From: Psychroserpens mesophilus
Lineage (GTDB): Bacteria > Bacteroidota > Bacteroidia > Flavobacteriales > Flavobacteriaceae
Direction: 5' to 3'
Length of the DNA: 64,000 bases
Assembly (NCBI RefSeq): GCF_000826645.1
Contig: NZ_JXJP01000002.1
Span: forward strand, 62,001-126,000
The notes beneath the pieces were generated by a model. That model ran no database searches and was not told the DNA's origin. It saw only the letters and a list, made by a program, of their open reading frames with translations. Positions 1 through 64,000 of this stretch are shown here, one piece after another. Positions within the stretch are counted from its first letter, which is position 1. Every line of letters begins with the position of its first letter. The translations under genes were made by a program, and so were the position numbers.

Positions 1-412
1 GAAAGTCAACATTAAACACCCAAAGCGTATTATCAAATCCGGTTGAGACATGACTCACATTTTTATAGGGTTGGATGGTATTGAAATCAATTTTGAAAAT
101 TTCAGCTAAGCGATTGTCTAATATAATAACCATATTAAAATCCTGATAAAACAAATTGATTTTCAAAGGGTTGAAGGTGTTGGCTGTCGTGATTTCTCCT
201 AACTGATAATTACTGTAGTTTATTGAAGTGCCATCCTTGTTTTGCTTATAAATCGTATTATCTCGAATGAAATAAAAGGTTTCAAAATTATCAAGATCCA
301 CAACCTGATCTACTTTTAGATCGGTTGAACTGATAAGCTTAGCATCTATTACAGATTCCTGACTAGTAATAGTCATTGTGAACAACAAACAGATGTATAT
401 GATATATCGCAT
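1..412 (-). CDS. Secreted protein of unknown function, 3' end outside the window
   Basis: An open frame runs from an ATG at 410-412 (minus strand) off the left edge, giving about 137 residues without a stop. The N-terminus (MRYIIYICLLFTMTITSQES) is a typical Sec signal peptide ending before a Gln, as in many flavobacterial exported proteins. The mature part contains repeated short strands with aromatic residues (FETFYFIRDNTIYKQ, FYQDFNMVIILDNRL), which looks like the start of a beta-propeller or other all-beta protein, but I do not recognise the family. It lies just downstream of the two-component regulator gene on the same strand, 33 bp from its stop, so it may be transcribed with it. Confidence 0.6.
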   Translation of the reverse strand, partial: MRYIIYICLLFTMTITSQESVIDAKLISSTDLKVDQVVDLDNFETFYFIRDNTIYKQNKDGTSINYSNYQLGEITTANTFNPLKINLFYQDFNMVIILDNRLAEIFKIDFNTIQPYKNVSHVSTGFDNTLWVFNVDF

Positions 413-445
413 AAGGATTTGAAAAGTACAAAAATCAAACCACTT

Positions 446-1126
446 TTAGCAGATTAATTTATATCCAAAACCTCTAACGTTTAAAATTTGAATGGAATTG
501 TCTTTACTGAGCTTTTTACGAAGTTTAGAAATAAAAACATCCATACTTCTGGCATTGAAAAAATCGTCATTTCCCCAAAGCTTATTTAAAATTAGCGAAC
601 GATCTAAAACTTTATTTTTGTTCTTTACCAGATGAAATAGTAAATGTGCTTCACGATGTGTTAGCAGAATAGAATCGTTGTCTTTAAATCCGAGAGTTTG
701 CTTCGGGAAATTAAATGTATAGTCACCCAGTTGCAGTATTTCAGACGTTTTTTGAATGGTCGTTCTGTGGAGTAAATTATTGATTCTCACAATCAACTCT
801 TCCATGCTAAAGGGTTTTTTTAGATAATCATTGCCACCAATTGTAAATCCTTCTACAACATCTTGAGTTTGAGATTTAGCCGTTAAAAAAATAATAGGAA
901 TCGTGTCGTCAATGGCTCTAATGTCTTTAGCGAGACTGAAGCCATCTTTTTTTGGCATCATAACATCTAATACTAAGAGTTCAGGATGCTGGGTTTGATA
1001 GGTTTCTAGAGCTTTTTCACCATTATCACATAATAAAACCTTGAAGCCTCTTGTCTCTAAACTTTCTTTGATAATTTGTCCTAATGCAGGTTCGTCTTCA
1101 GCGAGTAAAATAGTAGTTTTAGGCAT
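446..1126 (-). CDS. OmpR/PhoB-family response regulator (RprY-like)
   Basis: This is a two-domain response regulator. The receiver domain has the acidic pair in LLAEDEPA, the phosphoacceptor Asp in LLVLDVMMPKKDG (about residue 54), the switch Thr in FLTA and the conserved Lys in LKKPF. The C-terminal winged helix ends in DVFISKLRKKLS...VRGFGYKL, typical of OmpR-type DNA binding. The start at 1126 (MPKTTILLAEDE) is preferred; an in-frame ATG at 1138 would add four residues. Either start overlaps the end of the histidine kinase gene, so the two are co-transcribed and translationally coupled. It pairs with the kinase in the RprX/RprY manner of Bacteroidota. Tandem GTTAAC boxes upstream of the divergent operon are a likely target, which is inference. 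Confidence 0.93.
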   Translation of the reverse strand: MPKTTILLAEDEPALGQIIKESLETRGFKVLLCDNGEKALETYQTQHPELLVLDVMMPKKDGFSLAKDIRAIDDTIPIIFLTAKSQTQDVVEGFTIGGNDYLKKPFSMEELIVRINNLLHRTTIQKTSEILQLGDYTFNFPKQTLGFKDNDSILLTHREAHLLFHLVKNKNKVLDRSLILNKLWGNDDFFNARSMDVFISKLRKKLSKDNSIQILNVRGFGYKLIC

Positions 1127-2735
1127 TTGGTATGACAATTTTAAAGGTTGTTTTTTGTTTATCTAATTCAATTTGGATAGTTCCATTATGCTTTTCAATA
1201 ATTTTCTTAGTGTAGTATAATCCAATTCCAAAGCCTTTGATGTCATGTGTATTACCTTTAGGAATTCGGTAAAACTTTTCAAATACCCGATTTATATTTG
1301 CTTTTGTAAGGGTTGTTCCATTGTCTGAAATAGCGATTTTTATTTGCGAAGAATCACTTTTGACGTTCACCTCAATTTGATTGCCACCATACTTAAATGC
1401 ATTATCAATGACATTATTTATAGCATTTTCAAAATGAAATACATCTACTTGAGCAAACAGATTGTCATCGATCTCATAGTTCACCAATTTGTCATTTTGC
1501 ATTTTATGTTTTTCGACGATGGTCGTTACTACCTCTGAAATGTTATATCGATCTTTAATAAGTTCTAAATTCTCGCTGTCAAGCGTCGCTGTTTCGAGAA
1601 GTTTTTCAACCATAATATTCAATTTAGACAATTGATTGTTAGACATGGCTAAGTATGTTTTGGTCTTTTCTTTGTCATTGATGATATTAAAATTCTGAAT
1701 GCCTTCTAAAGCGACACCAATAGTAGCGATAGGTGTTTTAAATTCATGAGTGATATTGCTGATGAGGTCGTTTTTAACTTCAGACAATTGCTTTTGTTGT
1801 TTGATAATTTTAAGTAAGTAAAACAAACAACTTATTACTGCAAGGATTAATAATGTAGAAAGTGAAATACCCAGAAGACTCCGTTTAAATGTTTCTTTAA
1901 CTGGGTTTTTGAAATGTAATGTGATAGTTTCATCGCCTTTTAAATAGGTAGTTTTTGCATTCTTTTTAATAGGGAACTCAGGTTGAGTGCTTGACTTAGA
2001 AGCGTATAATGTGTCTTCATTTTTGAAATGAGTCAGATAAAAATCATTATAAACACCTTTATTTTTTAATTCTGAGACAAGCAGAGAGTCTAGCTTTTTA
2101 TAGTCTAAAGAATCTTGCTGCATAGCAATATAAATAGTTTTTAGTCCTTTTATTAGTTTTAAACTATCTCTAGATTTTTTACCCCAAAACACCTTATTTT
2201 TTGAGATAGTTTGCTTGCCTTTATCAAAGGTTAATCCACTTTTTTTGTCTTTAGAAATTTGTGTAAATTTATCTACAATTACCTTATCGCTAGCCAGTAT
2301 TTTTTTATTGAGGCTATCTTCATAAGTATTAAATACGTCATTAAAAAATAAACCATCTATGCTGTCTAACTGCGATTGGTCATCACCAGAAATATCAATT
2401 GTAGTAATTTTAAGCGAAGCATCGTTACCATTGTTTTGATCTTCAATAGTTTTGAGTTTGCTTTTGAAAGGTTGCAAAATACTGTCCCAACCAATATCAC
2501 TAAAATCAGTTTGGTCATCAGCCTCACTTCCATCTACGATGGTTAGAAAATTCTTTTTAGAAAGCATTGAATAATACGTTTCTACAGCATTATCTAAACT
2601 CCATTGAATGTCATTGTAAACTTGCTGCTTATTACTCTGGTAGTTTTTGTAATTCCAGAACACCTGAATTGCAATCGTACTAAGAATCACAAAAACAATA
2701 AGATATAAGATGTATTGATAACGTTTGTCGTTCAT
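1119..2735 (-). CDS. Membrane sensor histidine kinase (RprX/CusS-like)
   Basis: This 538-residue kinase has a first membrane helix at about residues 8-27, a large periplasmic sensor region (about 28-285) of no recognised fold, and a second helix at about 286-310. The HisKA domain carries the H-box ISNITHEFKTPIATIG with the phosphorylated His at residue 330. The HATPase domain shows an N-box (ENAINNVIDNAFKYG) and G boxes (ISDNGT, KGFGIGLYYTKKIIEKHNG). No HAMP domain is visible between helix 2 and the H-box. It is the first gene of a unit with the response regulator and diverges from the GLPGLI/outer-membrane operon. Location and architecture suggest sensing of an envelope signal; the ligand is unknown. 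Confidence 0.93.
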   Translation of the reverse strand: MNDKRYQYILYLIVFVILSTIAIQVFWNYKNYQSNKQQVYNDIQWSLDNAVETYYSMLSKKNFLTIVDGSEADDQTDFSDIGWDSILQPFKSKLKTIEDQNNGNDASLKITTIDISGDDQSQLDSIDGLFFNDVFNTYEDSLNKKILASDKVIVDKFTQISKDKKSGLTFDKGKQTISKNKVFWGKKSRDSLKLIKGLKTIYIAMQQDSLDYKKLDSLLVSELKNKGVYNDFYLTHFKNEDTLYASKSSTQPEFPIKKNAKTTYLKGDETITLHFKNPVKETFKRSLLGISLSTLLILAVISCLFYLLKIIKQQKQLSEVKNDLISNITHEFKTPIATIGVALEGIQNFNIINDKEKTKTYLAMSNNQLSKLNIMVEKLLETATLDSENLELIKDRYNISEVVTTIVEKHKMQNDKLVNYEIDDNLFAQVDVFHFENAINNVIDNAFKYGGNQIEVNVKSDSSQIKIAISDNGTTLTKANINRVFEKFYRIPKGNTHDIKGFGIGLYYTKKIIEKHNGTIQIELDKQKTTFKIVIPNA

Positions 2736-2750
2736 AATTCAAATGTAAAT

Positions 2751-2830
2751 GTTAAAGTGGTTAAAAACTAATCGGTTAACACACGTTAACATTGGTTAAC
2801 TAAAAGCCATGATAGTGCCACATATATTTG
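2751..2830 (+). promoter_or_regulatory. Divergent control region: tandem GTTAAC boxes plus TATATTTG promoter
   Basis: Three perfect GTTAAC hexamers start at 2775, 2785 and 2795, exactly 10 bp apart. Two weaker GTTAAA copies start at 2751 and 2760. A -7 element TATATTTG (TAnnTTTG type) lies at 2823-2830, 29 bp before the ATG at 2859. The boxes would sit on one face of the helix directly upstream of the -33 region, the usual place for an OmpR-family activator that binds direct repeats at one-turn spacing. The divergent kinase gene begins at 2735, so the same boxes could also control the two-component genes. Looser GTTAA-like motifs occur before the 4155 and 8086 genes. Confidence 0.6.
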
Positions 2831-2858
2831 CAGAGTAATAATCTAAAAACCAATAAAT

Positions 2859-3227
2859 ATGAAAACTGCATTTACAATTTTATTTCTTTTTTTAGCAACA
2901 ATTAGTGTTGCTCAATCTCAAAATTCTGATCATTCTAAAAAGATTCAAGTGACTAAGGTTACCGATTTTAAAATTTCGGTTGTCGTCAATTCTTTAAATG
3001 AAATAAAAAGAACATTTACCATGAATGATATTAAAGATATTTTAAATGACCTGCCAGAAAATGAAAACGTATCGTTTGAAATGATTTGTAATGGAAAAGA
3101 AATGTCTGATAACAAAAAAAGTAGCGTATCTTATAAAGTAATGGGTAATGTTGATGATCGCAGAGGATTTTTAAAAACGATTGAAAAAGTAAGACAAGGA
3201 GCCATTAACTATTACAAAAGCAAATAG
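2859..3227 (+). CDS. Small exported protein of unknown function
   Basis: A 122-residue protein with a clear signal peptide (MKTAFTILFLFLATISVAQS). The mature part is charged and soluble, with an alternating strand/helix pattern and a single Cys (EMICNGKEM). I do not recognise a family. It is the first gene after the TATATTTG promoter and GTTAAC boxes, and its stop lies 5 bp before the next ATG, so it is almost certainly in one operon with the GLPGLI protein downstream. Being first in the operon, it may be an accessory or signalling product of the neighbouring two-component system; that is inference. Confidence 0.8.
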   Translation: MKTAFTILFLFLATISVAQSQNSDHSKKIQVTKVTDFKISVVVNSLNEIKRTFTMNDIKDILNDLPENENVSFEMICNGKEMSDNKKSSVSYKVMGNVDDRRGFLKTIEKVRQGAINYYKSK

Positions 3228-3232
3228 TAGTC

Positions 3233-4048
3233 ATGAGAATCATTATTAATGTTTTAGTTGTCGCACTGGTTTTAGTTAATACTAAAGTTTATGGACAAGA
3301 ATTTAAAGGAAAGGCCATATACAAGTCACATCGTAAAGTTGATTTAGAGATGGATGAAGATGATAAAAATGCTGAGATGAAAAAGCAAATTCAGGAGCAA
3401 TTGCGTAAACAGTTTCAGCAAGAGTACACCTTAACTTTTGATAAGTATCAATCATTTTATAAGAAAAATGAAAAGCTAGCAGCTCCAGCACCTGCTTCAA
3501 GTGGTTTCCAAATAACAATTTCTGAAGGGTCTGAAGCACTGTATAAAAATATTAAGGAGAAAAGATACAGTAATGCAACAGAAATATTTGGAAAGCTATT
3601 TTTAGTTAAGGACAGCCTCGTGTATAGAAAATGGGAACTCATAAATGAAACTAAGAATATTGGTCTTTATACATGTTATAAAGCTGTGTTTAAAGATTCC
3701 TATACAACTGAAACAATAACTGAAGAAAATGAACTAGAAACAGTAGAAAAGGAAAGAACTACTATTGTATGGTACACACCTCAGATTCCTGTTTCAAATG
3801 GTCCAATGGATTATCATGGATTGCCTGGTTTGATACTGGAAATTAATGATGGTGAGCTCACTTTGGTTTGTACAAAAATTGTACTTAATCCGGAAGAAGA
3901 TATTAACATCAATGAACCCAACAAGGGAAAAGTGGTAACTCAGGCTGAGTTTGAAAAAATCATGGACGAAAAACAAAAAGAAATGATGGATCGTTTTCCG
4001 ACAAGAAGAGATGATGGTAAGACAAGATTTATTAAAATTGGAGGATAA
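3233..4048 (+). CDS. GLPGLI family protein (copy 1)
   Basis: A 271-residue exported protein with signal peptide MRIIINVLVVALVLVNTKVYG. It carries the family signature YHGLPGLILEI, preceded by the strongly conserved WYTPQIPVSNGP and the paired Cys context YTCYKA...LVCTKIVLNPEED. The family (TIGR01200) is widespread in Bacteroidota; its function is unknown, and members often sit beside TonB-receptor-like proteins, as here. It shares the same layout with the proteins at 4155 and 8086, so the three are paralogs. It is probably periplasmic or attached to the outer membrane. Confidence 0.9.
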   Translation: MRIIINVLVVALVLVNTKVYGQEFKGKAIYKSHRKVDLEMDEDDKNAEMKKQIQEQLRKQFQQEYTLTFDKYQSFYKKNEKLAAPAPASSGFQITISEGSEALYKNIKEKRYSNATEIFGKLFLVKDSLVYRKWELINETKNIGLYTCYKAVFKDSYTTETITEENELETVEKERTTIVWYTPQIPVSNGPMDYHGLPGLILEINDGELTLVCTKIVLNPEEDININEPNKGKVVTQAEFEKIMDEKQKEMMDRFPTRRDDGKTRFIKIGG

Positions 4049-4154
4049 TTTTAGGAATACTTTAACTTTTGTTTGGTTTAACTAAAGTTGCTTTTTAAAG
4101 TCTAATTTGTATTTATGACCTATTTTTAGACTCTTAACTTTAGATACAAATTTT

Positions 4155-5033
4155 ATGAAATCCGTAACCATCAAAATTTTCGCAGTATTATTTTTTGTAA
4201 GTGGTTTGCTTACAGCACAAGACTTTCAAGGACAAGCAATTTATCAGACTAAAACAACTGTTGACATGAGTAATTTTGGTGGAGGTCAAATGAGTGATCA
4301 GCAAAAAAAGATGATTGCAGAACGTATGAAAAGTATGCTAGAAAAAACCTATGTATTGAATTTTAATCGTAGTGAATCTACATACAAGGAAGAAGAAAAA
4401 TTAGATGCTCCAGGTTCGGGAGGTAGTCCATGGCGAGGAATGATGAGTAGCTTTACAGGTGGTCCTCAGTATAAAAATATTAAGGAGCATCTCATATTAC
4501 AAGAGCAAGAATTTTTTGGAAAACAGTTTCTAGTCAAAGATTCACTACCTAAATTAGAATGGAAGCTTGAAAACGAAACCAAGTTAATTGGTCAGTATAC
4601 CTGTTTTAAAGCAACAACGGTAAAGCCTGTTGACGACATGGATTTTATGAGTATGCGAAGACGAGGTAGAAATAATGACGAAAAAAATGAGGGAGACACT
4701 AAAAAAGATTCCATACAATCAGAAAATCCTTTGGATGAACTTGAAGTACCAAAATTTGTTGTAGTTACGGCATGGTATACACCTCAAATACCAGTAAGCA
4801 CTGGTCCCGGAGAATATCATGGACTACCAGGTTTGATTCTAGAGGTACAAGCCGATAGAACCGTTATGCTTTGTACAAAAATTGTGATGAATCCTGAGGA
4901 AAAAGAAGCGATAACTAAACCGGATACTGGTGAGGTTGTTACCCGAGAAGCATATAATGCCATTATGAAGCAAAAAATTGAAGAGATGAGACAAATGTAC
5001 GGCGGAAGAGGCGGAAGAGGTCGAAGAGACTAA
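4155..5033 (+). CDS. GLPGLI family protein (copy 2)
   Basis: A 292-residue exported protein with signal peptide MKSVTIKIFAVLFFVSGLLTAQ. The diagnostic block WYTPQIPVSTGPGEYHGLPG is followed by LILEV and the Cys-containing LCTKIVMNPEEKE. Compared with copy 1 it has a longer charged insert (about residues 160-200: RRRGRNNDEKNEGDTKK) and a Gly/Arg-rich tail (YGGRGGRGRRD) that resembles the tail of copy 3. It is 106 bp downstream of copy 1 and 58 bp upstream of the outer-membrane protein, all on the same strand. Its role is unknown; co-occurrence suggests it works with the barrel protein. Confidence 0.9.
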   Translation: MKSVTIKIFAVLFFVSGLLTAQDFQGQAIYQTKTTVDMSNFGGGQMSDQQKKMIAERMKSMLEKTYVLNFNRSESTYKEEEKLDAPGSGGSPWRGMMSSFTGGPQYKNIKEHLILQEQEFFGKQFLVKDSLPKLEWKLENETKLIGQYTCFKATTVKPVDDMDFMSMRRRGRNNDEKNEGDTKKDSIQSENPLDELEVPKFVVVTAWYTPQIPVSTGPGEYHGLPGLILEVQADRTVMLCTKIVMNPEEKEAITKPDTGEVVTREAYNAIMKQKIEEMRQMYGGRGGRGRRD

Positions 5034-5091
5034 CATGATGTCATGATTCAATTTTTTAAAAGCAATTAATAATAGAAATATAATACGACAA

Positions 5092-7842
5092 ATGAGAAAT
5101 ATAGTCTTACTAATGTTGCTTCTAGTAACAAGTGTAGCAAGTTCGCAAATAACGGTTCGAGGAGTCGTAAAAGATAGTATTGGGTCACCTCTTGAATTGG
5201 CTAATATAATAGCCATTAATAAGGAAACACAAGCGATGGCTTCATATGCCATATCAAATGATAAAGGTCAATATAAACTAGATCTCGATAAAAGTAAAGT
5301 CTATATCCTACAAGTCAGTTATATCGGCATGAAGTCGGTTTCTGAAGAGTTATCTACTCAAGAAGATGATATTTCTAAAGATTTCACGCTTCAATACGAT
5401 AATGCACTTGATGCCGTAGAATTAACGTATGAAATGCCTGTGACCATAAAAGGAGATACCTTGGTCTATAATGCCGATTCATTTAAAGATGGCTCTGAAC
5501 GAAAGCTGGAAGACGTTCTCAAGAAATTACCAGGTGTTGAAATAAATGACGATGGACAAATTGAAGTCGAAGGTAAAGTCGTCAATAAATTAATGGTTAA
5601 TGGAAAAGACTTTTTTGATGGAGATTCAAAGTTAGCAACAAAGAATATTCCGTCTAATGCGGTTGATAAAATTCAGGTATTGCGTAACTATTCAGAAGTT
5701 GGTCAGTTAAGTGGTGTTCAAAATAACCAAGATAATGTTGCTATTAATATTAAATTAAAAGAAGGGAAAGAAAATTTTTGGTTTGGAGATGTTACCGCTG
5801 GAGTAGGTACTTCTCCTGATAAAGAATTGTACTTAGTACAACCAAAGCTATTTTATTACAGTCCGAAATATAGTTTAAATGTCATAGGTGATTTGAACAA
5901 TATTGGAGAAGTTGCTTTAACCAATCGAGATATCAGAAATTTTGGAGGCGGATTTAGACGTCCTAGTCAAAGTAGTGGTACCAATATTAATCTCGGAGAT
6001 AACGGATTGGGAGGACTAACAAATCTTGGTAATGCTCAAGACATCGAAACAAAATTGGCAGCAGGTAATTTTAGTTACTCACCTAACAAAGCTCTTGATT
6101 TGAGTGGTTTTTTAATTTACAACAGTAGTCGTTTAAGAACACGGGAAGAAAGTTTTATCAGATATATAGATCCTGATTTAGGAATTCCTAATGAAGAAAA
6201 AGTGCAAACGGGAAGAGAGGCTACTAATCAAGGGATTGCAAAGTTGAGTGCAACTTACAAACCAAACTTTAATAACCAATTAGATTATGATTTACTAGGT
6301 CGAATTTCTAATGATTCTGAAAGGCAATCTGAAGTGTCCTCTGTAGTTGGAAATACCAATCAGTTAAATGAAGTAACCCCTTTTAGTATCAATCAAAACT
6401 TAAATTATTACTATACGCTTGACGAAAAGAATATTTTTGCACTTGAAGCACAACATCTCATAAAAGATGAAGACCCGTTTTACAACGCGTTACTTGTTAA
6501 TGACCCTACTAATAATAGTGCGCCTCAGCAAGATCAAGATGCTTTTGATAACACAGCCTTAGCTTTAGGGTTTGACAGAGATCAATTTGGATATAATCTT
6601 AACCAAAATAGACGTATCAAGTCAAATCAATTAGATGCTAAAATAGATTACTATTATATCTTAAATAACAAGAGCAATATCAATTTAACTTTTGGAACGA
6701 TATTAAGCAATCAAAAATTCAATTCTAATATTTTTCAATTTTTAGATAATGGTTCTTATTTTGACCCAGTTGCAACGTTAACAGATAGTGATGGAAATAT
6801 TTTGCTTAACCAAAATGACACCGAATATAATTTTAGTGATGTGTATTTAGGTTTTCGTTATAGAGTTAAATCTGGAAAATTCACGATTACACCTGGATTT
6901 TCTCTACATGCTTATGGTAACCGAAACATTCAATATGGTGAAGAATACAAAGATAATTTTTTCAGAGTCTTACCTGAATTCGAAACGCTTATTCAATTTA
7001 AAAAGAGTGAAAGTTTAACCTTTCGCTACAATATGAGTAATTCGTTTACAGATGTAACAAGCTTAGCTGAAGGTTTGGTCTTAAACAGTTTCAGTAATAT
7101 CAGTTATGGTAATCAAGAATTACAAAATTCATTATCACATAATTTGAGTTTGAGATATTTTAGTTTTAATCTTTTCAATTACACCAATGTGTTCGCTATT
7201 GCTAATTACAGTAAAAATATTGATCAAATAAGAAGCACCACAAATTTTGATAATGTTATTAGGACCAGTTCATTTTTCAACTCTAATTTTGCAGACGAAT
7301 CTGCTACAGTTTTCGGACGCGTAGAACGTACCTTTAAAAAAATAAGAGCACGATTAGGAGTGCGTTTTTCGTACGCTAAACAAAATCAGTTTGTACAAGA
7401 TATTCGCACAGTTAATGAAAACTTTACCCAAAGTTATACACCTGAGTTACGAACTAATTTCAGAGAGGCTCCTAATGTTCGATTAAGATATGCCTATTCA
7501 ATTACCAATAATGACCAAGGTGCCACGTCAACTAGGTTCGTTACTAATGCACCATCAGTAGAATTTGATGCATATTTATGGAAATCAGTAACCTTTAGAA
7601 CCGATTTCACTTATACCAATCAAGATGATGGCGTTAGACCGTCACAATCATTTCAAACATGGGACGCGAGTTTAGCCTACAGAAAAGATAAAGATGCTAA
7701 ATGGGAATATGAGGTAAAAGCTTCTAACTTACTCGATATTGACTCAAACGTCAATAATAGCGCTAATAATATTTCAGTATTTAACTCAGAAACATTTATT
7801 CAACCAAGATTTGTAACGTTTAGAATCATTTATACCTTGTAA
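5092..7842 (+). CDS. TonB-dependent-receptor-like outer membrane beta-barrel protein
   Basis: A 916-residue outer membrane protein with signal peptide MRNIVLLMLLLVTSVASSQ. Residues about 20-100 form a carboxypeptidase-regulatory-like domain (VRGVVKDSIGSPLELANI). A plug-like region follows (LEDVLKKLPGVEINDDGQIE, VNGKDFFDGD, then IQVLRNYSEV). The rest is a long series of amphipathic strands ending in FVTFRIIYTL with an aromatic/hydrophobic C-terminus, as in OMP_b-brl_3 barrels. No SusD partner is present, so it is not a classic polysaccharide utilisation locus. It lies between GLPGLI copies 2 and 3, the usual neighbourhood of GLPGLI genes. The substrate cannot be read from the sequence. Confidence 0.9.
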   Translation: MRNIVLLMLLLVTSVASSQITVRGVVKDSIGSPLELANIIAINKETQAMASYAISNDKGQYKLDLDKSKVYILQVSYIGMKSVSEELSTQEDDISKDFTLQYDNALDAVELTYEMPVTIKGDTLVYNADSFKDGSERKLEDVLKKLPGVEINDDGQIEVEGKVVNKLMVNGKDFFDGDSKLATKNIPSNAVDKIQVLRNYSEVGQLSGVQNNQDNVAINIKLKEGKENFWFGDVTAGVGTSPDKELYLVQPKLFYYSPKYSLNVIGDLNNIGEVALTNRDIRNFGGGFRRPSQSSGTNINLGDNGLGGLTNLGNAQDIETKLAAGNFSYSPNKALDLSGFLIYNSSRLRTREESFIRYIDPDLGIPNEEKVQTGREATNQGIAKLSATYKPNFNNQLDYDLLGRISNDSERQSEVSSVVGNTNQLNEVTPFSINQNLNYYYTLDEKNIFALEAQHLIKDEDPFYNALLVNDPTNNSAPQQDQDAFDNTALALGFDRDQFGYNLNQNRRIKSNQLDAKIDYYYILNNKSNINLTFGTILSNQKFNSNIFQFLDNGSYFDPVATLTDSDGNILLNQNDTEYNFSDVYLGFRYRVKSGKFTITPGFSLHAYGNRNIQYGEEYKDNFFRVLPEFETLIQFKKSESLTFRYNMSNSFTDVTSLAEGLVLNSFSNISYGNQELQNSLSHNLSLRYFSFNLFNYTNVFAIANYSKNIDQIRSTTNFDNVIRTSSFFNSNFADESATVFGRVERTFKKIRARLGVRFSYAKQNQFVQDIRTVNENFTQSYTPELRTNFREAPNVRLRYAYSITNNDQGATSTRFVTNAPSVEFDAYLWKSVTFRTDFTYTNQDDGVRPSQSFQTWDASLAYRKDKDAKWEYEVKASNLLDIDSNVNNSANNISVFNSETFIQPRFVTFRIIYTL

Positions 7843-7847
7843 TTTGG

Positions 7848-7939
7848 GCGTTACTAACCTTCGCTTAAGCTACGGTTAGTCAGGCTTTCAAGGCTCGATC
7901 TCAGTGAGGAGCTCAAACAAACCTTTCAATCCTTAACGC
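7848..7939 (+). repeat. Dispersed structured repeat, family 1, copy A
   Basis: About 92 bp bounded by GCGTTA and TAACGC, which can pair. Inside are a hairpin CTAACC / GGTTAG with a loop beginning TTCGC and ending TAAGCTAC, a conserved GTCAGGCTTTCA, a second hairpin GCTC-CTC / GAG-GAGC, then GAGCTCAAACAA and TTCAATCCTTAACGC. Copies at 63114-63204 (same strand) and 19038-19184 (opposite strand) keep loops and flanks but change the stems with compensating substitutions. It starts 5 bp after the stop of the outer-membrane protein and abuts a terminator. Confidence 0.85.
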
Positions 7940-7940
7940 A

Positions 7941-7977
7941 AAAAAACAGTCTTCCCCTAAAAGAAGACTGTTTTTTT
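7941..7977 (+). terminator. Rho-independent terminator, probably bidirectional
   Basis: Stem AAACAGTCTTC / GAAGACTGTTT with a short loop, preceded by a run of A and followed by seven T. It closes the outer-membrane protein unit and separates it from GLPGLI copy 3, which therefore needs its own promoter in 7978-8085. Confidence 0.9.
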
Positions 7978-8085
7978 ATGAATTCATAGTAGAACAACTT
8001 TACTGTTAATTTTATGATAATGCCGAACAAAATGTTTAACATTTTTTTAAATTTGTTAAACAGTTAATCAGCTATTTATAATATT

Positions 8086-8919
8086 ATGGAAACAGTTGCC
8101 AGCAAAATAGGTCTTTTTGTAGTCGCTCTACTTCTGAGTTTACATGTGCAAGCACAAGAATTTCAAGGACAAGCCACGTACATTTCTAAGTCTACATTAG
8201 ATTTAGGTAATTGGGGAAAACGACTTAGCGAAGCCCAAAAAAAGCAAGTCATGGCCAATCTGAAAAACAGATTAGAAAAAACATACATTCTTAATTTTAA
8301 TAAGGAAGCGTCTTTTTTTAAAGAAGCTGATAAATTAGATGCCATGTCTGGAGCAACTGATTCTTGGGGTAAAAATTTTGCAGCAGGAGATCAATATAAA
8401 AATGTTAAAACCAACACTCAAATTCAAGATCAAGAATTCTATGGGAAACGATTTTTAGTCAAAGATAGTTTACAACCCATCGAATGGATTATGGGTACAG
8501 AAACGAAACAGATTGGTAATTATACGTGCTTTAAAGCTACAGCGTCAATACCCACAGATGAATTAACATGGTATTCGTTTTCTTGGGATAAATTGAGAAG
8601 TAGTAATGCAACAGAAACAGCTGACGGTGAAACCAATGCGCCGGAAATTCCAATGACTGATGTAGAGGCTTGGTACACACCTCAAATACCTGTGGCTCAT
8701 GGGCCATCAGAATTTTGGGGACTTCCTGGTTTAATTCTGGAAGTAAGTGCTGGAGACACAACCATGTTATGTTCTAAACTGGTTATTAATCCGGAAGAAG
8801 ACTTAAAAATTGAAGCTCCAGATAAAGGAAAAGAAACCACAAAAAAAGAATATCAGGAAACACTTATTTCGAAAATGACAGAATTTCGTAATAATCGTAT
8901 GGGCAGAGGTCGTGGCTAA
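8086..8919 (+). CDS. GLPGLI family protein (copy 3)
   Basis: A 277-residue exported protein; the signal peptide ends near LHVQAQEF. It has the block AWYTPQIPVAHGPSEFWGLP, which completes the GLPGLI signature, then LILEVSAGDTTMLCSKLVI. The line FQGQATYISKSTLDLGNWGK matches copy 2 (DFQGQAIYQTKTTVDMSNFG) closely, and both end in a GRG-rich tail, so copies 2 and 3 are the closer pair. It is separated from the operon by a repeat and a terminator. The 245-bp upstream gap holds several GTTAA-like words (8005, 8034, 8055, 8063) but not the exact 10-bp array seen at 2775. Confidence 0.9.
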   Translation: METVASKIGLFVVALLLSLHVQAQEFQGQATYISKSTLDLGNWGKRLSEAQKKQVMANLKNRLEKTYILNFNKEASFFKEADKLDAMSGATDSWGKNFAAGDQYKNVKTNTQIQDQEFYGKRFLVKDSLQPIEWIMGTETKQIGNYTCFKATASIPTDELTWYSFSWDKLRSSNATETADGETNAPEIPMTDVEAWYTPQIPVAHGPSEFWGLPGLILEVSAGDTTMLCSKLVINPEEDLKIEAPDKGKETTKKEYQETLISKMTEFRNNRMGRGRG

Positions 8920-8936
8920 AATTGCTTATGAAAAAG

Positions 8937-8968
8937 AAAAGCCTTTTCAATTCTGAAAAGGCTTTTTT
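8937..8968 (+). terminator. Terminator after GLPGLI copy 3
   Basis: Stem AAAAGCCTTTTCA / TGAAAAGGCTTTT with loop ATTC and a T tract, 17 bp after the stop codon of the 8086-8919 gene. Confidence 0.88.
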
Positions 8969-9107
8969 ATTGTATTTATGAAATATATTTATGTGGATCC
9001 ATCGCTTAAAACACCGTTATCCTTAAAAATGTTTTAATCGATTTCGTCTTTAATATATAGATGCGAAATCTTTAAAATGGTTGCGTAAATTGAAGATATT
9101 TTTAGCT

Positions 9108-10934
9108 TTAATAATCTCTTAATACATGAAGAGTTCCTTTTACGTTGTGAGGATTTCCTTGATTATCTGTACAATCAAAACCAAAACTCATATCAATATA
9201 TTCTCCAACTTCACCAGTATAATTTAAATGGTAATACTGATTCTCAAAATTAGAATAGTATTGACTGTTAATGTATGAGTGCGTGTAAAATCCAGGCTCA
9301 ACCGAGTAATATGAACTATAATTATAAGAGTCGATATAAGGTTCTGGATTAAGAATTCCGAACAGAGATATTGTAGTACCATCAGAATTTCCAGCACCTA
9401 TAGTTAATGTTGGTTGGTAGTCATAGCTTTGACTCGAAGCGTTTAAAAACACATCAGGATCACTTAGAATTAAGAAATTTTCAGAATCATCAAAAGTAAA
9501 TTGAATAAATTGATTGATTGAATTACAAGAATTTAGTACACCTAAATATGTAGTTGAAGTATTAAAAGTATAATATAAAAAATCTGTTGACTGGAGATTA
9601 TTAAAGTCGTGACCTTTAATTCTAAAAGAATCATTAGTAGCGCATCTTAAAATAGTTATTTCAAAATTGCCATCAGAGACTAAATCAATATAATTTTGAT
9701 AAGCATAATCTAAGGACACATACCCTAGGGATACGAAATTGCCATTACATGTCTTAAAATCTCCTGTAACAGTTTCCGAAATAAATTCAGTAGAATTAGG
9801 TATTGTAATATTCAAGTTAGAATCTCCTGAAAATGGTCCAATAGCTTGAGTCCCTATGGGAGACGTTCCGTTAATATCGCAATAATATAAATTTAGTTCA
9901 AGAGTTTCATTCACTGGGATTTTACCACAAATCTCACCATTTTCATTCGTGTAATTCCCTATCGTACCATAATTAATACTACTAAGAGTAACCCATAAAT
10001 TTGAAGGTGCATTTCCATCTTCATCACTAAAATTAATACATAAATTAGAATGATTGACAGGTACTCCGCAAACCCAAAACGAAAAATGAGATACAGTCCC
10101 AACATAAGTATTTCCTGTAAATGTGGCTTGGCCATCTTCAATCCAATATCCATTTACTTCATCAAAATGCCATAACGGAATTGTACTAGGAGCAATGCCT
10201 ATTAAACTTGCATCCAAAGGCATTGTGATTTCTGCAGTAGAACCTTCGGCTAAATTTAGATTTTCACCACTGTCACCTTTTAATTCTACAGCTAACATTC
10301 CAAACGTTTGTAACATGCGTTCTTCCTTTTGTGCATTGGCAGCATATAACATTCCAGGCATTTGGTATTGCATATTATCATCAGCAGGATCTAGATGATG
10401 CATAATTACATTGACACTCCCTGAATAACTTGATCCATCAGATTTTATATAATCGCCTTCCAATGCCACTTTAGAACCGTTAGGTAAGCTAATTGTTTCT
10501 TGAGTTCCGCTGGTCGTTGTTACTGCAATAGTTTCTGGTAACATCATGATACGAACCTTATTTGTGCCTTCACTAGGAACAACAGCTCTTGAAGCATGAA
10601 TAAAACCAGCCTTTTCTGCAGTTACGTATCCAAAGCCTTCATTTACTGGAGCGTTTTCAATTATAAAAACACCATTACTGTCAGTCATAGCTGTAAGGTT
10701 TCCAACCTTAACAAGTACATTTTCAATCGGATTGTCATTGGTGTCAACAACCTTCCCTAAAAAATTTCTAAAAATACTATTCCCAAAATAGTTTTCAGCA
10801 AAAGCAGTTGGGTCTGGATCTTGGTTTTGTTCTTGCGGATTGGAAATATTATCATCATTATCACAAGAAAAAGTGATACCAGTACATATTAGAAGAGTCA
10901 CAAAAAATTTTGGTAGTAATTGAATTGACTTCAT
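9108..10934 (-). CDS. Large surface lipoprotein with carboxypeptidase-regulatory-like domain
   Basis: A 608-residue protein with a lipoprotein signal peptide (MKSIQLLPKFFVTLLICTGI, then TFSC) and Asp-rich residues after the lipidated Cys (CDNDDNISN), a pattern linked to surface export in Bacteroidota. Residues about 55-130 form a carboxypeptidase-regulatory-like beta-sandwich (FLGKVVDTNDNPIENVLVKV). The remainder is an array of beta-rich segments. Residues about 295-345 (LCINFSDEDGNAPSNLWVTL) look like a second, degenerate domain of the same kind. There are Asn/Tyr-rich stretches near the C-terminus (SYNYSSYYSVEPG). No enzyme motif was seen. It stands alone between two convergent or divergent units and is probably a structural or adhesive surface protein; this is inference. 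Confidence 0.82.
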   Translation of the reverse strand: MKSIQLLPKFFVTLLICTGITFSCDNDDNISNPQEQNQDPDPTAFAENYFGNSIFRNFLGKVVDTNDNPIENVLVKVGNLTAMTDSNGVFIIENAPVNEGFGYVTAEKAGFIHASRAVVPSEGTNKVRIMMLPETIAVTTTSGTQETISLPNGSKVALEGDYIKSDGSSYSGSVNVIMHHLDPADDNMQYQMPGMLYAANAQKEERMLQTFGMLAVELKGDSGENLNLAEGSTAEITMPLDASLIGIAPSTIPLWHFDEVNGYWIEDGQATFTGNTYVGTVSHFSFWVCGVPVNHSNLCINFSDEDGNAPSNLWVTLSSINYGTIGNYTNENGEICGKIPVNETLELNLYYCDINGTSPIGTQAIGPFSGDSNLNITIPNSTEFISETVTGDFKTCNGNFVSLGYVSLDYAYQNYIDLVSDGNFEITILRCATNDSFRIKGHDFNNLQSTDFLYYTFNTSTTYLGVLNSCNSINQFIQFTFDDSENFLILSDPDVFLNASSQSYDYQPTLTIGAGNSDGTTISLFGILNPEPYIDSYNYSSYYSVEPGFYTHSYINSQYYSNFENQYYHLNYTGEVGEYIDMSFGFDCTDNQGNPHNVKGTLHVLRDY

Positions 10935-11034
10935 AGAGTTTTTGTTTCTATATATTAAACAACTTAGAAGTTAGAAACCCTAACTTTCTATTATTTAATA
11001 GACGCAGAATATTAAAAAGGTTGCTTTAAAGTTA

Positions 11035-11064
11035 TAAAAAAACCTCTAAGTAAAACTTAGAGGC
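11035..11064 (-). terminator. Terminator of metK
   Basis: On the minus strand, the stem CCTCTAAGT / ACTTAGAGG with a three-base loop is followed by a run of T (the A run at 11035-11042 on the plus strand). It lies 30 bp beyond the metK stop codon. Confidence 0.88.
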
Positions 11065-11093
11065 TTCATTATATAATATCTACTAGGAATTGA

Positions 11094-12347
11094 TTACAAT
11101 CCAAAAGCATCTTTTACTTTGTCTACATGATCTAATTTTTCCCAGGTAAACAATTCTACATCAAGAGTAACAGGTTCACCATTAGGTTGCTCAAATGTTT
11201 TTCTAACCGTTTTAGATTCTCTTCCCATATGACCATAAGCCGCAGTTTCACTGTAGATAGGTTGACGTAACTTTAATCGTGCTTCAATAGAAGCTGGACG
11301 CATGTCAAAGATTTTAGAAATGGTTGCAGCAATTTCGCCATCAGTAATGTTAAACGGACATGTTCCGTAAGTATCTACAAATATTGAGGTTGGTTCAACA
11401 ACACCAATGGCATAACTGACCTGAACTAAAATTTCATCACATATACCTGCTGCGACCATATTTTTTGCAATATGTCGTGTGGCATAAGCAGCACTTCTAT
11501 CCACCTTACTCGGATCTTTTCCTGAGAACGCACCTCCACCATGAGCACCTTTTCCGCCATAAGTATCTACAATGATTTTACGACCTGTTAGTCCAGTATC
11601 GCCATGAGGTCCTCCAATTACAAATTTACCTGTCGGATTAATATGATACGTAATGTCATCATTAAATAACACTTGAATGTGTTCTGGTAATTTAGCAACA
11701 ACTCTCGTAATTAAAATTTCAATAATGTCTTTTCTAATTTGCGCTAACATGTCCTCTTCTTTAGCAAAATCATCATGCTGTGTAGAAACCACAATAGCAT
11801 CAATACGTTGAGGAACATTATCATCACTATATTCAATAGTTACTTGGCTTTTTGAATCTGGACGTAAATACGTGATATCTTTATTTTCGCGTCTAAGTTC
11901 AGCGAGTTCTATTAAAATTCTATGCGATAAATCTAAAGCCAAAGGCATATAGTTTTCCGTTTCACGAGTTGCATAGCCGAACATCATCCCTTGATCACCT
12001 GCACCTTGTTCTTCTTTGCTTGCTCTGTCAACACCGCGATTAATATCTTCAGATTGCTCATGAATTGCAGAAAAAACGCCACATGAATTCCCGTCGAACA
12101 TGTATTCGCTCTTCGTATAACCTATCTTATTGATTGTATCACGAGCTATTTTTTGAACGTCTAAATACGTGTTCGATTTTACTTCTCCTGCAAGAACAAC
12201 CTGACCAGTTGTAACCAAAGTTTCACAGGCCACCTTCGATTCGCTATCAAAGGCCAAAAAATTATCTATTAAAGCATCACTAATTTGATCTGCTACTTTA
12301 TCTGGATGTCCTTCGGAAACACTTTCTGAAGTAAATAAATATGCCAT
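11094..12347 (-). CDS. metK: S-adenosylmethionine synthetase
   Basis: This 417-residue enzyme makes S-adenosylmethionine from methionine and ATP. It shows the family signatures [20 protein letters not shown] at the N-terminus (the His of GHPDK is catalytic), QEQGAGDQG-like [35 protein letters not shown], and [20 protein letters not shown]. The length is normal for Flavobacteriaceae. It is monocistronic, with a terminator behind it and a long structured leader in front (12383-12504). It supplies the ligand of the SAM-I riboswitch that controls the methionine operon 2 kb away. Confidence 0.98.
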
Positions 12348-12382
12348 AATCTCTTATCTGTTTAATTTCTAAATGTTGTTAA

Positions 12383-12504
12383 GATTGCAAGGTAGCTAGA
12401 GAAGTTATAAATTAACTGCTTTAGCATTTTTCAATTCTGAATGGTTTCAGAATCTGTCCGTTAGAACAGGCGCAGAACTAAATTCTGCACTAGAGGTTGC
12501 AATC
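12383..12504 (-). ncRNA. Candidate structured 5' leader (possible riboswitch) of metK
   Basis: Read on the minus strand, an 8-bp perfect closing stem GATTGCAA / TTGCAATC (12497-12504 with 12383-12390) encloses three hairpins: GCAGAA / TTCTGC, a short CTGT / ACAG stem, and ATTCTGAA / TTCAGAAT with a four-base loop. A purine-rich single-stranded stretch and a second CTAG box follow. It lies between a TAnnTTTG promoter (12536-12543) and the metK ATG, so it would be in the mRNA. The S-box core (GGTGGAGGGA...GCAACC...GGTGCTAA) is absent, so it is not a SAM-I riboswitch. One hairpin resembles the genome's TTCTGAA/TTCAGAA repeat, so a repeat insertion is an alternative. Confidence 0.5.
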
Positions 12505-12535
12505 AGAACAAATTTTTCCTCTTTTTTGTTGACGA

Positions 12536-12543
12536 CAAAAGTA
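12536..12543 (-). promoter_or_regulatory. metK promoter -7 element
   Basis: TACTTTTG on the minus strand matches the Bacteroidota -7 consensus TAnnTTTG. It would start transcription near 12529, giving a leader of about 180 nt that includes the folded element. A clear -33 TTG is not visible. Confidence 0.5.
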
Positions 12544-12725
12544 CATATAATATTGAAACTAGAAAAAGAAGAATTAAAAGGAAATTGAAATCCGTTTAAA
12601 TTCTATCTTCGCACGTGAGTTATTTATAAAATTTGCATTTATGTTGAGCAGTACTTTTATTATTTGCATATGTATTACTCTTTTTGTTTAACTTGGGATG
12701 TTTATCGTATTAAGCGTTAGTTTTC

Positions 12726-14279
12726 ATGTCTAAAGACCAAAAAGACAATTTATTTGTACTGGTTAAATCCTTAACCAAATCGGAAAAACGACAATTCAAA
12801 TTGTATGTTGGTCGCCTTGATGTTAATCAGGACTCTAAATTTTTAAACCTATTTAATTTTCTGGATAAATCAAAAGCTTATGATGAAGCAGCAATTTTAA
12901 ATCGTGACATTGTTAAAAAGCAACAATTAGCTAACGTTAAAGCGCATTTGTACAAACAAATCTTAATAAGCTTAAAATTAAATCCGTCCCATCAAAATAT
13001 CAGATCACAAATTAGAGAACAATTAGACTTTGCTTCAATTTTGTATCATAAAGGGCTCTATAAACAGAGTTTGAAAATATTAGACAAAGCGAAGGAAGTT
13101 GCCATACAAAATGAAGAGAAAAATTTGGCTTACGAACTTGTTGAACTTGAAAAAATAATCGAATCTCAATACATTACAAGAAAGATTAGTAAAAGAGCTG
13201 ATGAATTAACAACACAAGCCAAAGAACTTAGTGCATTAAATTTGATTTCAAGTAAACTTTCCAATTTGTCATTGCAATTGTATGGTATTATTTTGAAATC
13301 TGGTTACATAAAAAATGAAGTAGAAAGCAATGAGATTAAAACATATTTCAGCGACAGATTCCCAGAATTTGATTTTAAAGATTTAGGTTTTAGAGAAAAA
13401 TTGTGGTTGTATAATGCCTATTTGTGGTATAGCTTTCTGCTACAGGATTTTAAAAATTGTTATCGATATGCACTTAAATGGGTCAATTTATATCAAGAAT
13501 ATGAACATATGATTACAGTAAATCCTGTGTTTTTTTTAAAGGGAAATAACTATTTATTAGAAGCTTTATTTTTTATTGGTAACAAGCAAAAATTTCAAGA
13601 TAACTTACTCAAATTTCAAGAGGTTATTTCTGAAAAGACATTCCCAAATGATGATAATGTTCAGGCATTAACTTTTCTGTATCTCAACCTGAATTCTATT
13701 AATTTGTACTTTATTGATGGCAGCTTTCAGGAAGGCGTCAAAATTATTCCAAAAATTGAAAGTGAATTAGATGTATTCAAAGATAGATTGGGCGACCATC
13801 ATGTGATGATTTTCTATTACAAGTTTGCCAATATGCATTTTGGTCATGGAAACATTAAAGCCTGTATCTTTTATTTAGATAAAATTATAAGTAACAAGTC
13901 CTTGCTAATACGCGAAGATTTGCAATGTTTTGCACGTGTATTAAATCTGGTAGCTCATTATGAAGCAGGTTTAGACCATAATATTGAAGCCTTATTAAAA
14001 AGCACCTACAAGTTTTTACTTAAGATTAACGATTTGTATGAGGTACAAAAGGAGTTGATTAAATTTTTAAGGAGTTTGCAAGATATTTATCCTCAAGACT
14101 TAAAACAAGCTTTTATAACTCTTAGAGATACTTTGAGGAAATATGAAGATCATCCTTTTGAGCGCAGAGCGTTTTTATATTTAGATGTCATCTCATGGCT
14201 GGAAAGTAAAATTCAAAATGTGCCTATTGGAGAGGTAATTCGTCAAAAATATTTAGAAAAAAATAATTTGAATTCTTGA
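12726..14279 (+). CDS. Conserved helical-repeat protein of unknown function
   Basis: A 517-residue protein without a signal peptide or membrane segments, so cytoplasmic. It is almost entirely alpha-helical, with a basic Lys-rich N-terminus (LFVLVKSLTKSEKRQFKLYV) and repeated helix pairs such as YHKGLYKQSLKILDKAKEVA and FYLDKIISNKSLLIREDLQC, which look like degenerate TPR units. I recognise it only as a type of hypothetical protein common in Flavobacteriia. It diverges from metK; the 378-bp gap between them holds the metK leader and both promoter regions. No operon partner follows, because the SAM-riboswitch leader starts about 170 bp downstream. Confidence 0.8.
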   Translation: MSKDQKDNLFVLVKSLTKSEKRQFKLYVGRLDVNQDSKFLNLFNFLDKSKAYDEAAILNRDIVKKQQLANVKAHLYKQILISLKLNPSHQNIRSQIREQLDFASILYHKGLYKQSLKILDKAKEVAIQNEEKNLAYELVELEKIIESQYITRKISKRADELTTQAKELSALNLISSKLSNLSLQLYGIILKSGYIKNEVESNEIKTYFSDRFPEFDFKDLGFREKLWLYNAYLWYSFLLQDFKNCYRYALKWVNLYQEYEHMITVNPVFFLKGNNYLLEALFFIGNKQKFQDNLLKFQEVISEKTFPNDDNVQALTFLYLNLNSINLYFIDGSFQEGVKIIPKIESELDVFKDRLGDHHVMIFYYKFANMHFGHGNIKACIFYLDKIISNKSLLIREDLQCFARVLNLVAHYEAGLDHNIEALLKSTYKFLLKINDLYEVQKELIKFLRSLQDIYPQDLKQAFITLRDTLRKYEDHPFERRAFLYLDVISWLESKIQNVPIGEVIRQKYLEKNNLNS

Positions 14280-14446
14280 AATAAGCCTACATAACCCTTT
14301 TACGAAATTCTATATTACGTAATATTTAATTATTTGACGGTTGAAATGAGAATGTCATAATTCTTTTTTAAATCTGGTATTAAATTTGGAATTTAACCTT
14401 TCTGTTGCAATATTTGTATTCATAAAGTTCAATACCGTATTGAAAT

Positions 14447-14568
14447 GTTATCAAGAAAGGTGGAGGGATTAGACCCTTTGAAGCCTTAGCAACCCTTTGA
14501 ATTCATCAATGAAGGTGCTAAATTCTACTAAGTTATCCGATTCATTTATCGGAAACTGGATAGATAAC
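14447..14568 (+). ncRNA. SAM-I (S-box) riboswitch
   Basis: P1 is formed by GTTATC (14447) and GATAAC (14563-14568). The core reads AAGAAAGGTGGAGGGATTAG, then ACCCTTTGAAGCCTTAGCAACC, an A-rich helix with a variable loop, and GGTGCTAAATTCT. This matches the S-box consensus (AAG-GGTGGAGGGA, TGAAnCC, GCAACC, GGTGCTAA) at every conserved block. It precedes the split metH operon by 140 bp. SAM binding should lower expression of methionine synthase and, through the operon, of metF. Confidence 0.96.
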
Positions 14569-14572
14569 CCAA

Positions 14573-14609
14573 ATGTAATATCACATCTGTTATTGCATCG
14601 TTTCTTTTT
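14573..14609 (+). terminator. Candidate expression-platform terminator of the SAM riboswitch
   Basis: ATGTAATA (14573-14580) pairs with TATTGCAT (14591-14598) including one G-U, followed by CG and a TTTCTTTTT tract. It lies 5 nt after the riboswitch P1, where an intrinsic terminator is expected. The stem is AT-rich and weak, so a translational mechanism is possible instead. Confidence 0.4.
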
Positions 14610-14708
14610 AACATTTTTCTATGAAGTAGGCTTCTTACAGGGCTTATTTGACTTTTGATTTAATTCATTTATTGACTAGATATTTTAATTCTAAAGACAT
14701 TAGAAAGC

Positions 14709-15716
14709 ATGCCAGTAAGCAAAATTTATAAAGAAATTTCAAATCGAATTTTAGTTCTCGATGGCGCAATGGGAACCATGTTACAACGCTATAATTTTTC
14801 AGAAGAAGATTTTAGAGGTGAACGTTTTAAGGATTATCCAACATCGCTTAAAGGGAATAACGATTTGTTATCCTTGACACAGCCACATGCGATTGCAGCA
14901 ATTCACAGACTCTACTTTGAAGCTGGAGCAGATATAGTAGAAACCAATACCTTTTCAGGAACTACGATTGCCATGGCAGACTATAACATGGAAGATCTGG
15001 TGTATGAACTTAACTTTGAGTCAGCCAAAATAGCTAAACAGGTTGCTGATGAGTTCACAAAAGCAAATCCACAAAAGCCACGATTTGTCGCAGGTAGTAT
15101 TGGTCCGACAAACAAAACAGCAAGCATGTCGCCTGACGTTAACAAACCAGAATACAGAGCCATAACTTTTGAAGAATTGCGAGTGGCTTACAAACAGCAA
15201 GTCGAAGCATTAATCGATGGAGGTGTTGATGTGCTGCTTGTTGAAACCATATTTGATACACTCAATGCTAAAGCGGCTTTATTTGCTATTGAAGAGGTTA
15301 AAGAGGAACGTCAGATTGATATTCCTGTTATGGTTTCAGGAACGATTACTGACGCTTCCGGACGCACATTATCTGGACAAACGGTTGAAGCTTTTCTAAC
15401 CTCAATTTCACATATTCCTCTGTTGAGTGTGGGATTTAATTGCGCTTTAGGAGCTGAACAACTTAAACCTTATTTACAGCGATTATCTCGTGAAACTGAG
15501 TTTTATACGTCTGCTCATCCCAATGCTGGTTTGCCTAATGCTTTTGGTGAATATGATCAGTCTGCAAAGCAAATGCAAGTCCTAATTGAAGATTACCTCA
15601 AAGACGGATTAATAAATATTATTGGTGGTTGCTGTGGAACAAATCCAGAGCATATCAAAGCTATTGCTGAGGTTGTATGTAAATATAAACCAAGAAAAGT
15701 GAGTGTTAGTGTTTAG
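14709..15716 (+). CDS. metH: Methionine synthase, homocysteine-binding half
   Basis: A 335-residue homocysteine S-methyltransferase domain protein, equivalent to the first domain of MetH. It begins with ILVLDGAMGTMLQ, includes ADIVETNTFSGTTIAMADY, and has the zinc ligands in FNCALG and in IIGGCCGTNPEHI near the C-terminus. It lacks the pterin, cobalamin and reactivation domains, which are on the separate gene at 16119. Splitting MetH into two polypeptides is common in Flavobacteriaceae. It is the first gene after the SAM-I riboswitch. The gap to the second half is filled by an unrelated four-helix-bundle gene. Confidence 0.95.
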   Translation: MPVSKIYKEISNRILVLDGAMGTMLQRYNFSEEDFRGERFKDYPTSLKGNNDLLSLTQPHAIAAIHRLYFEAGADIVETNTFSGTTIAMADYNMEDLVYELNFESAKIAKQVADEFTKANPQKPRFVAGSIGPTNKTASMSPDVNKPEYRAITFEELRVAYKQQVEALIDGGVDVLLVETIFDTLNAKAALFAIEEVKEERQIDIPVMVSGTITDASGRTLSGQTVEAFLTSISHIPLLSVGFNCALGAEQLKPYLQRLSRETEFYTSAHPNAGLPNAFGEYDQSAKQMQVLIEDYLKDGLINIIGGCCGTNPEHIKAIAEVVCKYKPRKVSVSV

Positions 15717-15756
15717 TTTATGGTTTATTGTGTATAGGAATTAAAGTAATCATATT

Positions 15757-16116
15757 ATGAAAAATTATACAGAATTAGATGTTTGGAAGACAGCAAGGAA
15801 ATTAGTTAAGACTGTTTATGACTTGACGTCTAAATTTCCAAATACTGAAATATATAGTCTCACAAATCAAATTAATAGAAGTGTGGTTTCAATTCCTTCA
15901 AATATTGCTGAAGGTATAGGAAGGCAAACAGATAAAGAGACAATTCAATTTTTATACATCTCAAAAGGGTCCCTTTTTGAGCTTGAAACACAATTGTTTT
16001 TAGCAAATGATTTGAATTATATTTCAGAAAAACAACTGTCAGAAGTTTTAGAAAATATTACCTCTGTAAAAAAGCTATTAAACGGATTCATTAATTATTT
16101 CAAAAACAAAAAGTAA
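15757..16116 (+). CDS. Four-helix-bundle protein (23S rRNA-intervening-sequence type)
   Basis: A 119-residue protein with the features of the S23/IVP family: [51 protein letters not shown], and [18 protein letters not shown]. These proteins form four-helix pentamers; their molecular role is unresolved. They are known from insertions in 23S rRNA genes and as free-standing mobile-looking genes. Here it sits between the two halves of methionine synthase, 40 bp after the first and 3 bp before the second, so it is co-transcribed with them. No sign of a flanking direct repeat was seen. Confidence 0.9.
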
Positions 16117-16118
16117 TT

Positions 16119-18866
16119 ATGAATGCTACCAAACACCAAACACAAAATACCAAATATCTTGAACTTTCAGGTTTAGAACGGCTAGTTGTTACACCAGAAA
16201 GTAATTTTATAAACGTAGGCGAACGGACTAATGTTACAGGTTCAAGAAAATTTCTTCGGTTAATAAAGGAAGAAAAATACGATGAAGCATTAAGTGTGGC
16301 TAGAGATCAGGTTGAAGGTGGCGCACAGATTCTTGATGTCAATATGGATGAAGGCATGCTGGATGGAAAAACAGCAATGATTAAATTTCTGAATCTTATT
16401 GCATCAGAGCCTGATATTTCTAGAATACCAATAATGATTGACAGCTCTAAATGGGAAATTATTGAAGCTGGATTACAAGTGGCTCAAGGGAAATGTGTCG
16501 TAAATTCTATTAGTTTAAAGGAAGGTGAAGATGAATTTATTAGACAAGCAAAACTTGTAAAACGTTATGGAGCTGCAGTTATCGTTATGGCTTTTGATGA
16601 GAAAGGTCAGGCAGATACTTACGAACGTCGCATTGAAATTTGTAAGCGTTCGTATGACATTCTGGTTAATCACGTCCATTTTCCACCTCAAGACATCATT
16701 TTTGATCCCAATATTTTTCCTGTGGCTACAGGTATGGATGAACATCGTTTAAATGCATTAGATTTTTTTAATGCAACGAAATGGATTCGTGAAAATCTGC
16801 CTTACGCTAATGTTTCAGGTGGTGTTAGTAATGTGTCCTTCTCTTTCAGAGGCAATTCCATTGTTCGTGAAGCGATTAATTCTGCATTTTTATATCACGC
16901 CATTCAGCATGGAATGAATTTAGGAATTGTGAATCCAACGTTACTAGAGGTTTATGATGAAATTCCGAAGGATTTATTACAGCATGTTGAGGATGTTTTA
17001 TTCGACAAGCATGAGGATGCTACTGAGCGATTATTAGATTTTGCTGAAACTCTAAAAGACCAGAAAAAAGAAGACACAGTTAAAATTTTAGAGTGGCGAA
17101 GTGAGCCATTACAAGACCGAATTACTCATAGTCTCGTTAAGGGAATTGACACGTTTATCATTGAAGATGTCGAGGAAGCGCGTTTAGCTTCTGATAAACC
17201 TATAGAAGTTATTGAAGGTCATTTGATGATTGGGATGAATGTTGTTGGTGACCTTTTTGGAAGCGGAAAAATGTTTCTGCCTCAAGTGGTAAAATCGGCT
17301 CGTGTGATGAAAAAAGCCGTAGCGTATTTACAACCTTTTATTGAAGCTGAAAAAGATGGAAAGCAGGAGTTTGCAGGAAAAATTTTAATGGCAACTGTAA
17401 AAGGCGATGTACACGATATTGGTAAAAATATTGTGAGTGTTGTTTTGGCATGTAATAATTATGAAATCATCGACTTAGGTGTGATGGTGCCTCCCGAAAA
17501 AATAATTGAGGCAGCAGTTAGCGAAGACGTTGATGTCATTGGACTTAGTGGTTTGATAACACCATCACTTGATGAAATGGTTTACCTTTCTAAAGCTATG
17601 AAAAAGGAAAATTTAAGCATTCCATTAATCATTGGTGGTGCAACCACATCTAAAGCGCATACGTCAGTTAAAATTGCTCCAAATTACGATCACACTGTGG
17701 TTCATATTAATGATGCGTCAAGAGCAGTAACTGTCGTTGGAAACTTGTTGCAAAAAGACAATCATATCTATAAAGAACAAGTACGACAGGAGTATGATAC
17801 ATTCCGTGAGCAATTTCTAAACAGAGGCAAACGAAAAGAATACCTGTCGATTGAAGCTGCTCGAAAAAATAAATATCAAATTGATTGGAATACCACTGAA
17901 ATAGTAAAACCTAATCAGTTAGGTATTCAGGTTATTAATGATTTTAACATTGCAAATCTTGAAGCGTTTATTGACTGGAGTCCGTTTTTTAGAAGTTGGG
18001 ATCTTCACGGAAAGTATCCAGATATACTAAACGATGAGGTCGTTGGTGAACAAGCTAAGGAGTTGTTCAAGGATGCACAAGCACTATTGAATCGGATTAT
18101 TGACGAACAACTGTTGACCGCAAAAGCTGTTTTCGGATTATTTCCTGCTAACACCATTAACGATGATGACATTGAAGTGTCAATTAAAGGCTGTCATGCT
18201 GAACTTGATTCAGCATCTCATGAAGAAGATGTGATTTCTCCTCGACCAGACACGTTCAAATTCCTAACCCTTCGACAGCAGTTAAAGAAAAGAGAAGGCA
18301 TACCAAATCATGCCTTAGCCGATTTTATTGCGCCAAAAGATTCAGGTATTCAAGATTATATTGGTGCATTTTGTGTTACCACAGGTTTTGGTACTCAGGA
18401 ACTGGCTCAACAATTTGAAGCTGATAATGATGATTATAATTCCATAATGATTAAAGCTTTAGCCGATCGATTAGCTGAAGCTTTTGCTGAATATCTCCAT
18501 AAAGATGTAAGAACCAAACATTGGGGTTATGCTAAAAATGAAGCGTTAACCAACTACGATTTGATAAAAGAAAGTTATAAAGGGATTCGTCCTGCACCAG
18601 GTTATCCTGCTTGTCCAGACCATCTAGAAAAAACCACATTGTGGCAGTTATTAGATGTTGAAAACCAAATAGGCGTAAAATTGACAGAAAGCTTAGCCAT
18701 GTGGCCAGCGGCAAGCGTAAGTGGTTATTATTTTGGGCATCCTGAAGCTAAATATTTTGGACTTGGGAAAATCACAAAAGACCAATTAAAAGATTATGCT
18801 CAACGTAGAGGCATTAGTGAGGCTGAAGCAGAAAAATGGTTAAATCCAAACCTCTCAGAAACTTAA
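16119..18866 (+). CDS. metH: Methionine synthase, pterin/cobalamin/reactivation half
   Basis: A 915-residue protein holding the remaining MetH domains. The methyltetrahydrofolate-binding barrel spans about 25-300 ([31 protein letters not shown]). The cobalamin cap and B12 domain span about 340-560, with the axial His in [11 protein letters not shown] near 430, then [13 protein letters not shown]. The SAM-binding reactivation domain covers about 590-910 ([28 protein letters not shown]). At about residues 690-708, where related proteins have a variable loop, it carries [16 protein letters not shown], the translation of a genomic palindromic repeat (18193-18217) inserted in frame. Flanking sequence DDIEV and [13 protein letters not shown] is normal, so the enzyme is probably functional. 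Confidence 0.96.
18193..18217 (+). repeat. In-frame palindromic repeat inside metH (family 3)
   Basis: TGCTGAA and TTCAGCA (18197-18203 and 18209-18215) around a CTTGA spacer form a hairpin, preceded by GTCA. Nearly the same sequence, with TTCTGAA / TTCAGAA, occurs between genes at 63272-63295. The translated form CHAELDSAS is a recognisable product of such repeats when they fall in coding DNA. Confidence 0.85.
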
Positions 18867-18942
18867 CAATTTCTTAGAATTGGGATGATAATCAGATGAT
18901 CGTAAAGTTGTTGCTTTGCTATAAAATTTAAGAATCTAAATT

Positions 18943-19032
18943 ATGAAAAAGTACAAATTAGAATTGAGATTTGCTTTGCACTTAGTTCTTCTTACGATTG
19001 TCGCGTTGCTTGGAGCAAATTTGATTAGTTAG
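18943..19032 (+). CDS. Possible 29-residue single-membrane-helix protein
   Basis: ATG at 18943 opens a 29-codon frame reading MKKYKLELRFALHLVLLTIV and continuing as a hydrophobic helix (ALLGANLIS). The layout is a short basic N-terminus and then one hydrophobic segment of about 19 residues. It lies 77 bp after the reactivation half of metH, on the same strand, and immediately before repeat copy C. It is too short for family assignment and could be chance or the remnant of a longer gene cut by the repeat. In-frame ATG, adjacency and composition favour a real small membrane protein only weakly. Confidence 0.35.
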   Translation: MKKYKLELRFALHLVLLTIVALLGANLIS

Positions 19033-19037
19033 TCTTT

Positions 19038-19185
19038 GCGTTAGTGATTGAACGTTTCGACTGCGCTTAACGCAGGCTAATTGTTTGAGCTCTGCACCTT
19101 AAGTGCAAGCGAGTAGTGAAAGCACGACGTTTTGCGATCCTGCAAGGTTTTCAGAACCTTGTAGGTATGAGTAAAACGTAACGCC
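19038..19185 (-). repeat. Dispersed structured repeat, family 1, copy C, with two nested palindromes
   Basis: Reverse orientation relative to copies A and B, bounded by GCGTTAG (19038) and GTAACGCC (19178-19185). Read on the minus strand, hairpin 1 has arms CGTTTT / AAAACG but its loop holds a second palindrome (19139-19165, arms CCTGCAAGG-type / CCTTGTAGG). Hairpin 2 is GCT-TGCAC / GTGCA-AGC. The shared GAGCTCAAACAA is followed by an extra family 2 element (19053-19072) before TTCAATCACTAACGC. The whole gap between metH and metF (360 bp) is this repeat plus the small ORF at 18943. Confidence 0.8.
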
Positions 19186-19226
19186 ATAATAAAAATTAAA
19201 TAGAGAATTGCATTTACAGAGATGAT

Positions 19227-20183
19227 ATGAAAGTAACTGAACATATAAAAAAAGCTAACGGAAACACGCAGTTTTCATTCGAAATTTTGCCACCTTTAAA
19301 AGGTCAGCATATCCAATCTATATTTGATAATATTGATCCCTTAATGGAATTTAAACCTCCTTTTATTGATGTCACGTATCACAGGGAAGAATATGTGTAT
19401 AAAGAACTCGAAAATGGATTGCTCAAAAAGCAGGTTGTTAAAAAGCGACCTGGAACGGTTGGAATTTGTGCGGCCATTCAAAATAAATATGGTGTGGATG
19501 CTATTCCACACATTTTGTGTGGCGGATTTACAAAAGAAGACACTGAAAACTTCTTAATCGATCTCGATTTTCTGGGCATAAATAATGTGATGGCACTTCG
19601 TGGTGATGCTGTTAAAACCGAAACCTATTTTAAAGCCGAAAAAGAAGGTCATGCCTATGCCAGCGAATTAGTGAATCAGATTACCGACTTAAACAAGGGT
19701 ATCTATTTGGATGAAGAATTAAAAAACTCATCAGAAACTAATTTTTGTGTTGGTGTTGCTGCTTATCCAGAAAAACATGCCGAAGCACCAAGTTTGGACA
19801 GTGACATTTATTTTTTGAAAAAGAAAATAAAAAATGGTGCACAGTATATCGTGACACAAATGTTTTTTGACAATAGTAAATACTTCGAATTTTTAAATAA
19901 ATGCCGAAAGGAAGGTATTACAGTACCAATCATTCCAGGTCTAAAACCCATAGCAACGAAGAAACAACTCAATTTAATTCCGCATCGATTTCATGTAGAT
20001 TTACCTGAAGATTTAATTATTGAAATTGTAAAATGTAAAGATAATAGCGCTGTAAGACAAGTTGGGATTGAATGGTGTATCGACCAATCAAAAGCCTTAC
20101 AAAAAGCCGGAATTCCAATTTTACATTATTACTCTATGGGAAAGAGTGATAATATTCATGCTGTGGCTTCTAACGTGTTTTAA
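19227..20183 (+). CDS. metF: Methylenetetrahydrofolate reductase
   Basis: This 318-residue flavoprotein reduces 5,10-methylenetetrahydrofolate to the 5-methyl form used by methionine synthase. It has the usual TIM-barrel features: FSFEILPPLKG at the N-terminus with the catalytic Glu, then PFIDVTYHREEYV, GINNVMALRGDAVK, CVGVAAYPEKHAEAP, and the substrate-binding YIVTQMFFDNSKYFEFL. Length is typical. It follows metH on the same strand, separated by a repeat-filled gap, and is probably under the same SAM riboswitch if transcription reads through; no separate promoter is obvious. It supplies the substrate for the enzyme encoded upstream. Confidence 0.97.
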   Translation: MKVTEHIKKANGNTQFSFEILPPLKGQHIQSIFDNIDPLMEFKPPFIDVTYHREEYVYKELENGLLKKQVVKKRPGTVGICAAIQNKYGVDAIPHILCGGFTKEDTENFLIDLDFLGINNVMALRGDAVKTETYFKAEKEGHAYASELVNQITDLNKGIYLDEELKNSSETNFCVGVAAYPEKHAEAPSLDSDIYFLKKKIKNGAQYIVTQMFFDNSKYFEFLNKCRKEGITVPIIPGLKPIATKKQLNLIPHRFHVDLPEDLIIEIVKCKDNSAVRQVGIEWCIDQSKALQKAGIPILHYYSMGKSDNIHAVASNVF

Positions 20184-20214
20184 AAATCCATTTCTAAAAT
20201 CGTTTATTTAAGCT

Positions 20215-20222
20215 TACTTTTG
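20215..20222 (+). promoter_or_regulatory. Promoter -7 element for the 20251 aminotransferase
   Basis: TACTTTTG followed by CAG matches the TAnnTTTG consensus and lies 28 bp before the ATG at 20251. A -33 motif is not clear in the AT-rich upstream sequence. Confidence 0.55.
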
Positions 20223-20250
20223 CAGCACGAAATCGATATAGTTTATAGCC

Positions 20251-21510
20251 ATGCAAACATCAAAATTAGCTGAAGGATTAAAAGGGTCTGAAATTATTAA
20301 AATCGCTGGAGAAGTGAATGCTCTTAAAGCTCAAGGCGAAGTGATTTATAATCAAACCATTGGAGATTTTGATGCCACTATTTTTCCTATTCCAGAAGAA
20401 TTGAAAAGCGAGATTATTGCTGCATATCATAATAACCAAACAAATTATCCTGCGGCAAATGGGATGGAAGTGTTGCGTGAAAGTGTATCGTCTTATTTAT
20501 CTAACCGTCTTGGTCTTGACTATTCTAAAAATGAAATTCTAATTTCTGGAGGTGCTCGACCATTAATTTATGCAATTTATCAAACCGTTTTAGATCTTGA
20601 AGATACGGTTTTATATCCAGTGCCTTCATGGAATAACGATGCCTACACTTATCTGGCCAGAAATAATTCGGTTATTATCGAAACAACACCTGAAAATAAA
20701 TTCATGCCTACGGTTGAGGATATTAAACCTCATATTAAACATGTGAATTTAATAGCGCTGTGTTCACCTTTAAATCCGACAGGAACAACCTTCGATAAAC
20801 AAACGCTTACAGATATTTCGAAACTTGTTGTTGATGAAAATAAACGCAGACTTCAAAATAACGAAAAACCATTGTATGTGCTTTATGACCAGATTTACTG
20901 GCAACTGACTTATGGTTCAACTGAGCATTACAATCCTGTAGAGTTAGTTCCTGAAATGCGAGATTGTACCATTTTCGTAGATGGGATTTCAAAAGCGTTC
21001 GCTGCAACAGGTGTTCGAGTTGGTTGGGCTTTCGGTCCTGTCCATGTGATTAATAAAATGAAAGCCATGCTGAGTCATATTGGTGCCTGGTCTCCAAAGG
21101 CTGAACAGATGGCAACAGCGTCTTATTTAAATCAGACCGAAGCTGTTTCAAACTACTTAGAGCATATAAAAAGTGAGCTGGATTTTAGATTGCATCGTTT
21201 TTATGATGGTTTCCAGAGTCTGAAGTCTGAAGGATTTCCTGTTAATGCTATTGAGCCAGAAGCTGCATTATATTTAACGGTTCAAATTGATCTTATTGGA
21301 AAGACAACTACTGAAGGAAATACCTTATCGACCATTCAGGAAGTAACAAGTTATTTGCTTACGGAAGCTAAACTGGCCATCGTACCTTTTTATGCCTTTG
21401 GAACTTCTGAAGACTCAAACTGGTTTAGACTTTCAGTCGGAACTTCTAAAAAAGAAGATATTTCAACCATATTTGAATTGTTAAAGCAAGCACTAAACAA
21501 TGTATCGTAG
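20251..21510 (+). CDS. Class I/II PLP-dependent aminotransferase
   Basis: A 419-residue fold-type I aminotransferase. Recognisable are the substrate/PLP region FPIPEELKSEIIAAYHNNQT, ILISGGARPLIYAIYQTVLD, the Asn in LCSPLNPTGTTFDKQ, the Tyr in YVLYDQIYWQLTYG, and the Schiff-base Lys in DGISKAFAATGVRVGWAFGP. It resembles aspartate/tyrosine-type aminotransferases of Bacteroidota; the exact amino acid substrate cannot be told from sequence. It starts downstream of its own promoter and ends 45 bp before the deacylase gene's chosen ATG. It is a different gene from the aminotransferase in the pheA operon at 25403. Confidence 0.9.
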   Translation: MQTSKLAEGLKGSEIIKIAGEVNALKAQGEVIYNQTIGDFDATIFPIPEELKSEIIAAYHNNQTNYPAANGMEVLRESVSSYLSNRLGLDYSKNEILISGGARPLIYAIYQTVLDLEDTVLYPVPSWNNDAYTYLARNNSVIIETTPENKFMPTVEDIKPHIKHVNLIALCSPLNPTGTTFDKQTLTDISKLVVDENKRRLQNNEKPLYVLYDQIYWQLTYGSTEHYNPVELVPEMRDCTIFVDGISKAFAATGVRVGWAFGPVHVINKMKAMLSHIGAWSPKAEQMATASYLNQTEAVSNYLEHIKSELDFRLHRFYDGFQSLKSEGFPVNAIEPEAALYLTVQIDLIGKTTTEGNTLSTIQEVTSYLLTEAKLAIVPFYAFGTSEDSNWFRLSVGTSKKEDISTIFELLKQALNNVS

Positions 21511-21555
21511 TTGTTATTTCAATTATTCTTTTACTTTTGTTTCAGAATAAATTGC

Positions 21556-22653
21556 ATGAAGTTTTACCTAACTATTTTATTTACGCTTTCCTTTGTTTCT
21601 TTGTTTTCGCAAGAGGAAGAGCCCAATATTTTTACCATAGACGCTAATTTTTTTTATGGTACTATTTTAGAGCATAATCCCGACATCTCACATCTTATTA
21701 CTGAACATCCAACAGGATTGATTTTAAGTTACAACAAAAAAACTTACGGTTTTAAAGATTGGGAAAGTAGATACAACTATCCAGATTGGGGATTTTCATT
21801 TATTTATCAGGATATGAAAAATGAAAATTTGGGTCAAAACTATAGTTTGTATGCACATTACAATATGTATTTTCTAAAACGACGTCTTAATTTGAGAATC
21901 GGACAAGGTTTAGCTTACAATACAAATCCTTATGATAAAGCCACAAATTTTACTAACAATGCCTATGGATCGCATCTATTGAGCACCACGTATTTGATGT
22001 TTAATTATAAGAAAGAAAATATATTTAAAGGCTTCGGACTTCACGCAGGAATTTCAGTTATACATTATTCTAATGCCAATTTTAGAGCGCCAAATACGTC
22101 TACAAATACATTTGTATTTAATATTGGAGCAAATTATATGTTTAATTATCAAGATGAACCAGAATACCTACCATCTACAGAAGACAAGAAGTTTAAAGAA
22201 AAGATAAAATATAATCTTGTATTTAGATCTGGAGTTAACGAAAGCGATGTGATTGGTGTTGGTCAATTTCCCTTTTATATTGTGTCTGCTTATGCCGATA
22301 AGCGATTGAACCGAAAAAGCGCAATCCAACTTGGAGCAGATGTATTCTTTTCAAAATTTCTGGAAGAGTTGATTTACTATTACTCTGTCGCGTTTCCAGA
22401 ATTTGACGTTAGTGGTGAAGAAGATTGGAAGCGTATCGGTATTTTCGTTGGACACGAATTATTTATCAATAAAATGTCGATTATCACGCAATTGGGATAC
22501 TATGTTTATTATCCTTACGATTTTGAAGGACGCGTATATAATAGAATTGGATTAAAACGTTATTTTGGAGATACATTTTTTGGAGCTATTACCTTAAAGT
22601 CTCATGGAGCTAAAGCTGAAGCTGTAGAATTTGGAATAGGAGTTAGACTATGA
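21556..22653 (+). CDS. PagL-like acyloxyacyl hydrolase / lipid A 3-O-deacylase family protein
   Basis: A 365-residue exported protein. The start at 21556 gives a good signal peptide (MKFYLTILFTLSFVSLFSQ); an upstream in-frame start would add 15 residues. The body is an outer-membrane barrel with the His-Ser pair of the lipid A deacylase family in LHAGISVIHYSNANFRAPN, plus GFKDWESRYNYPDWGFSFIY and a C-terminal FGIGVRL. Enzymes of this family trim acyl chains of lipid A. Bacteroidota members are longer than PagL, as here. Its stop overlaps the next gene's start by 4 bp (ATGA), so the two are coupled. Confidence 0.85.
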   Translation: MKFYLTILFTLSFVSLFSQEEEPNIFTIDANFFYGTILEHNPDISHLITEHPTGLILSYNKKTYGFKDWESRYNYPDWGFSFIYQDMKNENLGQNYSLYAHYNMYFLKRRLNLRIGQGLAYNTNPYDKATNFTNNAYGSHLLSTTYLMFNYKKENIFKGFGLHAGISVIHYSNANFRAPNTSTNTFVFNIGANYMFNYQDEPEYLPSTEDKKFKEKIKYNLVFRSGVNESDVIGVGQFPFYIVSAYADKRLNRKSAIQLGADVFFSKFLEELIYYYSVAFPEFDVSGEEDWKRIGIFVGHELFINKMSIITQLGYYVYYPYDFEGRVYNRIGLKRYFGDTFFGAITLKSHGAKAEAVEFGIGVRL

Positions 22654-23399
22654 AAAAAGTGTTATTTATAATTTTTGCAACTGTACTGTGTTCCTGTAAT
22701 AGCGAAGATGCACCAGACTGTTTTCAAAATTCTGGAGCAATTTTGCAACAGGAATTTAGTGTTAGTGACTTTTCAAAAATCACTGTTTTTCCAAGAGTAG
22801 AACTCATAATCAAACAGGAAGCTACTCAAAAGATTGTTGTTGAAACGGGAGAATATTTATTGAATGATATTGAAATCAAAGTAGAAAACAACCGATTGCT
22901 CATTACCAATAATAATGCTTGTAACCTCACAAGAAATTATGGGATTACTAAAGTGTATGTGAGTGCACCCAATGTAACCGAAATTAGAAATGCATCTGGT
23001 TCAACCGTCAAAAGTGATGGAGTTCTGGGTTATGACAATTTAAAACTAGTTTCCGAAGATTTTAATGCTGAAGGCGATGTGAATAACAATGGAGACTTTC
23101 ATGTACAAGTAGATAGTGTTACGTTGGATTGTATAGTGAATAATTTATCGTCTGTTTTTGTAAGTGGAACGGTTGATGATTTGTTCGTTGGGTATTACTC
23201 TGGTGATGCACGTTTTGAAGGTAGACATCTTGTAGCTCAAAATATTGCCATATTTCAAAGAAGCAGTAACGATCTAATTCTTAATCCTCAGCAATCACTA
23301 AGTGGTGAAATTAGAAGCACAGGTAATGTGATTGTCGTAAATACACCTCCAATCATTGACATTGAGCAGTTCTACACAGGTCATTTGATTTTTGAATAA
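22650..23399 (+). CDS. GIN-domain (DUF2807) lipoprotein
   Basis: A 249-residue protein with a lipoprotein signal (MKKVLFIIFATVLCSCNSED). The mature part is a right-handed beta-helix of the head GIN / DUF2807 type: FSVSDFSKITVFPRVELIIK, VVETGEYLLNDIEIKVENN, and the repeating ASGSTVKSDGVLGYDNLKLV pattern, in which successive turns have small residues and Asn/Asp. These proteins are thought to be envelope-associated auto-transporter adhesin-like domains in Bacteroidota, with no defined function. It overlaps the deacylase gene by 4 bp. Its 3' end is convergent with gldA, with only a few bases between. Confidence 0.85.
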   Translation: MKKVLFIIFATVLCSCNSEDAPDCFQNSGAILQQEFSVSDFSKITVFPRVELIIKQEATQKIVVETGEYLLNDIEIKVENNRLLITNNNACNLTRNYGITKVYVSAPNVTEIRNASGSTVKSDGVLGYDNLKLVSEDFNAEGDVNNNGDFHVQVDSVTLDCIVNNLSSVFVSGTVDDLFVGYYSGDARFEGRHLVAQNIAIFQRSSNDLILNPQQSLSGEIRSTGNVIVVNTPPIIDIEQFYTGHLIFE

Positions 23400-23402
23400 C
23401 GA

Positions 23403-24299
23403 TTAATCTGAGGTCAATTCTCTAAATAAACTTTCGAGGCTAGCATTTTTCTGATTCAATTGAAGGATTTTCAATGCATTATCGTGAGCAAAATCAAAGA
23501 CATGAGAACGCATATCATCAGACGTTGAAAATGTAATTTCATAGACAAAATCATGGGTATTTTTTACGGTATTCACATGCGGTAATTTTAATAAAAAGAC
23601 GTCTTCTACCCGATAATCAAATTCTACAATAACCGTTTGCTCTTTTTCATCACGAAGCTCTTTCAGCTTTTTATCGGCGACAATCTTTCCTTTATTAATA
23701 ATGATAACGCGATCACAAATCGCTTCAACTTCCTGCATAATGTGAGTTGATAAAAATACCGTTTTATTTTTGCCAACCGTTTTTATTAAATGTCGTATAT
23801 CAACCAACTGATTTGGGTCAAGACCAGTTGTAGGTTCATCAAGAATTAAAACATCAGGTTCATGTAATAACGCGTTTGCTAATCCGACACGTTGACGATA
23901 CCCTTTCGACAATTGTCCGATTTTTTTATGTGCTTCAGGTGTTAAACCCGTTAGCTCAATCACATCATGAACTCTGGATTTATCTGTATTGTAAACATTG
24001 GCGTTAAACGTCAAATATTCTCTAACGTACATGTCGAGATATAAAGGATTGTGTTCAGGAAGATAGCCAACACTGGTTTGGACACGCTGTTTGTCTTTTG
24101 AAACATCAAAACTATTGACTTTTGCTGAGCCTTCAGAAGCATTGATATAGGTCGTTAATATTTTCATTAAAGTTGATTTTCCTGCGCCATTCGGACCCAG
24201 AAAACCTACGATTTCTCCTTTATTAACTGAAAATGAAATGCTGTCAAGGGCTTTCTGTTCACCATAAACTTTCGAAATGTTTTCAACTTCAATAGACAT
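23403..24299 (-). CDS. gldA: Gliding motility ABC transporter ATP-binding subunit GldA
   Basis: A 298-residue ABC ATPase with Walker A GFLGPNGAGKSTLMKIL, Q-loop VGYLPEHNPLY, signature QLSKGYRQRVGLANALL, Walker B DVLILDEPTTGLDP and switch His in FLSTHIMQEVEAICD. The C-terminal extension (about 220-298: VEFDYRVEDVFLLKLPHVNT) is that of GldA. GldA works with GldF and GldG membrane subunits, needed for gliding in Flavobacterium johnsoniae; their genes are not in the window. It is monocistronic as far as seen and diverges from the pheA operon leader. Confidence 0.93.
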   Translation of the reverse strand: MSIEVENISKVYGEQKALDSISFSVNKGEIVGFLGPNGAGKSTLMKILTTYINASEGSAKVNSFDVSKDKQRVQTSVGYLPEHNPLYLDMYVREYLTFNANVYNTDKSRVHDVIELTGLTPEAHKKIGQLSKGYRQRVGLANALLHEPDVLILDEPTTGLDPNQLVDIRHLIKTVGKNKTVFLSTHIMQEVEAICDRVIIINKGKIVADKKLKELRDEKEQTVIVEFDYRVEDVFLLKLPHVNTVKNTHDFVYEITFSTSDDMRSHVFDFAHDNALKILQLNQKNASLESLFRELTSD

Positions 24300-24449
24300 A
24301 GACCAATTTGTTTTCTCAAAAATAGTAATTATAACGAATGACCACCTTCAAATTATGAATTCTTTAAAACTGAAACGTAAAACTCAAAAATAACGTATAA
24401 CAATTTTGATTTGTTAAAATAATAATTACATTAGCATCTTAATAATGAC

Positions 24450-24527
24450 ATGAACACATCAAATCATACATATTATAACTGGTTTTATTTCTTTTTTAGC
24501 GAAAAGAGAGAGACGTTATATGTATAA
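24450..24527 (+). CDS. Attenuator leader peptide of the Phe/Tyr operon
   Basis: ATG at 24450 opens a 25-codon frame whose product contains TYYNWFYFFF (residues 7-16), that is three Tyr, one Trp and four Phe codons in ten positions, ending at TAA 24525-24527. It is followed at once by alternative RNA hairpins and a terminator, then pheA. The layout is that of classical amino-acid attenuation leaders such as pheL. A ribosome stalled in the aromatic run would leave 24510-24521 free to form the antiterminator; a ribosome reaching the stop would cover it. Not detectable by gene finders because of its size. Confidence 0.85.
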   Translation: MNTSNHTYYNWFYFFFSEKRETLYV

Positions 24528-24578
24528 TTTATACTAATAAATATAATATGAGTCTCGATGGAAATCGGGACTTTTTTT
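24510..24578 (+). promoter_or_regulatory. Attenuator: antiterminator and terminator before pheA
   Basis: Antiterminator: GAGAC (24510-24514) with GTCTC (24552-24556), and GTTATAT (24515-24521) with ATATAAT (24541-24547). Terminator: AGTCTCGAT (24551-24559) with ATCGGGACT (24564-24572), loop GGAA, then seven T (24572-24578). The two structures share GTCTC, so they exclude each other. The pheA ATG begins directly after the T run, so the terminator stem would also cover the ribosome landing site. Confidence 0.85.
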
Positions 24579-25406
24579 ATGATAAAATCTGTAGCCATAC
24601 AAGGAGTAAAAGGATCATTTCATCACATTGTGTCACAGCAATATTTTGATAAAACGATTGCTGTTTCAGAATATCTAACATTCGATGGAGTGGTAGATAG
24701 CATTCTGAAAACTACCAATGATGCCGCTATTATGGCAATCGAAAATTCAATTGCTGGCTCTATCATTCCAAATTATGCGTTGATTGATACCTTTAATTTG
24801 CATATTGTAGGCGAACATTATTTAGATATTCAACATCATTTAATGGCATTGCCAGATCAAACCATTGACGATATAAAAGAAGTATATTCACATCCAATGG
24901 CCTTATTGCAGTGTAAAACGTTTTTCAAACAGTATCCACATATCAAATTAATTGAGGACAGAGATACAGCTGAAGTAGCACAACGCATCCAAACGCATCA
25001 ACTAAAACACGTAGCTGCAATTGCATCTCGATTGGCTTCCGAATTATTTGAACTCAAGATTCTGGCAGAAAGCATTCAAACCATAAAGCACAATGAAACA
25101 CGATTTTTTATTGTAAAGACTCAAAATTCTGAAATCCCAGAGGAAGCCATCAACAAAGCTTCCATAAAATTTGAATTAGACCATAAAAGAGGAAGTTTAG
25201 CGACTATTTTGAACGTATTAAGTGATTGTAAACTAAATTTAACAAAGATACAATCACTCCCTAAAATTGAAACACCTTGGAAATACGCTTTTTTTGTTGA
25301 TGTCACCTTTGACACATACAACGATTATAAAAAAGCGAAGTCCATTATGGAAATTATGGCTCAAGAGTTTAAAGTCCTGGGAGAATATAAAAATGCAAGA
25401 TTATGA
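24579..25406 (+). CDS. pheA: Prephenate dehydratase
   Basis: A 275-residue enzyme that converts prephenate to phenylpyruvate. The catalytic domain has VAIQGVKGSFHHIVSQQYFD, the conserved AIENSIAGSI, EHYLDIQHHLMALP, VYSHPMALLQC, and the signature HNETRFFIV. The C-terminal ACT domain (about 195-275) has SIKFELDHKRGSLATILNVL and LTKIQSLPKIETPWKYAFFVD, where phenylalanine would act as feedback inhibitor. The start at 24579 follows the terminator's T run; an upstream in-frame ATG at 24558 lies inside the terminator loop and is unlikely. It is the first enzyme gene after the attenuator; its stop overlaps the next start by 4 bp. Confidence 0.96.
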   Translation: MIKSVAIQGVKGSFHHIVSQQYFDKTIAVSEYLTFDGVVDSILKTTNDAAIMAIENSIAGSIIPNYALIDTFNLHIVGEHYLDIQHHLMALPDQTIDDIKEVYSHPMALLQCKTFFKQYPHIKLIEDRDTAEVAQRIQTHQLKHVAAIASRLASELFELKILAESIQTIKHNETRFFIVKTQNSEIPEEAINKASIKFELDHKRGSLATILNVLSDCKLNLTKIQSLPKIETPWKYAFFVDVTFDTYNDYKKAKSIMEIMAQEFKVLGEYKNARL

Positions 25407-26560
25407 TACCTATAGCGAATCGATTACAACATGTTGATGAATACTACTTTTCAAAAAAATTGAGAGAAGTTAACTTGCTCAAAGCTCAAGGTAAACCTAT
25501 CATTAATTTAGGCATTGGAAGTCCGGATTTAAATCCGCCTGAACGTGTTCTTAATGCTTTGGTAGAAACCTTCAACGAAGATGGAGCGCATAAATATCAA
25601 AGTTATCAAGGTCTTCCAGAATTGAGAGAAGCGATAACCGACTTTTACAAACGACATTTTAATGTGCCTTTAAGTCCGTTAACGGAAGTATTGCCACTCA
25701 TGGGAAGTAAAGAAGGAATCTTGCATATTTCTATGGCTTTTTTAAATGCAGGAGATGAAGTTCTTATTCCAAATCCTGGTTATCCAACGTATCAATCGGT
25801 TACTAATCTGGTTGGAGCAACACCAGTTTTATACGATTTAACTGAAGAACATAACTGGTTTCCAGATTTAATAGCTTTAGAGAAAAGAGGCGTGGACAAG
25901 GTAAAATTAATGTGGGTGAATTATCCTCACATGCCTACGGGAGCCACAGCAACTAATAAGTTATTTGAAGATTTAATCACTTTTGCTAAGCGTAATGATA
26001 TTTTAATAGTCAACGATAATCCGTATAGTTTTATTCTTAATAAATATCCAAGAAGTATTTTAAAATACAAAGATGCTAAAGAGGTGTGTTTAGAACTTAA
26101 TTCTTTAAGTAAAACCTTTAATATGGCAGGTTGGCGAGTAGGAATGCTCTTGGGAAAACCCGAATATATCAATGCGGTTTTACGTGTTAAAAGCAACATG
26201 GATTCTGGAATGTTTTTAGGAATTCAAAAAGGAGCTATTGAAGCATTGAATTGCTCAGATATGTGGTACGTTAGCCTCAATAGCGTTTACGAACAACGAC
26301 GACAAATTGTCTGGAAAATTGCTGATGCACTTAACTGTACTTACGATGAAAACGCAGCAGGATTGTTTGTCTGGTGTAAATTGCCAGATTACTTAGATGC
26401 TGAAGAGTATATCGATTTAATCCTTAAAGAACGATCTATATTTATTACACCAGGAACCATTTTTGGGTCTAATGGAAACCGATACATACGAATATCACTT
26501 TGCGCTTCTCAAGATGACCTTGAAGAAGCTTTAGCGAGATTAAAACCAAAGAATGAATAA
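25403..26560 (+). CDS. Class I/II aminotransferase of the Phe/Tyr operon
   Basis: A 385-residue PLP enzyme of fold type I, with GKPIINLGIGSPDLNPPERV, ALVETFNEDGAHKYQSYQGL, EVLIPNPGYPTYQSV, the Asn/Tyr motif IVNDNPYSFILN, the Lys in LNSLSKTFNMAGWRVGMLLG, and C-terminal NRYIRISLCASQDDLEEALARL with the substrate Arg. It overlaps pheA by 4 bp and tyrA by 8 bp, so all three are tightly coupled. Position between prephenate dehydratase and dehydrogenase suggests it transaminates phenylpyruvate and hydroxyphenylpyruvate to Phe and Tyr; this is inference from context. Confidence 0.92.
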   Translation: MIPIANRLQHVDEYYFSKKLREVNLLKAQGKPIINLGIGSPDLNPPERVLNALVETFNEDGAHKYQSYQGLPELREAITDFYKRHFNVPLSPLTEVLPLMGSKEGILHISMAFLNAGDEVLIPNPGYPTYQSVTNLVGATPVLYDLTEEHNWFPDLIALEKRGVDKVKLMWVNYPHMPTGATATNKLFEDLITFAKRNDILIVNDNPYSFILNKYPRSILKYKDAKEVCLELNSLSKTFNMAGWRVGMLLGKPEYINAVLRVKSNMDSGMFLGIQKGAIEALNCSDMWYVSLNSVYEQRRQIVWKIADALNCTYDENAAGLFVWCKLPDYLDAEEYIDLILKERSIFITPGTIFGSNGNRYIRISLCASQDDLEEALARLKPKNE

Positions 26561-27404
26561 GATATACATTATAGGCGTTGGTTTAATTGGAGGAAGTATG
26601 GCTTTAGATATAAAGTCTATTAATAAGCAGGCTAAAATCTTCGGAATAGATACCAATGCATCGCATTTAGACGAGGCTATAAAACTCAATATCATTGATG
26701 AAAAAGCCACGTACGATGATTTGGAAGCAGCAGATTTAGTCGTGTTGTCTATTCCTGTCGATAAGGCAGTTTCCGAATTGCCTAAAGTTCTTGACCGTAT
26801 TTCAGATACAACCTTGGTTATTGATGTAGGTTCTACAAAATACCCTGTTTGTAAAGCTATTGAACAACACGAAAAGCGTCGTAATTTTTTGGCAACACAT
26901 CCTATTGCTGGTACTGAATTTTCTGGACCGAAAGCAGCTATTCATAGCTTGTTTCAGAAGAAAACCAATATTATTTGTGAAGTTGAAAAAACAACATTTA
27001 AACTTCAGGAGAAAGCTTTGCAGTTATTTTCAGACTTAGGTATGCGTATCAGATATATGAATCCGGAAGCGCATGATAAACACATAGCTTATGTATCACA
27101 TTTGTCGCATATAAGTTCGTTTATGCTGGGAAAAACAGTGATTGAAAAAGAAAAAAACGAGCGCGATATTTTCGATATGGCAGGAAGTGGTTTTGAAAGT
27201 ACAGTTCGATTGGCAAAAAGTTCTCCTGTCATGTGGACGCCAATTTTCAAACAAAATAAAGATAATGTCATTGAAACACTTGATGAATATATCACCAATT
27301 TAAAACAATTTAAGGCGTTCATGGAAACTGATAATTTCGATGAGATTTTTAACGAAATGCAAAATACAAATCATATAAAGGACATATTAAACGGAATACA
27401 ATAA
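26553..27404 (+). CDS. tyrA: Prephenate dehydrogenase
   Basis: A 283-residue NAD(P)-dependent enzyme for the oxidative step towards tyrosine. It begins with the Rossmann motif IYIIGVGLIGGSMALDIK, then DLVVLSIPVDKAVSELP, VIDVGSTKYPVCKAI, the catalytic His region FLATHPIAGTEFSGPKAA, and DKHIAYVSHLSHISSFML with the second conserved His. There is no ACT or chorismate mutase domain, so it is monofunctional; feedback is instead supplied by operon attenuation and probably by the DAHP synthase. It overlaps the upstream aminotransferase by 8 bp. A palindromic repeat occupies the gap to the next gene. Confidence 0.95.
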   Translation: MNKIYIIGVGLIGGSMALDIKSINKQAKIFGIDTNASHLDEAIKLNIIDEKATYDDLEAADLVVLSIPVDKAVSELPKVLDRISDTTLVIDVGSTKYPVCKAIEQHEKRRNFLATHPIAGTEFSGPKAAIHSLFQKKTNIICEVEKTTFKLQEKALQLFSDLGMRIRYMNPEAHDKHIAYVSHLSHISSFMLGKTVIEKEKNERDIFDMAGSGFESTVRLAKSSPVMWTPIFKQNKDNVIETLDEYITNLKQFKAFMETDNFDEIFNEMQNTNHIKDILNGIQ

Positions 27405-27414
27405 AAAAAATGCA

Positions 27415-27462
27415 AGGTCTAAGATTGTCTCACTGAGCGTAGTCGAAGTGCAATCAAGACCT
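27415..27462 (+). repeat. Dispersed hairpin repeat, family 2, in the aromatic operon
   Basis: A long stem AGGTCT-GATTG / CAATC-AGACCT encloses CACT / AGTG and the core GAGCGTAGTCGA. The same core with other stems occurs at 63231-63252 (ATTCC / GGAAT) and, inverted, at 19053-19072 (CGTT / AACG). It lies between tyrA and the DAHP synthase gene without an obvious T tract on the plus strand. Confidence 0.8.
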
Positions 27463-27477
27463 AATTAAAAACTTACT

Positions 27478-28560
27478 ATGGAAAATAAAAAAGAAATGAG
27501 AACATGGTTAGATGATTTAAATTTAAGTCATCCTCTGGTCATCGCTGGACCATGTAGTGCTGAAACCGAAGAACAAGTGTTGAACATAGCACATGAGCTA
27601 AAAGATACCGATGTAAATTATTACAGAGCTGGTATTTGGAAGCCTAGAACGCGTCCGGGAAACTTTGAAGGCGTTGGCGCTTTAGGTTTAAAATGGTTGC
27701 AGAAAGTAAAAGAAGAAACTGGATTAAAAACGGCAACCGAAGTCGCGAATAGAAATCATGTTGAACTTGCTCTGGCACATGACATCGATTTATTATGGAT
27801 TGGTGCTCGTTCTACTGTGAGTCCGTTTATTGTACAAGAAATTGCCGATGCCTTAAAAGGAACCGATAAAATTGTATTGGTGAAAAATCCAGTAAATCCC
27901 GATTTGCCTTTGTGGTTAGGCGCTGTAGAGCGTTTAGCGTCTGCTAACATTAAAAACTTAGGCGCAATTCACAGAGGGTTTTCTACCTATGAAAAATCGA
28001 AATACCGTAACAATCCAGAATGGCAAATTGCTATTGAGTTACAAACGAGATTTCCAGATTTACCACTAATTAACGATCCATCTCATATTACTGGGAAGCG
28101 TGATATGATTTTTGATGTTTCGCAAACAGCATTAGACCTTAATTTTGATGGACTGATGATTGAAACACACACAACTCCAGATAAAGCATGGAGTGATGCT
28201 GCTCAGCAGGTAACACCTCAAAATCTGGTACAAATCATGACCGATTTGAGAATTAGAAAGGAAACAGATCCTGAAGCTGAATATAATACGCAGCTTAATA
28301 ACTTAAGGGCTCAAATTGATGTTGTCGATAACCAGCTGATCGAACTTTTAGGAAAGCGAATGAAAGTTGCCGATGGCATTGGTCAGCTTAAAAAACAAAA
28401 GAATGTTGCTGTTTTACAAAGTAAACGCTGGAATGAAATTTTAGGTAAAATGGTTCTTGAAGGCAATGACAAAGGACTAAGCGAAGAGTTTATTTTGCGC
28501 TTGTTTAAAGCGATTCATCAAGAATCTATTAATCATCAGGAGAAAATTATTAATAACTAA
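27478..28560 (+). CDS. DAHP synthase fused to AroQ-type chorismate mutase
   Basis: A 360-residue bifunctional enzyme. Residues about 1-260 are a DAHP synthase of the KDO8P-synthase-like (I-beta) type: LVIAGPCSAETEEQVLNIA, YYRAGIWKPRTRPGNFEGVG, LWIGARSTVSPFIVQEIA, LIVLVKNP-like IVLVKNPVNPDLPLW, GAIHRGFSTYEKSKYRN, PLINDPSHITGKRDMI. Residues about 275-355 are a chorismate mutase helix bundle: LRAQIDVVDNQLIELLGKRM, VADGIGQLKKQKNVAVLQSK. It supplies both the first step of the shikimate route and chorismate to prephenate. It is the last gene of the attenuated operon and ends at a strong terminator. Confidence 0.95.
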   Translation: MENKKEMRTWLDDLNLSHPLVIAGPCSAETEEQVLNIAHELKDTDVNYYRAGIWKPRTRPGNFEGVGALGLKWLQKVKEETGLKTATEVANRNHVELALAHDIDLLWIGARSTVSPFIVQEIADALKGTDKIVLVKNPVNPDLPLWLGAVERLASANIKNLGAIHRGFSTYEKSKYRNNPEWQIAIELQTRFPDLPLINDPSHITGKRDMIFDVSQTALDLNFDGLMIETHTTPDKAWSDAAQQVTPQNLVQIMTDLRIRKETDPEAEYNTQLNNLRAQIDVVDNQLIELLGKRMKVADGIGQLKKQKNVAVLQSKRWNEILGKMVLEGNDKGLSEEFILRLFKAIHQESINHQEKIINN

Positions 28561-28567
28561 CCTCATA

Positions 28568-28599
28568 AAACAAAGCCTCGTTAATTCGAGGCTTTGTTT
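28568..28599 (+). terminator. Bidirectional terminator after the aromatic operon
   Basis: AAACAAAGCCTCG / CGAGGCTTTGTTT with loop TTAATT lies between the convergent ends of the DAHP synthase gene and the 28602 gene and can serve both. Confidence 0.85.
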
Positions 28600-28601
28600 A
28601 T

Positions 28602-29054
28602 CTATTGCTTGTTTCGTTTAAAAATAAAACGTGTTATAAAAATACCTTGACCATCATCGGTACCACTATCACTTTCTACAGCACTTGTTACAAATGCTAA
28701 TTCCCAGCCTTCTTCAATCATCGTGTTTATTTTTGATGACAAAACAGCATCATTTGCAGCAATATTTTGAAAACGAATACCTCCCAAATTATAAAAATTC
28801 AACAATTTTGTCTCTTCAAAATCTTTGACTCTAATATCACCTCGCTTCGATTTATTTCTCGAATTGTCGTCTTCGGTTTGTTCTGAAGTGAAATCTTTAT
28901 AATCTCTGTCTTCATTAGCTGAAATAAGTCTGGAACGACCCAATCCATTTGGTACAATAGATTCTACACTTGTAATAATTTTATACTCTACCTGAGCATA
29001 GAAATCGGCTAAACTGAGTAAACCAATAGCTAAAAACAGTATTATTTTTTTCAT
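28602..29054 (-). CDS. Exported DUF4177-like small protein
   Basis: A 150-residue protein with signal peptide MKKIILFLAIGLLSLADFYA. The segments VEYKIITSVES and INTMIEEGWELAFVTSAVES, followed by ITRFIFKR, resemble the DUF4177 pattern (a strand, then LN-EGWELV, then a final strand), but with a long acidic/basic insert (about residues 40-85). Function unknown; probably periplasmic. It is a single gene, convergent with the aromatic operon and divergent from the 29212 gene. Confidence 0.72.
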   Translation of the reverse strand: MKKIILFLAIGLLSLADFYAQVEYKIITSVESIVPNGLGRSRLISANEDRDYKDFTSEQTEDDNSRNKSKRGDIRVKDFEETKLLNFYNLGGIRFQNIAANDAVLSSKINTMIEEGWELAFVTSAVESDSGTDDGQGIFITRFIFKRNKQ

Positions 29055-29211
29055 GTTAATTATGTTAATAATGATTTCACTAAGATAATCTTTATCCTTA
29101 AGCTTTTAAAATTGTGGTGACTAATAGACCCTAAAATTTGAAAAGTAAATTAAAAGTCTATTTTTGTTGCCGAAAGCGTTTTCTTTCAATCAACAACAAC
29201 AACAAGATTTT

Positions 29212-30855
29212 ATGATTAAAAAAACAATGTGCCTGTTAATGATGCTTGGTCTCTCAGTAATAGTGAATGCACAAAACATCGGACCAATTTCAATTACTCA
29301 TGGAGAGGAAATTGAAGCAGATAAAGAAAAAATTGTCAGAATTGCTGGTGAAGCCAACGGTAAAATTTACACTTTAGCAACGGCAAAGAAAAACTTCTAC
29401 ATCAAAGTATTTAATTCTGATGACATGTCTTTGATTTCAACCAATGAAATTGAGATGGACGATTTTAAAGATAAAGAACCAGAGTTCGAAGAAATCGCTG
29501 TATTAGATGGTAAAATGTTTATCCTTGGTAGTGTTTATGATAAAAAGGCTAAAGAAGCTAATTTGTTAGCTGTTGAAATTTCTGAAGATGGAAAACTCAC
29601 CACAAACGCTAAGAAGTTATTTACAACCAAAGTGACCAAAAATCGGGAGCGAGGTGCTTTTTACATTAAAGAATCACCAGGTCTTGACCGACTTCTAATT
29701 TTACATGCAGCCTTATTTGATAAGGAAGAAGTAATTCAGTATGAAGTGAAACTCATCAATAATAATCTTGATATTATGATGAGTCATATTGAGAAAGTTC
29801 CATTTAACGATAGAAAAGATTTAGAGTTTGATATTGCAGATTTTGATGTCAATTTTAATGATGATGTTTTTATTGTTATTAATGAGAGCTATAGAGACAG
29901 AAAAGCCAAAACGAATCATGAGAAATTTCAATTACATACGTTTAAATCGGCTAACGGTTTCGAAAAAGAAGTCGTAGATATCGCATTTACTGATAAAGAA
30001 ATTATTAATTGTGAAATGTTAGCTGATGAAAACGGTAAAGTGCGATTAGTTGGTTTTTACTCTAGTGTTAGAGACAATGGAAAGGCTAATAAAGAACTGA
30101 AAGGTGTTTATGCTTCTGTAGTTGATGTTAATTCTAAACGTGTAGACCAGTTAAAATTTAATGAGTTTGATTATGATACTAAAGTGAAATTACTTGGTGA
30201 ACGTCGAGCTAAAAGAGGAAAAGATGTCAAACCACTTTATATTACACACAGTTTGGTTCAGAAAAGTGATGGTGGAGTTATACTGCTTTCAGAATATCAA
30301 TTGATAATCGTCGGAAGAAGTTCGGGTATTGGTCCATTGCAAATTACACCTATAACACATATTAACAATGAAATTATCGTAACCTCAATTAATGCTAATG
30401 GTTCTGTTGATTGGGCAAATGTAATTCCTAAAAAACAAAAAGCAGCCTATTCTTCGTTAGCAATAGGATTTGCAGCCTTTGCAGGAAATTCAAATTTTAC
30501 GGTGAGTGCAGGTGTAAGTGTGCCCATTGGAGTTTTAGGAAAAGGACCTGAATATTTAAGCGCAATGCCAATTTATGAAAACGGACAATTGACTGTTTTA
30601 TTTAACGACAACACTAAAAATTACGGTGTAACAGATATTGAAGAAATAAAATGGTTAGGAAATTATAATAAAGCTGTTCCTGCTGCAATTATGTTTGATA
30701 GTAATGGTGAAATGACACGTGTTGATCAGGAAGATGTAGAAAAACAGCAATTGGTGTTAAGACCAAGAGTACATTTCAGAAGTTCACCTACAGAATATAT
30801 TATTTATTCATCTAGAAAGTCTGAAGACAAACTAGGTCGAATGAAAATGAACTAG
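29212..30855 (+). CDS. Exported protein of unknown function
   Basis: A 547-residue protein. The ATG at 29212 gives a clear signal peptide (MIKKTMCLLMMLGLSVIVNA); a longer frame from a TTG would add Gln-rich residues before it and is unlikely. The mature protein has recurrent beta motifs reminiscent of a propeller (GEANGKIYTLATAKKNFYIK, IAVLDGKMFILGSVYDKKAK, MLADENGKVRLVGFYSSVRD) and a Lys-rich middle. I do not recognise the family beyond its resemblance to hypothetical proteins of Flavobacteriaceae. A strong terminator follows. It stands alone between the 28602 gene and rsgA. Confidence 0.72.
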   Translation: MIKKTMCLLMMLGLSVIVNAQNIGPISITHGEEIEADKEKIVRIAGEANGKIYTLATAKKNFYIKVFNSDDMSLISTNEIEMDDFKDKEPEFEEIAVLDGKMFILGSVYDKKAKEANLLAVEISEDGKLTTNAKKLFTTKVTKNRERGAFYIKESPGLDRLLILHAALFDKEEVIQYEVKLINNNLDIMMSHIEKVPFNDRKDLEFDIADFDVNFNDDVFIVINESYRDRKAKTNHEKFQLHTFKSANGFEKEVVDIAFTDKEIINCEMLADENGKVRLVGFYSSVRDNGKANKELKGVYASVVDVNSKRVDQLKFNEFDYDTKVKLLGERRAKRGKDVKPLYITHSLVQKSDGGVILLSEYQLIIVGRSSGIGPLQITPITHINNEIIVTSINANGSVDWANVIPKKQKAAYSSLAIGFAAFAGNSNFTVSAGVSVPIGVLGKGPEYLSAMPIYENGQLTVLFNDNTKNYGVTDIEEIKWLGNYNKAVPAAIMFDSNGEMTRVDQEDVEKQQLVLRPRVHFRSSPTEYIIYSSRKSEDKLGRMKMN

Positions 30856-30873
30856 TATAAAATTAATAATCGT

Positions 30874-30904
30874 TAAAAGACCGTCAAGCTGACGGTCTTT
30901 TTTT
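30874..30904 (+). terminator. Terminator before rsgA
   Basis: AAAAGACCGTC / GACGGTCTTTT with loop AAGCT and a T run, 19 bp after the stop of the 29212 gene. Confidence 0.9.
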
Positions 30905-30941
30905 ATTGGTAAATGCTATAATAATTAGCATCTTTGTTATA

Positions 30942-31889
30942 ATGACAGGAATCGTTTATAAATCTACAGGAAGCTGGTACACCGTTAAGACAAATCTTGG
31001 TGCTGTATATCAATGTCGAATTAAGGGAAAATTCAGATTAAAAGGAATCAAAAGTACTAATCCTATTGCTGTTGGTGATGTGGTCGATTTTGAATTGGAA
31101 ACAAAAAATGATACCACGACAGGTGTAATTAATTCCATTCACGATCGTAAAAATTACATCGTACGTAAATCGGTGAATTTATCTAAGCAAACACATATCA
31201 TTGCCTCAAATATAGATCAGGTTTTTTTACTCGTTACAATAGATAATCCACCAACATTTACCACGTTTATAGATCGTTTTTTAGTCACAGCCGAAGCGTA
31301 TTCTATTAAAACGATTCTGCTTTTCAATAAAATTGACACCTATAATGAAACGACTTTAGATGAAGTGCGATACTTAGCACATATTTATAGAAAAATTGGT
31401 TATGAATGTATCGGAATTTCAGCAGAAACAGGAAAAAATGTCGATAAGGTAAAAGCACTCATGGTCGATAAAGTAAGTATGTTTGCTGGTCATTCTGGAG
31501 TTGGAAAATCTACTTTGGTAAATGCTATTGAACCAGAGTTAGATTTAAAGACTAAAGCCATATCTACACAACATAGTCAAGGTCAACATACCACAACATT
31601 TGCAGAAATGTTTGACTTAAGTTTTGGAGCAAAAATTATTGATACACCTGGTATTAAAGGTTTTGGAATAGTTGATATGGATAAAGAAGAAGTAGGTGAT
31701 TACTTTCCTGAATTTTTTGAACTAAAGCAAGAGTGTAAATTCAATAATTGTTTGCATAAAGAAGAGCCTAAATGTGCCGTAAAAGAAGCTCTGGAAAGGG
31801 ATGACGTGTCATTTTCGAGATATAGAAGCTACCTTCAAATTTTGGAAGGTGAAGATGAACATTACAGAACTGATAATTGGGACGAATAA
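30942..31889 (+). CDS. rsgA: Ribosome small-subunit-dependent GTPase RsgA
   Basis: A 315-residue circularly permuted GTPase that acts late in 30S subunit assembly. An N-terminal OB fold (about 1-65: GIVYKSTGSWYTVKT, YQCRIKGKFRLKG) is followed by G4 (LLFNKIDTY), G5, then G1 (FAGHSGVGKSTLVNAIEP), G2/G3 (IIDTPGIKGFG), in the permuted order. The zinc finger is CKFNNCLHKEEPKCAVKEAL with ligands Cys-Cys-His-Cys. The start at 30942 is preferred because an upstream in-frame start lies immediately behind the terminator and adds a non-homologous hydrophobic stretch. It heads a plus-strand series of closely spaced genes that runs to aroA. Confidence 0.96.
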   Translation: MTGIVYKSTGSWYTVKTNLGAVYQCRIKGKFRLKGIKSTNPIAVGDVVDFELETKNDTTTGVINSIHDRKNYIVRKSVNLSKQTHIIASNIDQVFLLVTIDNPPTFTTFIDRFLVTAEAYSIKTILLFNKIDTYNETTLDEVRYLAHIYRKIGYECIGISAETGKNVDKVKALMVDKVSMFAGHSGVGKSTLVNAIEPELDLKTKAISTQHSQGQHTTTFAEMFDLSFGAKIIDTPGIKGFGIVDMDKEEVGDYFPEFFELKQECKFNNCLHKEEPKCAVKEALERDDVSFSRYRSYLQILEGEDEHYRTDNWDE

Positions 31890-31907
31890 TCTAAATAAGT
31901 TCAAACT

Positions 31908-32360
31908 ATGAAAGCAGTCATTCAAAGAGTAACAAGAGCTAGTGTCACTGTAGATGCAGAAATTCTTGCTGTCATTTCAAATGGTTTGCTAATTCTTTTA
32001 GGTATCGAAGAGGAAGATACTCATGACGATATTACTTGGCTTTCAAGTAAAATAGCAAATCTTCGGATCTTTTCTGATGATAATGATGTTATGAATGTCT
32101 CTTTAAAAGACTCAAAAGGTGATGCAATCGTTGTTAGTCAGTTTACACTTCATGCCAGCACCAAAAAAGGAAACAGACCTAGTTACATCAAAGCAGCAAA
32201 GCCAGAAACTGCAATTCCATTGTATGAAGCATTTGTCAAGCAATTGGAATTAGACTTAGGCAAACAGGTTAGAACAGGACGCTTTGGAGCAGATATGAAA
32301 GTTGAACTTTTAAATGATGGTCCTGTAACTATCATTATTGATACCAAAAACAAAGTTTAA
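31908..32360 (+). CDS. dtd: D-aminoacyl-tRNA deacylase
   Basis: A 150-residue enzyme that removes mischarged D-amino acids (and Gly) from tRNA. Family signatures are all present: MKAVIQRVTRASVTVD at the N-terminus, ISNGLLILLGIEEEDT, LSSKIANLRIFSDDNDVMN, the SQFT motif in VVSQFTLHASTKKGNRPSY, and the GP motif in LNDGPVTIIID. Length is exactly typical. It follows rsgA by 18 bp, and its stop overlaps the next ATG by one base, so it is in the same operon. Confidence 0.97.
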   Translation: MKAVIQRVTRASVTVDAEILAVISNGLLILLGIEEEDTHDDITWLSSKIANLRIFSDDNDVMNVSLKDSKGDAIVVSQFTLHASTKKGNRPSYIKAAKPETAIPLYEAFVKQLELDLGKQVRTGRFGADMKVELLNDGPVTIIIDTKNKV

Positions 32361-32878
32361 TGGCTTCACTTTTTGGTCATGGTATTTTGGCTTATACGAT
32401 TTCTAAAGTTATAGATCAGAAAGATTTAAAACGTTTAACTTTACTGGCTATAGTGTCGTCAATTCTCCCAGATGCAGATGTCATGGCGTTTAGTTTTGGG
32501 ATTCCGTATGAGCATATGCTAGGTCATCGAGGTTTTACGCATTCTATTGTTTTTGCTTTGCTTTGGTCATTAATGTTAACGGTTATATTTTCAAAGACTA
32601 GAAAAATTATCTTTTTTAGCGTTTTATTCTTGTCAACAATATCTCACGGAATTTTAGACGCCATGACTTCAGGCGGTAAAGGTGTTGGTTTTTTTATTCC
32701 TTTTACAGATGCTCGCTATTTTTTTTCTTTCAGAGAAATTAAAGTGTCTCCAATTGGTATTGAAAAATTCTTTTCCGAATGGGGAAAACAAGTCTTGTTG
32801 AGTGAAATGACCTATATTTTGCTGCCTTGTTTAGTTGTGTTGATAGTGGTTTTTTTGACAAAATCATATAGAAAATAG
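32360..32878 (+). CDS. Membrane-bound metal-dependent hydrolase (YdjM/LexA-regulated type)
   Basis: A 172-residue integral membrane protein with about four hydrophobic segments. The family's metal-binding motifs are visible: SLFGHGILAYTISKVID, SSILPDADVMAF, YEHMLGHRGFTHSIVFALL (His-rich), and STISHGILDAMTSGG. The Asp/His pattern suggests a membrane hydrolase; the substrate is unknown. Its start overlaps the dtd stop by one base (TAATG), so it is translationally coupled to dtd. Confidence 0.85.
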   Translation: MASLFGHGILAYTISKVIDQKDLKRLTLLAIVSSILPDADVMAFSFGIPYEHMLGHRGFTHSIVFALLWSLMLTVIFSKTRKIIFFSVLFLSTISHGILDAMTSGGKGVGFFIPFTDARYFFSFREIKVSPIGIEKFFSEWGKQVLLSEMTYILLPCLVVLIVVFLTKSYRK

Positions 32879-32943
32879 TCTTAAAGTTTTGTTCTCAAAT
32901 ATAATTTTCTTTCTTTTGGTTTAAGAATTTATTAACAGTTTGC

Positions 32944-34848
32944 ATGCTTAACAAAGCACTTCTTTTCCTCAGCTTCATTTTTTTGTCGTTTCCTATGATG
33001 GCTCAAGAAGAACTCTTATTACAATCAATTCTAATTCCTTCAGAGTTACGAGAAAATGCCAACGCTGTTGTTCGATTTGAAAATACCAACATCGAGATTC
33101 TTGCAATTGACAAAATGATTTATAAAAATAAACGGATTGTCACCATTTTAAATTCTTCAGCTGATTCAAAACATGGTGCGTACATGCATTATGATGAAAA
33201 TACAAGTATTAAAAAGCTGGAGGCCAAAATTTATAACCAACAAGGAAAGGAGATTAAGAAATTTCGAAAAAACGATTTTAAAGACCAATCTGCAGTTGAA
33301 GGAGGTACTTTGTATTCAGATAGTCGTGTAAAATATCTGGACTATACACCCATAAATTACCCTTATACTGTTGTTTTTGAAACTGAAGTCGAATATCGTT
33401 CTACGGCATTTATTCCGTCATGGCGACCTATTGAAGGTTATTATACAAGTTCTCAAAATGTGAGTTATAATATATCAAATCTTTCAGGTATCGATTTAAA
33501 TATTAAGACCTCAAACTTCGAAAATTACAACATAGAGAAACACCATGAAATGCATTACTCTGCTGAAAATTTGTATGCTTTAAAATACGAATCCTATAGT
33601 CCGCCATTTAGTGATTTTGCTCCAATATTAAAGGCTTCATTAACTCAATTTAATATGGAAGGTGTTCTGGGTGTAAATACCAGTTGGAGCGATTTTGGAA
33701 AATGGATGAATGATAAACTCATTCAAGGCACACAGGAATTACCTCCTAATCTTATTGATGAAGTAAAAGGTTTAACTGCAAATGCTCAAACCGATTTGGA
33801 GAAAGCTAAAATTGTATATCAATTCATGCAAAATAGAACACGTTATATAAGTGTTCAGGTAGGTATAGGAGGATGGAAACCTATGTTAGCTAGTGACGTC
33901 AATAGGCTGGGATATGGTGACTGTAAAGGTTTAACTAACTATACTAAAGCCATGCTTGATGAATTAGGTGTTGAATCCTATTATACTGTTATTTACGGAG
34001 GAAGAGATATTAGAGATATCGATGAATCATTTTCATCAGTTCAAGGTAATCATGTGATTTTATGCATTCCAAATGCGTCTGATTATGTTTGGCTAGAATG
34101 CACGAGTCAAACAGTCCCTTTTGCTTATAATGCAAATTTTACCGACGATAGAGATGCGCTTATCATTACTCCTGAAGGTGGTAAAATAGTGCATACTAAG
34201 GTCTATAAAACTGAAGATAATTTACTGGATACCAAGGCAATTATTAATGTCGATGATTCAGGAAATATCACTGCAGAAGTCGTCTCAAAATCTTATGGAA
34301 CACAATATGGTCAACATGATGGTAAAGAAAATTTATCAGTTAAAGATCAGATTTTAGCATACAAAGATTATTGGAGTCATATCAACGGATTAGATGTTTC
34401 TGAAATGAATTATGTCAACGACAAAGATAGTATTGTATTTACCGAAACCGTAAAAGTATCAGCAGAACGCTATGCTGCTAAAGCAGGTAACCGACTTTTA
34501 TTACAACCGAATCTATTTAACCGATTAGATTCTGCTCCAACACGTTATGATGAACGTACACTTCCTTTTGAAGTTGACAGAGGGTTTGTTGATACCGATA
34601 GTTATGAAATTAAATTACCAAACACTTTACAGATTGAAGCCTTAATGAATCCGGTTTCCATTGAAAACAAATTTGGAACCTACAAAGCCTCAATAACACA
34701 AATCTCTGAAGACACATTATTATATCAACGCGAATTCACGATGAATAAAGGCAATTATACCAAAGAAGAGTATGAGGCTTTCAGAGCCTTTTGGCTTGAC
34801 GTTGTAAAATATGACAAATCTAAAATAGTATTAAAATCTAATTCTTAA
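32944..34848 (+). CDS. DUF3857 / transglutaminase-like exported protein with intact triad
   Basis: A 634-residue protein with signal peptide MLNKALLFLSFIFLSFPMMA. Residues about 50-220 match the DUF3857 beta-domain (IEILAIDKMIYKNKRIVTIL, YLDYTPINYPYTVVFETEVE, FIPSWRPIEGYY). A transglutaminase-like core at about 280-400 retains the catalytic set: Cys in YGDCKGLTNYTKAML, His in GNHVILCIP, and the acidic residue in VWLECTSQTVPF. Proteins of this kind are common tandem pairs in Flavobacteriaceae; their role is unknown. It ends directly before its paralog at 34849. Confidence 0.88.
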   Translation: MLNKALLFLSFIFLSFPMMAQEELLLQSILIPSELRENANAVVRFENTNIEILAIDKMIYKNKRIVTILNSSADSKHGAYMHYDENTSIKKLEAKIYNQQGKEIKKFRKNDFKDQSAVEGGTLYSDSRVKYLDYTPINYPYTVVFETEVEYRSTAFIPSWRPIEGYYTSSQNVSYNISNLSGIDLNIKTSNFENYNIEKHHEMHYSAENLYALKYESYSPPFSDFAPILKASLTQFNMEGVLGVNTSWSDFGKWMNDKLIQGTQELPPNLIDEVKGLTANAQTDLEKAKIVYQFMQNRTRYISVQVGIGGWKPMLASDVNRLGYGDCKGLTNYTKAMLDELGVESYYTVIYGGRDIRDIDESFSSVQGNHVILCIPNASDYVWLECTSQTVPFAYNANFTDDRDALIITPEGGKIVHTKVYKTEDNLLDTKAIINVDDSGNITAEVVSKSYGTQYGQHDGKENLSVKDQILAYKDYWSHINGLDVSEMNYVNDKDSIVFTETVKVSAERYAAKAGNRLLLQPNLFNRLDSAPTRYDERTLPFEVDRGFVDTDSYEIKLPNTLQIEALMNPVSIENKFGTYKASITQISEDTLLYQREFTMNKGNYTKEEYEAFRAFWLDVVKYDKSKIVLKSNS

Positions 34849-36885
34849 ATGATGAAAAAATTATTAGCAATAGCTGTGTTAATTTTGGCGCAAACAATCA
34901 CTGCGCAGAACTATAAATTTGGTAAAGTGAGTGAGGAAGAACTTTTGGAAAAGTCACATCCTGATTATCCTGAAGCTAGTGCTGCTATTTTATATAGTAA
35001 AAATCAAGTGAGTTTTGATTATCAACAAGGAAAAGGATTTGTACAAAATAATGAGGTGCATCAACGTATTAAGATCTACACGAAAGAAGGATTTGACTAT
35101 GCCACTAAGATTATTGGGTTGTATCAAGGGGAACGAAGTACATATACAGAAGATATTATAGGTCTTAAAGCCTATACTTATAATCTGGATGGCGGAAAAA
35201 TAATTAAGGATAAATTAGCTAAGGACGGTATTTTCAAAGAAGAAACCAATAAATACAGAAGGACTACCAAGTTTACCATGCCTAACATTAAAGAAGGTTG
35301 TGTCATTGAATTTGAATACACTGTGCAGTCGCAATTATTAGGAATTGATGATATCACATTCCAGCAATTAATACCAATTAAGCGCATGGAATTTAAAGTT
35401 AAAACACCTGAATATTTTAAATACTCTAAGCTGTTAAATCCAAGAGCTAGTTTTATTCCAACTATTGAAGAAACTAAAGAAAGTGGTCGAATTATAATAA
35501 CATCAAGAGCATCTTTCACAGCTGGTCTTTCGAGTCAAGGAGGAGGTCGTAATAAATCAAGTGGTGGAACTATAGATTATCAAGCTGATGTGCTCATAGG
35601 AAATATGGACAATATTCCACCTTTAAAAGCAGAGAATTATGTTGATAATTTGAGTAATTATCAGGCAAAATTAATTATGGAATTGGAAGAGGTTGCCTAC
35701 CCAAGTGAACCCATAAAATATTTATCAACCTCTTGGGAAAAGGTAACTAAAACCATTTATGATGATACAGATTTTGGAGATCAATTAAAAAAAGACAACT
35801 ATTATAAAGACGACCTTAATGCCTTATTGTCTGGAGTCCCAGAAACCGATCTTCAACAAAGAGCTGCTTTAATATTTAATCATGTCAAGTCAAAAGTAAA
35901 ATGGAATGAATATTTTGGCTATACAGCGGAACAAGGTGTTGCTAAAGCTTATAAACAAGGCTCAGGAAATAGTGGTGATATCAACCTTATGCTTACATCA
36001 ATGTTGCGATATGCTGGTTTGGATGCCAATCCTGTATTGGTAAGTACTAAAAGTAATGGGATTCCTTTAATCCCAACACGTTCTGGATTTAATTACGTAA
36101 TTTCTGCTATACAATTGGAGGATTCTGTAATTCTTTTAGATGCAACACGTAAATTTACTACGGCTAATATTTTACCTGTTAGTACACTCAATTGGTTAGG
36201 TCGATTAATTAAAGAAGATGGCAGTTCAGGTTGGGTTGATTTAATCCCTAAAATGACTTCTAAAGAATCCGTATCTCTCAATGTAAAATTAAATTCAGAT
36301 TTAACTGCGAGCGGTAAGGTTAGACATCAATACACCAATTATCAAGCTAAAAATATTAGAAACCGATTTAGTAATTATAATACAGACGAGATCATCAAAA
36401 GTTTAGAGAAGGACAAAGGTGAAATTGAAATTTCAGATTTGGAATTAGAACATATGTATGATATTGGTGAACCTATTAATGAATCTTACAGCTACGTTCT
36501 TAATGATGCCATGGAAGATATTGGAGGAAATTTATATGTGACGCCATTATTATTTTTAGCTTCCGAAGAGAACCCATTTAAACAAGACACACGCTCTTAT
36601 CCAATTGATTTCGTGTATCCTATTGAGGATAAGTATATGGTTAATGTGATGCTTCCTGAAGGTTATGCCGTCGAATCAATGCCAGAGAGTGTTAAATATC
36701 AATTTAATGGTGTAGATGGTGAATTCACCTATCTTGCAAAACAGAATGGTAATTTTCTACAGTTTATTGTGTCATTAGATTTAAACAAAACCTTAATTTT
36801 ACCAGAAGAATATGAGCAATTTAAAGAGTTTTATCAATTAATGATTGAAAAACAAACAGAACAGGTTGTTCTCAAAAAAATATAA
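34849..36885 (+). CDS. DUF3857 / transglutaminase-like paralog with altered active site
   Basis: A 678-residue exported protein (signal MMKKLLAIAVLILAQTITAQ). It has the DUF3857 domain (about 60-250: FTMPNIKEGCVIEFEYTVQS) and a transglutaminase-like core (about 330-430). At the position of the active-site Cys it reads GSGNSGDINLMLTSML, without Cys. The His position reads GFNYVISAIQL, without His. Only the Asp in VILLDATRKFTT is kept. It therefore is probably not a cysteine transglutaminase, although the fold seems preserved. It follows its intact paralog with no gap, and its last base overlaps the MazG-like gene. Confidence 0.88.
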   Translation: MMKKLLAIAVLILAQTITAQNYKFGKVSEEELLEKSHPDYPEASAAILYSKNQVSFDYQQGKGFVQNNEVHQRIKIYTKEGFDYATKIIGLYQGERSTYTEDIIGLKAYTYNLDGGKIIKDKLAKDGIFKEETNKYRRTTKFTMPNIKEGCVIEFEYTVQSQLLGIDDITFQQLIPIKRMEFKVKTPEYFKYSKLLNPRASFIPTIEETKESGRIIITSRASFTAGLSSQGGGRNKSSGGTIDYQADVLIGNMDNIPPLKAENYVDNLSNYQAKLIMELEEVAYPSEPIKYLSTSWEKVTKTIYDDTDFGDQLKKDNYYKDDLNALLSGVPETDLQQRAALIFNHVKSKVKWNEYFGYTAEQGVAKAYKQGSGNSGDINLMLTSMLRYAGLDANPVLVSTKSNGIPLIPTRSGFNYVISAIQLEDSVILLDATRKFTTANILPVSTLNWLGRLIKEDGSSGWVDLIPKMTSKESVSLNVKLNSDLTASGKVRHQYTNYQAKNIRNRFSNYNTDEIIKSLEKDKGEIEISDLELEHMYDIGEPINESYSYVLNDAMEDIGGNLYVTPLLFLASEENPFKQDTRSYPIDFVYPIEDKYMVNVMLPEGYAVESMPESVKYQFNGVDGEFTYLAKQNGNFLQFIVSLDLNKTLILPEEYEQFKEFYQLMIEKQTEQVVLKKI

Positions 36886-37211
36886 TGGATATTAAAAACG
36901 CGCAACTAGAGGTTGATAACTGGATAAAAGAACACGGAGTTCGCTACTTTAATGAACTGACAAATATGGCACAACTCACCGAAGAAGTAGGTGAGGTAGC
37001 TCGTATTATTGCCAGACGTTATGGTGAACAAAGCGAAAAAGAAAGTGATAAGGATAAAGATTTAGGTGAAGAGCTTGCAGATGTGATGTTTGTAGTGCTG
37101 TGTCTTGCCAATCAAACAGGGATAGATCTTCAAACAGCTTTTGATAAAAAAATGGATAAGAAAGCCAAGCGTGATCATGATAGACATCATAATAATCAAA
37201 AATTGAAGTAA
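36885..37211 (+). CDS. MazG-like nucleotide pyrophosphohydrolase
   Basis: A 108-residue all-alpha protein. The two metal-binding motifs of the family are clear: LTEEVGEVARIIARRYG (EExxE) and LGEELADVMFVVLCLANQTG (ExxD). The C-terminus is basic and His-rich (KKAKRDHDRHHNNQ). Enzymes of this family hydrolyse NTPs or modified dNTPs to the monophosphate. Its start overlaps the stop of the DUF3857 gene by one base and its stop precedes aroA by 2 bp, so it is in one transcript with both. Confidence 0.92.
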   Translation: MDIKNAQLEVDNWIKEHGVRYFNELTNMAQLTEEVGEVARIIARRYGEQSEKESDKDKDLGEELADVMFVVLCLANQTGIDLQTAFDKKMDKKAKRDHDRHHNNQKLK

Positions 37212-37213
37212 CA

Positions 37214-38437
37214 ATGAACATTGTACTTCAAAAGTCTTCAATAGAGAATCACTCTTCAGTTGTTATCACAGGTTCTAAAAGCGAATCCAATAGATTGCTA
37301 TTGCTTCAGGCACTATTCCCAGAAATAATTATAGAAAATCTATCCAACAGTGATGATACTAAAGTCATGCAAAATGCCTTGCAGACTTCCGATGATATTA
37401 TTGACATTCATCATGCTGGAACAGCCATGCGTTTTCTTACAGCGTATTTCGCTACCGAAGAACATAGAAATATCACACTAACAGGATCGTCTCGGATGAA
37501 AGAGCGACCAATAAAAATTCTGGTCGATGCTCTAAATACGTTAGGTGCAGATATTTCCTATCTCGACAATCAGGATTGTCCGCCTTTGAAAATTAACGGA
37601 CAAACACTTAAGAAAGCTAAGGTAACTCTTAGTGCCAATGTAAGTAGTCAATATATTTCAGCCTTGTTACTTATTGCTCCAAAACTAAAAAACGGACTAG
37701 AATTAACGCTTGAAGGTAAAATCACATCTGTTCCATACATCAATATGACCTTAAATTTATTGAATCAGATTGGTGTGAAGACTGAATTCACTAATCAGAT
37801 TATTAAGGTCTTTCCAAAATCAACTACAGGTGCTTTGCAACCTTTGGTGGTTGAATCAGATTGGTCTTCTGCATCTTATTTTTATAGTATTTTGGCTTTA
37901 TCACCTGTGGGAACTCAAATAGCATTGTCTTCTTATAAGCAAAATAGTTTGCAAGGTGATGCTGCATTAATTGAAATTTATAAAGATTTCGGAATTGAAA
38001 CAAAGTTTATAAACAACTCAATTCTACTGAAAAAAACATCGGAAAATATTAAAGCTAAAAAATACGACTTAAACAGTTCGCCAGATATTGCTCAAACGAT
38101 TGCTGTCACATGTCTTGGATTAGGAATTGAATGCCAGCTTACAGGGTTACATACTTTGAAAATTAAAGAAACTGATCGCCTCGTAGCTTTAAAGACTGAA
38201 ATTGAAAAACTTGGTGGAAGCGTTGATATCACTGAAGATTCACTTCATCTGCAATCATGTAAAATCATAAATGAAGATGTTTCCATTGATACTTATAATG
38301 ATCACAGAATGGCTATGGCATTTGCACCTCTAGCTCTTAAAAAAAGGATAAAAATTAACGAAGCGAGTGTAGTTTCAAAATCATTTCCAACATTCTGGGA
38401 AGATCTTAAAACCATCGGATTCAAAATTTCTCAATAA
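37214..38437 (+). CDS. aroA: 3-phosphoshikimate 1-carboxyvinyltransferase (EPSP synthase)
   Basis: A 407-residue enzyme joining shikimate 3-phosphate and phosphoenolpyruvate. Recognisable motifs are GSKSESNRLLLLQALFP, the HHAGTAMRFLTAYFA active-site loop, GSSRMKERPIKILVDALNTL, SSQYISALLLIAP, VESDWSSASYFYSILAL, HTLKIKETDRLVALKTEI, and YNDHRMAMAFAPLAL. It is slightly shorter than enterobacterial AroA, as usual in Bacteroidota. It lies at the end of the rsgA-to-aroA gene series, away from the aromatic operon at 24.5 kb. It feeds chorismate to that operon. Confidence 0.96.
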   Translation: MNIVLQKSSIENHSSVVITGSKSESNRLLLLQALFPEIIIENLSNSDDTKVMQNALQTSDDIIDIHHAGTAMRFLTAYFATEEHRNITLTGSSRMKERPIKILVDALNTLGADISYLDNQDCPPLKINGQTLKKAKVTLSANVSSQYISALLLIAPKLKNGLELTLEGKITSVPYINMTLNLLNQIGVKTEFTNQIIKVFPKSTTGALQPLVVESDWSSASYFYSILALSPVGTQIALSSYKQNSLQGDAALIEIYKDFGIETKFINNSILLKKTSENIKAKKYDLNSSPDIAQTIAVTCLGLGIECQLTGLHTLKIKETDRLVALKTEIEKLGGSVDITEDSLHLQSCKIINEDVSIDTYNDHRMAMAFAPLALKKRIKINEASVVSKSFPTFWEDLKTIGFKISQ

Positions 38438-38452
38438 AATCAGTCCATTTAC

Positions 38453-38484
38453 TTGACAACGCCTACTTTGAGATTGTATATTTG
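38453..38484 (+). promoter_or_regulatory. Promoter upstream of queA
   Basis: TTGAC at 38453 and TATATTTG at 38477-38484 with 21 bases between TTG and TA fit the Bacteroidota consensus (TTG, then TAnnTTTG). This is the clearest promoter in the window. The queA ATG is 94 bp further on. Confidence 0.7.
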
Positions 38485-38577
38485 CAACTTGCTAAAACGC
38501 AAGCATCTTATGAAATGAGCCAAAGCAAAATTTTGGCGAATTCTATTTGATCTATTTAAATAAATAAAAAACAACAA

Positions 38578-39627
38578 ATGAAATTATCACACTTCAATTT
38601 TAAATTACCAGAAGAATTATTAGCAGAACATCCATCAGATATCAGAGACGAAGCTAGGTTAATGGTTTTAGATAGAAAAAAGAAAACTATTGAGCATAAA
38701 CTTTTTAAAGATATTATCGATTATTTCGATGAAGGTGATGTGATGATATTAAATAATACGAAAGTGTTTCCAGCACGTTTGTATGGTAATAAAGAAAAAA
38801 CAGGAGCAAGAATTGAAGTGTTTTTATTAAGAGAACTCAATGAAGAACAACGTCTCTGGGATGTTTTAGTTGATCCTGCAAGAAAGATTAGAATTGGTAA
38901 TAAATTATACTTTGGTGATGATGATACCTTGGTAGCTGAAGTGATTGATAATACGACTTCGAGAGGAAGAACTCTACGTTTTCTTTATGATGGATCTTAT
39001 AGAGAATTCAGAAGAAAATTAACAGAATTAGGCGAAACACCTTTGCCTAAATATATAAAAAGAGATGTAGAGCCTGAAGATGAAGAGCGTTATCAGACTA
39101 TTTTCGCTAAAAAGGAAGGTGCTGTAGCTGCTCCAACTGCTGGTTTACACTTTTCAAAACACTTGTTGAAGCGACTGGAAATTAAAGGTGTACACTTGCC
39201 AGAAGTAACGCTTCATGTTGGTTTAGGAACCTTTAATCCTGTTGAGGTTGAAGATTTGTCCAAACATAAAATGGACAGCGAAGAAATTGAAATCCTTGAA
39301 GATGCAGCAGATGTTATCAATAAAGGTATAGCCGAAAAGAAGCGTGTGTGTGCCGTTGGAACAACTGCAATGCGAGCTATTGAGAGTTCTGTGTCATCTA
39401 GTGGAACGCTAAATGAATATTCTGGATGGACGAATAAGTTTATTTTTCCGCCATACGACTTTAGTATTGCTAACAGTATGATTACGAACTTCCACACGCC
39501 AAAATCTACGTTATTAATGATGGTCTCTGCGTTTGCTGGACACGACTTTATTAAGGAAGCTTATGAAGTTGCAGTGAAAGAAAAATACCGTTTTTATACT
39601 TATGGTGATGCCATGTTAATTATATAA
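38578..39627 (+). CDS. queA: S-adenosylmethionine:tRNA ribosyltransferase-isomerase
   Basis: A 349-residue enzyme of queuosine biosynthesis that transfers the ribosyl part of SAM to preQ1 in tRNA. Signatures are [20 protein letters not shown] at the N-terminus, [85 protein letters not shown]-like [15 protein letters not shown], and [20 protein letters not shown]. Length is typical. A terminator follows at 39653. It has its own promoter and is probably monocistronic. Confidence 0.97.
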
Positions 39628-39652
39628 GCGCATTAATTTAATATTATATTAC

Positions 39653-39684
39653 ATAAAGCCTTGTCTAAAAAGATAAGGCTTTAT
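39653..39684 (+). terminator. Terminator after queA
   Basis: ATAAAGCCTTGTCT and AGATAAGGCTTTAT form a long stem with loop AAAA (one mismatch-like G-U region), 26 bp after the queA stop. Confidence 0.8.
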
Positions 39685-39733
39685 TGCTACATTGAAGTTC
39701 AGTAATTTACTTACACATCAAAAAACCTTTGCT

Positions 39734-39741
39734 TACTTTTG
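39734..39741 (+). promoter_or_regulatory. Promoter -7 element of rlmN
   Basis: TACTTTTG followed by CAG matches TAnnTTTG and lies only 8 bp before the ATG at 39750, so the rlmN mRNA would have almost no leader. Confidence 0.55.
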
Positions 39742-39749
39742 CAGTACAC

Positions 39750-40790
39750 ATGGACATAAAAAAGAAAGACATACGAGCATTAACTAAAGAGCAATTACGT
39801 GACTTCTTTGTAAGTCAAGGTGATAAAGCATTTAGAGGTAATCAGGTTTATGAATGGTTGTGGAGTAAAAGCGCTCACAGTTTTGAAGATATGACGAATA
39901 TTTCATTAGAAACTAGAGAGATGCTTGAGGCGAACTTTACAATCAATCATATCAAAGTTGATCAGATGCAACGTTCTTCTGATGGAACAATTAAAAACGC
40001 TGTTCGATTACACGATGGTTTAATCGTAGAGTCTGTCTTAATTCCAGCTAAAAACCGTACTACGGCTTGTGTATCTAGTCAGGTTGGTTGTAGTTTAGAT
40101 TGTAGGTTTTGCGCTACAGCAAGACTAAAGCGAATGCGAAATCTAAATCCAGATGAAATTTATGATCAGGTTGTCGCTATTGATAGGGAAAGTAAATTAT
40201 ACCACAACAGACCTCTAAGCAATATTGTGTTTATGGGAATGGGAGAACCGCTTATGAATTACAATAATGTTCTGAAGGCAATTGATAAAATCACATCTCC
40301 TGAAGGTTTAGGAATGTCGCCAAAACGAATTGTGGTCTCTACTTCTGGTGTGCCTAAGATGATTAAGAAAATGGCAGATGATGAGGTGAAATTTAAACTG
40401 GCTGTATCGCTACATTCTGCCATTGATGACATTCGAACATCGATAATGCCTTTTAATGAAACATTCCCTTTAAATGATCTTAGAGAGGCTTTAGAATATT
40501 GGTATGCTAAAACTAAAAACAGAATTACTTACGAATATGTGGTTTGGGACGGGATTAATGATACGAAAAGAGATGTAGAAGCTTTGATTGAATTCTGCAA
40601 ATTTGCACCGAGTAAAGTAAATCTTATTGAGTATAATCCAATTGATGATGGCGAGTTTCGACAAGCCAATTCAAAAGCTATTGACATGTATGTGTCAATG
40701 CTTGAAGCTAATCGTATTACTGTTACAGTAAGGCGTTCAAGAGGTAAAGATATTGATGCTGCTTGTGGGCAATTAGCAAATAAGGCGTAA
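39750..40790 (+). CDS. rlmN: 23S rRNA (adenine2503-C2)-methyltransferase / dual-specificity RlmN
   Basis: A 346-residue radical SAM enzyme that methylates A2503 of 23S rRNA and A37 of some tRNAs. The start at 39750 (MDIKKKDIRALTKEQ) is right for the family; an in-frame start 21 bp upstream overlaps the promoter. The radical SAM cluster is CSLDCRFCATARLKRMRNL. Other motifs are NIVFMGMGEPLMNY, RIVVSTSGVPKMI, and the C-terminal VTVRRSRGKDIDAACGQL with the catalytic Cys. It has its own promoter and ends at a bidirectional terminator. Confidence 0.97.
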   Translation: MDIKKKDIRALTKEQLRDFFVSQGDKAFRGNQVYEWLWSKSAHSFEDMTNISLETREMLEANFTINHIKVDQMQRSSDGTIKNAVRLHDGLIVESVLIPAKNRTTACVSSQVGCSLDCRFCATARLKRMRNLNPDEIYDQVVAIDRESKLYHNRPLSNIVFMGMGEPLMNYNNVLKAIDKITSPEGLGMSPKRIVVSTSGVPKMIKKMADDEVKFKLAVSLHSAIDDIRTSIMPFNETFPLNDLREALEYWYAKTKNRITYEYVVWDGINDTKRDVEALIEFCKFAPSKVNLIEYNPIDDGEFRQANSKAIDMYVSMLEANRITVTVRRSRGKDIDAACGQLANKA

Positions 40791-40822
40791 AAAAAAGAGT
40801 TTCATTGCTGAAACTCTTTTTT
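40791..40822. terminator. Bidirectional terminator between rlmN and a T9SS gene
   Basis: AAAAAAGAGTTTCA / TGAAACTCTTTTTT with loop TTGC sits between two convergent genes, with A and T runs on both sides. Confidence 0.9.
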
Positions 40823-40839
40823 GTTTATTTATGTTTTTA

Positions 40840-41652
40840 TTACAACACAATTTTCTTGCGAATGACTGACTTGGAGTTTGCACTAGACAACTCTAAGATG
40901 TAAACGCCATTAGCGATACCATTAGCTTCGATAACATAATTTGTATCGTTAGTTGAACCTTGTAAAACAGATTTTCCTGAAACATCAAATACATTAAAGT
41001 TTGTAGTTTCTGATAAATTGTATAATCCGATACTTTTGTTCACAGCAACAATTTTTACCGAATTCAAAGAAAACTCATTGACACTTAAAGTCGTTTGTCC
41101 TGCATTAATGGCTTGGTCAGGAGTTGAATTATAAGCATATTCCTTAACTGTAAAACTGTCTCCAGATGCACTAACATCTAGTTTAGCCCAGCCATAATGT
41201 GTGTTTCCACTAATTTGAAAACGTAATCCTAAAAATTTGTCAGTCACACCACACCAATTGCTTCCGCCAATTCCACCATAACAACTTACATAGTTCAGTG
41301 TTCCTACATTTGAAGTTCCACCATACCAGATTGATTGTGCAGAGCTAATAACATCACCACTGTTTAAAGCAAAAGGATATTTAAATGAAGGGTTTGATCC
41401 TACCCAAGAATTTGATGGCAATACACCATAAAATCCAACAGCAGGAGCACTGGATCCAATTATTCCAAAGTCAACAACAGTGTCATTGTCCATGTCTAAG
41501 CCATAATTTATTCCATTTCCACCAGCAAAATCTGGCGTCACGTCTGTATACACGATTTGTCCGTTAGATTCTGAAACACCTGCAATAGCAACTGTCAAAG
41601 CTCCATATTGAGCAAGTCGTTTAGTTAATTTTGAAGAAGTAGTTTTTTTCAT
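40840..41652 (-). CDS. T9SS-secreted protein with C-terminal sorting domain
   Basis: A 270-residue protein. The ATG at 41652 (MKKTTSSKLTKRLAQYGALT) is preferred; the upstream frame adds a hydrophobic stretch with no homologous look. The middle, with VDFGIIGSSAPAVGFYG and YGWAKLDVSASGDSFTVKEY, is a beta-rich secreted domain often seen near the start of PEP-CTERM/T9SS-like cargo. The C-terminal about 75 residues (YNLSETTNFNVFDVSGKSVL, ANGIANGVYILELSS, then RKKIVL) are a type A T9SS sorting tail. Export would be through the gliding-associated type IX system. Function of the cargo part is unknown. Confidence 0.85.
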   Translation of the reverse strand: MKKTTSSKLTKRLAQYGALTVAIAGVSESNGQIVYTDVTPDFAGGNGINYGLDMDNDTVVDFGIIGSSAPAVGFYGVLPSNSWVGSNPSFKYPFALNSGDVISSAQSIWYGGTSNVGTLNYVSCYGGIGGSNWCGVTDKFLGLRFQISGNTHYGWAKLDVSASGDSFTVKEYAYNSTPDQAINAGQTTLSVNEFSLNSVKIVAVNKSIGLYNLSETTNFNVFDVSGKSVLQGSTNDTNYVIEANGIANGVYILELSSANSKSVIRKKIVL

Positions 41653-41855
41653 ATTTTTTAACGAATTGATTATAAAGGACAATATATAAAAAAATATTAA
41701 CAATAAGATATTTAATAGTTTTGGGTTGTTGTTTTGTGGTATTGTAAATTATCTTATAGCGTTTTTGTTAATCTATTAATTCTTGAGATATGTAGAGCGT
41801 AATAATTAGGATATTGGCGATTAGTTTTGTTTTTTTATGAACTAAAATCAAAAAT

Positions 41856-42014
41856 ATGTCTAATAAAAAAAGCAAATTAAGTAGCAAAAATGTGTTTGAG
41901 ATTTCGAAAGAAGGATCATTAGGCTTGTTGGCTTATGGCGATATTGGTCTAAGGGAATGGCGAAAAGTTAAAAAAGAAATAAGAGAAAACAATACACCAA
42001 ATGAAACGAAATAA
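41856..42014 (+). CDS. Small protein coupled to the phosphodiesterase-sulfotransferase gene
   Basis: ATG at 41856 opens a 52-codon frame starting MSNKKSKLSSKNVFEISKEG, then LGLLAYGDIGLREWRKVKKE, ending at TAA 42012-42014. It overlaps the next gene's ATG at 42001 by 14 bp in another frame, a strong sign of translational coupling. The product is basic at the start, with a central LLAYGDIGLREWR motif. I think small proteins with a similar motif accompany this kind of AlkP-like gene elsewhere, but cannot confirm it here. It would be missed by size-limited gene finders. Confidence 0.72.
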   Translation: MSNKKSKLSSKNVFEISKEGSLGLLAYGDIGLREWRKVKKEIRENNTPNETK

Positions 42015-44601
42015 AGTATTATTAATTGGTTGGGATGCTGCAGATTGGAAAATTATCTGGCCATTAATTGCTAAGGGCGAAATGCCAGCATTAAAGAAAT
42101 TAATAGAACGTGGTGTTTATGGTAATATGAGCACGATGAATCCACCATATTCTCCCATGCTATGGAGCACAGTCGCTACTGGTAAAACGCCCGATAAGCA
42201 TGGTGTATTAGGGTTTATTGAGATTATGCCAAATATGAAAGGAGTACGACCTGTGACTACAAATTCTAGAAAAGCCAAAGCAATTTGGAACATATTACAT
42301 CACAAAGGTTATAAAAGCAATCTGGTAGGGTGGTGGCCAAGTTTTCCAGCTGAACCTATAAATGGTGTAGTCGTTTCAGATAAGTTTCAAAAAGTGAGTA
42401 AAGATCCAAATAAAAAGAGTCCAATTGTAAAAGGTACTATTCATCCAGAAGCCTTTACGAAAGAGATACAAGACTTGCGTATGTTTCCACATGAAATCAC
42501 TGAAGCGCACATTTTACCTTGTATTCCTAATGCTTCAAAAATAGATCAAGAAAAGGACAAAGGATTAGAGAATTTTGCAAAAATGCTTGCAGAAAACACT
42601 TCAGTACATGCTGCTGCAACCAATTTACTACGTACGACTGAATGGGATTTTATGGCAGTGTACTACGATCTTATTGATCATTTTTGTCATGCCTTTATGA
42701 AATATCATCCACCAAAACTAAAACCAATATCACAAAACATGTTTGACATATACAATCAGGCTGTTGTTAGTGCATATAAGATTCAGGATATGATGCTAGA
42801 ACGTACTTTAGAATTGGTTGATGAGGATACGACTGTAATTGTCGCTTCAGATCATGGCTTTGAGTCTGGTCATAGACGAATCCTAAAAATGCCAAAATAT
42901 CCTGCAGCTCCTGCTTTAGAACATCGTCAGTTCGGTATTTTCGTGGCTGCTGGTCCTAATATCAAAAAAAATGAAAAGGTGTTCGGACTGGGTCTTATTG
43001 ATATTGCACCTACGATTTTGCACATGTTTAATTTGCCCGTTGGTAAAGACATGGATGGTAAGGTCGCTTTAGATATTTTTAAAGACCCTAAAGATGTTAA
43101 ATATATTGATAGTTGGGAAGCTGTAGAAGGTGATTTCGGTCAGCATGAATCAGATTCGAATGAGATCTTGGATGATCAGGAAACTATGAAACAATTGGTT
43201 GATTTGGGATATATTGAAAAACCTGATGAAAACATTGAGATAGCCATTCTGAAAACAAGTTGTGATTTAAAACATAATTTGGCAAGGGTGTATTTAGGTA
43301 AAAAAGATTATGTAAAAGCTAAAGCATTACTTTTGGAATTAATTCAAGGTGATTATCCTGTCTATGATGAAAAAGCTTTTGAAAAAAAGAATAAAGATGC
43401 CCTAATCAAACAAGGTTTTAAAGTTGGTGATTCCGTAATTGATACAATTCCGTTCTACATGGATTTATTAACAATTGCACTTTCTGAAAAGGATTATGAC
43501 TTGGCTGATAAATACCTCAAAACGCTAAGAGCGTCTGATGTAAAATTCGAAATTAACACTTCTGTTGCTGAAGCCACTATTTTAGTAGGTCAAGGAAAAA
43601 TTGAAAAGGCATTGAAGTGTTTAGAGGATGCGAAAAATAAAAAACCAAATGGAAGTATTTGGTATCAAATAGGTAAAATCCACAGAAAATTAAATCATTT
43701 TGAAGAGGCAAAGCGCGCTTTTGAAAATGCCTTGAAATTCGAAATCGATAGCTCCAAAACACATCAATCTTTGGCAGAAACGTTACTCAGATTACATCAG
43801 TATGAAGAAGCAGCCGAGCATGCTTTAACAAGTATAGAATTGGTGAAATACTTTCCTGATGCGCACTATGTTTTAGGTGAAGCCCTAGAGAAATTAGGCG
43901 ATTTAGAAAATGCTAAGATTGCTTATGAAACGGCTGCAAGTTTGAAACCAGTCGAACATGTAAGAGCTGAAAAAGCGATAGAAAATTTAGAGGAAAAATT
44001 AGAAGAACAAAGGACATTAACAGATAAAGCCGAATATAAGTATAGAAAAGATCAAATTGTAATAGTTTCTGGTTTACCTCGATCTGGTACTTCTTTGATG
44101 ATGCAAATGCTTAATCAAGGAGGTATTACTGTTTTAACCGACGAAAATCGAAAACCAGATGTGTCTAATCCAAAAGGTTATTATGAATATGATCCTGTAA
44201 TGGCTTTACATAAAGATAATTCTTGGTTAGGATTGGCAAAAAACAAATCGGTTAAAGTCGTTGCGCCTCTTTTGAAGTTTCTTGATCCTCAATATCGCTA
44301 TAAAGTAATATTTATGAATCGTGATCTTGATGAAATTGTTAAATCACAACAAAAGATGATTGGTAAAGATCCTGAAGTACTACCAACACGGCTTTTTGAC
44401 GCTTATAAAAAACATCTCAATCAGGTTGAAGTATGGAAAGACAAAGAGCCAGGAGTTGAGCTTATCTATATAAACTACAAAGATGTTTTAGAGAATTCTA
44501 GTGAGGCATTAGAAAAAGTTACTTCCTTTATTGGTGTTGAGATGAATAAGAACGAAATGGCTAAATGCGTCGACAAAGCCTTATATAGAAACAAGTCATA
44601 A
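42001..44601 (+). CDS. AlkP-superfamily phosphodiesterase fused to TPR and sulfotransferase domains
   Basis: An 866-residue cytoplasmic-looking protein with no signal peptide. Residues about 1-390 are a type I phosphodiesterase/nucleotide pyrophosphatase fold: metal Asp in LLIGWDAADWK, nucleophile region YSPMLWSTVATGKTPDKHG, YYDLIDHFCHAF, VIVASDHGFESGH, and the His in ALEHRQFGIF. Residues about 420-670 are helix pairs of TPR type (NGSIWYQIGKIHRKLNHFEE, HYVLGEALEKLGDLENAKIA). From about 686 on is a sulfotransferase domain with the PAPS loop VSGLPRSGTSLMMQML and NRDLDEIVKSQQKM. The substrate is unknown. It is translationally coupled to the small ORF at 41856. Confidence 0.88.
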   Translation: MKRNKVLLIGWDAADWKIIWPLIAKGEMPALKKLIERGVYGNMSTMNPPYSPMLWSTVATGKTPDKHGVLGFIEIMPNMKGVRPVTTNSRKAKAIWNILHHKGYKSNLVGWWPSFPAEPINGVVVSDKFQKVSKDPNKKSPIVKGTIHPEAFTKEIQDLRMFPHEITEAHILPCIPNASKIDQEKDKGLENFAKMLAENTSVHAAATNLLRTTEWDFMAVYYDLIDHFCHAFMKYHPPKLKPISQNMFDIYNQAVVSAYKIQDMMLERTLELVDEDTTVIVASDHGFESGHRRILKMPKYPAAPALEHRQFGIFVAAGPNIKKNEKVFGLGLIDIAPTILHMFNLPVGKDMDGKVALDIFKDPKDVKYIDSWEAVEGDFGQHESDSNEILDDQETMKQLVDLGYIEKPDENIEIAILKTSCDLKHNLARVYLGKKDYVKAKALLLELIQGDYPVYDEKAFEKKNKDALIKQGFKVGDSVIDTIPFYMDLLTIALSEKDYDLADKYLKTLRASDVKFEINTSVAEATILVGQGKIEKALKCLEDAKNKKPNGSIWYQIGKIHRKLNHFEEAKRAFENALKFEIDSSKTHQSLAETLLRLHQYEEAAEHALTSIELVKYFPDAHYVLGEALEKLGDLENAKIAYETAASLKPVEHVRAEKAIENLEEKLEEQRTLTDKAEYKYRKDQIVIVSGLPRSGTSLMMQMLNQGGITVLTDENRKPDVSNPKGYYEYDPVMALHKDNSWLGLAKNKSVKVVAPLLKFLDPQYRYKVIFMNRDLDEIVKSQQKMIGKDPEVLPTRLFDAYKKHLNQVEVWKDKEPGVELIYINYKDVLENSSEALEKVTSFIGVEMNKNEMAKCVDKALYRNKS

Positions 44602-44631
44602 AAAAAGAGCTGCAATTTGCAGCTCTTTTTT
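44601..44631. terminator. Bidirectional terminator after the 42001 gene
   Basis: AAAAAAGAGCTGCA / TGCAGCTCTTTTTT around ATT, with A and T runs on both strands, between convergent genes. Confidence 0.92.
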
Positions 44632-44646
44632 AAAACGTAAATATAG

Positions 44647-45588
44647 TTATTGTTTTAATATCTTAATAGTTTCTGTTTTGCCTTGTATATTAATTTTTGC
44701 AAGGTAAATTCCATCATTGAGATTAGACATATTTACCAATTCATCATTACGAGATAATGTTTGCTTCATAACACGTTGTCCTAAAACACTGAAAAGTTCA
44801 ATTCCACTTATAGGTAAACTTGAAGAAGTTAATTTAAGATGGTCTGTGTCTTTGTTGTAGGAATGCGTAAATGTGTTTGTATCAAATTCATTTACTGATG
44901 CTGTTGGTTCATCATTGGTTCTGAAATTGTCAATGTGAGCGAATCCAGCAAAATTATCATGTGCAAATCTAACCTGCTCAATATCAGTATTTGGTGTAGC
45001 AACAAGTCCAGAGTAGATGGACACATCATCAATAAAAACATCAACATTTGTTCCTCCCGTCATCTCTATACGTACGTTGAACCATGTGAGAGGCGTCCAA
45101 TCAACCATAGTGTCATCCAATATGATGGTTCCTGCACCATCATCTGCTAGAACACTTATATTGCCTTCAAAAGTAAATCTAACATAAGTTACAAATACGC
45201 CATCAGTGATGTTAACAAAGCCAAATATATAATCGGAAGTATTTGCTGAATCAAAAGTGTCAATAAACATATCTGCAGAAAATGTAGCATCAATGTGTGG
45301 AACAGCAGTCACATAATTATAAAAAGCACCTACAATAGGATTTGCTTGTCCTGCAAATGCTCCTTCAGTGTCAATTTTTAAAGATAATGACCCATCGCTT
45401 GCCTGTTCATTACTAACCACTTGATTCATAATAAAACCTCCAGTACCATCTCCTGTGGTCACCCATCCATTTTGAGTATTGATATTTCCTGAAGCATAAC
45501 CCTCAGAGGTTTCAAAGGAAATAGTTTGTTGAGCATTACTCAAAGAAAATGCTAAACACATAAATAATAGTAAAGTAATTTTTTTCAT
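44647..45588 (-). CDS. T9SS-secreted protein with jelly-roll-like domain
   Basis: A 313-residue protein with signal peptide MKKITLLLFMCLAFSLSNAQ. Residues about 20-215 form a lectin/LamG-like beta-sandwich judged from strand spacing and motifs such as ISFETSEGYASGNINTQNGW and FNVRIEMTGGTNVDVFIDDV. The C-terminal about 75 residues (YNKDTDHLKLTSSSLPISGI, ELFSVLGQRVM, NLNDGIYLAKINIQGKTETI) are a T9SS type A sorting tail. It is a single gene convergent with the sulfotransferase-fusion gene. Ligand unknown. Confidence 0.85.
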   Translation of the reverse strand: MKKITLLLFMCLAFSLSNAQQTISFETSEGYASGNINTQNGWVTTGDGTGGFIMNQVVSNEQASDGSLSLKIDTEGAFAGQANPIVGAFYNYVTAVPHIDATFSADMFIDTFDSANTSDYIFGFVNITDGVFVTYVRFTFEGNISVLADDGAGTIILDDTMVDWTPLTWFNVRIEMTGGTNVDVFIDDVSIYSGLVATPNTDIEQVRFAHDNFAGFAHIDNFRTNDEPTASVNEFDTNTFTHSYNKDTDHLKLTSSSLPISGIELFSVLGQRVMKQTLSRNDELVNMSNLNDGIYLAKINIQGKTETIKILKQ

Positions 45589-45733
45589 AAAGTTCGGATT
45601 TTGAATTAATTATAATGAAATATACAAAATTTAGCATTATTCTGGTTTGGCTTCTTAAAATTTAACTAATTAATGTCACTATTTAAAAACGGTAAGTACT
45701 TAATTAGTAATTTAGCAATTCAATGCGTTTAAA

Positions 45734-46711
45734 TTGAAAATAACCGAACAAATAAAACAACCCATTGCCTATGAAATGGAACTTTTCGAACAAAAGTTCT
45801 TATTATCAATGTCTAGTAAGGTTGCGTTATTAAATAGAATCACACATTATATTGTCAACCGGAAAGGGAAACAAATGCGTCCTATGTTCGTGTTTTTGGT
45901 GGCTAAAATGGTTGATAACGGACAAGTTAGTGAGCGAACCTACAGAGGTGCTTCAGTTATTGAGCTTATTCATACTGCTACTTTAGTCCACGATGATGTG
46001 GTTGACGATAGTAATCGAAGGCGCGGATTTTTCTCTATAAATGCGCTTTGGAAAAATAAAATTGCGGTTCTCATTGGTGATTATTTACTCTCGAAAGGTT
46101 TATTACTATCCATTGATAATAATGATTTCGATTTGCTGAAAATTATTTCGGTTGCTGTTCGTGAAATGAGCGAAGGCGAATTACTTCAGATTGAAAAAGC
46201 CAGACAGCTCGATATAACTGAACATGTTTATTATGAGATCATCCGTCAAAAAACGGCAACATTGATTGCTGCTTGTTGCAGTCTCGGAGCAGCTTCAGTA
46301 AAACCCAATTCTCAAGATGTGGACACTATGAGGAAATTTGGTGAACTCATCGGAATGGCGTTTCAAATTAAAGATGACTTATTCGATTATGGCGAAGACG
46401 CTATAGGTAAACCAACAGGAATTGATATGAAAGAGCAAAAAATGACCTTGCCTTTAATTTATGTTTTGAATAACTGCTCTAAAAAAGAAAAATCATGGTT
46501 GATTAATTCTGTTAAAAATCATAATAAAGATAAAAAGAGAGTTAAAGAAGTAATTGCATTTGTCAAAGAAAACAATGGTTTAGAATATGCTGTGAATAAA
46601 ATGAAGTCTTTTCAAGCCGAAGCGTTACAATTGCTAGATGCTTATCCTCAGTCTGAATACAAATCTGCTTTAAAACTCATGGTCAATTATGTGATTGACA
46701 GAAAAAAGTAG
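45734..46711 (+). CDS. Polyprenyl diphosphate synthase
   Basis: A 325-residue trans-isoprenyl diphosphate synthase. The first Asp-rich motif is LVHDDVVDDSNRRRG and the second is FQIKDDLFDYGEDAIGKPTG, with GKQMRPMFVFLVAK before the first. Length and motifs match octaprenyl-type synthases that make the quinone side chain. The start codon read here is TTG (45734, MKITEQIKQP); no better ATG is in frame upstream. Exact chain length cannot be told. It is a single gene, with about 170 bp to the sigma factor gene. Confidence 0.92.
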   Translation: MKITEQIKQPIAYEMELFEQKFLLSMSSKVALLNRITHYIVNRKGKQMRPMFVFLVAKMVDNGQVSERTYRGASVIELIHTATLVHDDVVDDSNRRRGFFSINALWKNKIAVLIGDYLLSKGLLLSIDNNDFDLLKIISVAVREMSEGELLQIEKARQLDITEHVYYEIIRQKTATLIAACCSLGAASVKPNSQDVDTMRKFGELIGMAFQIKDDLFDYGEDAIGKPTGIDMKEQKMTLPLIYVLNNCSKKEKSWLINSVKNHNKDKKRVKEVIAFVKENNGLEYAVNKMKSFQAEALQLLDAYPQSEYKSALKLMVNYVIDRKK

Positions 46712-46877
46712 CTTAGTTTAGTTTAAAGGTGTTGAATTGTGAAGTCCTTATTACTACTGAATCAAAATGAGATAACTTAACGACAAACACATCAACAATA
46801 GATTTTTTTTTAAACTCTCAGGCAACCATGTACTAAAAACTTGCGTCTTTATAAATAGAAGACTTAAATAAGCACAT

Positions 46878-47441
46878 TTGAAAGTTATTCATTTACATAA
46901 CAACAATACGACACTTTTAAAAAAAGCAGCCAAAAACAATCGTGAAGCGCAACACGAACTGTTTAATGCACATGCGCCAAAAATGTTAAGTATTTGTCGG
47001 TATTATATAAAGGATATTCAAAATGCAGAGTCTGTTATGCTCAATGGATTTTTTAAAGCATTTGTAAATCTTAAGCATTTTAAGTACAAAGGAAGTTTTG
47101 AAGGATGGTTACGGAAAATTATGATAAGAGAATCTATTTCGTTTATCAGGCAACAGAAGCATATAGAATTTTCAATTGAAGATATTGTGCTTCCTCATGA
47201 GCAGTCAAACAATATTAATACTGAAATTGAAGTTGCTCAGATTCAGCAATTAATAGACGAACTTCCTGAAGGTTATAAACTGGTATTCGTAATGTATGCG
47301 ATTGAAGGTTATAGGCATTTTGAAATTGCAGAGATGCTTAATATTTCGGAAGGCACGTCTAAATCACAATTATTTAAAGCAAGACAAATGCTTCAGAAAA
47401 AAATTAAAGAATTAAATCAAACGAGTTATGGCACCAATTAA
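46878..47441 (+). CDS. ECF RNA polymerase sigma factor
   Basis: A 187-residue sigma-70 family protein of the extracytoplasmic-function group. Region 2 spans about 20-95 (HELFNAHAPKMLSICRYYIK, FKYKGSFEGWLRKIMIRESI). Region 4 spans about 125-180 (IDELPEGYKLVFVMYAIEGY, HFEIAEMLNISEGTSKSQLF). The start read here is TTG at 46878. Its end overlaps the next gene's ATG by 14 bp, a tight coupling typical of sigma/anti-sigma pairs. It probably controls envelope genes, including its own operon. Confidence 0.93.
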   Translation: MKVIHLHNNNTTLLKKAAKNNREAQHELFNAHAPKMLSICRYYIKDIQNAESVMLNGFFKAFVNLKHFKYKGSFEGWLRKIMIRESISFIRQQKHIEFSIEDIVLPHEQSNNINTEIEVAQIQQLIDELPEGYKLVFVMYAIEGYRHFEIAEMLNISEGTSKSQLFKARQMLQKKIKELNQTSYGTN

Positions 47442-48219
47442 ATTTGAAGATAAGCTAAAAGATAAGCTCGAAAATCGAAGTCTTCAACCATCTGAAGATG
47501 CGTGGAGTACTTTGGCTAACAGACTGGATAAAGAAGAAGATAAGAACAGTAACACAAGGTTTTGGTGGCTTGGTATTGCTGCCAGTATCATAGGTGTGAT
47601 TTTGATAACGACTCAGTTTTATAAATCAACTGAAGAGGTAAAAGATTTACCAGTTGTAGTTGATACAAAAGCAATGCCTCAGCGTGATTCAGGAGTTGTG
47701 AATGATGCGCATGTTATTGATAATGTTCTAACAAATTCCGAAGAAAAAAATAATATTATTGAGACTGAAAATGCGACTAATATAGCTGCTGTATCTAGTA
47801 ATAAAGCTAATCAAAATCAGAAGTCTGATAGAAAAGAAAATGGTACAGAGCAATCGGAAGAATTACAAAGCATTGTTGCTTCTCAAGAAAAATCAACACC
47901 TGAAAGAGTTGGTAACAATCAAGTAAAAACATTAACTCAAGAAGAATTAAAAATTATTGAAGTTGTAGATGTCATCAAACAACTTCAGGCGAGTGAATCT
48001 TCGGTTTCAGATAAAGAAATTGATTCGCTTCTTAAACAAGCTCAAAGAGAAATTTTAAAACAACGCATATTTGACGAAACGACAAGAACAGTTAATGCAG
48101 ATGCTTTACTTCAAGACGTTGAAGTTGAGCTCGAGCAGTCTTTTAGAGATAAAGTATTCGAAGCTTTAAAATCCAGTTACAATTCGGTAAAAACTGCAGT
48201 TGCCGAACGTCGTAACTAA
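47428..48219 (+). CDS. Single-pass membrane protein, probable anti-sigma partner
   Basis: A 263-residue protein: a cytoplasmic N-terminus (FEDKLKDKLENRSLQPSEDA, WSTLANRLD) of the kind found on anti-sigma-like proteins of Bacteroidota, one membrane helix at about residues 45-65 (FWWLGIAASIIGVILITTQF), then a long polar, Gln/Glu/Lys-rich periplasmic part. The 14-bp overlap with the ECF sigma gene supports an anti-sigma role. No zinc-binding anti-sigma motif (HxxxCxxC) is visible, so it is not of the ZAS type. The assignment rests on context. Confidence 0.72.
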   Translation: MAPIKFEDKLKDKLENRSLQPSEDAWSTLANRLDKEEDKNSNTRFWWLGIAASIIGVILITTQFYKSTEEVKDLPVVVDTKAMPQRDSGVVNDAHVIDNVLTNSEEKNNIIETENATNIAAVSSNKANQNQKSDRKENGTEQSEELQSIVASQEKSTPERVGNNQVKTLTQEELKIIEVVDVIKQLQASESSVSDKEIDSLLKQAQREILKQRIFDETTRTVNADALLQDVEVELEQSFRDKVFEALKSSYNSVKTAVAERRN

Positions 48220-48276
48220 ACTATATCAAACAAAAAACGAAACGTTAAACCCAACATCAATTAAATTACGAATATT

Positions 48277-49374
48277 ATGAACACTATTACTAAATGCGTA
48301 GTGCTGCTCACCTTATGTCTTTTTGTGAGTTTTGCAAGCGCTCAAGAACAACAAAACGACTCTATTGTAACTAAAACTATGCCTTATCGTGAAAATGGTT
48401 TAAAAATAGACAGACTCGAGGAAACTAAGAAATCGATTACAGAAGAGGAAAGGGCGTATTTAAAACAGGAAGTCGAACTAATTAATCAGCGTTTAGACAG
48501 AGGAGAAATTACCAGCACTGAAGCCGAAACCTTAAAAAAAGAGGCTGCTTTAAAGCATGCTGCAAATATAGAAGATCGTATTGCGATTATTGATGCAAAA
48601 ATCAGTCTGCTAAAACGAAATCCAGATATTGAACATATTTCAGACGATGAAGATAATTCCATGTCTATAACCATAGGTTCCAAAGGGTTCTTAATAGACA
48701 TGGCTAACAAAAAACGAGAACCACCTAAGTACGATATTAGAACGACCAACAAATTATTATTTTCTCTGGGATTCAATAATGCCATTGGAGATGGTCAAAA
48801 TTTAGGAAATACACCTTATGAACTTGGTGGCTCCGGTTTTGTAGAATTAGGATGGATTTGGGAAACACGATTGGCTAAGAATTCCAATTTTGCGAGAATT
48901 AATTATGGATTTGCTTTTCAATGGAACAAACTTAATGTGAAAGATGATCTTTATTTTGTGCAGAATGGAAATGAAACAACACTAGAAGAGTTTCCTGTAG
49001 ATTTGAGAAAATCTCAAATTAGAGTAACCAACTTAGTCGTGCCTGTTCATTTCGAGTTTGGACCTTCTAAATTGAAAGATTATGGTAACAGAGTTCGCTA
49101 TTTAACTTATAATAAATTTAAAGTCGGAATTGGTGGTTATGCTGGTGTAAGATTAGCGACGCAAACAAAATTACGCTATAAAGATGAAGGCGATATTGTT
49201 AAAAATAAGACAAGGCGAAATTATAATGCTTCAAATTTTGTTTACGGATTAAGTGCTTATGTAGGTTTTGACCAAGTGTCACTTTATGCGAAGTATGATT
49301 TGAATCCATTATTCAGAAACCAACTGGTAGATCAACATAATGTGTCCTTAGGATTGCGATTTGATTTACATTAG
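48277..49374 (+). CDS. Outer membrane beta-barrel protein with coiled-coil N-terminus
   Basis: A 365-residue exported protein (signal MNTITKCVVLLTLCLFVSFA). Residues about 40-120 are strongly helical and charged, with heptad-like spacing (ITEEERAYLKQEVELINQRL, DRGEITSTEAETLKKEAA), likely a coiled coil. From about 150 it alternates strands with aromatic girdles (KLLFSLGFNNAIGDGQN, FVELGWIWETRLAKNSNFAR) and ends HNVSLGLRFDLH, typical of a PorT/OmpA-like barrel. It follows the anti-sigma-like gene by 57 bp and is probably both a target and the output of that operon. Confidence 0.82.
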   Translation: MNTITKCVVLLTLCLFVSFASAQEQQNDSIVTKTMPYRENGLKIDRLEETKKSITEEERAYLKQEVELINQRLDRGEITSTEAETLKKEAALKHAANIEDRIAIIDAKISLLKRNPDIEHISDDEDNSMSITIGSKGFLIDMANKKREPPKYDIRTTNKLLFSLGFNNAIGDGQNLGNTPYELGGSGFVELGWIWETRLAKNSNFARINYGFAFQWNKLNVKDDLYFVQNGNETTLEEFPVDLRKSQIRVTNLVVPVHFEFGPSKLKDYGNRVRYLTYNKFKVGIGGYAGVRLATQTKLRYKDEGDIVKNKTRRNYNASNFVYGLSAYVGFDQVSLYAKYDLNPLFRNQLVDQHNVSLGLRFDLH

Positions 49375-49394
49375 AAAAAAACCTGAGTATCATA

Positions 49395-49432
49395 AAAAAA
49401 AGCTTCATTGTCATATGCAATGAAGCTTTTTT
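49395..49432 (+). terminator. Terminator after the ECF operon
   Basis: AAAAAAGCTTCATTG / CAATGAAGCTTTTTT with loop TCATATG, 20 bp after the stop of the barrel protein. Confidence 0.9.
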
Positions 49433-49479
49433 GTTCGCTAATAATACCCTAAATTTACCATTCACTTTTACTTTACAAT

Positions 49480-51447
49480 TTGATATCACAACGCAGTATA
49501 GAACAAGTTTTTGAAACCGCTCGAGTAGAGGAGGTTATTGGTGATTTCGTGCAATTAAAAAAAGCAGGAAGTAACTTCAAAGGCTTAAGTCCGTTTAGCG
49601 ATGAACGCTCTCCAAGCTTTATGGTGTCTCCTGTAAAACAAATTTGGAAAGATTTCTCTAGCGGAAAAGGTGGAAATGCAGTGACATTTTTAATGGAACA
49701 TGAACATTTTACCTATCCTGAAGCCATTAAGTATCTAGCTAAAAAATACAATATTGAAATAGAGGAAACAGAGCAAACCGACGAACAAAAGCTAGAAGCC
49801 AATGAGCGTGAAAGTTTGTATCTGGTAAATGAGTTTGCTAATGCGTATTTCCAGAAAGTCATGCTTAAAACCGATCAAGGTCAGGCGATAGGCTTGAGTT
49901 ACTTTAAAGAGCGTGGTTTTACAAATGAAACTATAAAAACCTTTAATCTTGGTTATTCCCTTGACGATTGGCAGGCTTTCACCGATGATGCTTTAAAAAA
50001 GGGATATCAATTAGAGTTTTTAGAAAAAACCGGACTTACAATTGTTAAGGAGGATAAGAAATTTGACCGCTTTAAAGGTCGTGTGATGTTTCCTATTCAT
50101 AGTATGAGCGGACGTATTTTAGGGTTTGGTGGACGTATATTAAAAACTGATAAAAAAGCTGCTAAATACCTGAATTCGCCTGAGAGTGAGGTATATCATA
50201 AAAGTAAAATTTTGTATGGCTTATTTCATGCGAAGCAAAGTATTGCGAAAGAAGATAATTGTTATCTGGTTGAAGGTTATACAGATGTGATTCAATTTTA
50301 CCAAACAGGAATTAAAAATGTGGTTGCGTCTTCAGGTACTGCATTAACTCCTGAACAAATTAGATTGGTTAACCGACTCACAAAAAACATAACGGTTCTT
50401 TTTGATGGTGATGCTGCAGGAATTAGAGCGTCCATTAGAGGTATCGATCTCATTTTGGAACAAGGCATGAATGTAAAAGTTTGTACTTTCCCAGAAGGCG
50501 AAGATCCAGATAGTTTTGCTAAACAAAATACTTTAGAAGAATTAACAAGTTATTTAGACAGCAATGCCAAAGATTTTATTCAGTTTAAAGCCTCATTATT
50601 GATTAAAGAAGCAAATAATGATCCTATTAAAAAGGCTGAAACAATAAGAGATATCGTTAACAGTATTTCTAAAATTCCAGATCAGATAAAAAAAGAAATC
50701 TATATTCAGGAGTGTTCCCGAATTATGGATATTAGTGAGGATGTATTGTTTAGTACCTTAGCGCAGATTAATAAAAAAGATTATCAGGAAGTAAATAAAG
50801 CATACAAATCTCAGCAAAAAGCCTTTGAAGTTGTTCGTCCAGAAGTGAAAGCGCCTAAAATAGATTTACAATACGAATTGGAACGAAAAATTATTGAAAT
50901 CTTATTGCTCTACGGAAATAAAACAGAAGATTTTGAAGATTTGGTTTTAAAAGAAAGTGATGATGGTGAATTACAGCTTGAGCCTGTAGTTCACAATGCT
51001 AAAGTGTTTGAAAAGGTATATTTGGATTTACAGGAAGATGAAATGCAATTCACCAATGAAACATTTAAAAGTTTGTATTATACCATTATTGATACGCTGC
51101 ATCAAGAGCCTGAATTTTCGACACGAAATTTTGTAAATAAATTAGATCAGGATTTAGCGTCCGAAGTCACTACGATTTTAATGAATGATGAACGTTATAG
51201 CTTACACGATTGGGAACGCAATCACATTATTCCTAAAGAAAAAAATCATGGTATATCGCAATTAGTGAATCAAACAATTTTGACTTTAAGGTGTTATTTA
51301 ATTGATAAAAAAGTGGCTGAATACCAAAATGAAACGCTTCGAGAAGAAAGCAATTCAAGAAGTATTTTAGAAGACGTTAAAGATTATCTAGGACTCAAAA
51401 TGTTGCTGTCACGAAAACTAGGGAAAGTGATTGGAGGAAAAGTTTAG
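49480..51447 (+). CDS. dnaG: DNA primase, zinc-binding residues lost
   Basis: A 655-residue primase. The N-terminal CHC2-type domain (about 3-100) has the right frame but not its ligands: where other primases read CPFH and CFGCG, it reads GLSPFSDERSPSF and WKDFSSGKGGNAVTF. The catalytic Toprim core is intact: VEGYTDVIQFYQTG, SSGTALTPEQIRL, and the metal Asp pair in VLFDGDAAGIRASIRG. The helicase-binding C-terminal domain follows. The start read is TTG at 49480 (MISQRSIEQVF), normal in position for the family. It ends 4 bp into the convergent LuxR-type regulator gene. Confidence 0.93.
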   Translation: MISQRSIEQVFETARVEEVIGDFVQLKKAGSNFKGLSPFSDERSPSFMVSPVKQIWKDFSSGKGGNAVTFLMEHEHFTYPEAIKYLAKKYNIEIEETEQTDEQKLEANERESLYLVNEFANAYFQKVMLKTDQGQAIGLSYFKERGFTNETIKTFNLGYSLDDWQAFTDDALKKGYQLEFLEKTGLTIVKEDKKFDRFKGRVMFPIHSMSGRILGFGGRILKTDKKAAKYLNSPESEVYHKSKILYGLFHAKQSIAKEDNCYLVEGYTDVIQFYQTGIKNVVASSGTALTPEQIRLVNRLTKNITVLFDGDAAGIRASIRGIDLILEQGMNVKVCTFPEGEDPDSFAKQNTLEELTSYLDSNAKDFIQFKASLLIKEANNDPIKKAETIRDIVNSISKIPDQIKKEIYIQECSRIMDISEDVLFSTLAQINKKDYQEVNKAYKSQQKAFEVVRPEVKAPKIDLQYELERKIIEILLLYGNKTEDFEDLVLKESDDGELQLEPVVHNAKVFEKVYLDLQEDEMQFTNETFKSLYYTIIDTLHQEPEFSTRNFVNKLDQDLASEVTTILMNDERYSLHDWERNHIIPKEKNHGISQLVNQTILTLRCYLIDKKVAEYQNETLREESNSRSILEDVKDYLGLKMLLSRKLGKVIGGKV

Positions 51448-52073
51448 GTAATCTCCATATGTTTGCCTTGATTTACCAGATCGATTAAGTTTGTTACATT
51501 AAGTTTTTTGAATAATCGGGCTTTGTAGGTGCTCACGGTCTTTTCATTAATATCAAGCTCCAAAGCAATTTCTTTATTCTTTTTGCCCGAGGATAATAAT
51601 TTTAAGACTTCTACTTCACGAGTTGATAAACGTTTGTAAATTCTGCTTTTAGATTTTTTCGTGTCATCATATTTAAGGTGTTTAGACATTTTTTCACTTA
51701 AATATAATTCGCCTTTATGTGCCATTAAAATCGCTTTCTCAATAATATCAGTAGATTCAGTTTTTGAAACATAGCCTGACGCTCCGGCTTTAATTGTACT
51801 AATGGCATATATTTCTTCAGGATGGTAACTAAACATAATAATATTAATATTACTATGCTCTTTTTTAATAGCTCTTAATGCAGTAATACCATTGAGTTCA
51901 GGAAGATCAATTTCAGAAATGATAACATCAACTTGGTGACGCCTTACAAATTCAAATATTTCAACTCCACTTCCAACTGTTCCTATGACTTCTATCTCGC
52001 TATGTTCTTTGAACAATAGTTCTAAGCCAGTCCTGATAATAGGATGGCTATCTACTACTAATACCTTGATCAT
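51444..52073 (-). CDS. Orphan NarL/LuxR-type regulator with altered receiver
   Basis: A 209-residue response-regulator-like protein. The receiver aligns well, but the phosphoacceptor Asp is Glu54 (VDVIISEIDLPELNG) and the second acidic-pocket residue is Ser9 (VLVVDSHPIIRTG). The Lys in YVSKTESTDIIE is kept. The C-terminal helix-turn-helix is normal: LSTREVEVLKLLSSGKKNKE, IALELDINEKTVSTYKARLF. No kinase is adjacent. The Glu may mimic the phosphorylated state, or the protein may be regulated without phosphorylation; this is inference. It is divergent from nothing close and overlaps the dnaG end by 4 bp. Confidence 0.9.
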   Translation of the reverse strand: MIKVLVVDSHPIIRTGLELLFKEHSEIEVIGTVGSGVEIFEFVRRHQVDVIISEIDLPELNGITALRAIKKEHSNINIIMFSYHPEEIYAISTIKAGASGYVSKTESTDIIEKAILMAHKGELYLSEKMSKHLKYDDTKKSKSRIYKRLSTREVEVLKLLSSGKKNKEIALELDINEKTVSTYKARLFKKLNVTNLIDLVNQGKHMEIT

Positions 52074-52191
52074 GATATTTAATTTAGTTGGTTACTAAGT
52101 GTCCAAAACTCAACAATGTTAAGTTCTAGATAGTGGAGATTTCAATTGTAAAAATAGAAAAAAAATCAACAAGTACGACTTTTAATAATGA

Positions 52192-52992
52192 TTAATTCAT
52201 TGTTTGTTTTAAATCTTTAGGAATTTCGCAAATTGGTATCGGAATCATTTTATGTTGATTATTGCGATTATACCTCATAAATATTTGAAAGACTTCACGT
52301 TGTCTGCCTTCAAAATCATCTACCGTTCTCCCTTCGTCTTTCTGCTGCATGGCCCATTCAAGTTCTGGATAGGATGCACCTATTTGATCTTCATCACTCC
52401 TAGCATCTCCAAATAGTCCATCGCTTGGCGCAGCCTTCATAATAGATTCAGGAACTTGCAGTAATTCTCCTATGGCATAAACTTCAGATTTCATCAAATC
52501 AGCAATCGGACTCAAATCTACGCCACCATCACCATACTTAGTATAGAATCCTACACCAAAATCTTCCACTTTATTTCCTGTCCCAGCAACCAATAATCCC
52601 AAAAGTCCTGCATGGTAATATAAAGTCGTCATACGAAGTCTTGCTCTGGTGTTTGCTAAAGCCATATCTACAATACTTTGCTTGCCTTCAAGCGACACTT
52701 CAGTTTTAAATTCTTCAAAAACAGGTGTTAAGTCTGTTCTGGTGTCCTTTACATTAGAAAAACGTTTTTTTAATTGTGCTATATGTTCTTGAGCTCGGCT
52801 CACATGACTAGCCGCTTGATGAATTGGCATTTCAATACACAATACATCTAAGCCTGTTTTTGCACAAAGTGTAGACGTTACAGCAGAATCTATTCCTCCG
52901 GAAATACCAACTACAAAACCATTAACTTTAGCATTTGTAGCATAATTTTTAAGCCAGTTTACAATATGGTCAATAACTTTATCTGTCTGCAT
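52192..52992 (-). CDS. nadE: NH3/glutamine-independent NAD+ synthetase
   Basis: A 266-residue enzyme of the short, ammonia-dependent NadE type. It has the PP-loop VVGISGGIDSAVTSTLCAKT, TRARLRMTTLYYHAG, VAGTGNKVEDFGVGFYTKYG, DGGVDLSPIADLMKSEVYAI, and the C-terminal YNRNNQHKMIPIPICEIP. No glutaminase domain is present. It diverges from gldB with 105 bp between; an nadE-gldB-gldC neighbourhood is common in flavobacteria. Confidence 0.96.
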   Translation of the reverse strand: MQTDKVIDHIVNWLKNYATNAKVNGFVVGISGGIDSAVTSTLCAKTGLDVLCIEMPIHQAASHVSRAQEHIAQLKKRFSNVKDTRTDLTPVFEEFKTEVSLEGKQSIVDMALANTRARLRMTTLYYHAGLLGLLVAGTGNKVEDFGVGFYTKYGDGGVDLSPIADLMKSEVYAIGELLQVPESIMKAAPSDGLFGDARSDEDQIGASYPELEWAMQQKDEGRTVDDFEGRQREVFQIFMRYNRNNQHKMIPIPICEIPKDLKQTMN

Positions 52993-53020
52993 TTTTTATA
53001 GTATTTAAATGAAAGAATAG

Positions 53021-53028
53021 TACCTTTG
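53021..53028 (+). promoter_or_regulatory. gldB promoter -7 element
   Basis: TACCTTTG followed by CA matches TAnnTTTG, 69 bp before the gldB ATG at 53098, within the nadE-gldB divergent region. Confidence 0.5.
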
Positions 53029-53097
53029 CAAAACAAAAATAAAGGAATCACGTTAGTTATAAAAATTAATAATACCTAAGTTTCTTTTAAATCAGAT

Positions 53098-54057
53098 ATG
53101 AAAAAAATTTACTGTATTTTCTTCTTATTAATAATTGCTTTTTCTTGTAAAAAAGAAGATCAAATTGAAAGTGAAATTGCTAAAGTTGAGGTTGATTTTT
53201 TGGTGGAACGTTTTGATCGAGCTTTTGCTGAAGCGACACCAAAAGATCTAAACCAGCTTAAAGAGACGTTTCCTTTTTTGTTTTCAAAACATGTACCTGA
53301 TTCTGTTTTTATAGCACGAATGACAGATACCTTACAGAATGAATTATTGGATCAAGTCGATAAAAAGTTTAATAATTTTTCTGATATTGAAAACGATATT
53401 ACCCGACTTTTTCAACACCTAAAATATTATGATGTAACATTTTCTGAGCCTCGTGTGGTCACCTTAACTAACGATGTAAAATACAGAGATAAAGTTATAG
53501 TAACAGATACCATTGTGCTCATTCCTCTCGATAACTATTTAGGAGAAGATCATGAGTATTATATGAATATTCCTAAATACATAACCCAAAACATGAAGCC
53601 TTCTCAAATTGTTTCTAATTTGGCTTCAGAATATGCTAAACGTTACACGTTTCAATCTCAAAAGAAAACACTTTTAGACGATATGATTTATTTTGGAAAG
53701 CAGCTGTATTTTAAGGATAAAATGACTCCTTTTATGTCAGATGAAGAAAAAATTGGATATACGACTTCACAACTGGAATTTGCTAAAGCCAATGAAGCTC
53801 AGATTTGGACAAACTTTATTGAAAATGAATATTTATACAGTACCGATAGTAGTCTGCCAGGACGCTTTATTGCTGATGCACCATTTTCTAAATTTTACTT
53901 GCAACTGGATCGTGAATCTCCAGGAAGACTAGGTCAATATATAGGTTGGCAAATTGTGAGAGCTTATATGAATAATAATGATATCACTTTCTTGGAGATG
54001 ATGAAGAAAGATGCTGTTGAAATTTTTAATAAATCAAATTATAAACCACCAAAATAA
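53098..54057 (+). CDS. gldB: Gliding motility lipoprotein GldB
   Basis: A 319-residue lipoprotein (signal MKKIYCIFFLLIIAFSCKKE). GldB features are VDFLVERFDRAFAEATPKDL, LKETFPFLFSKHVPDS, VVTLTNDVKYRDKVIVTDT, IPLDNYLGEDHEYYMNIPKY, and the C-terminal GRLGQYIGWQIVRAYMNNND. GldB is essential for gliding in Flavobacterium johnsoniae and is thought to act on the periplasmic side with GldC. Its last base overlaps the gldC ATG by one base (AATG junction), so the two are coupled. Confidence 0.95.
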   Translation: MKKIYCIFFLLIIAFSCKKEDQIESEIAKVEVDFLVERFDRAFAEATPKDLNQLKETFPFLFSKHVPDSVFIARMTDTLQNELLDQVDKKFNNFSDIENDITRLFQHLKYYDVTFSEPRVVTLTNDVKYRDKVIVTDTIVLIPLDNYLGEDHEYYMNIPKYITQNMKPSQIVSNLASEYAKRYTFQSQKKTLLDDMIYFGKQLYFKDKMTPFMSDEEKIGYTTSQLEFAKANEAQIWTNFIENEYLYSTDSSLPGRFIADAPFSKFYLQLDRESPGRLGQYIGWQIVRAYMNNNDITFLEMMKKDAVEIFNKSNYKPPK

Positions 54058-54392
54058 TGTCGAAACAACATACATCAAAAATAGAGCTCAATGTAAAACT
54101 TGACGAAAACAGAGTGCCAGAACAATTGCATTGGACGGCAGAAGATGGAGGAATCACAAATGCTGAAGCTAAAGCGATGATGCTCGCTGTTTGGGATAGT
54201 AAAGCTCAAGAAACACTTAGGATTGATCTCTGGACCAAAGATATGCCAGTTGATGAAATGAAGTTGTTTTTTCACCAGACTTTAGTTGAAATGAGTAAAA
54301 CCTTCAGAAGAGCGACTCAAGATGAAAAAATGTCTGCAACGATGATGGATTTCTGTGACTATTTTGCTGAAAAATTAGAACTTAAAAGATAA
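54057..54392 (+). CDS. gldC: Gliding motility protein GldC
   Basis: A 111-residue soluble protein matching GldC: SKIELNVKLDENRVPEQLHW, then AEDGGITNAEAKAMMLAVWD, TLRIDLWTKDMPVDEMKLFF, and SATMMDFCDYFAEKLEL. It has no signal peptide. It follows gldB directly and is needed for efficient gliding in F. johnsoniae. It is convergent with the first of the three paralogous secreted proteins. Confidence 0.95.
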   Translation: MSKQHTSKIELNVKLDENRVPEQLHWTAEDGGITNAEAKAMMLAVWDSKAQETLRIDLWTKDMPVDEMKLFFHQTLVEMSKTFRRATQDEKMSATMMDFCDYFAEKLELKR

Positions 54393-54413
54393 GTTAACGG
54401 TTTTTTTTCAGAT

Positions 54414-55139
54414 TTAAGAATTAGGCAATATTTCGACTTCATTAAATGAACTGTAATAAGGGACTATATTAAAGTATTTTGACCTCTTAACTGTGCTATA
54501 ATATTTCGGATTTCTAAATTGTTTATTCATAAATTTATTTTTATCATAAATAGCATAAATAACAAGCGTATTATCTTTTCCTATATCAGATTGTAATTCT
54601 AACCTATTTTTCTCAATCAATTCAGGAATTTCATCTTTATAAACTAATTTCATAGATTTAGTAGATCCGAAATTAGAGTTGGTTTTTTGTACAGCCCAGT
54701 AATAAATAACCTTTCTGCTTTTTTTCTTGTTTTTATTTGGTAAAGGTTCTGGCGATTCTAAACCAGTATTTTGGGTTTCTTTATTTCTCTGAGAATAAGC
54801 TACAATAGCACTTTCTCGCTTCTGAACATACATGATAATTCGTTTTTTACCTACTCTGGCTTGTACGATGAAATTACCAGCAGGAAGCATGTTGAGGTCA
54901 ATTTTTGTTTTATCGCTATTAACATCTACACTTTCCAGAAAATCCTCATTAAAAATATCTACTTGGCTTATGTTATGTTTAGAACTTTCTAGAATAAGGC
55001 TATCTCCACTGCTGTTGAGCCCTTGTTTTAAATTACGGGCTTTATGATTTACATTGGGTTGAAACTTTATATTCTGAAAATTTTGACCGTAACTGAATAC
55101 AGTGAATATTGCAAATGCTAATAGGTATAAATTCTTCAT
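54414..55139 (-). CDS. Tandem secreted paralog 1, function unknown
   Basis: A 241-residue exported protein (signal MKNLYLLAFAIFTVFSYGQ). It shares with the next two genes FQPNVNHKARNLKQGLN, the short MLPAGNFIVQARVGKKRIIM segment, and a C-terminal domain with NSNFGSTKSMKLVYKDEIPE, LIEKNRLELQSDIGK, and YDKNKFMNKQFRNPKYY. No known domain was recognised. The conserved C-terminal block and clean signal suggest periplasmic or secreted action. It lacks a T9SS tail. It lies downstream of paralogs 2 and 3 on the same strand, with 125-188 bp spacers. Confidence 0.78.
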   Translation of the reverse strand: MKNLYLLAFAIFTVFSYGQNFQNIKFQPNVNHKARNLKQGLNSSGDSLILESSKHNISQVDIFNEDFLESVDVNSDKTKIDLNMLPAGNFIVQARVGKKRIIMYVQKRESAIVAYSQRNKETQNTGLESPEPLPNKNKKKSRKVIYYWAVQKTNSNFGSTKSMKLVYKDEIPELIEKNRLELQSDIGKDNTLVIYAIYDKNKFMNKQFRNPKYYSTVKRSKYFNIVPYYSSFNEVEILPNS

Positions 55140-55264
55140 AAAGTAAATGTAACTTTATAATGTGACAGGAATGTACGTTATGTGCGAAAATTTTGACTCA
55201 TTTGGCTGCGCCTCTAGGGAATTCAAATAATTTTATAGGGTTAGAAACTTAAATCATTGACCTT

Positions 55265-55999
55265 TTAATTCATAAAGGCATAAACAGGTACGACGTTAAA
55301 AATCGTTGAGGTTTCAGATTTATAATACTCAGGATTTCTAAGTTGTCTCGTCATAAATTTTGATCTGTTATATATCTCATAAACGAGGAGTTTGTTGTTT
55401 TTGCCGATTGCTGTTTTTAATTCTAACTTCGCTTTAGAAATTAATTTCTGAATATCGTCTTTATATTCCAATCTCATCGTTTTACGTGATCCGAAACTTG
55501 AATTGCTTTCAGTGACAACCCAGTAAAAAAACGTGTCATCCTCTTCAAGGGTTTTCAAAGGTTTGTGAATAGGCGTTAAACGTTTAGTGCCTTTAGTGTT
55601 TAACTTTTGGTGTGAAGATGACAGTTCAAGATCCTTTTGTGTTGTCTTAAGATGTTCAGGATCAATGTTTAAATCGTCCTTTTTCTCTAAATACATGACA
55701 ATCCATTTTTGGTCTAATTTGGCTTGAATAACAAAATTTCCCAGAGGTAACATTGTAAGATCAAGCTTGGTTTTGTAGCTTCCAACAGCAATGCTTTCTG
55801 AATAATCTTCATTAAATATGTCGATTTTGAGGATTTGATCCGTTTTGCTTTCTAATAAAAGACTATCGCCTTCTTTGTTTAGGCGTTGATCTAACGTATT
55901 AGCTTTGTAATTTAAGTTTTTGTGAAAAGTTATTTGCTGTCCATAGTTGAGTATGGAGTATAGCATGACTAATGCTAAAATGTAGGTGGTTTTAGACAT
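55265..55999 (-). CDS. Tandem secreted paralog 2, function unknown
   Basis: A 244-residue exported protein (signal MSKTTYILALVMLYSILNYGQ). The same layout as its neighbours: QITFHKNLNYKANTLDQRLN, MLPLGNFVIQAKLDQKWIVM, and the C-terminal block FGSRKTMRLEYKDDIQKLIS...KSKFMTRQLRNPEYYKS. The middle linker (about 110-155) is Lys/Thr-rich and not conserved. Divergence between copies is substantial, so duplication is not recent. Function unknown. Confidence 0.78.
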   Translation of the reverse strand: MSKTTYILALVMLYSILNYGQQITFHKNLNYKANTLDQRLNKEGDSLLLESKTDQILKIDIFNEDYSESIAVGSYKTKLDLTMLPLGNFVIQAKLDQKWIVMYLEKKDDLNIDPEHLKTTQKDLELSSSHQKLNTKGTKRLTPIHKPLKTLEEDDTFFYWVVTESNSSFGSRKTMRLEYKDDIQKLISKAKLELKTAIGKNNKLLVYEIYNRSKFMTRQLRNPEYYKSETSTIFNVVPVYAFMN

Positions 56000-56187
56000 G
56001 ATTTTGGGGCGTTAAAGAATCTAATATATCAAATATTACTGAAATATGCCAATATATATCAATTTATAACAAATAACTAGGTGCTTTAAAAAGAGTTTTC
56101 ACTGCAATTAAACCCTCAAAATGTTAGTTATTATTTAAATGATTTTTATACACTTTTAAAAATTAAATATAACGAACAATCCTAAAT

Positions 56188-56919
56188 TTAGGTTTTTGTA
56201 ATATTTCTTTGTTCACTTTTGGAAATGTAAAAAGGTTCTGTATTGAAAATAGAAGTTTGTTCTACGGATTTATAAAACCCGGGATTTCTAAACTGTTTGT
56301 TCATGAATTGTGATTTGTCATAAATCTCATAAATCTCATAAATTAAAAGTTTATTGTTTTTCCCTGTATTTGATTTTAGTTCTAATTTATTCTTTTTAAT
56401 TAAATCTGGAATTTCATCTTTATAAACTAATCTCATAGACTTCGTGGATCCAAAACTAGAATTGATTTGATATACAACCCAGTAATAGCTTAGATTATTA
56501 TTGTTTGTTTTATGATTAAATCCAGTATTCTTTATAGTGTGTTGTTTGCTAGTAAAACTCGTTTTAAGATCACTAACAGCTGTTTTGGTATTGTACGTTT
56601 TCTCTAAAGCCATAATAATCCATTTTGTGTCAACCTTGGCTTGAATAATAAAATTCCCTAAGGGTAACTTTTTTAAACCAATTTCAGCTTTAGTACTGTC
56701 AATGTCATATTTTTTTGAAAACTTATCATTAAATATAACTACTTGTGAAATTTCTCCTGTTTTACTTTCCAGAAAAAGACTATCTCTATCTTTATTCAAG
56801 TTTTGTACTAACAAGTTGGCTTTATAATTTACATTTTTGTGAAATGTAATTTGCTGACCATAAGCCATTAAAGAGCAAATTATTAAAAATAGAATTGAAA
56901 TTGATAATCTTTTATTCAT
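56188..56919 (-). CDS. Tandem secreted paralog 3, function unknown
   Basis: A 243-residue exported protein (signal ending near SLMAYGQQITF). It matches paralog 2 closely at the start (QQITFHKNVNYKANLLVQNL) and paralog 1 at the end (NSSFGSTKSMRLVYKDEIPD, LIKKNKLELKSNTGK, then MNKQFRNPGFYKS). The KIYEIYEIYDK repeat (IYEIYEIYDKSQFM) is a small internal duplication of three residues relative to paralogs 1 and 2. Unknown family; the three together may be a secreted module of this lineage. Confidence 0.78.
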   Translation of the reverse strand: MNKRLSISILFLIICSLMAYGQQITFHKNVNYKANLLVQNLNKDRDSLFLESKTGEISQVVIFNDKFSKKYDIDSTKAEIGLKKLPLGNFIIQAKVDTKWIIMALEKTYNTKTAVSDLKTSFTSKQHTIKNTGFNHKTNNNNLSYYWVVYQINSSFGSTKSMRLVYKDEIPDLIKKNKLELKSNTGKNNKLLIYEIYEIYDKSQFMNKQFRNPGFYKSVEQTSIFNTEPFYISKSEQRNITKT

Positions 56920-57063
56920 TACGATAATTTATATTATTTTGCTAGTAAATAGTAAGACACCTATTCTTTGAGTTAGTCACAATTAACTGATAAATATTTG
57001 AAGGGTTTGAATGTTTTTTATCAGTGATAAGAGGTCCTAGTTGATTAATATTTAAATTAGCCT

Positions 57064-57678
57064 ATGCGAAAAATACTTTTTGGTGTCGTAGTCACTTTAA
57101 TGATCCTCTTCACATTTAAATATTGTGGAGATAAAAAGGAAGCTAAAATTACGCTTCAGGAGAATTCTGCATTAATTCAGAAGCAAGTTAAAAACGTCGG
57201 AAAACTAATCGTTACCGAAGGTCATTTTAGTGAAGTCTTTAGTTATCAAAATTCAAAAGGTATTTTTGGAGATTTATATGAAGCTGAAAAAAAGGCACTG
57301 GTAGTCGTAAATGCAGATGTTACTATTGGCTATGACTTAAGTAAAATAGAATACAAGATTTATGAAACTACCAAAACACTTCAGATTATAAGTATTCCAA
57401 AAGAGGAAATCAAAATTTCGCCGGATTTTGAATATTATGACATACAAGCTGATTTCTTGAATCAATTTGAAGCTAAAGATTATAATGCCATTAAAACAAC
57501 TGTTAATGCGTCCTTGATGAAGAAAGTGGAAGCTTCCGAGTTAAAATCAAATGCTAAAAACAGATTGATTAGTGAGCTGGCAAAGTTTTACATTCTAACC
57601 AATTCTTTGGGATGGACTCTAGAATATAAGGAAATCCCGATTGCTAGCTATGAAGATGTTCAATCTATAAAATTATAG
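57064..57678 (+). CDS. DUF4230 domain protein
   Basis: A 204-residue protein with an N-terminal hydrophobic segment (MRKILFGVVVTLMILFTFKY) that is a signal anchor or signal peptide. The DUF4230 features are ALIQKQVKNVGKLIVTEGHF, ADVTIGYDLSKIEYKI, and IKISPDFEYYDIQADFLNQF. These small membrane-anchored proteins have no known function. Its stop is 6 bp into the rhodanese gene's stop region on the other strand (convergent overlap). Confidence 0.87.
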   Translation: MRKILFGVVVTLMILFTFKYCGDKKEAKITLQENSALIQKQVKNVGKLIVTEGHFSEVFSYQNSKGIFGDLYEAEKKALVVVNADVTIGYDLSKIEYKIYETTKTLQIISIPKEEIKISPDFEYYDIQADFLNQFEAKDYNAIKTTVNASLMKKVEASELKSNAKNRLISELAKFYILTNSLGWTLEYKEIPIASYEDVQSIKL

Positions 57679-57978
57679 CTTATCCTGTAATCGCACCCAA
57701 CCTCCGCCATTTGTTGCTTCAATGTTTTGTAAGTTTAAAAATTTTGCTGCTTTAGCTGAACGAACTCCGCTCTCACAACACACAATTACGGGTTTGTTTA
57801 AAGCCTTTACGTCATTCACCCGATGTTGTAATACATCCAGAGGAATATGAACTGAATTTTCAATGTGTCCAAGATTCCATTCCCGATGAGTTCTAACGTC
57901 TAAAATAACGGCTCCGTTTTTCAGGTAATCTTCAACCTGGCGCTTTTTAGCACCAAAAATAAAACTAAAAAGTCCCAT
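57673..57978 (-). CDS. Rhodanese-like sulfurtransferase domain protein
   Basis: A 101-residue single rhodanese domain. The start at 57978 (MGLFSFIFGAKKRQVEDYLK) is preferred; an upstream ATG at 58041 would add 21 basic residues. Motifs are VILDVRTHREWNLGHIENSV, HIPLDVLQ, and the active-site loop VCCESGVRSAKAAKFL with catalytic Cys-Glu-Ser-Gly-Val-Arg. Such domains carry persulfide sulfur or act as phosphatase-like folds. Length and motifs are complete. It overlaps the convergent DUF4230 gene by 6 bp. Confidence 0.93.
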   Translation of the reverse strand: MGLFSFIFGAKKRQVEDYLKNGAVILDVRTHREWNLGHIENSVHIPLDVLQHRVNDVKALNKPVIVCCESGVRSAKAAKFLNLQNIEATNGGGWVRLQDKL

Positions 57979-58225
57979 AGTTTCTTTTTGTTTAAATTTA
58001 CGAAGAATTTGATTACAAAGTTTTTGAAACAGGAAACGCATAAAGATATAATCATAATCACAGCAGCCGATCTTTTTAAATTAAAGGGCTCTAGTGCTAT
58101 TACGATATGCTAGATTTAGCTATAGCGATGGGAGTTCAAACTGGTTTTAAATTTTAATTTAGATCGCAGATTACTTATCGTCTCAACGAGGTTATAGCTT
58201 TCAATATCTGGTAAGGAAACTTAAA

Positions 58226-59563
58226 CTAGTCTATATCAATTGGTAATACAACTAAGTTTTTTCCATCAAAAGCTGGATGGTTTTTTTCGTATTTTTTAAC
58301 TTTAAAAATAGAAGTATTAGTTTCTATTGGGTTTTGAATTTGCCAAACGATAGCATTAGTTTGGGTTATCTCATATAGCGTTCCTGCAACTCCTTCAGTA
58401 ATTAAAGTATTACCATTAGGCAGTCGTTGCGCTCCGGCAAGACGTGAGGAATAGATCATATCGTTTTCATAAGACCAAGCATAAGTTTCAGGAACATTCA
58501 TGGTGTTTGGTAATAATTGGTATGTTCCATTTGATGCTTGTGGAATTAAAACTTCGTCAACCGAGGATTTATCTGGATATTTATTGTTATTAAAAATCAT
58601 AAAATTTCCGCCATTGTTTACCGTATTACCTATCCATCTAACATCATGTTGTTCAAATAATCGTTGATTTTCAATGGTTCCCATATTATATGCTTTTGGG
58701 TTTCCCCAACGGTATAATAAATCGCCTCCTTTATTACTGTTTCCGCCCATATGAGAAGCAGCTTCCGCCGTAGTTGTGCTATGGTCAATAATCCAAAACT
58801 CACTAAAAACTCTTGAACTGACTACAATTTGATCAAATTCTTCAATATAATCGATGGAGTTTAAGTGGTTAAAGTTGGCATCACCACCAGTAAAATTGAT
58901 ATTAATTAATTCTGGATGATTAGAAACTATTCCAAAATTTTCTTTTGTTTCATCATGATCTTGAATTAAATGATCCCAAACAGACCATTCCCAAACGATA
59001 TTTGCTTGGTTGTTTGCTAATGGTTCAATCTCAATAATCTTACAAGGCCAGACTTTGTTTTCAAAAAGTAGACTTGGATTTCTTCCTTTAGCAATTGCTT
59101 CATTTACAGATTTGTTTTCCCAAACAATAGCTAATATATTTCCGTTTGGTAAAATGTTTAAATCGTGATGTAGTACATAATCAGTGGTATTATACTCCCA
59201 AAACCATAATTGATCTCCATCAAAATTTAAAATTTCTATTGCTCCAGTGGCTCCAGATCCAAACGTAGTATTAGGTTGTCTTAAAGCTCTTACTAAGTTT
59301 CCATCATTAGTTAAATAAGAAATTAATGCGGCAGTGTCAGATTCCCATTGATTAACTACAAACCCCTCATTGTTAATAAGAAACGTGTTTGTAGATCCTA
59401 AAGGAGACAATAATGTATATCCTTCATAAATACCATCATCATAAGTAATAACATTTTCATGCAAGACTATTGGTTCATATCCTGAAACATTAAAATCATC
59501 ATCGTTTTTACAATTAAAGAGAAGTAGTATAAATATTAAAAATTTTAATATTCTTGATTTCAT
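58226..59563 (-). CDS. Aryl-sulfate sulfotransferase-like lipoprotein
   Basis: A 445-residue protein. The start at 59563 (MKSRILKFLIFILLLFNCKN) gives a lipoprotein signal with Asp-rich residues after the Cys (CKNDDDFN). The body is a six-bladed propeller-like protein of the ASST type: YEGYTLLSPLGSTNTFLIN, VNQWESDTAALISYLTNDGN, LHHDLNILPNGNILAIVWEN, NHLNSIDYIEEFDQIVVSSR, and RLPNGNTLITEGVAGTLYEI. In ASST enzymes a His is the sulfated intermediate; several His are present (LHHDLNILP, FEQHDVRW), but I cannot say which is catalytic. It lies downstream of the large T9SS protein. Confidence 0.85.
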   Translation of the reverse strand: MKSRILKFLIFILLLFNCKNDDDFNVSGYEPIVLHENVITYDDGIYEGYTLLSPLGSTNTFLINNEGFVVNQWESDTAALISYLTNDGNLVRALRQPNTTFGSGATGAIEILNFDGDQLWFWEYNTTDYVLHHDLNILPNGNILAIVWENKSVNEAIAKGRNPSLLFENKVWPCKIIEIEPLANNQANIVWEWSVWDHLIQDHDETKENFGIVSNHPELININFTGGDANFNHLNSIDYIEEFDQIVVSSRVFSEFWIIDHSTTTAEAASHMGGNSNKGGDLLYRWGNPKAYNMGTIENQRLFEQHDVRWIGNTVNNGGNFMIFNNNKYPDKSSVDEVLIPQASNGTYQLLPNTMNVPETYAWSYENDMIYSSRLAGAQRLPNGNTLITEGVAGTLYEITQTNAIVWQIQNPIETNTSIFKVKKYEKNHPAFDGKNLVVLPIDID

Positions 59564-59663
59564 AATAAGGATATTCATTTTTATTAAAAAAGCAAAATTC
59601 TATTTTTACAACACATATTCATGCAAAAATAGAATTCTACTTTATGTACTAGTTCAGATTTTG

Positions 59664-61214
59664 TTATTTAATAACGATTTTAAAAGTCTTTATACTATGT
59701 TCTATATTAACCTTTACAAAATACATTCCTGAGTCAAAATTATTAAGATCAACATCATGAACATTTGTAGATAATTTTGAATTTAATACTTCCTGACCTA
59801 AACTATTAAATATTAAAAAATTGGACATATTAGTGCTTGCTTGCATAGTCAATACATTGGTGTCGTAGTTTAAAAAATGTTTAAAATTAGTAGTGCTATA
59901 CGCTTCTGCACCTAACGTTGGGCTTTCTGTAACACTTAAATTAAAAACCATTAATAGATTAGCAGAGTTTGCGGTTGTTGCACGAATTGCAACATAATAC
60001 GTGCCATCGGAAGGTGGTGTGAAAGATTCTGAAGCTGTATATGCTTGGCTAATTAGATCATTTCCAGTTGTTTCACCAAAAATACCAGATTGTGTAATAC
60101 CTGTATATGTCGCTAATAAAGATTGATATGTTGCTGTGGAAGATTGGCTATCTGTAATGTATAGCTCATAACTCTCGTCAGAAATACTATTTAAATCGAA
60201 TGCATTGTATAGTACATCTATGTCATATTCGTTTGCTGTTGTCATATCCATTTTTTTAGAAAACAACCAATCATTTTTGGTAACTTCAGTTGAAGCTTGT
60301 GGAAAAACAACCATAAAACTATCATTAGCACCATCGCCATCTAAATCGTTAGTGTCGGTGTTATATGACCACACTGGACTTGCTGTATCTGCATCTTCAG
60401 TTCCCCAACAGTCTAAGATTGTTCCGTCTACAAAACTTTCGGAATATGGATATGTAGCAGAAGCAGAGCAATCTCTTAGTGTTCTAAATCCAATTGGTCC
60501 AACCCAATTACTGTCTCCATTAGAACCACCACAATTTGTGCGAATAAAAAAGTCGTATTCTGTGTTAGGACTCAATCCTGAAAAAGCAAAATTAGCTGTT
60601 GTAATATTAGATTCTAAATTACCAAATCCTTGTGTGAATCCATCTGTTCCCCATTCAATTTCCCAAGATGGAGTACCTGTATTCGTATCTGTCCAGCCTA
60701 AATCAAAAGTAGTAGAAGTGACTGCGTCAGCAACAAATCCTGTAGGCTCTATACAAACTGCAGGAGCTTCAGATAGTGTAAAGTCAAAACCAAAAGAACT
60801 CCATCTATTATCCCAAACAATATAATACGTTGTATTTGCAGTGGTGTTAAATATAGCTTCAGATAAATAATTTCCTCCTGGGTAATCAACATCGTCACTT
60901 CCAGTTACACAAACGAGTGCACCACAAGTTCCTTCGTAAATTTGAAGTCTCGTATCGCCGTTTAAATTTGCTGGTAAAATGTTAGAAGTTACAGTTGCTG
61001 ACCCGGAAGCTGTTGGTGTGTATGTATACCATTCAGCAGCAGCAGCGTTTGTTGTGCCACCAGAACAAATAGTTGTTGTGCCTTCAGTTCCGTTTACACC
61101 AGTTACTGTATAAGCGCCAGCTGTTATTGCTGTAGCAGACGCACATGTGTCTTGAGCAATTCCTAGGTAAGGAAAGGTTAAAAAGCAAAAAAGTAATAAA
61201 GTAATTTTTTTCAT
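59664..61214 (-). CDS. Multidomain T9SS-secreted protein
   Basis: A 516-residue protein. The start at 61214 gives signal MKKITLLLFCFLTFPYLGIA. Domains in order: an N-terminal CUB/pre-peptidase-like Cys-containing domain (about 20-150: CASATAITAGAYTVTGVNGT, IYEGTCGALVCVTGSDD), a fibronectin type III domain (about 155-245: FDLGWTDTNTGTPSWEIEWG, LSPNTEYDFFIRTNCGGSNG), a beta-sandwich (about 250-430), and a T9SS type A tail (SNFLIFNSLGQEVLNSKLS, DSGMYFVKVNIEHSIKTFKI). This is secreted or surface-bound cargo, perhaps adhesive. Located upstream of the sulfotransferase-like lipoprotein on the same strand. Confidence 0.88.
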   Translation of the reverse strand: MKKITLLLFCFLTFPYLGIAQDTCASATAITAGAYTVTGVNGTEGTTTICSGGTTNAAAAEWYTYTPTASGSATVTSNILPANLNGDTRLQIYEGTCGALVCVTGSDDVDYPGGNYLSEAIFNTTANTTYYIVWDNRWSSFGFDFTLSEAPAVCIEPTGFVADAVTSTTFDLGWTDTNTGTPSWEIEWGTDGFTQGFGNLESNITTANFAFSGLSPNTEYDFFIRTNCGGSNGDSNWVGPIGFRTLRDCSASATYPYSESFVDGTILDCWGTEDADTASPVWSYNTDTNDLDGDGANDSFMVVFPQASTEVTKNDWLFSKKMDMTTANEYDIDVLYNAFDLNSISDESYELYITDSQSSTATYQSLLATYTGITQSGIFGETTGNDLISQAYTASESFTPPSDGTYYVAIRATTANSANLLMVFNLSVTESPTLGAEAYSTTNFKHFLNYDTNVLTMQASTNMSNFLIFNSLGQEVLNSKLSTNVHDVDLNNFDSGMYFVKVNIEHSIKTFKIVIK

Positions 61215-61343
61215 AATATTAATTAGATGTTGTTTAGATGTCAAATATAGAATAATAATATAGGTAAGGTTTTATTAATTAAATAATTATTTCAAATGAT
61301 AAGTAATAATAGTTTCAACTTATTTTTTATCTTCCAAAGGTCT

Positions 61344-61913
61344 ATGAAAAAAGAAACTAGAAAACAAGAAATTATAAATACAGCTGCTAAGCTTTTTAAA
61401 GAAAAAGGCTATAGCGCAGTAACGATGCGTGATTTGGCTACGGCTATGGGGATTAAAGCCGCTAGCTTATATAATCATATCAATTCCAAACAAGACATTC
61501 TCAAAGCTATTATTATTTCTATTGCCGAAGAGTTTACCAGTGGAATGTCTAATATCACTAATTCTGAAGTGTCTAGTATTTCAAAATTAAAAAGTATTGT
61601 TAAACTGCATGTCAATATTACATCAAATAATACCTATGCAATGGCATCTTTAAACAATGACTGGATGCATCTTGAAGATCAATTAAACTATTACCTTAGA
61701 CTTCGAAATGATTATGAAACCAATTTCCTTAATATTATAAAAGACGGCATTTCTTCTTCAGAAATTAAAAATAGTAATCCCGAAATCGTCATGTTTTCCA
61801 TGCTAACCACTTTGCGCTCATTGTATTTGTGGATACCCAAAAAAGAAGATCTTAACGCAAACGATTTAGCACATAATTTAAGTGAAGTGCTCATTGAAGG
61901 AATTAACAAATAG
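61344..61913 (+). CDS. TetR-family repressor, probable PaaR
   Basis: A 189-residue TetR/AcrR regulator. The start at 61344 (MKKETRKQEIINTAAKLFKE) gives the standard N-terminal helix-turn-helix (YSAVTMRDLATAMGIKAASL, YNHINSKQDILKAIIIS). The ligand domain (about 60-189) has no recognised motif. The gene is directly upstream of the phenylacetate genes, and a perfect palindrome (61944-61963) lies between them, so it is probably the repressor of that operon, induced by phenylacetyl-CoA. The specific assignment is inference from context. Confidence 0.88.
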   Translation: MKKETRKQEIINTAAKLFKEKGYSAVTMRDLATAMGIKAASLYNHINSKQDILKAIIISIAEEFTSGMSNITNSEVSSISKLKSIVKLHVNITSNNTYAMASLNNDWMHLEDQLNYYLRLRNDYETNFLNIIKDGISSSEIKNSNPEIVMFSMLTTLRSLYLWIPKKEDLNANDLAHNLSEVLIEGINK

Positions 61914-61929
61914 TTAGCAAAATATTTTG

Positions 61930-61963
61930 TAAATTTGTAAACTAAACTAACAAGTGTTAGTTT
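61930..61963 (+). promoter_or_regulatory. paa promoter and palindromic TetR operator
   Basis: TAAATTTG (61930-61937) is a -7 element. AAACTAACAAGTGTTAGTTT (61944-61963) is a perfect inverted repeat of 9-bp arms with an AG spacer, covering the expected transcription start. It sits between the TetR gene and paaE, 19 bp before the paaE ATG, an ideal place for repression. Confidence 0.82.
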
Positions 61964-61981
61964 GGTATTTAAGGATGACAT

Positions 61982-63055
61982 ATGGCAGAATTTCACAACG
62001 TTAAGGTTGCAGATATTTATAAAGATACAGAAGATACCTCAGTGGTGACTTTTGAAATCCCATCTGAATTACAAGAGGAGTTTAGATTCAGACAAGGGCA
62101 GCATTTAACACTTAAAGCTGATATCAACGGTGAAGATGTACGTCGATCATACTCACTGTGCTCTAGTCCCACAGACAACCAATGGAAAGTTGCTGTGAAA
62201 CTTATTCCTGGTGGCAAGTTTTCAACCTACATTAATGAAACTTTAAAAACAGGAGATCAGCTTGAAGTCATGGCTCCTAGTGGCACATTTGGTGTTGAGG
62301 TCAATGCGAATTCATCTAAGAATTATCTCTTTTTTGCTGCAGGAAGTGGTATTACGCCAATCTTATCCATGATCAAAACTCATTTAAAAGCTGAGCCCAA
62401 CGCTACTTGTAAATTGTTTTATGTGAATAAAACAGCAAAATCCATTATCTTTAAAGAAGAGTTAGAGCAATTACGAAATGCGTATTTCGGAAGATTAGAA
62501 ATTTACTATTTCTTAACTAAAGAGCGTCGTGATATCGACTTGTTTAACGGTCGTTTTGATGATGATAAAATGCGAGTGCTCACCAAAACGTTTATTGATA
62601 TTCCAGATACGAGTGAAGTGTTTCTTTGCGGACCAGAACAAATGGTCAACTATGTGAGTGCTTACTTAATAAATGCAGGGTTACCCAAAGAACTTGTGCA
62701 TTTTGAGTTGTTCGTTAGCGGACTTTCAGAAGAGGATATCAAACGTGTCGAGCGCCTGTCTCAGCAAAATGTAGAAGGTGTTGAAGTGACTATCGTAGAT
62801 GGTGGAAAAGAATTCATATTTACCATGACTAAAGAATACGATAATATTTTAGATGCAGCTTTAGGTGCAGGAGCCGATTTGCCTTTCGCCTGTAAAGGTG
62901 GTGTTTGTAGTACCTGCAAATGTGAAGTGAAAGAAGGTGCCGTTGAAATGAAAATAAATTATGCTTTAGACGAAAAAGAAGTTTCACAGAATTTGGTGTT
63001 GAGCTGTCAGGCAGTGCCAACTTCTGATAAAGTGGTTGTCGATTTTGATGTTTAA
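61982..63055 (+). CDS. paaE: 1,2-phenylacetyl-CoA epoxidase, reductase subunit
   Basis: A 357-residue reductase that passes electrons from NADPH to the PaaABC oxygenase. It has the FAD-binding DVRRSYSLCSSP, the glycine-rich FFAAGSGITPILSMIKTHLK, the NAD region EVFLCGPEQMVNYVSAYLI, and a C-terminal plant-type 2Fe-2S ferredoxin domain (about 265-357): LPFACKGGVCSTCKCEVKEG with the last Cys in LVLSCQAVP. It is first in the paa operon here and is followed by a repeat-filled gap of 354 bp before paaA. Expression probably depends on the TetR repressor and palindrome upstream. Confidence 0.95.
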   Translation: MAEFHNVKVADIYKDTEDTSVVTFEIPSELQEEFRFRQGQHLTLKADINGEDVRRSYSLCSSPTDNQWKVAVKLIPGGKFSTYINETLKTGDQLEVMAPSGTFGVEVNANSSKNYLFFAAGSGITPILSMIKTHLKAEPNATCKLFYVNKTAKSIIFKEELEQLRNAYFGRLEIYYFLTKERRDIDLFNGRFDDDKMRVLTKTFIDIPDTSEVFLCGPEQMVNYVSAYLINAGLPKELVHFELFVSGLSEEDIKRVERLSQQNVEGVEVTIVDGGKEFIFTMTKEYDNILDAALGAGADLPFACKGGVCSTCKCEVKEGAVEMKINYALDEKEVSQNLVLSCQAVPTSDKVVVDFDV

Positions 63056-63113
63056 AAGATAATGATATTCCGACCAAAGTGGAGGAATCTCAATAATTGG
63101 AATAATGATTTTG

Positions 63114-63204
63114 GCGTTACTCTACTTCGCGTAAGCTACGTAGAGTCAGGCTCTCGCAAGTCGCTATCAGAGATGAGCTCCAACAAATGCTCCATCCTTA
63201 ACGC
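63114..63204 (+). repeat. Dispersed structured repeat, family 1, copy B
   Basis: Bounded by GCGTTA and TAACGC, with hairpin CTCTAC / GTAGAG around a loop from TTCGC to TAAGCTAC, then GTCAGGCTCTCG, and a second hairpin GCT-ATC / GAT-AGC, then GAGCTCCAACAAA and ATCCTTAACGC. Compared with copy A both stems have changed on both arms, while loops and flanks are kept. Confidence 0.85.
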
Positions 63205-63230
63205 AAAGCGAAAGTCAATCATAAAGTGTC

Positions 63231-63252
63231 ATTCCGAGCGCAGTCGAGGAAT
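63231..63252 (+). repeat. Dispersed hairpin repeat, family 2
   Basis: ATTCC / GGAAT around the core GAGCGCAGTCGA, followed by CTCAATA. A degenerate sister copy (ATTCC...GGAAT, core GACCAAAGTGGA) lies at 63067-63089, also followed by CTCAATA. Confidence 0.75.
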
Positions 63253-63271
63253 CTCAATAACAAAGTGAAAG

Positions 63272-63295
63272 GTCATTCTGAACTTGATTCAGAAT
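63272..63295 (+). repeat. Palindromic repeat, family 3, intergenic copy
   Basis: TTCTGAA / TTCAGAA with spacer CTTGA, preceded by GTCA. It matches the element inside metH at 18193-18217 except for the compensating pair at the stem base. Confidence 0.8.
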
Positions 63296-63409
63296 CACAC
63301 GAGTTACAAAAAAGAGTTCTATAATAAATGTGGAATCAAACAAATATTGAAAAAGAAAGAAAAGTTTAACGTGCTAAAGGCCAAAAGCTAATAGCGAATA
63401 GTGATCAAG

Positions 63410-64000
63410 ATGAGCGAAGAACAAATTAGAAGTTTAGAAAAACAATTCGATGAACGCATCGCACGAGATGAAAAAATCGAACCCAAAGACTGGATGCCTG
63501 AAAAATACCGTCACACGCATATCAGACAAATGTCGCAACATGCACATTCTGAAGTCGTAGGAATGCTTCCCGAAGGCAACTGGATTACAAGAGCGCCTTC
63601 CTTAAGACGTAAAGTGGCATTATTGGCAAAAATACAAGATGAAGCAGGACATGGTTTATACCTCTATTCTGCGACCGAAACTTTAGGTGTTACTAGAGAA
63701 GAATTGTATGATCAACTCCACTCTGGAAAAGCAAAATATTCAAGCATATTTAATTATCCAACATTAACTTGGGCAGATATGGGAGCCATTGGTTGGTTGG
63801 TTGATGGTGCAGCCATTATTAATCAGGTGCCTTTGTGTAATACGTCATATGGACCTTATGCTAGAGCTATGATTCGTGTATGTAAAGAAGAGAGTTTTCA
63901 CCAACGTCAAGGTTATGAAATTATGATGAAGCTGGCTAATGGCACTCCTGAACAAAAAGACATGGCTCAAGATGCATTGAACCGTTGGTGGTGGCCAAGT
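63410..64000 (+). CDS. paaA: 1,2-phenylacetyl-CoA epoxidase, catalytic subunit, cut by window end
   Basis: ATG at 63410 opens a frame of 197 codons that runs off the right edge. The sequence [20 protein letters not shown], then [40 protein letters not shown], and [20 protein letters not shown] matches PaaA closely. The di-iron ligand motifs of this ferritin-like fold are visible in [13 protein letters not shown] and [15 protein letters not shown]. Full-length proteins are about 310-330 residues, so about a third is missing. PaaA hydroxylates the aromatic ring of phenylacetyl-CoA as an epoxide, with PaaB, PaaC, PaaD expected downstream. Confidence 0.96.

Follow-up and report, generated by a model that had tools for sequence, protein, structure and literature searches.

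A predicted Phe/Tyr leader-peptide attenuator in front of the pheA operon of Psychroserpens mesophilus and related Bacteroidota

How does Psychroserpens mesophilus adjust transcription of its phenylalanine and tyrosine operon, and does the short region before the first gene, pheA, read the supply of these amino acids through a leader peptide? To answer this, we analysed a stretch of 64 kb around the operon, referred to here as the window, together with the corresponding regions of related genomes. Comparison revealed a leader ORF, codons matched to the operon, three mutually exclusive hairpins and conserved spacing. From these sequence data, the element is very probably a classical ribosome-mediated transcription attenuator of the operon encoding PheA, an aminotransferase, TyrA and a DAHP synthase/chorismate mutase.

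The leader and its hairpins in the window

The features of the locus are as follows.

23403-24299, opposite strand: GldA-type ABC ATPase gene, upstream of the element (465 bits, cut-off 402.6)
24405-24434, plus strand: putative promoter, from sequence; TTTG (24405-24408), 18 nt, TACATTAG (24427-24434)
24450-24527, plus strand: leader peptide ORF of 25 codons, MNTSNHTYYNWFYFFFSEKRETLYV, stop TAA; from sequence, kept in relatives
24466-24525, plus strand: protector hairpin (1:2), a purine-rich stretch including arm 2 pairing with the aromatic-codon region; predicted by folding alone, -13.9 kcal/mol
24471-24497, plus strand: aromatic codons Tyr Tyr Asn Trp Phe Tyr Phe Phe Phe, putatively regulatory and forming arm 1; from sequence
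24510-24556, plus strand: antiterminator hairpin (2:3), 24510-24532 with 24537-24556; -11.8 kcal/mol, covariation
24550-24578, plus strand: intrinsic terminator (3:4), 24550-24559 with 24564-24573; -13.4 kcal/mol
24579-25406, plus strand: pheA, encoding a prephenate dehydratase of 275 aa and leading the operon (194 bits to its best NCBIfam model, under that model's cut-off of 219)
25403-26560, plus strand: PLP-dependent aminotransferase, overlapping the end of pheA
26553-27404, plus strand: tyrA, prephenate dehydrogenase (394 bits, cut-off 295)
27478-28560, plus strand: DAHP synthase–chorismate mutase fusion of the common aromatic pathway (191 bits to its best model, under that model's cut-off of 279; window only)

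A first-pass annotation of this DNA had described a 25-codon leader ORF, an antiterminator with two pairings and a terminator with seven T residues, and we recovered each of them. The antiterminator pairs GAGAC (24510-24514) with GTCTC (24552-24556) and also GTTATAT with ATATAAT. The terminator stem consists of AGTCTCGAT (24551-24559) and ATCGGGACT (24564-24572), and its T run occupies 24572-24578. Folding additionally identified the protector hairpin, which that annotation lacked and which completes a classical three-hairpin attenuator; its inner part (24482-24514) is present in the fold of the full leader as well. The pheA ATG (24579) lies directly 3' of the T run and 51 nt from the leader stop. 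A further in-frame ATG at 24558 falls within the terminator stem-loop, and gene callers could use it to place the pheA start seven codons early.

The full leader folds at -30.5 kcal/mol (z = -4.05; none of 200 dinucleotide shuffles was equally stable), and the terminator segment on its own gave z = -4.48. A scan of positions 20000-32000 for a consensus terminator alone found 5 against 5.9 expected, which is not significant. A joint detector required both an aromatic-rich ORF starting with ATG and a terminator. Applied to both strands of the window, it returned the pheA leader element as its single match, and none (0, 0 and 0) in three base-shuffled windows.

The putative promoter ends 15 nt 5' of the leader ATG and loosely resembles the -33/-7 type of Bacteroidota. 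A loose version of the pattern (TTG or TTTG, 17-23 nt, TAnnTT(T/A)(G/C/A)) preceded 158 of 198 leaders, where base-shuffled sequence gave 9.7 ± 2.7. The strict -7 motif TAnnTTTG was found upstream of 27 of the 198, against 7.9 ± 2.9 in shuffled sequence, and is absent from the window.

The operon matches the codons of its leader, with pheA, tyrA and DAHP synthase present in the window and the aminotransferase and tyrA in relatives. Of 80 named loci, the best 80 of 421 confirmed, every one had the aminotransferase downstream of pheA on the same strand, and 79 had a tyrA piece downstream.

Taken together, these features suggest the following course of events. A ribosome reading the leader would move close behind RNA polymerase. 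When charged Phe-tRNA or Tyr-tRNA is short, it would halt within the aromatic run with its front edge just before arm 2, breaking the protector; arm 2 would then join arm 3 before arm 4 exists, so that the terminator would fail to form and transcription would continue into pheA. When both tRNAs are amply charged, the ribosome would reach the stop codon and cover arm 2, arm 3 would pair with arm 4, and transcription would end at the T run. Should the leader go untranslated, the protector would retain arm 2 and transcription would end too.

Conservation, covariation and ribosome spacing

Four lines of evidence strongly support leader-peptide attenuation as the predicted mode of control: conservation, covariation, spacing that fits a ribosome, and codon choice specific to the amino acid. 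A PheA match was obtained in 130 of 149 genomes of the family, P. mesophilus included, and the 5' region of all 130 was inspected. The detector, whose standard range is about 420 nt upstream of pheA, found an aromatic-rich leader with a terminator in 123 of them, the conservation among related Flavobacteriaceae that the first-pass annotation had proposed to check. Among the seven missed by the detector, two carry the element 568 nt (L005) and 391 nt (L163) upstream of pheA, in one the sequence begins within the leader (L015), and one shows by eye a leader with an imperfect stem (L127). The other three (L172, L190 and L200) had no element in about 650 nt upstream, or in about 384 nt for L190, where the contig ends.

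The 80 named loci (Psychroserpens, Gelidibacter, Olleya, Algibacter and others), which overlap in part with the 130 genomes, gave 76 matches at the standard range and 78 when the search was widened to 700 nt. These 78 fell one per locus, all upstream of pheA and none elsewhere in 754,102 strand-bases counted on both strands, and the sequences of the two remaining loci (L053 and L073) extended just 150 and 128 nt upstream. A chance origin of the element was rejected, given the z-score of the leader fold (-4.05) and a detector that was silent both in shuffled windows and elsewhere in the related loci.

The position of the element relative to the gene varied. In 199 detector-positive family loci the end of the terminator was about 5-177 nt from pheA, the values for L111-L210 being approximate by a few nt. 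The earlier observation that the ATG abuts the T run thus holds in the window and in some species only, and is not a general feature. In the Gelidibacter-type loci L005, L049 and L058, of which the first two apparently come from the same contig, the leader stop was 461-568 nt upstream.

These distances bear on the best-placed alternative, translational control, in which the hairpin by the pheA start would bar ribosomes without ending transcription. The window itself lends it something, since the stem stands just 5 nt from the pheA ATG and contains the in-frame ATG at 24558. However, the T run is kept although the terminator-to-gene distance ranges as widely as described, and the element lies hundreds of nucleotides away in the Gelidibacter-type loci and in L163. 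We consider this reading highly improbable.

Sequence between the attenuator and pheA had features of its own. L005, L049 and L058 contain hundreds of bases with hairpin-like sequence there, and in L009, L067, L084, L098 and L105, which represent several genera, extra hairpin-like sequence was seen by eye in the terminator-to-pheA interval (such as GTTCAAC..GTTGAAC and CCTC..GAGG). The extra sequence of the latter five loci did not match Rfam.

Transcription attenuation predicts mutually exclusive helices, and for these we compared 205 distinct leaders. Arm 2 is located in the leader's final codons, arm 3 in the terminator, and the two arms change jointly (GAGAC/GTCTC, GGGAC/GTCCC, CCGGGTT/AACCCGG and others). 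In a permutation test that optimised helices per sequence, and whose statistic ignores relatedness, each leader's own duplex had -10.70 kcal/mol on average; permuted partners gave -8.25 ± 0.134, and 2000 permutations never reached the observed value. Keeping one leader per distinct arm 3 (n = 105), the values were -11.40 and -8.07 ± 0.21 (0 of 5000 as low). With arm 3 shared and covarying with arm 2, the claim that the antiterminator excludes the terminator is supported.

We also scored an alignment of 60 sequences, picked for diversity from 93. Here 97.9% of terminator cells were paired, and all 8 core pairs had double changes. The antiterminator had 33 cells with double changes, where shuffles gave 14.2 (0 of 500), and its covariation score was 0.353 against 0.238 shuffled (0 of 500); two of the five measures were less extreme, namely the number of pairs with double changes (58 of 500 shuffles) and of pair types (16 of 500). 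Only 74.7% of antiterminator cells were paired, with one clade off by one base by eye, and this misalignment accounts for pair 41-106 being unpaired in 34 of 60 rows. Because the column alignment is faulty here, we relied on the permutation test as well. RNAalifold predicted the terminator as the sole structure of this alignment, as expected for helices that are mutually exclusive.

Folding at successive simulated stages agreed with the proposed sequence of events. Without a ribosome, arm 2 was paired with the aromatic-codon region in 201 of the 205 leaders, and the protector pairing was better than shuffled in 192. With a ribosome stalled and the RNA made as far as the loop, the antiterminator formed in 204 of 205, a count that is weak on its own since it still formed in 0.62 of cases when arm 2 was shuffled. 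With the ribosome at the stop codon, the terminator formed in 204 of 205. For the complete RNA behind a stalled ribosome, the terminator was the preferred equilibrium fold in 177 of the 205, the window's leader included, so that the mechanism requires kinetic, co-transcriptional folding. The terminator, the covarying antiterminator and the protector of a trp/phe/his-type attenuator are thus all present as predicted structures.

The spacing between codons and hairpins was also conserved. From the last aromatic codon to the start of arm 2 the median distance was 10 nt (5-95%: 7-11; n = 205), less variable than that from arm 2 to the stop codon. Taking the ribosome footprint of other bacteria (P site minus 14 to plus 15), the start of arm 2 falls just past the front edge of a ribosome with the last aromatic codon in its A site. 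Arm 2 was left wholly free at 1737 of 1819 aromatic codons placed in the A site: at the first such codon in 205 of 205 leaders and at every one in 131, while the last left it not wholly free in the other 74. In 199 of 205 leaders, a ribosome at the stop codon covered 4 nt or more of arm 2. The stop codon had been described as placed so that a finishing ribosome covers the antiterminator arm and a stalled one leaves it free, and with a footprint of this size both parts of that description agree with the leaders compared.

Amino acids read by the leaders

In the aromatic runs of the 205 distinct leaders, 45% of codons were for Phe, 29% for Tyr and 6% for Trp. Both Phe and Tyr were present in all 201 distinct peptides, whereas Trp occurred in 136 of 184 distinct peptides of the family and in 3 of 17 outside it. 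The proposal that the leader senses all three aromatic amino acids thus stands for Phe and Tyr, and for Trp in part only. A sensor for Phe and Tyr fits an operon that makes Phe, Tyr and their common precursor, and trpE carries a separate leader with WWW. Phe and Tyr would be the main signals, with the single Trp codon perhaps a weak third, minor at most. In sequence terms, the leader is a short ORF in which codons for the apparent end products of its operon form a run.

Similar leaders precede other amino acid operons of these bacteria. In P. mesophilus itself, a His leader, MTFIQLHHHHFHTSAQAR (HHHHFH), stands with a terminator before hisG (L211/L277), and a Trp leader, MNINLNHTWWWNSRKAIFVN (WWW), with a terminator before trpE (L213/L307). 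Family-wide, HisG matches were obtained in 33 of 41 genomes and TrpE was searched in 41; among the best 30 loci of each, P. mesophilus included, His leaders preceded hisG in 29 and Trp leaders preceded trpE in 26. By eye we saw no leader before thrA in the P. mesophilus genome, and the ILVD_EDD_N domain had no match in it.

Could something other than tRNA charging be read from these peptides? If the leader encoded an arrest peptide, the nascent chain itself would stall the ribosome regardless of charging, and conservation within the clade of P. mesophilus indeed extends beyond the aromatic residues (TYxNWFYFFFS-like, 121 anchored leaders). Between clades, however, mostly aromatic richness is retained (e.g. 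L150 MTKQYFWNGFYFYFFFKRSTGLF, L201 MNTFFTYFNFWFFYFGGKYRVVM), and part of the within-clade conservation is at the codon level, as RNA pairing demands. Of the 121 anchored leaders, 110 use TTC at one Phe position, whereas TTT stands at the two adjoining positions in 112 and 119; at a codon of arm 2, GAG accounts for 105 of 113. Such skewed choice fits constraints from predicted RNA pairing. The same logic recurs in the His and Trp leaders, and an arrest peptide appears even less probable than translational control.

Codon counts likewise address the possibility that the U-rich run serves only to pair with arm 2, the aromatic residues being a by-product and an RNA-binding protein or ligand the controller. 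Pairing between the run and the purine-rich arm 2 is indeed predicted. Nevertheless, among 1000 TTN codons in the runs, 999 were TTT or TTC and 1 was a Leu codon (TTG; TTA and TTG being equally U-rich), and the Trp codon TGG occurred 141 times. The near absence of Leu codons points to selection on amino acid identity, as does, within the family, the use of His codons before hisG and Trp codons before trpE. U-richness as a by-product was rejected on these counts, and we give this reading hardly any weight. Least probable of all, to the point of being negligible, is that the leader is an upstream ORF raising pheA translation through re-initiation, as proposed for short leader genes: the two frames are near each other and share orientation, but 51 nt with a terminator between them separate stop and start in the window, against the favoured distance of about 10-16 nt (PMC4833913).

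Distribution and comparison with known systems

Outside the family, 19 of 31 matched genomes of the order were fetched, and nine of them had a leader with a terminator (L216, L217, L218, L222-L226 and L235). The aromatic score was weak (2.2) in L216 and L217, and the joint detector concurred on all nine but L226. A further genome fetched alongside (L227) is a family member and was positive. The ten negatives (L219, L220, L221 and L228-L234) include seven with a distant PheA of 28-34% identity (L228-L234) and two from 0.6 Mb genomes (L219 and L221).

At the level of class and phylum, we fetched 40 genomes as a selection of the matches. Where PheA scored above 200 bits (14 genomes), an aromatic leader ORF was found in 12, and together with a terminator by the detector in 9; in the two negatives, L236 and L237, the pheA start lies 4 nt inside the end of a different open frame, one of 214 codons or more. 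Where PheA scored lower (26 genomes), there was no leader ORF in the 450 nt searched, although for several (e.g. L256, L267, L272 and L274) absence was weakly tested, the match lying within a longer open frame so that the 450 nt may be coding. This division, 12 of 14 against 0 of 26, suggests that the element is tied to one pheA type and not to the whole phylum.

On balance, we lean towards a two-signal Phe/Tyr attenuator in which the ribosome acts as a ruler, common across the class with this type of pheA and forming part of a general leader-peptide control of Phe/Tyr, His and Trp operons. Bacteroidota hardly use Shine-Dalgarno initiation. If such a general system is real, a ribosome would load at once on a very short 5' end, trail RNA polymerase closely and control termination. 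If the pheA leader works as read, it would be evidence for coupling of transcription and translation at Bacteroidota leaders, and a single leader would unite Phe and Tyr sensing, matching an operon that makes both.

At the gathering score of Rfam, the only match in the 64 kb window was a SAM riboswitch (RF00162, 69.3 bits) at 14445-14570 on the plus strand; the pheA leader was unmatched, and neither the T-box model nor the gammaproteobacterial family Phe_leader had a match there. At E-values up to 10, positions 24380-24640 returned only MicC, Ref1C and Plastid-psbJ-3, far under their gathering scores. As the element was unmatched by Rfam 15 in the window and 13 relatives, it would represent a new RNA family.

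The closest parallels are the pheA leader (pheL) and pheST attenuators of Escherichia coli, in which a leader ORF with Phe codons operates by protector, antiterminator and terminator logic. The element described here resembles them in its Phe-codon leader, its three hairpins and its position before pheA. It differs in that Tyr codons are always mixed with Phe, that the operon adds tyrA and DAHP synthase, and that it has no Rfam match. The trp and his operon attenuators of Proteobacteria share the three-hairpin design, in another phylum and for amino acids other than those of the pheA operon.

By 2010, leader-peptide systems had been shown in Proteobacteria and Actinobacteria only, to which Firmicutes were then added (PMC2965389), and a passage of PMC8305728, on the his genes of the superphylum, mentions attenuation for enterobacteria only. 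The first-pass annotation called such attenuation seldom described in Bacteroidota; seldom is right, but it is not without precedent. An experimental test of it in this phylum was not found in the literature searched, which mostly excluded subscription journals. In Bacteroides thetaiotaomicron, short ORFs reminiscent of leader peptides have been noted (PMC7366714), and an attenuator is predicted before pheA>hisHb>aroA-aroQ>tyrA (PMC1173090, Table 7, from the Merino website). The latter shares phylum, operon content and predicted attenuator with our case, but its entry is putative only, and the word 'leader' does not occur in the text. Flavobacterium psychrophilum transcripts gave clues to leader peptides before amino acid operons, and 5' elements of pheA and hisG were found to be conserved in Flavobacteriaceae without an Rfam match (PMC9723704). 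That report concerns the same family and gene; what it says in section 19 covers neither a peptide nor stems, covariation or amino-acid specificity. Set beside these predictions, the pheA leader is a case defined by sequence and open to test, in a phylum for which classical attenuation has so far been predicted.
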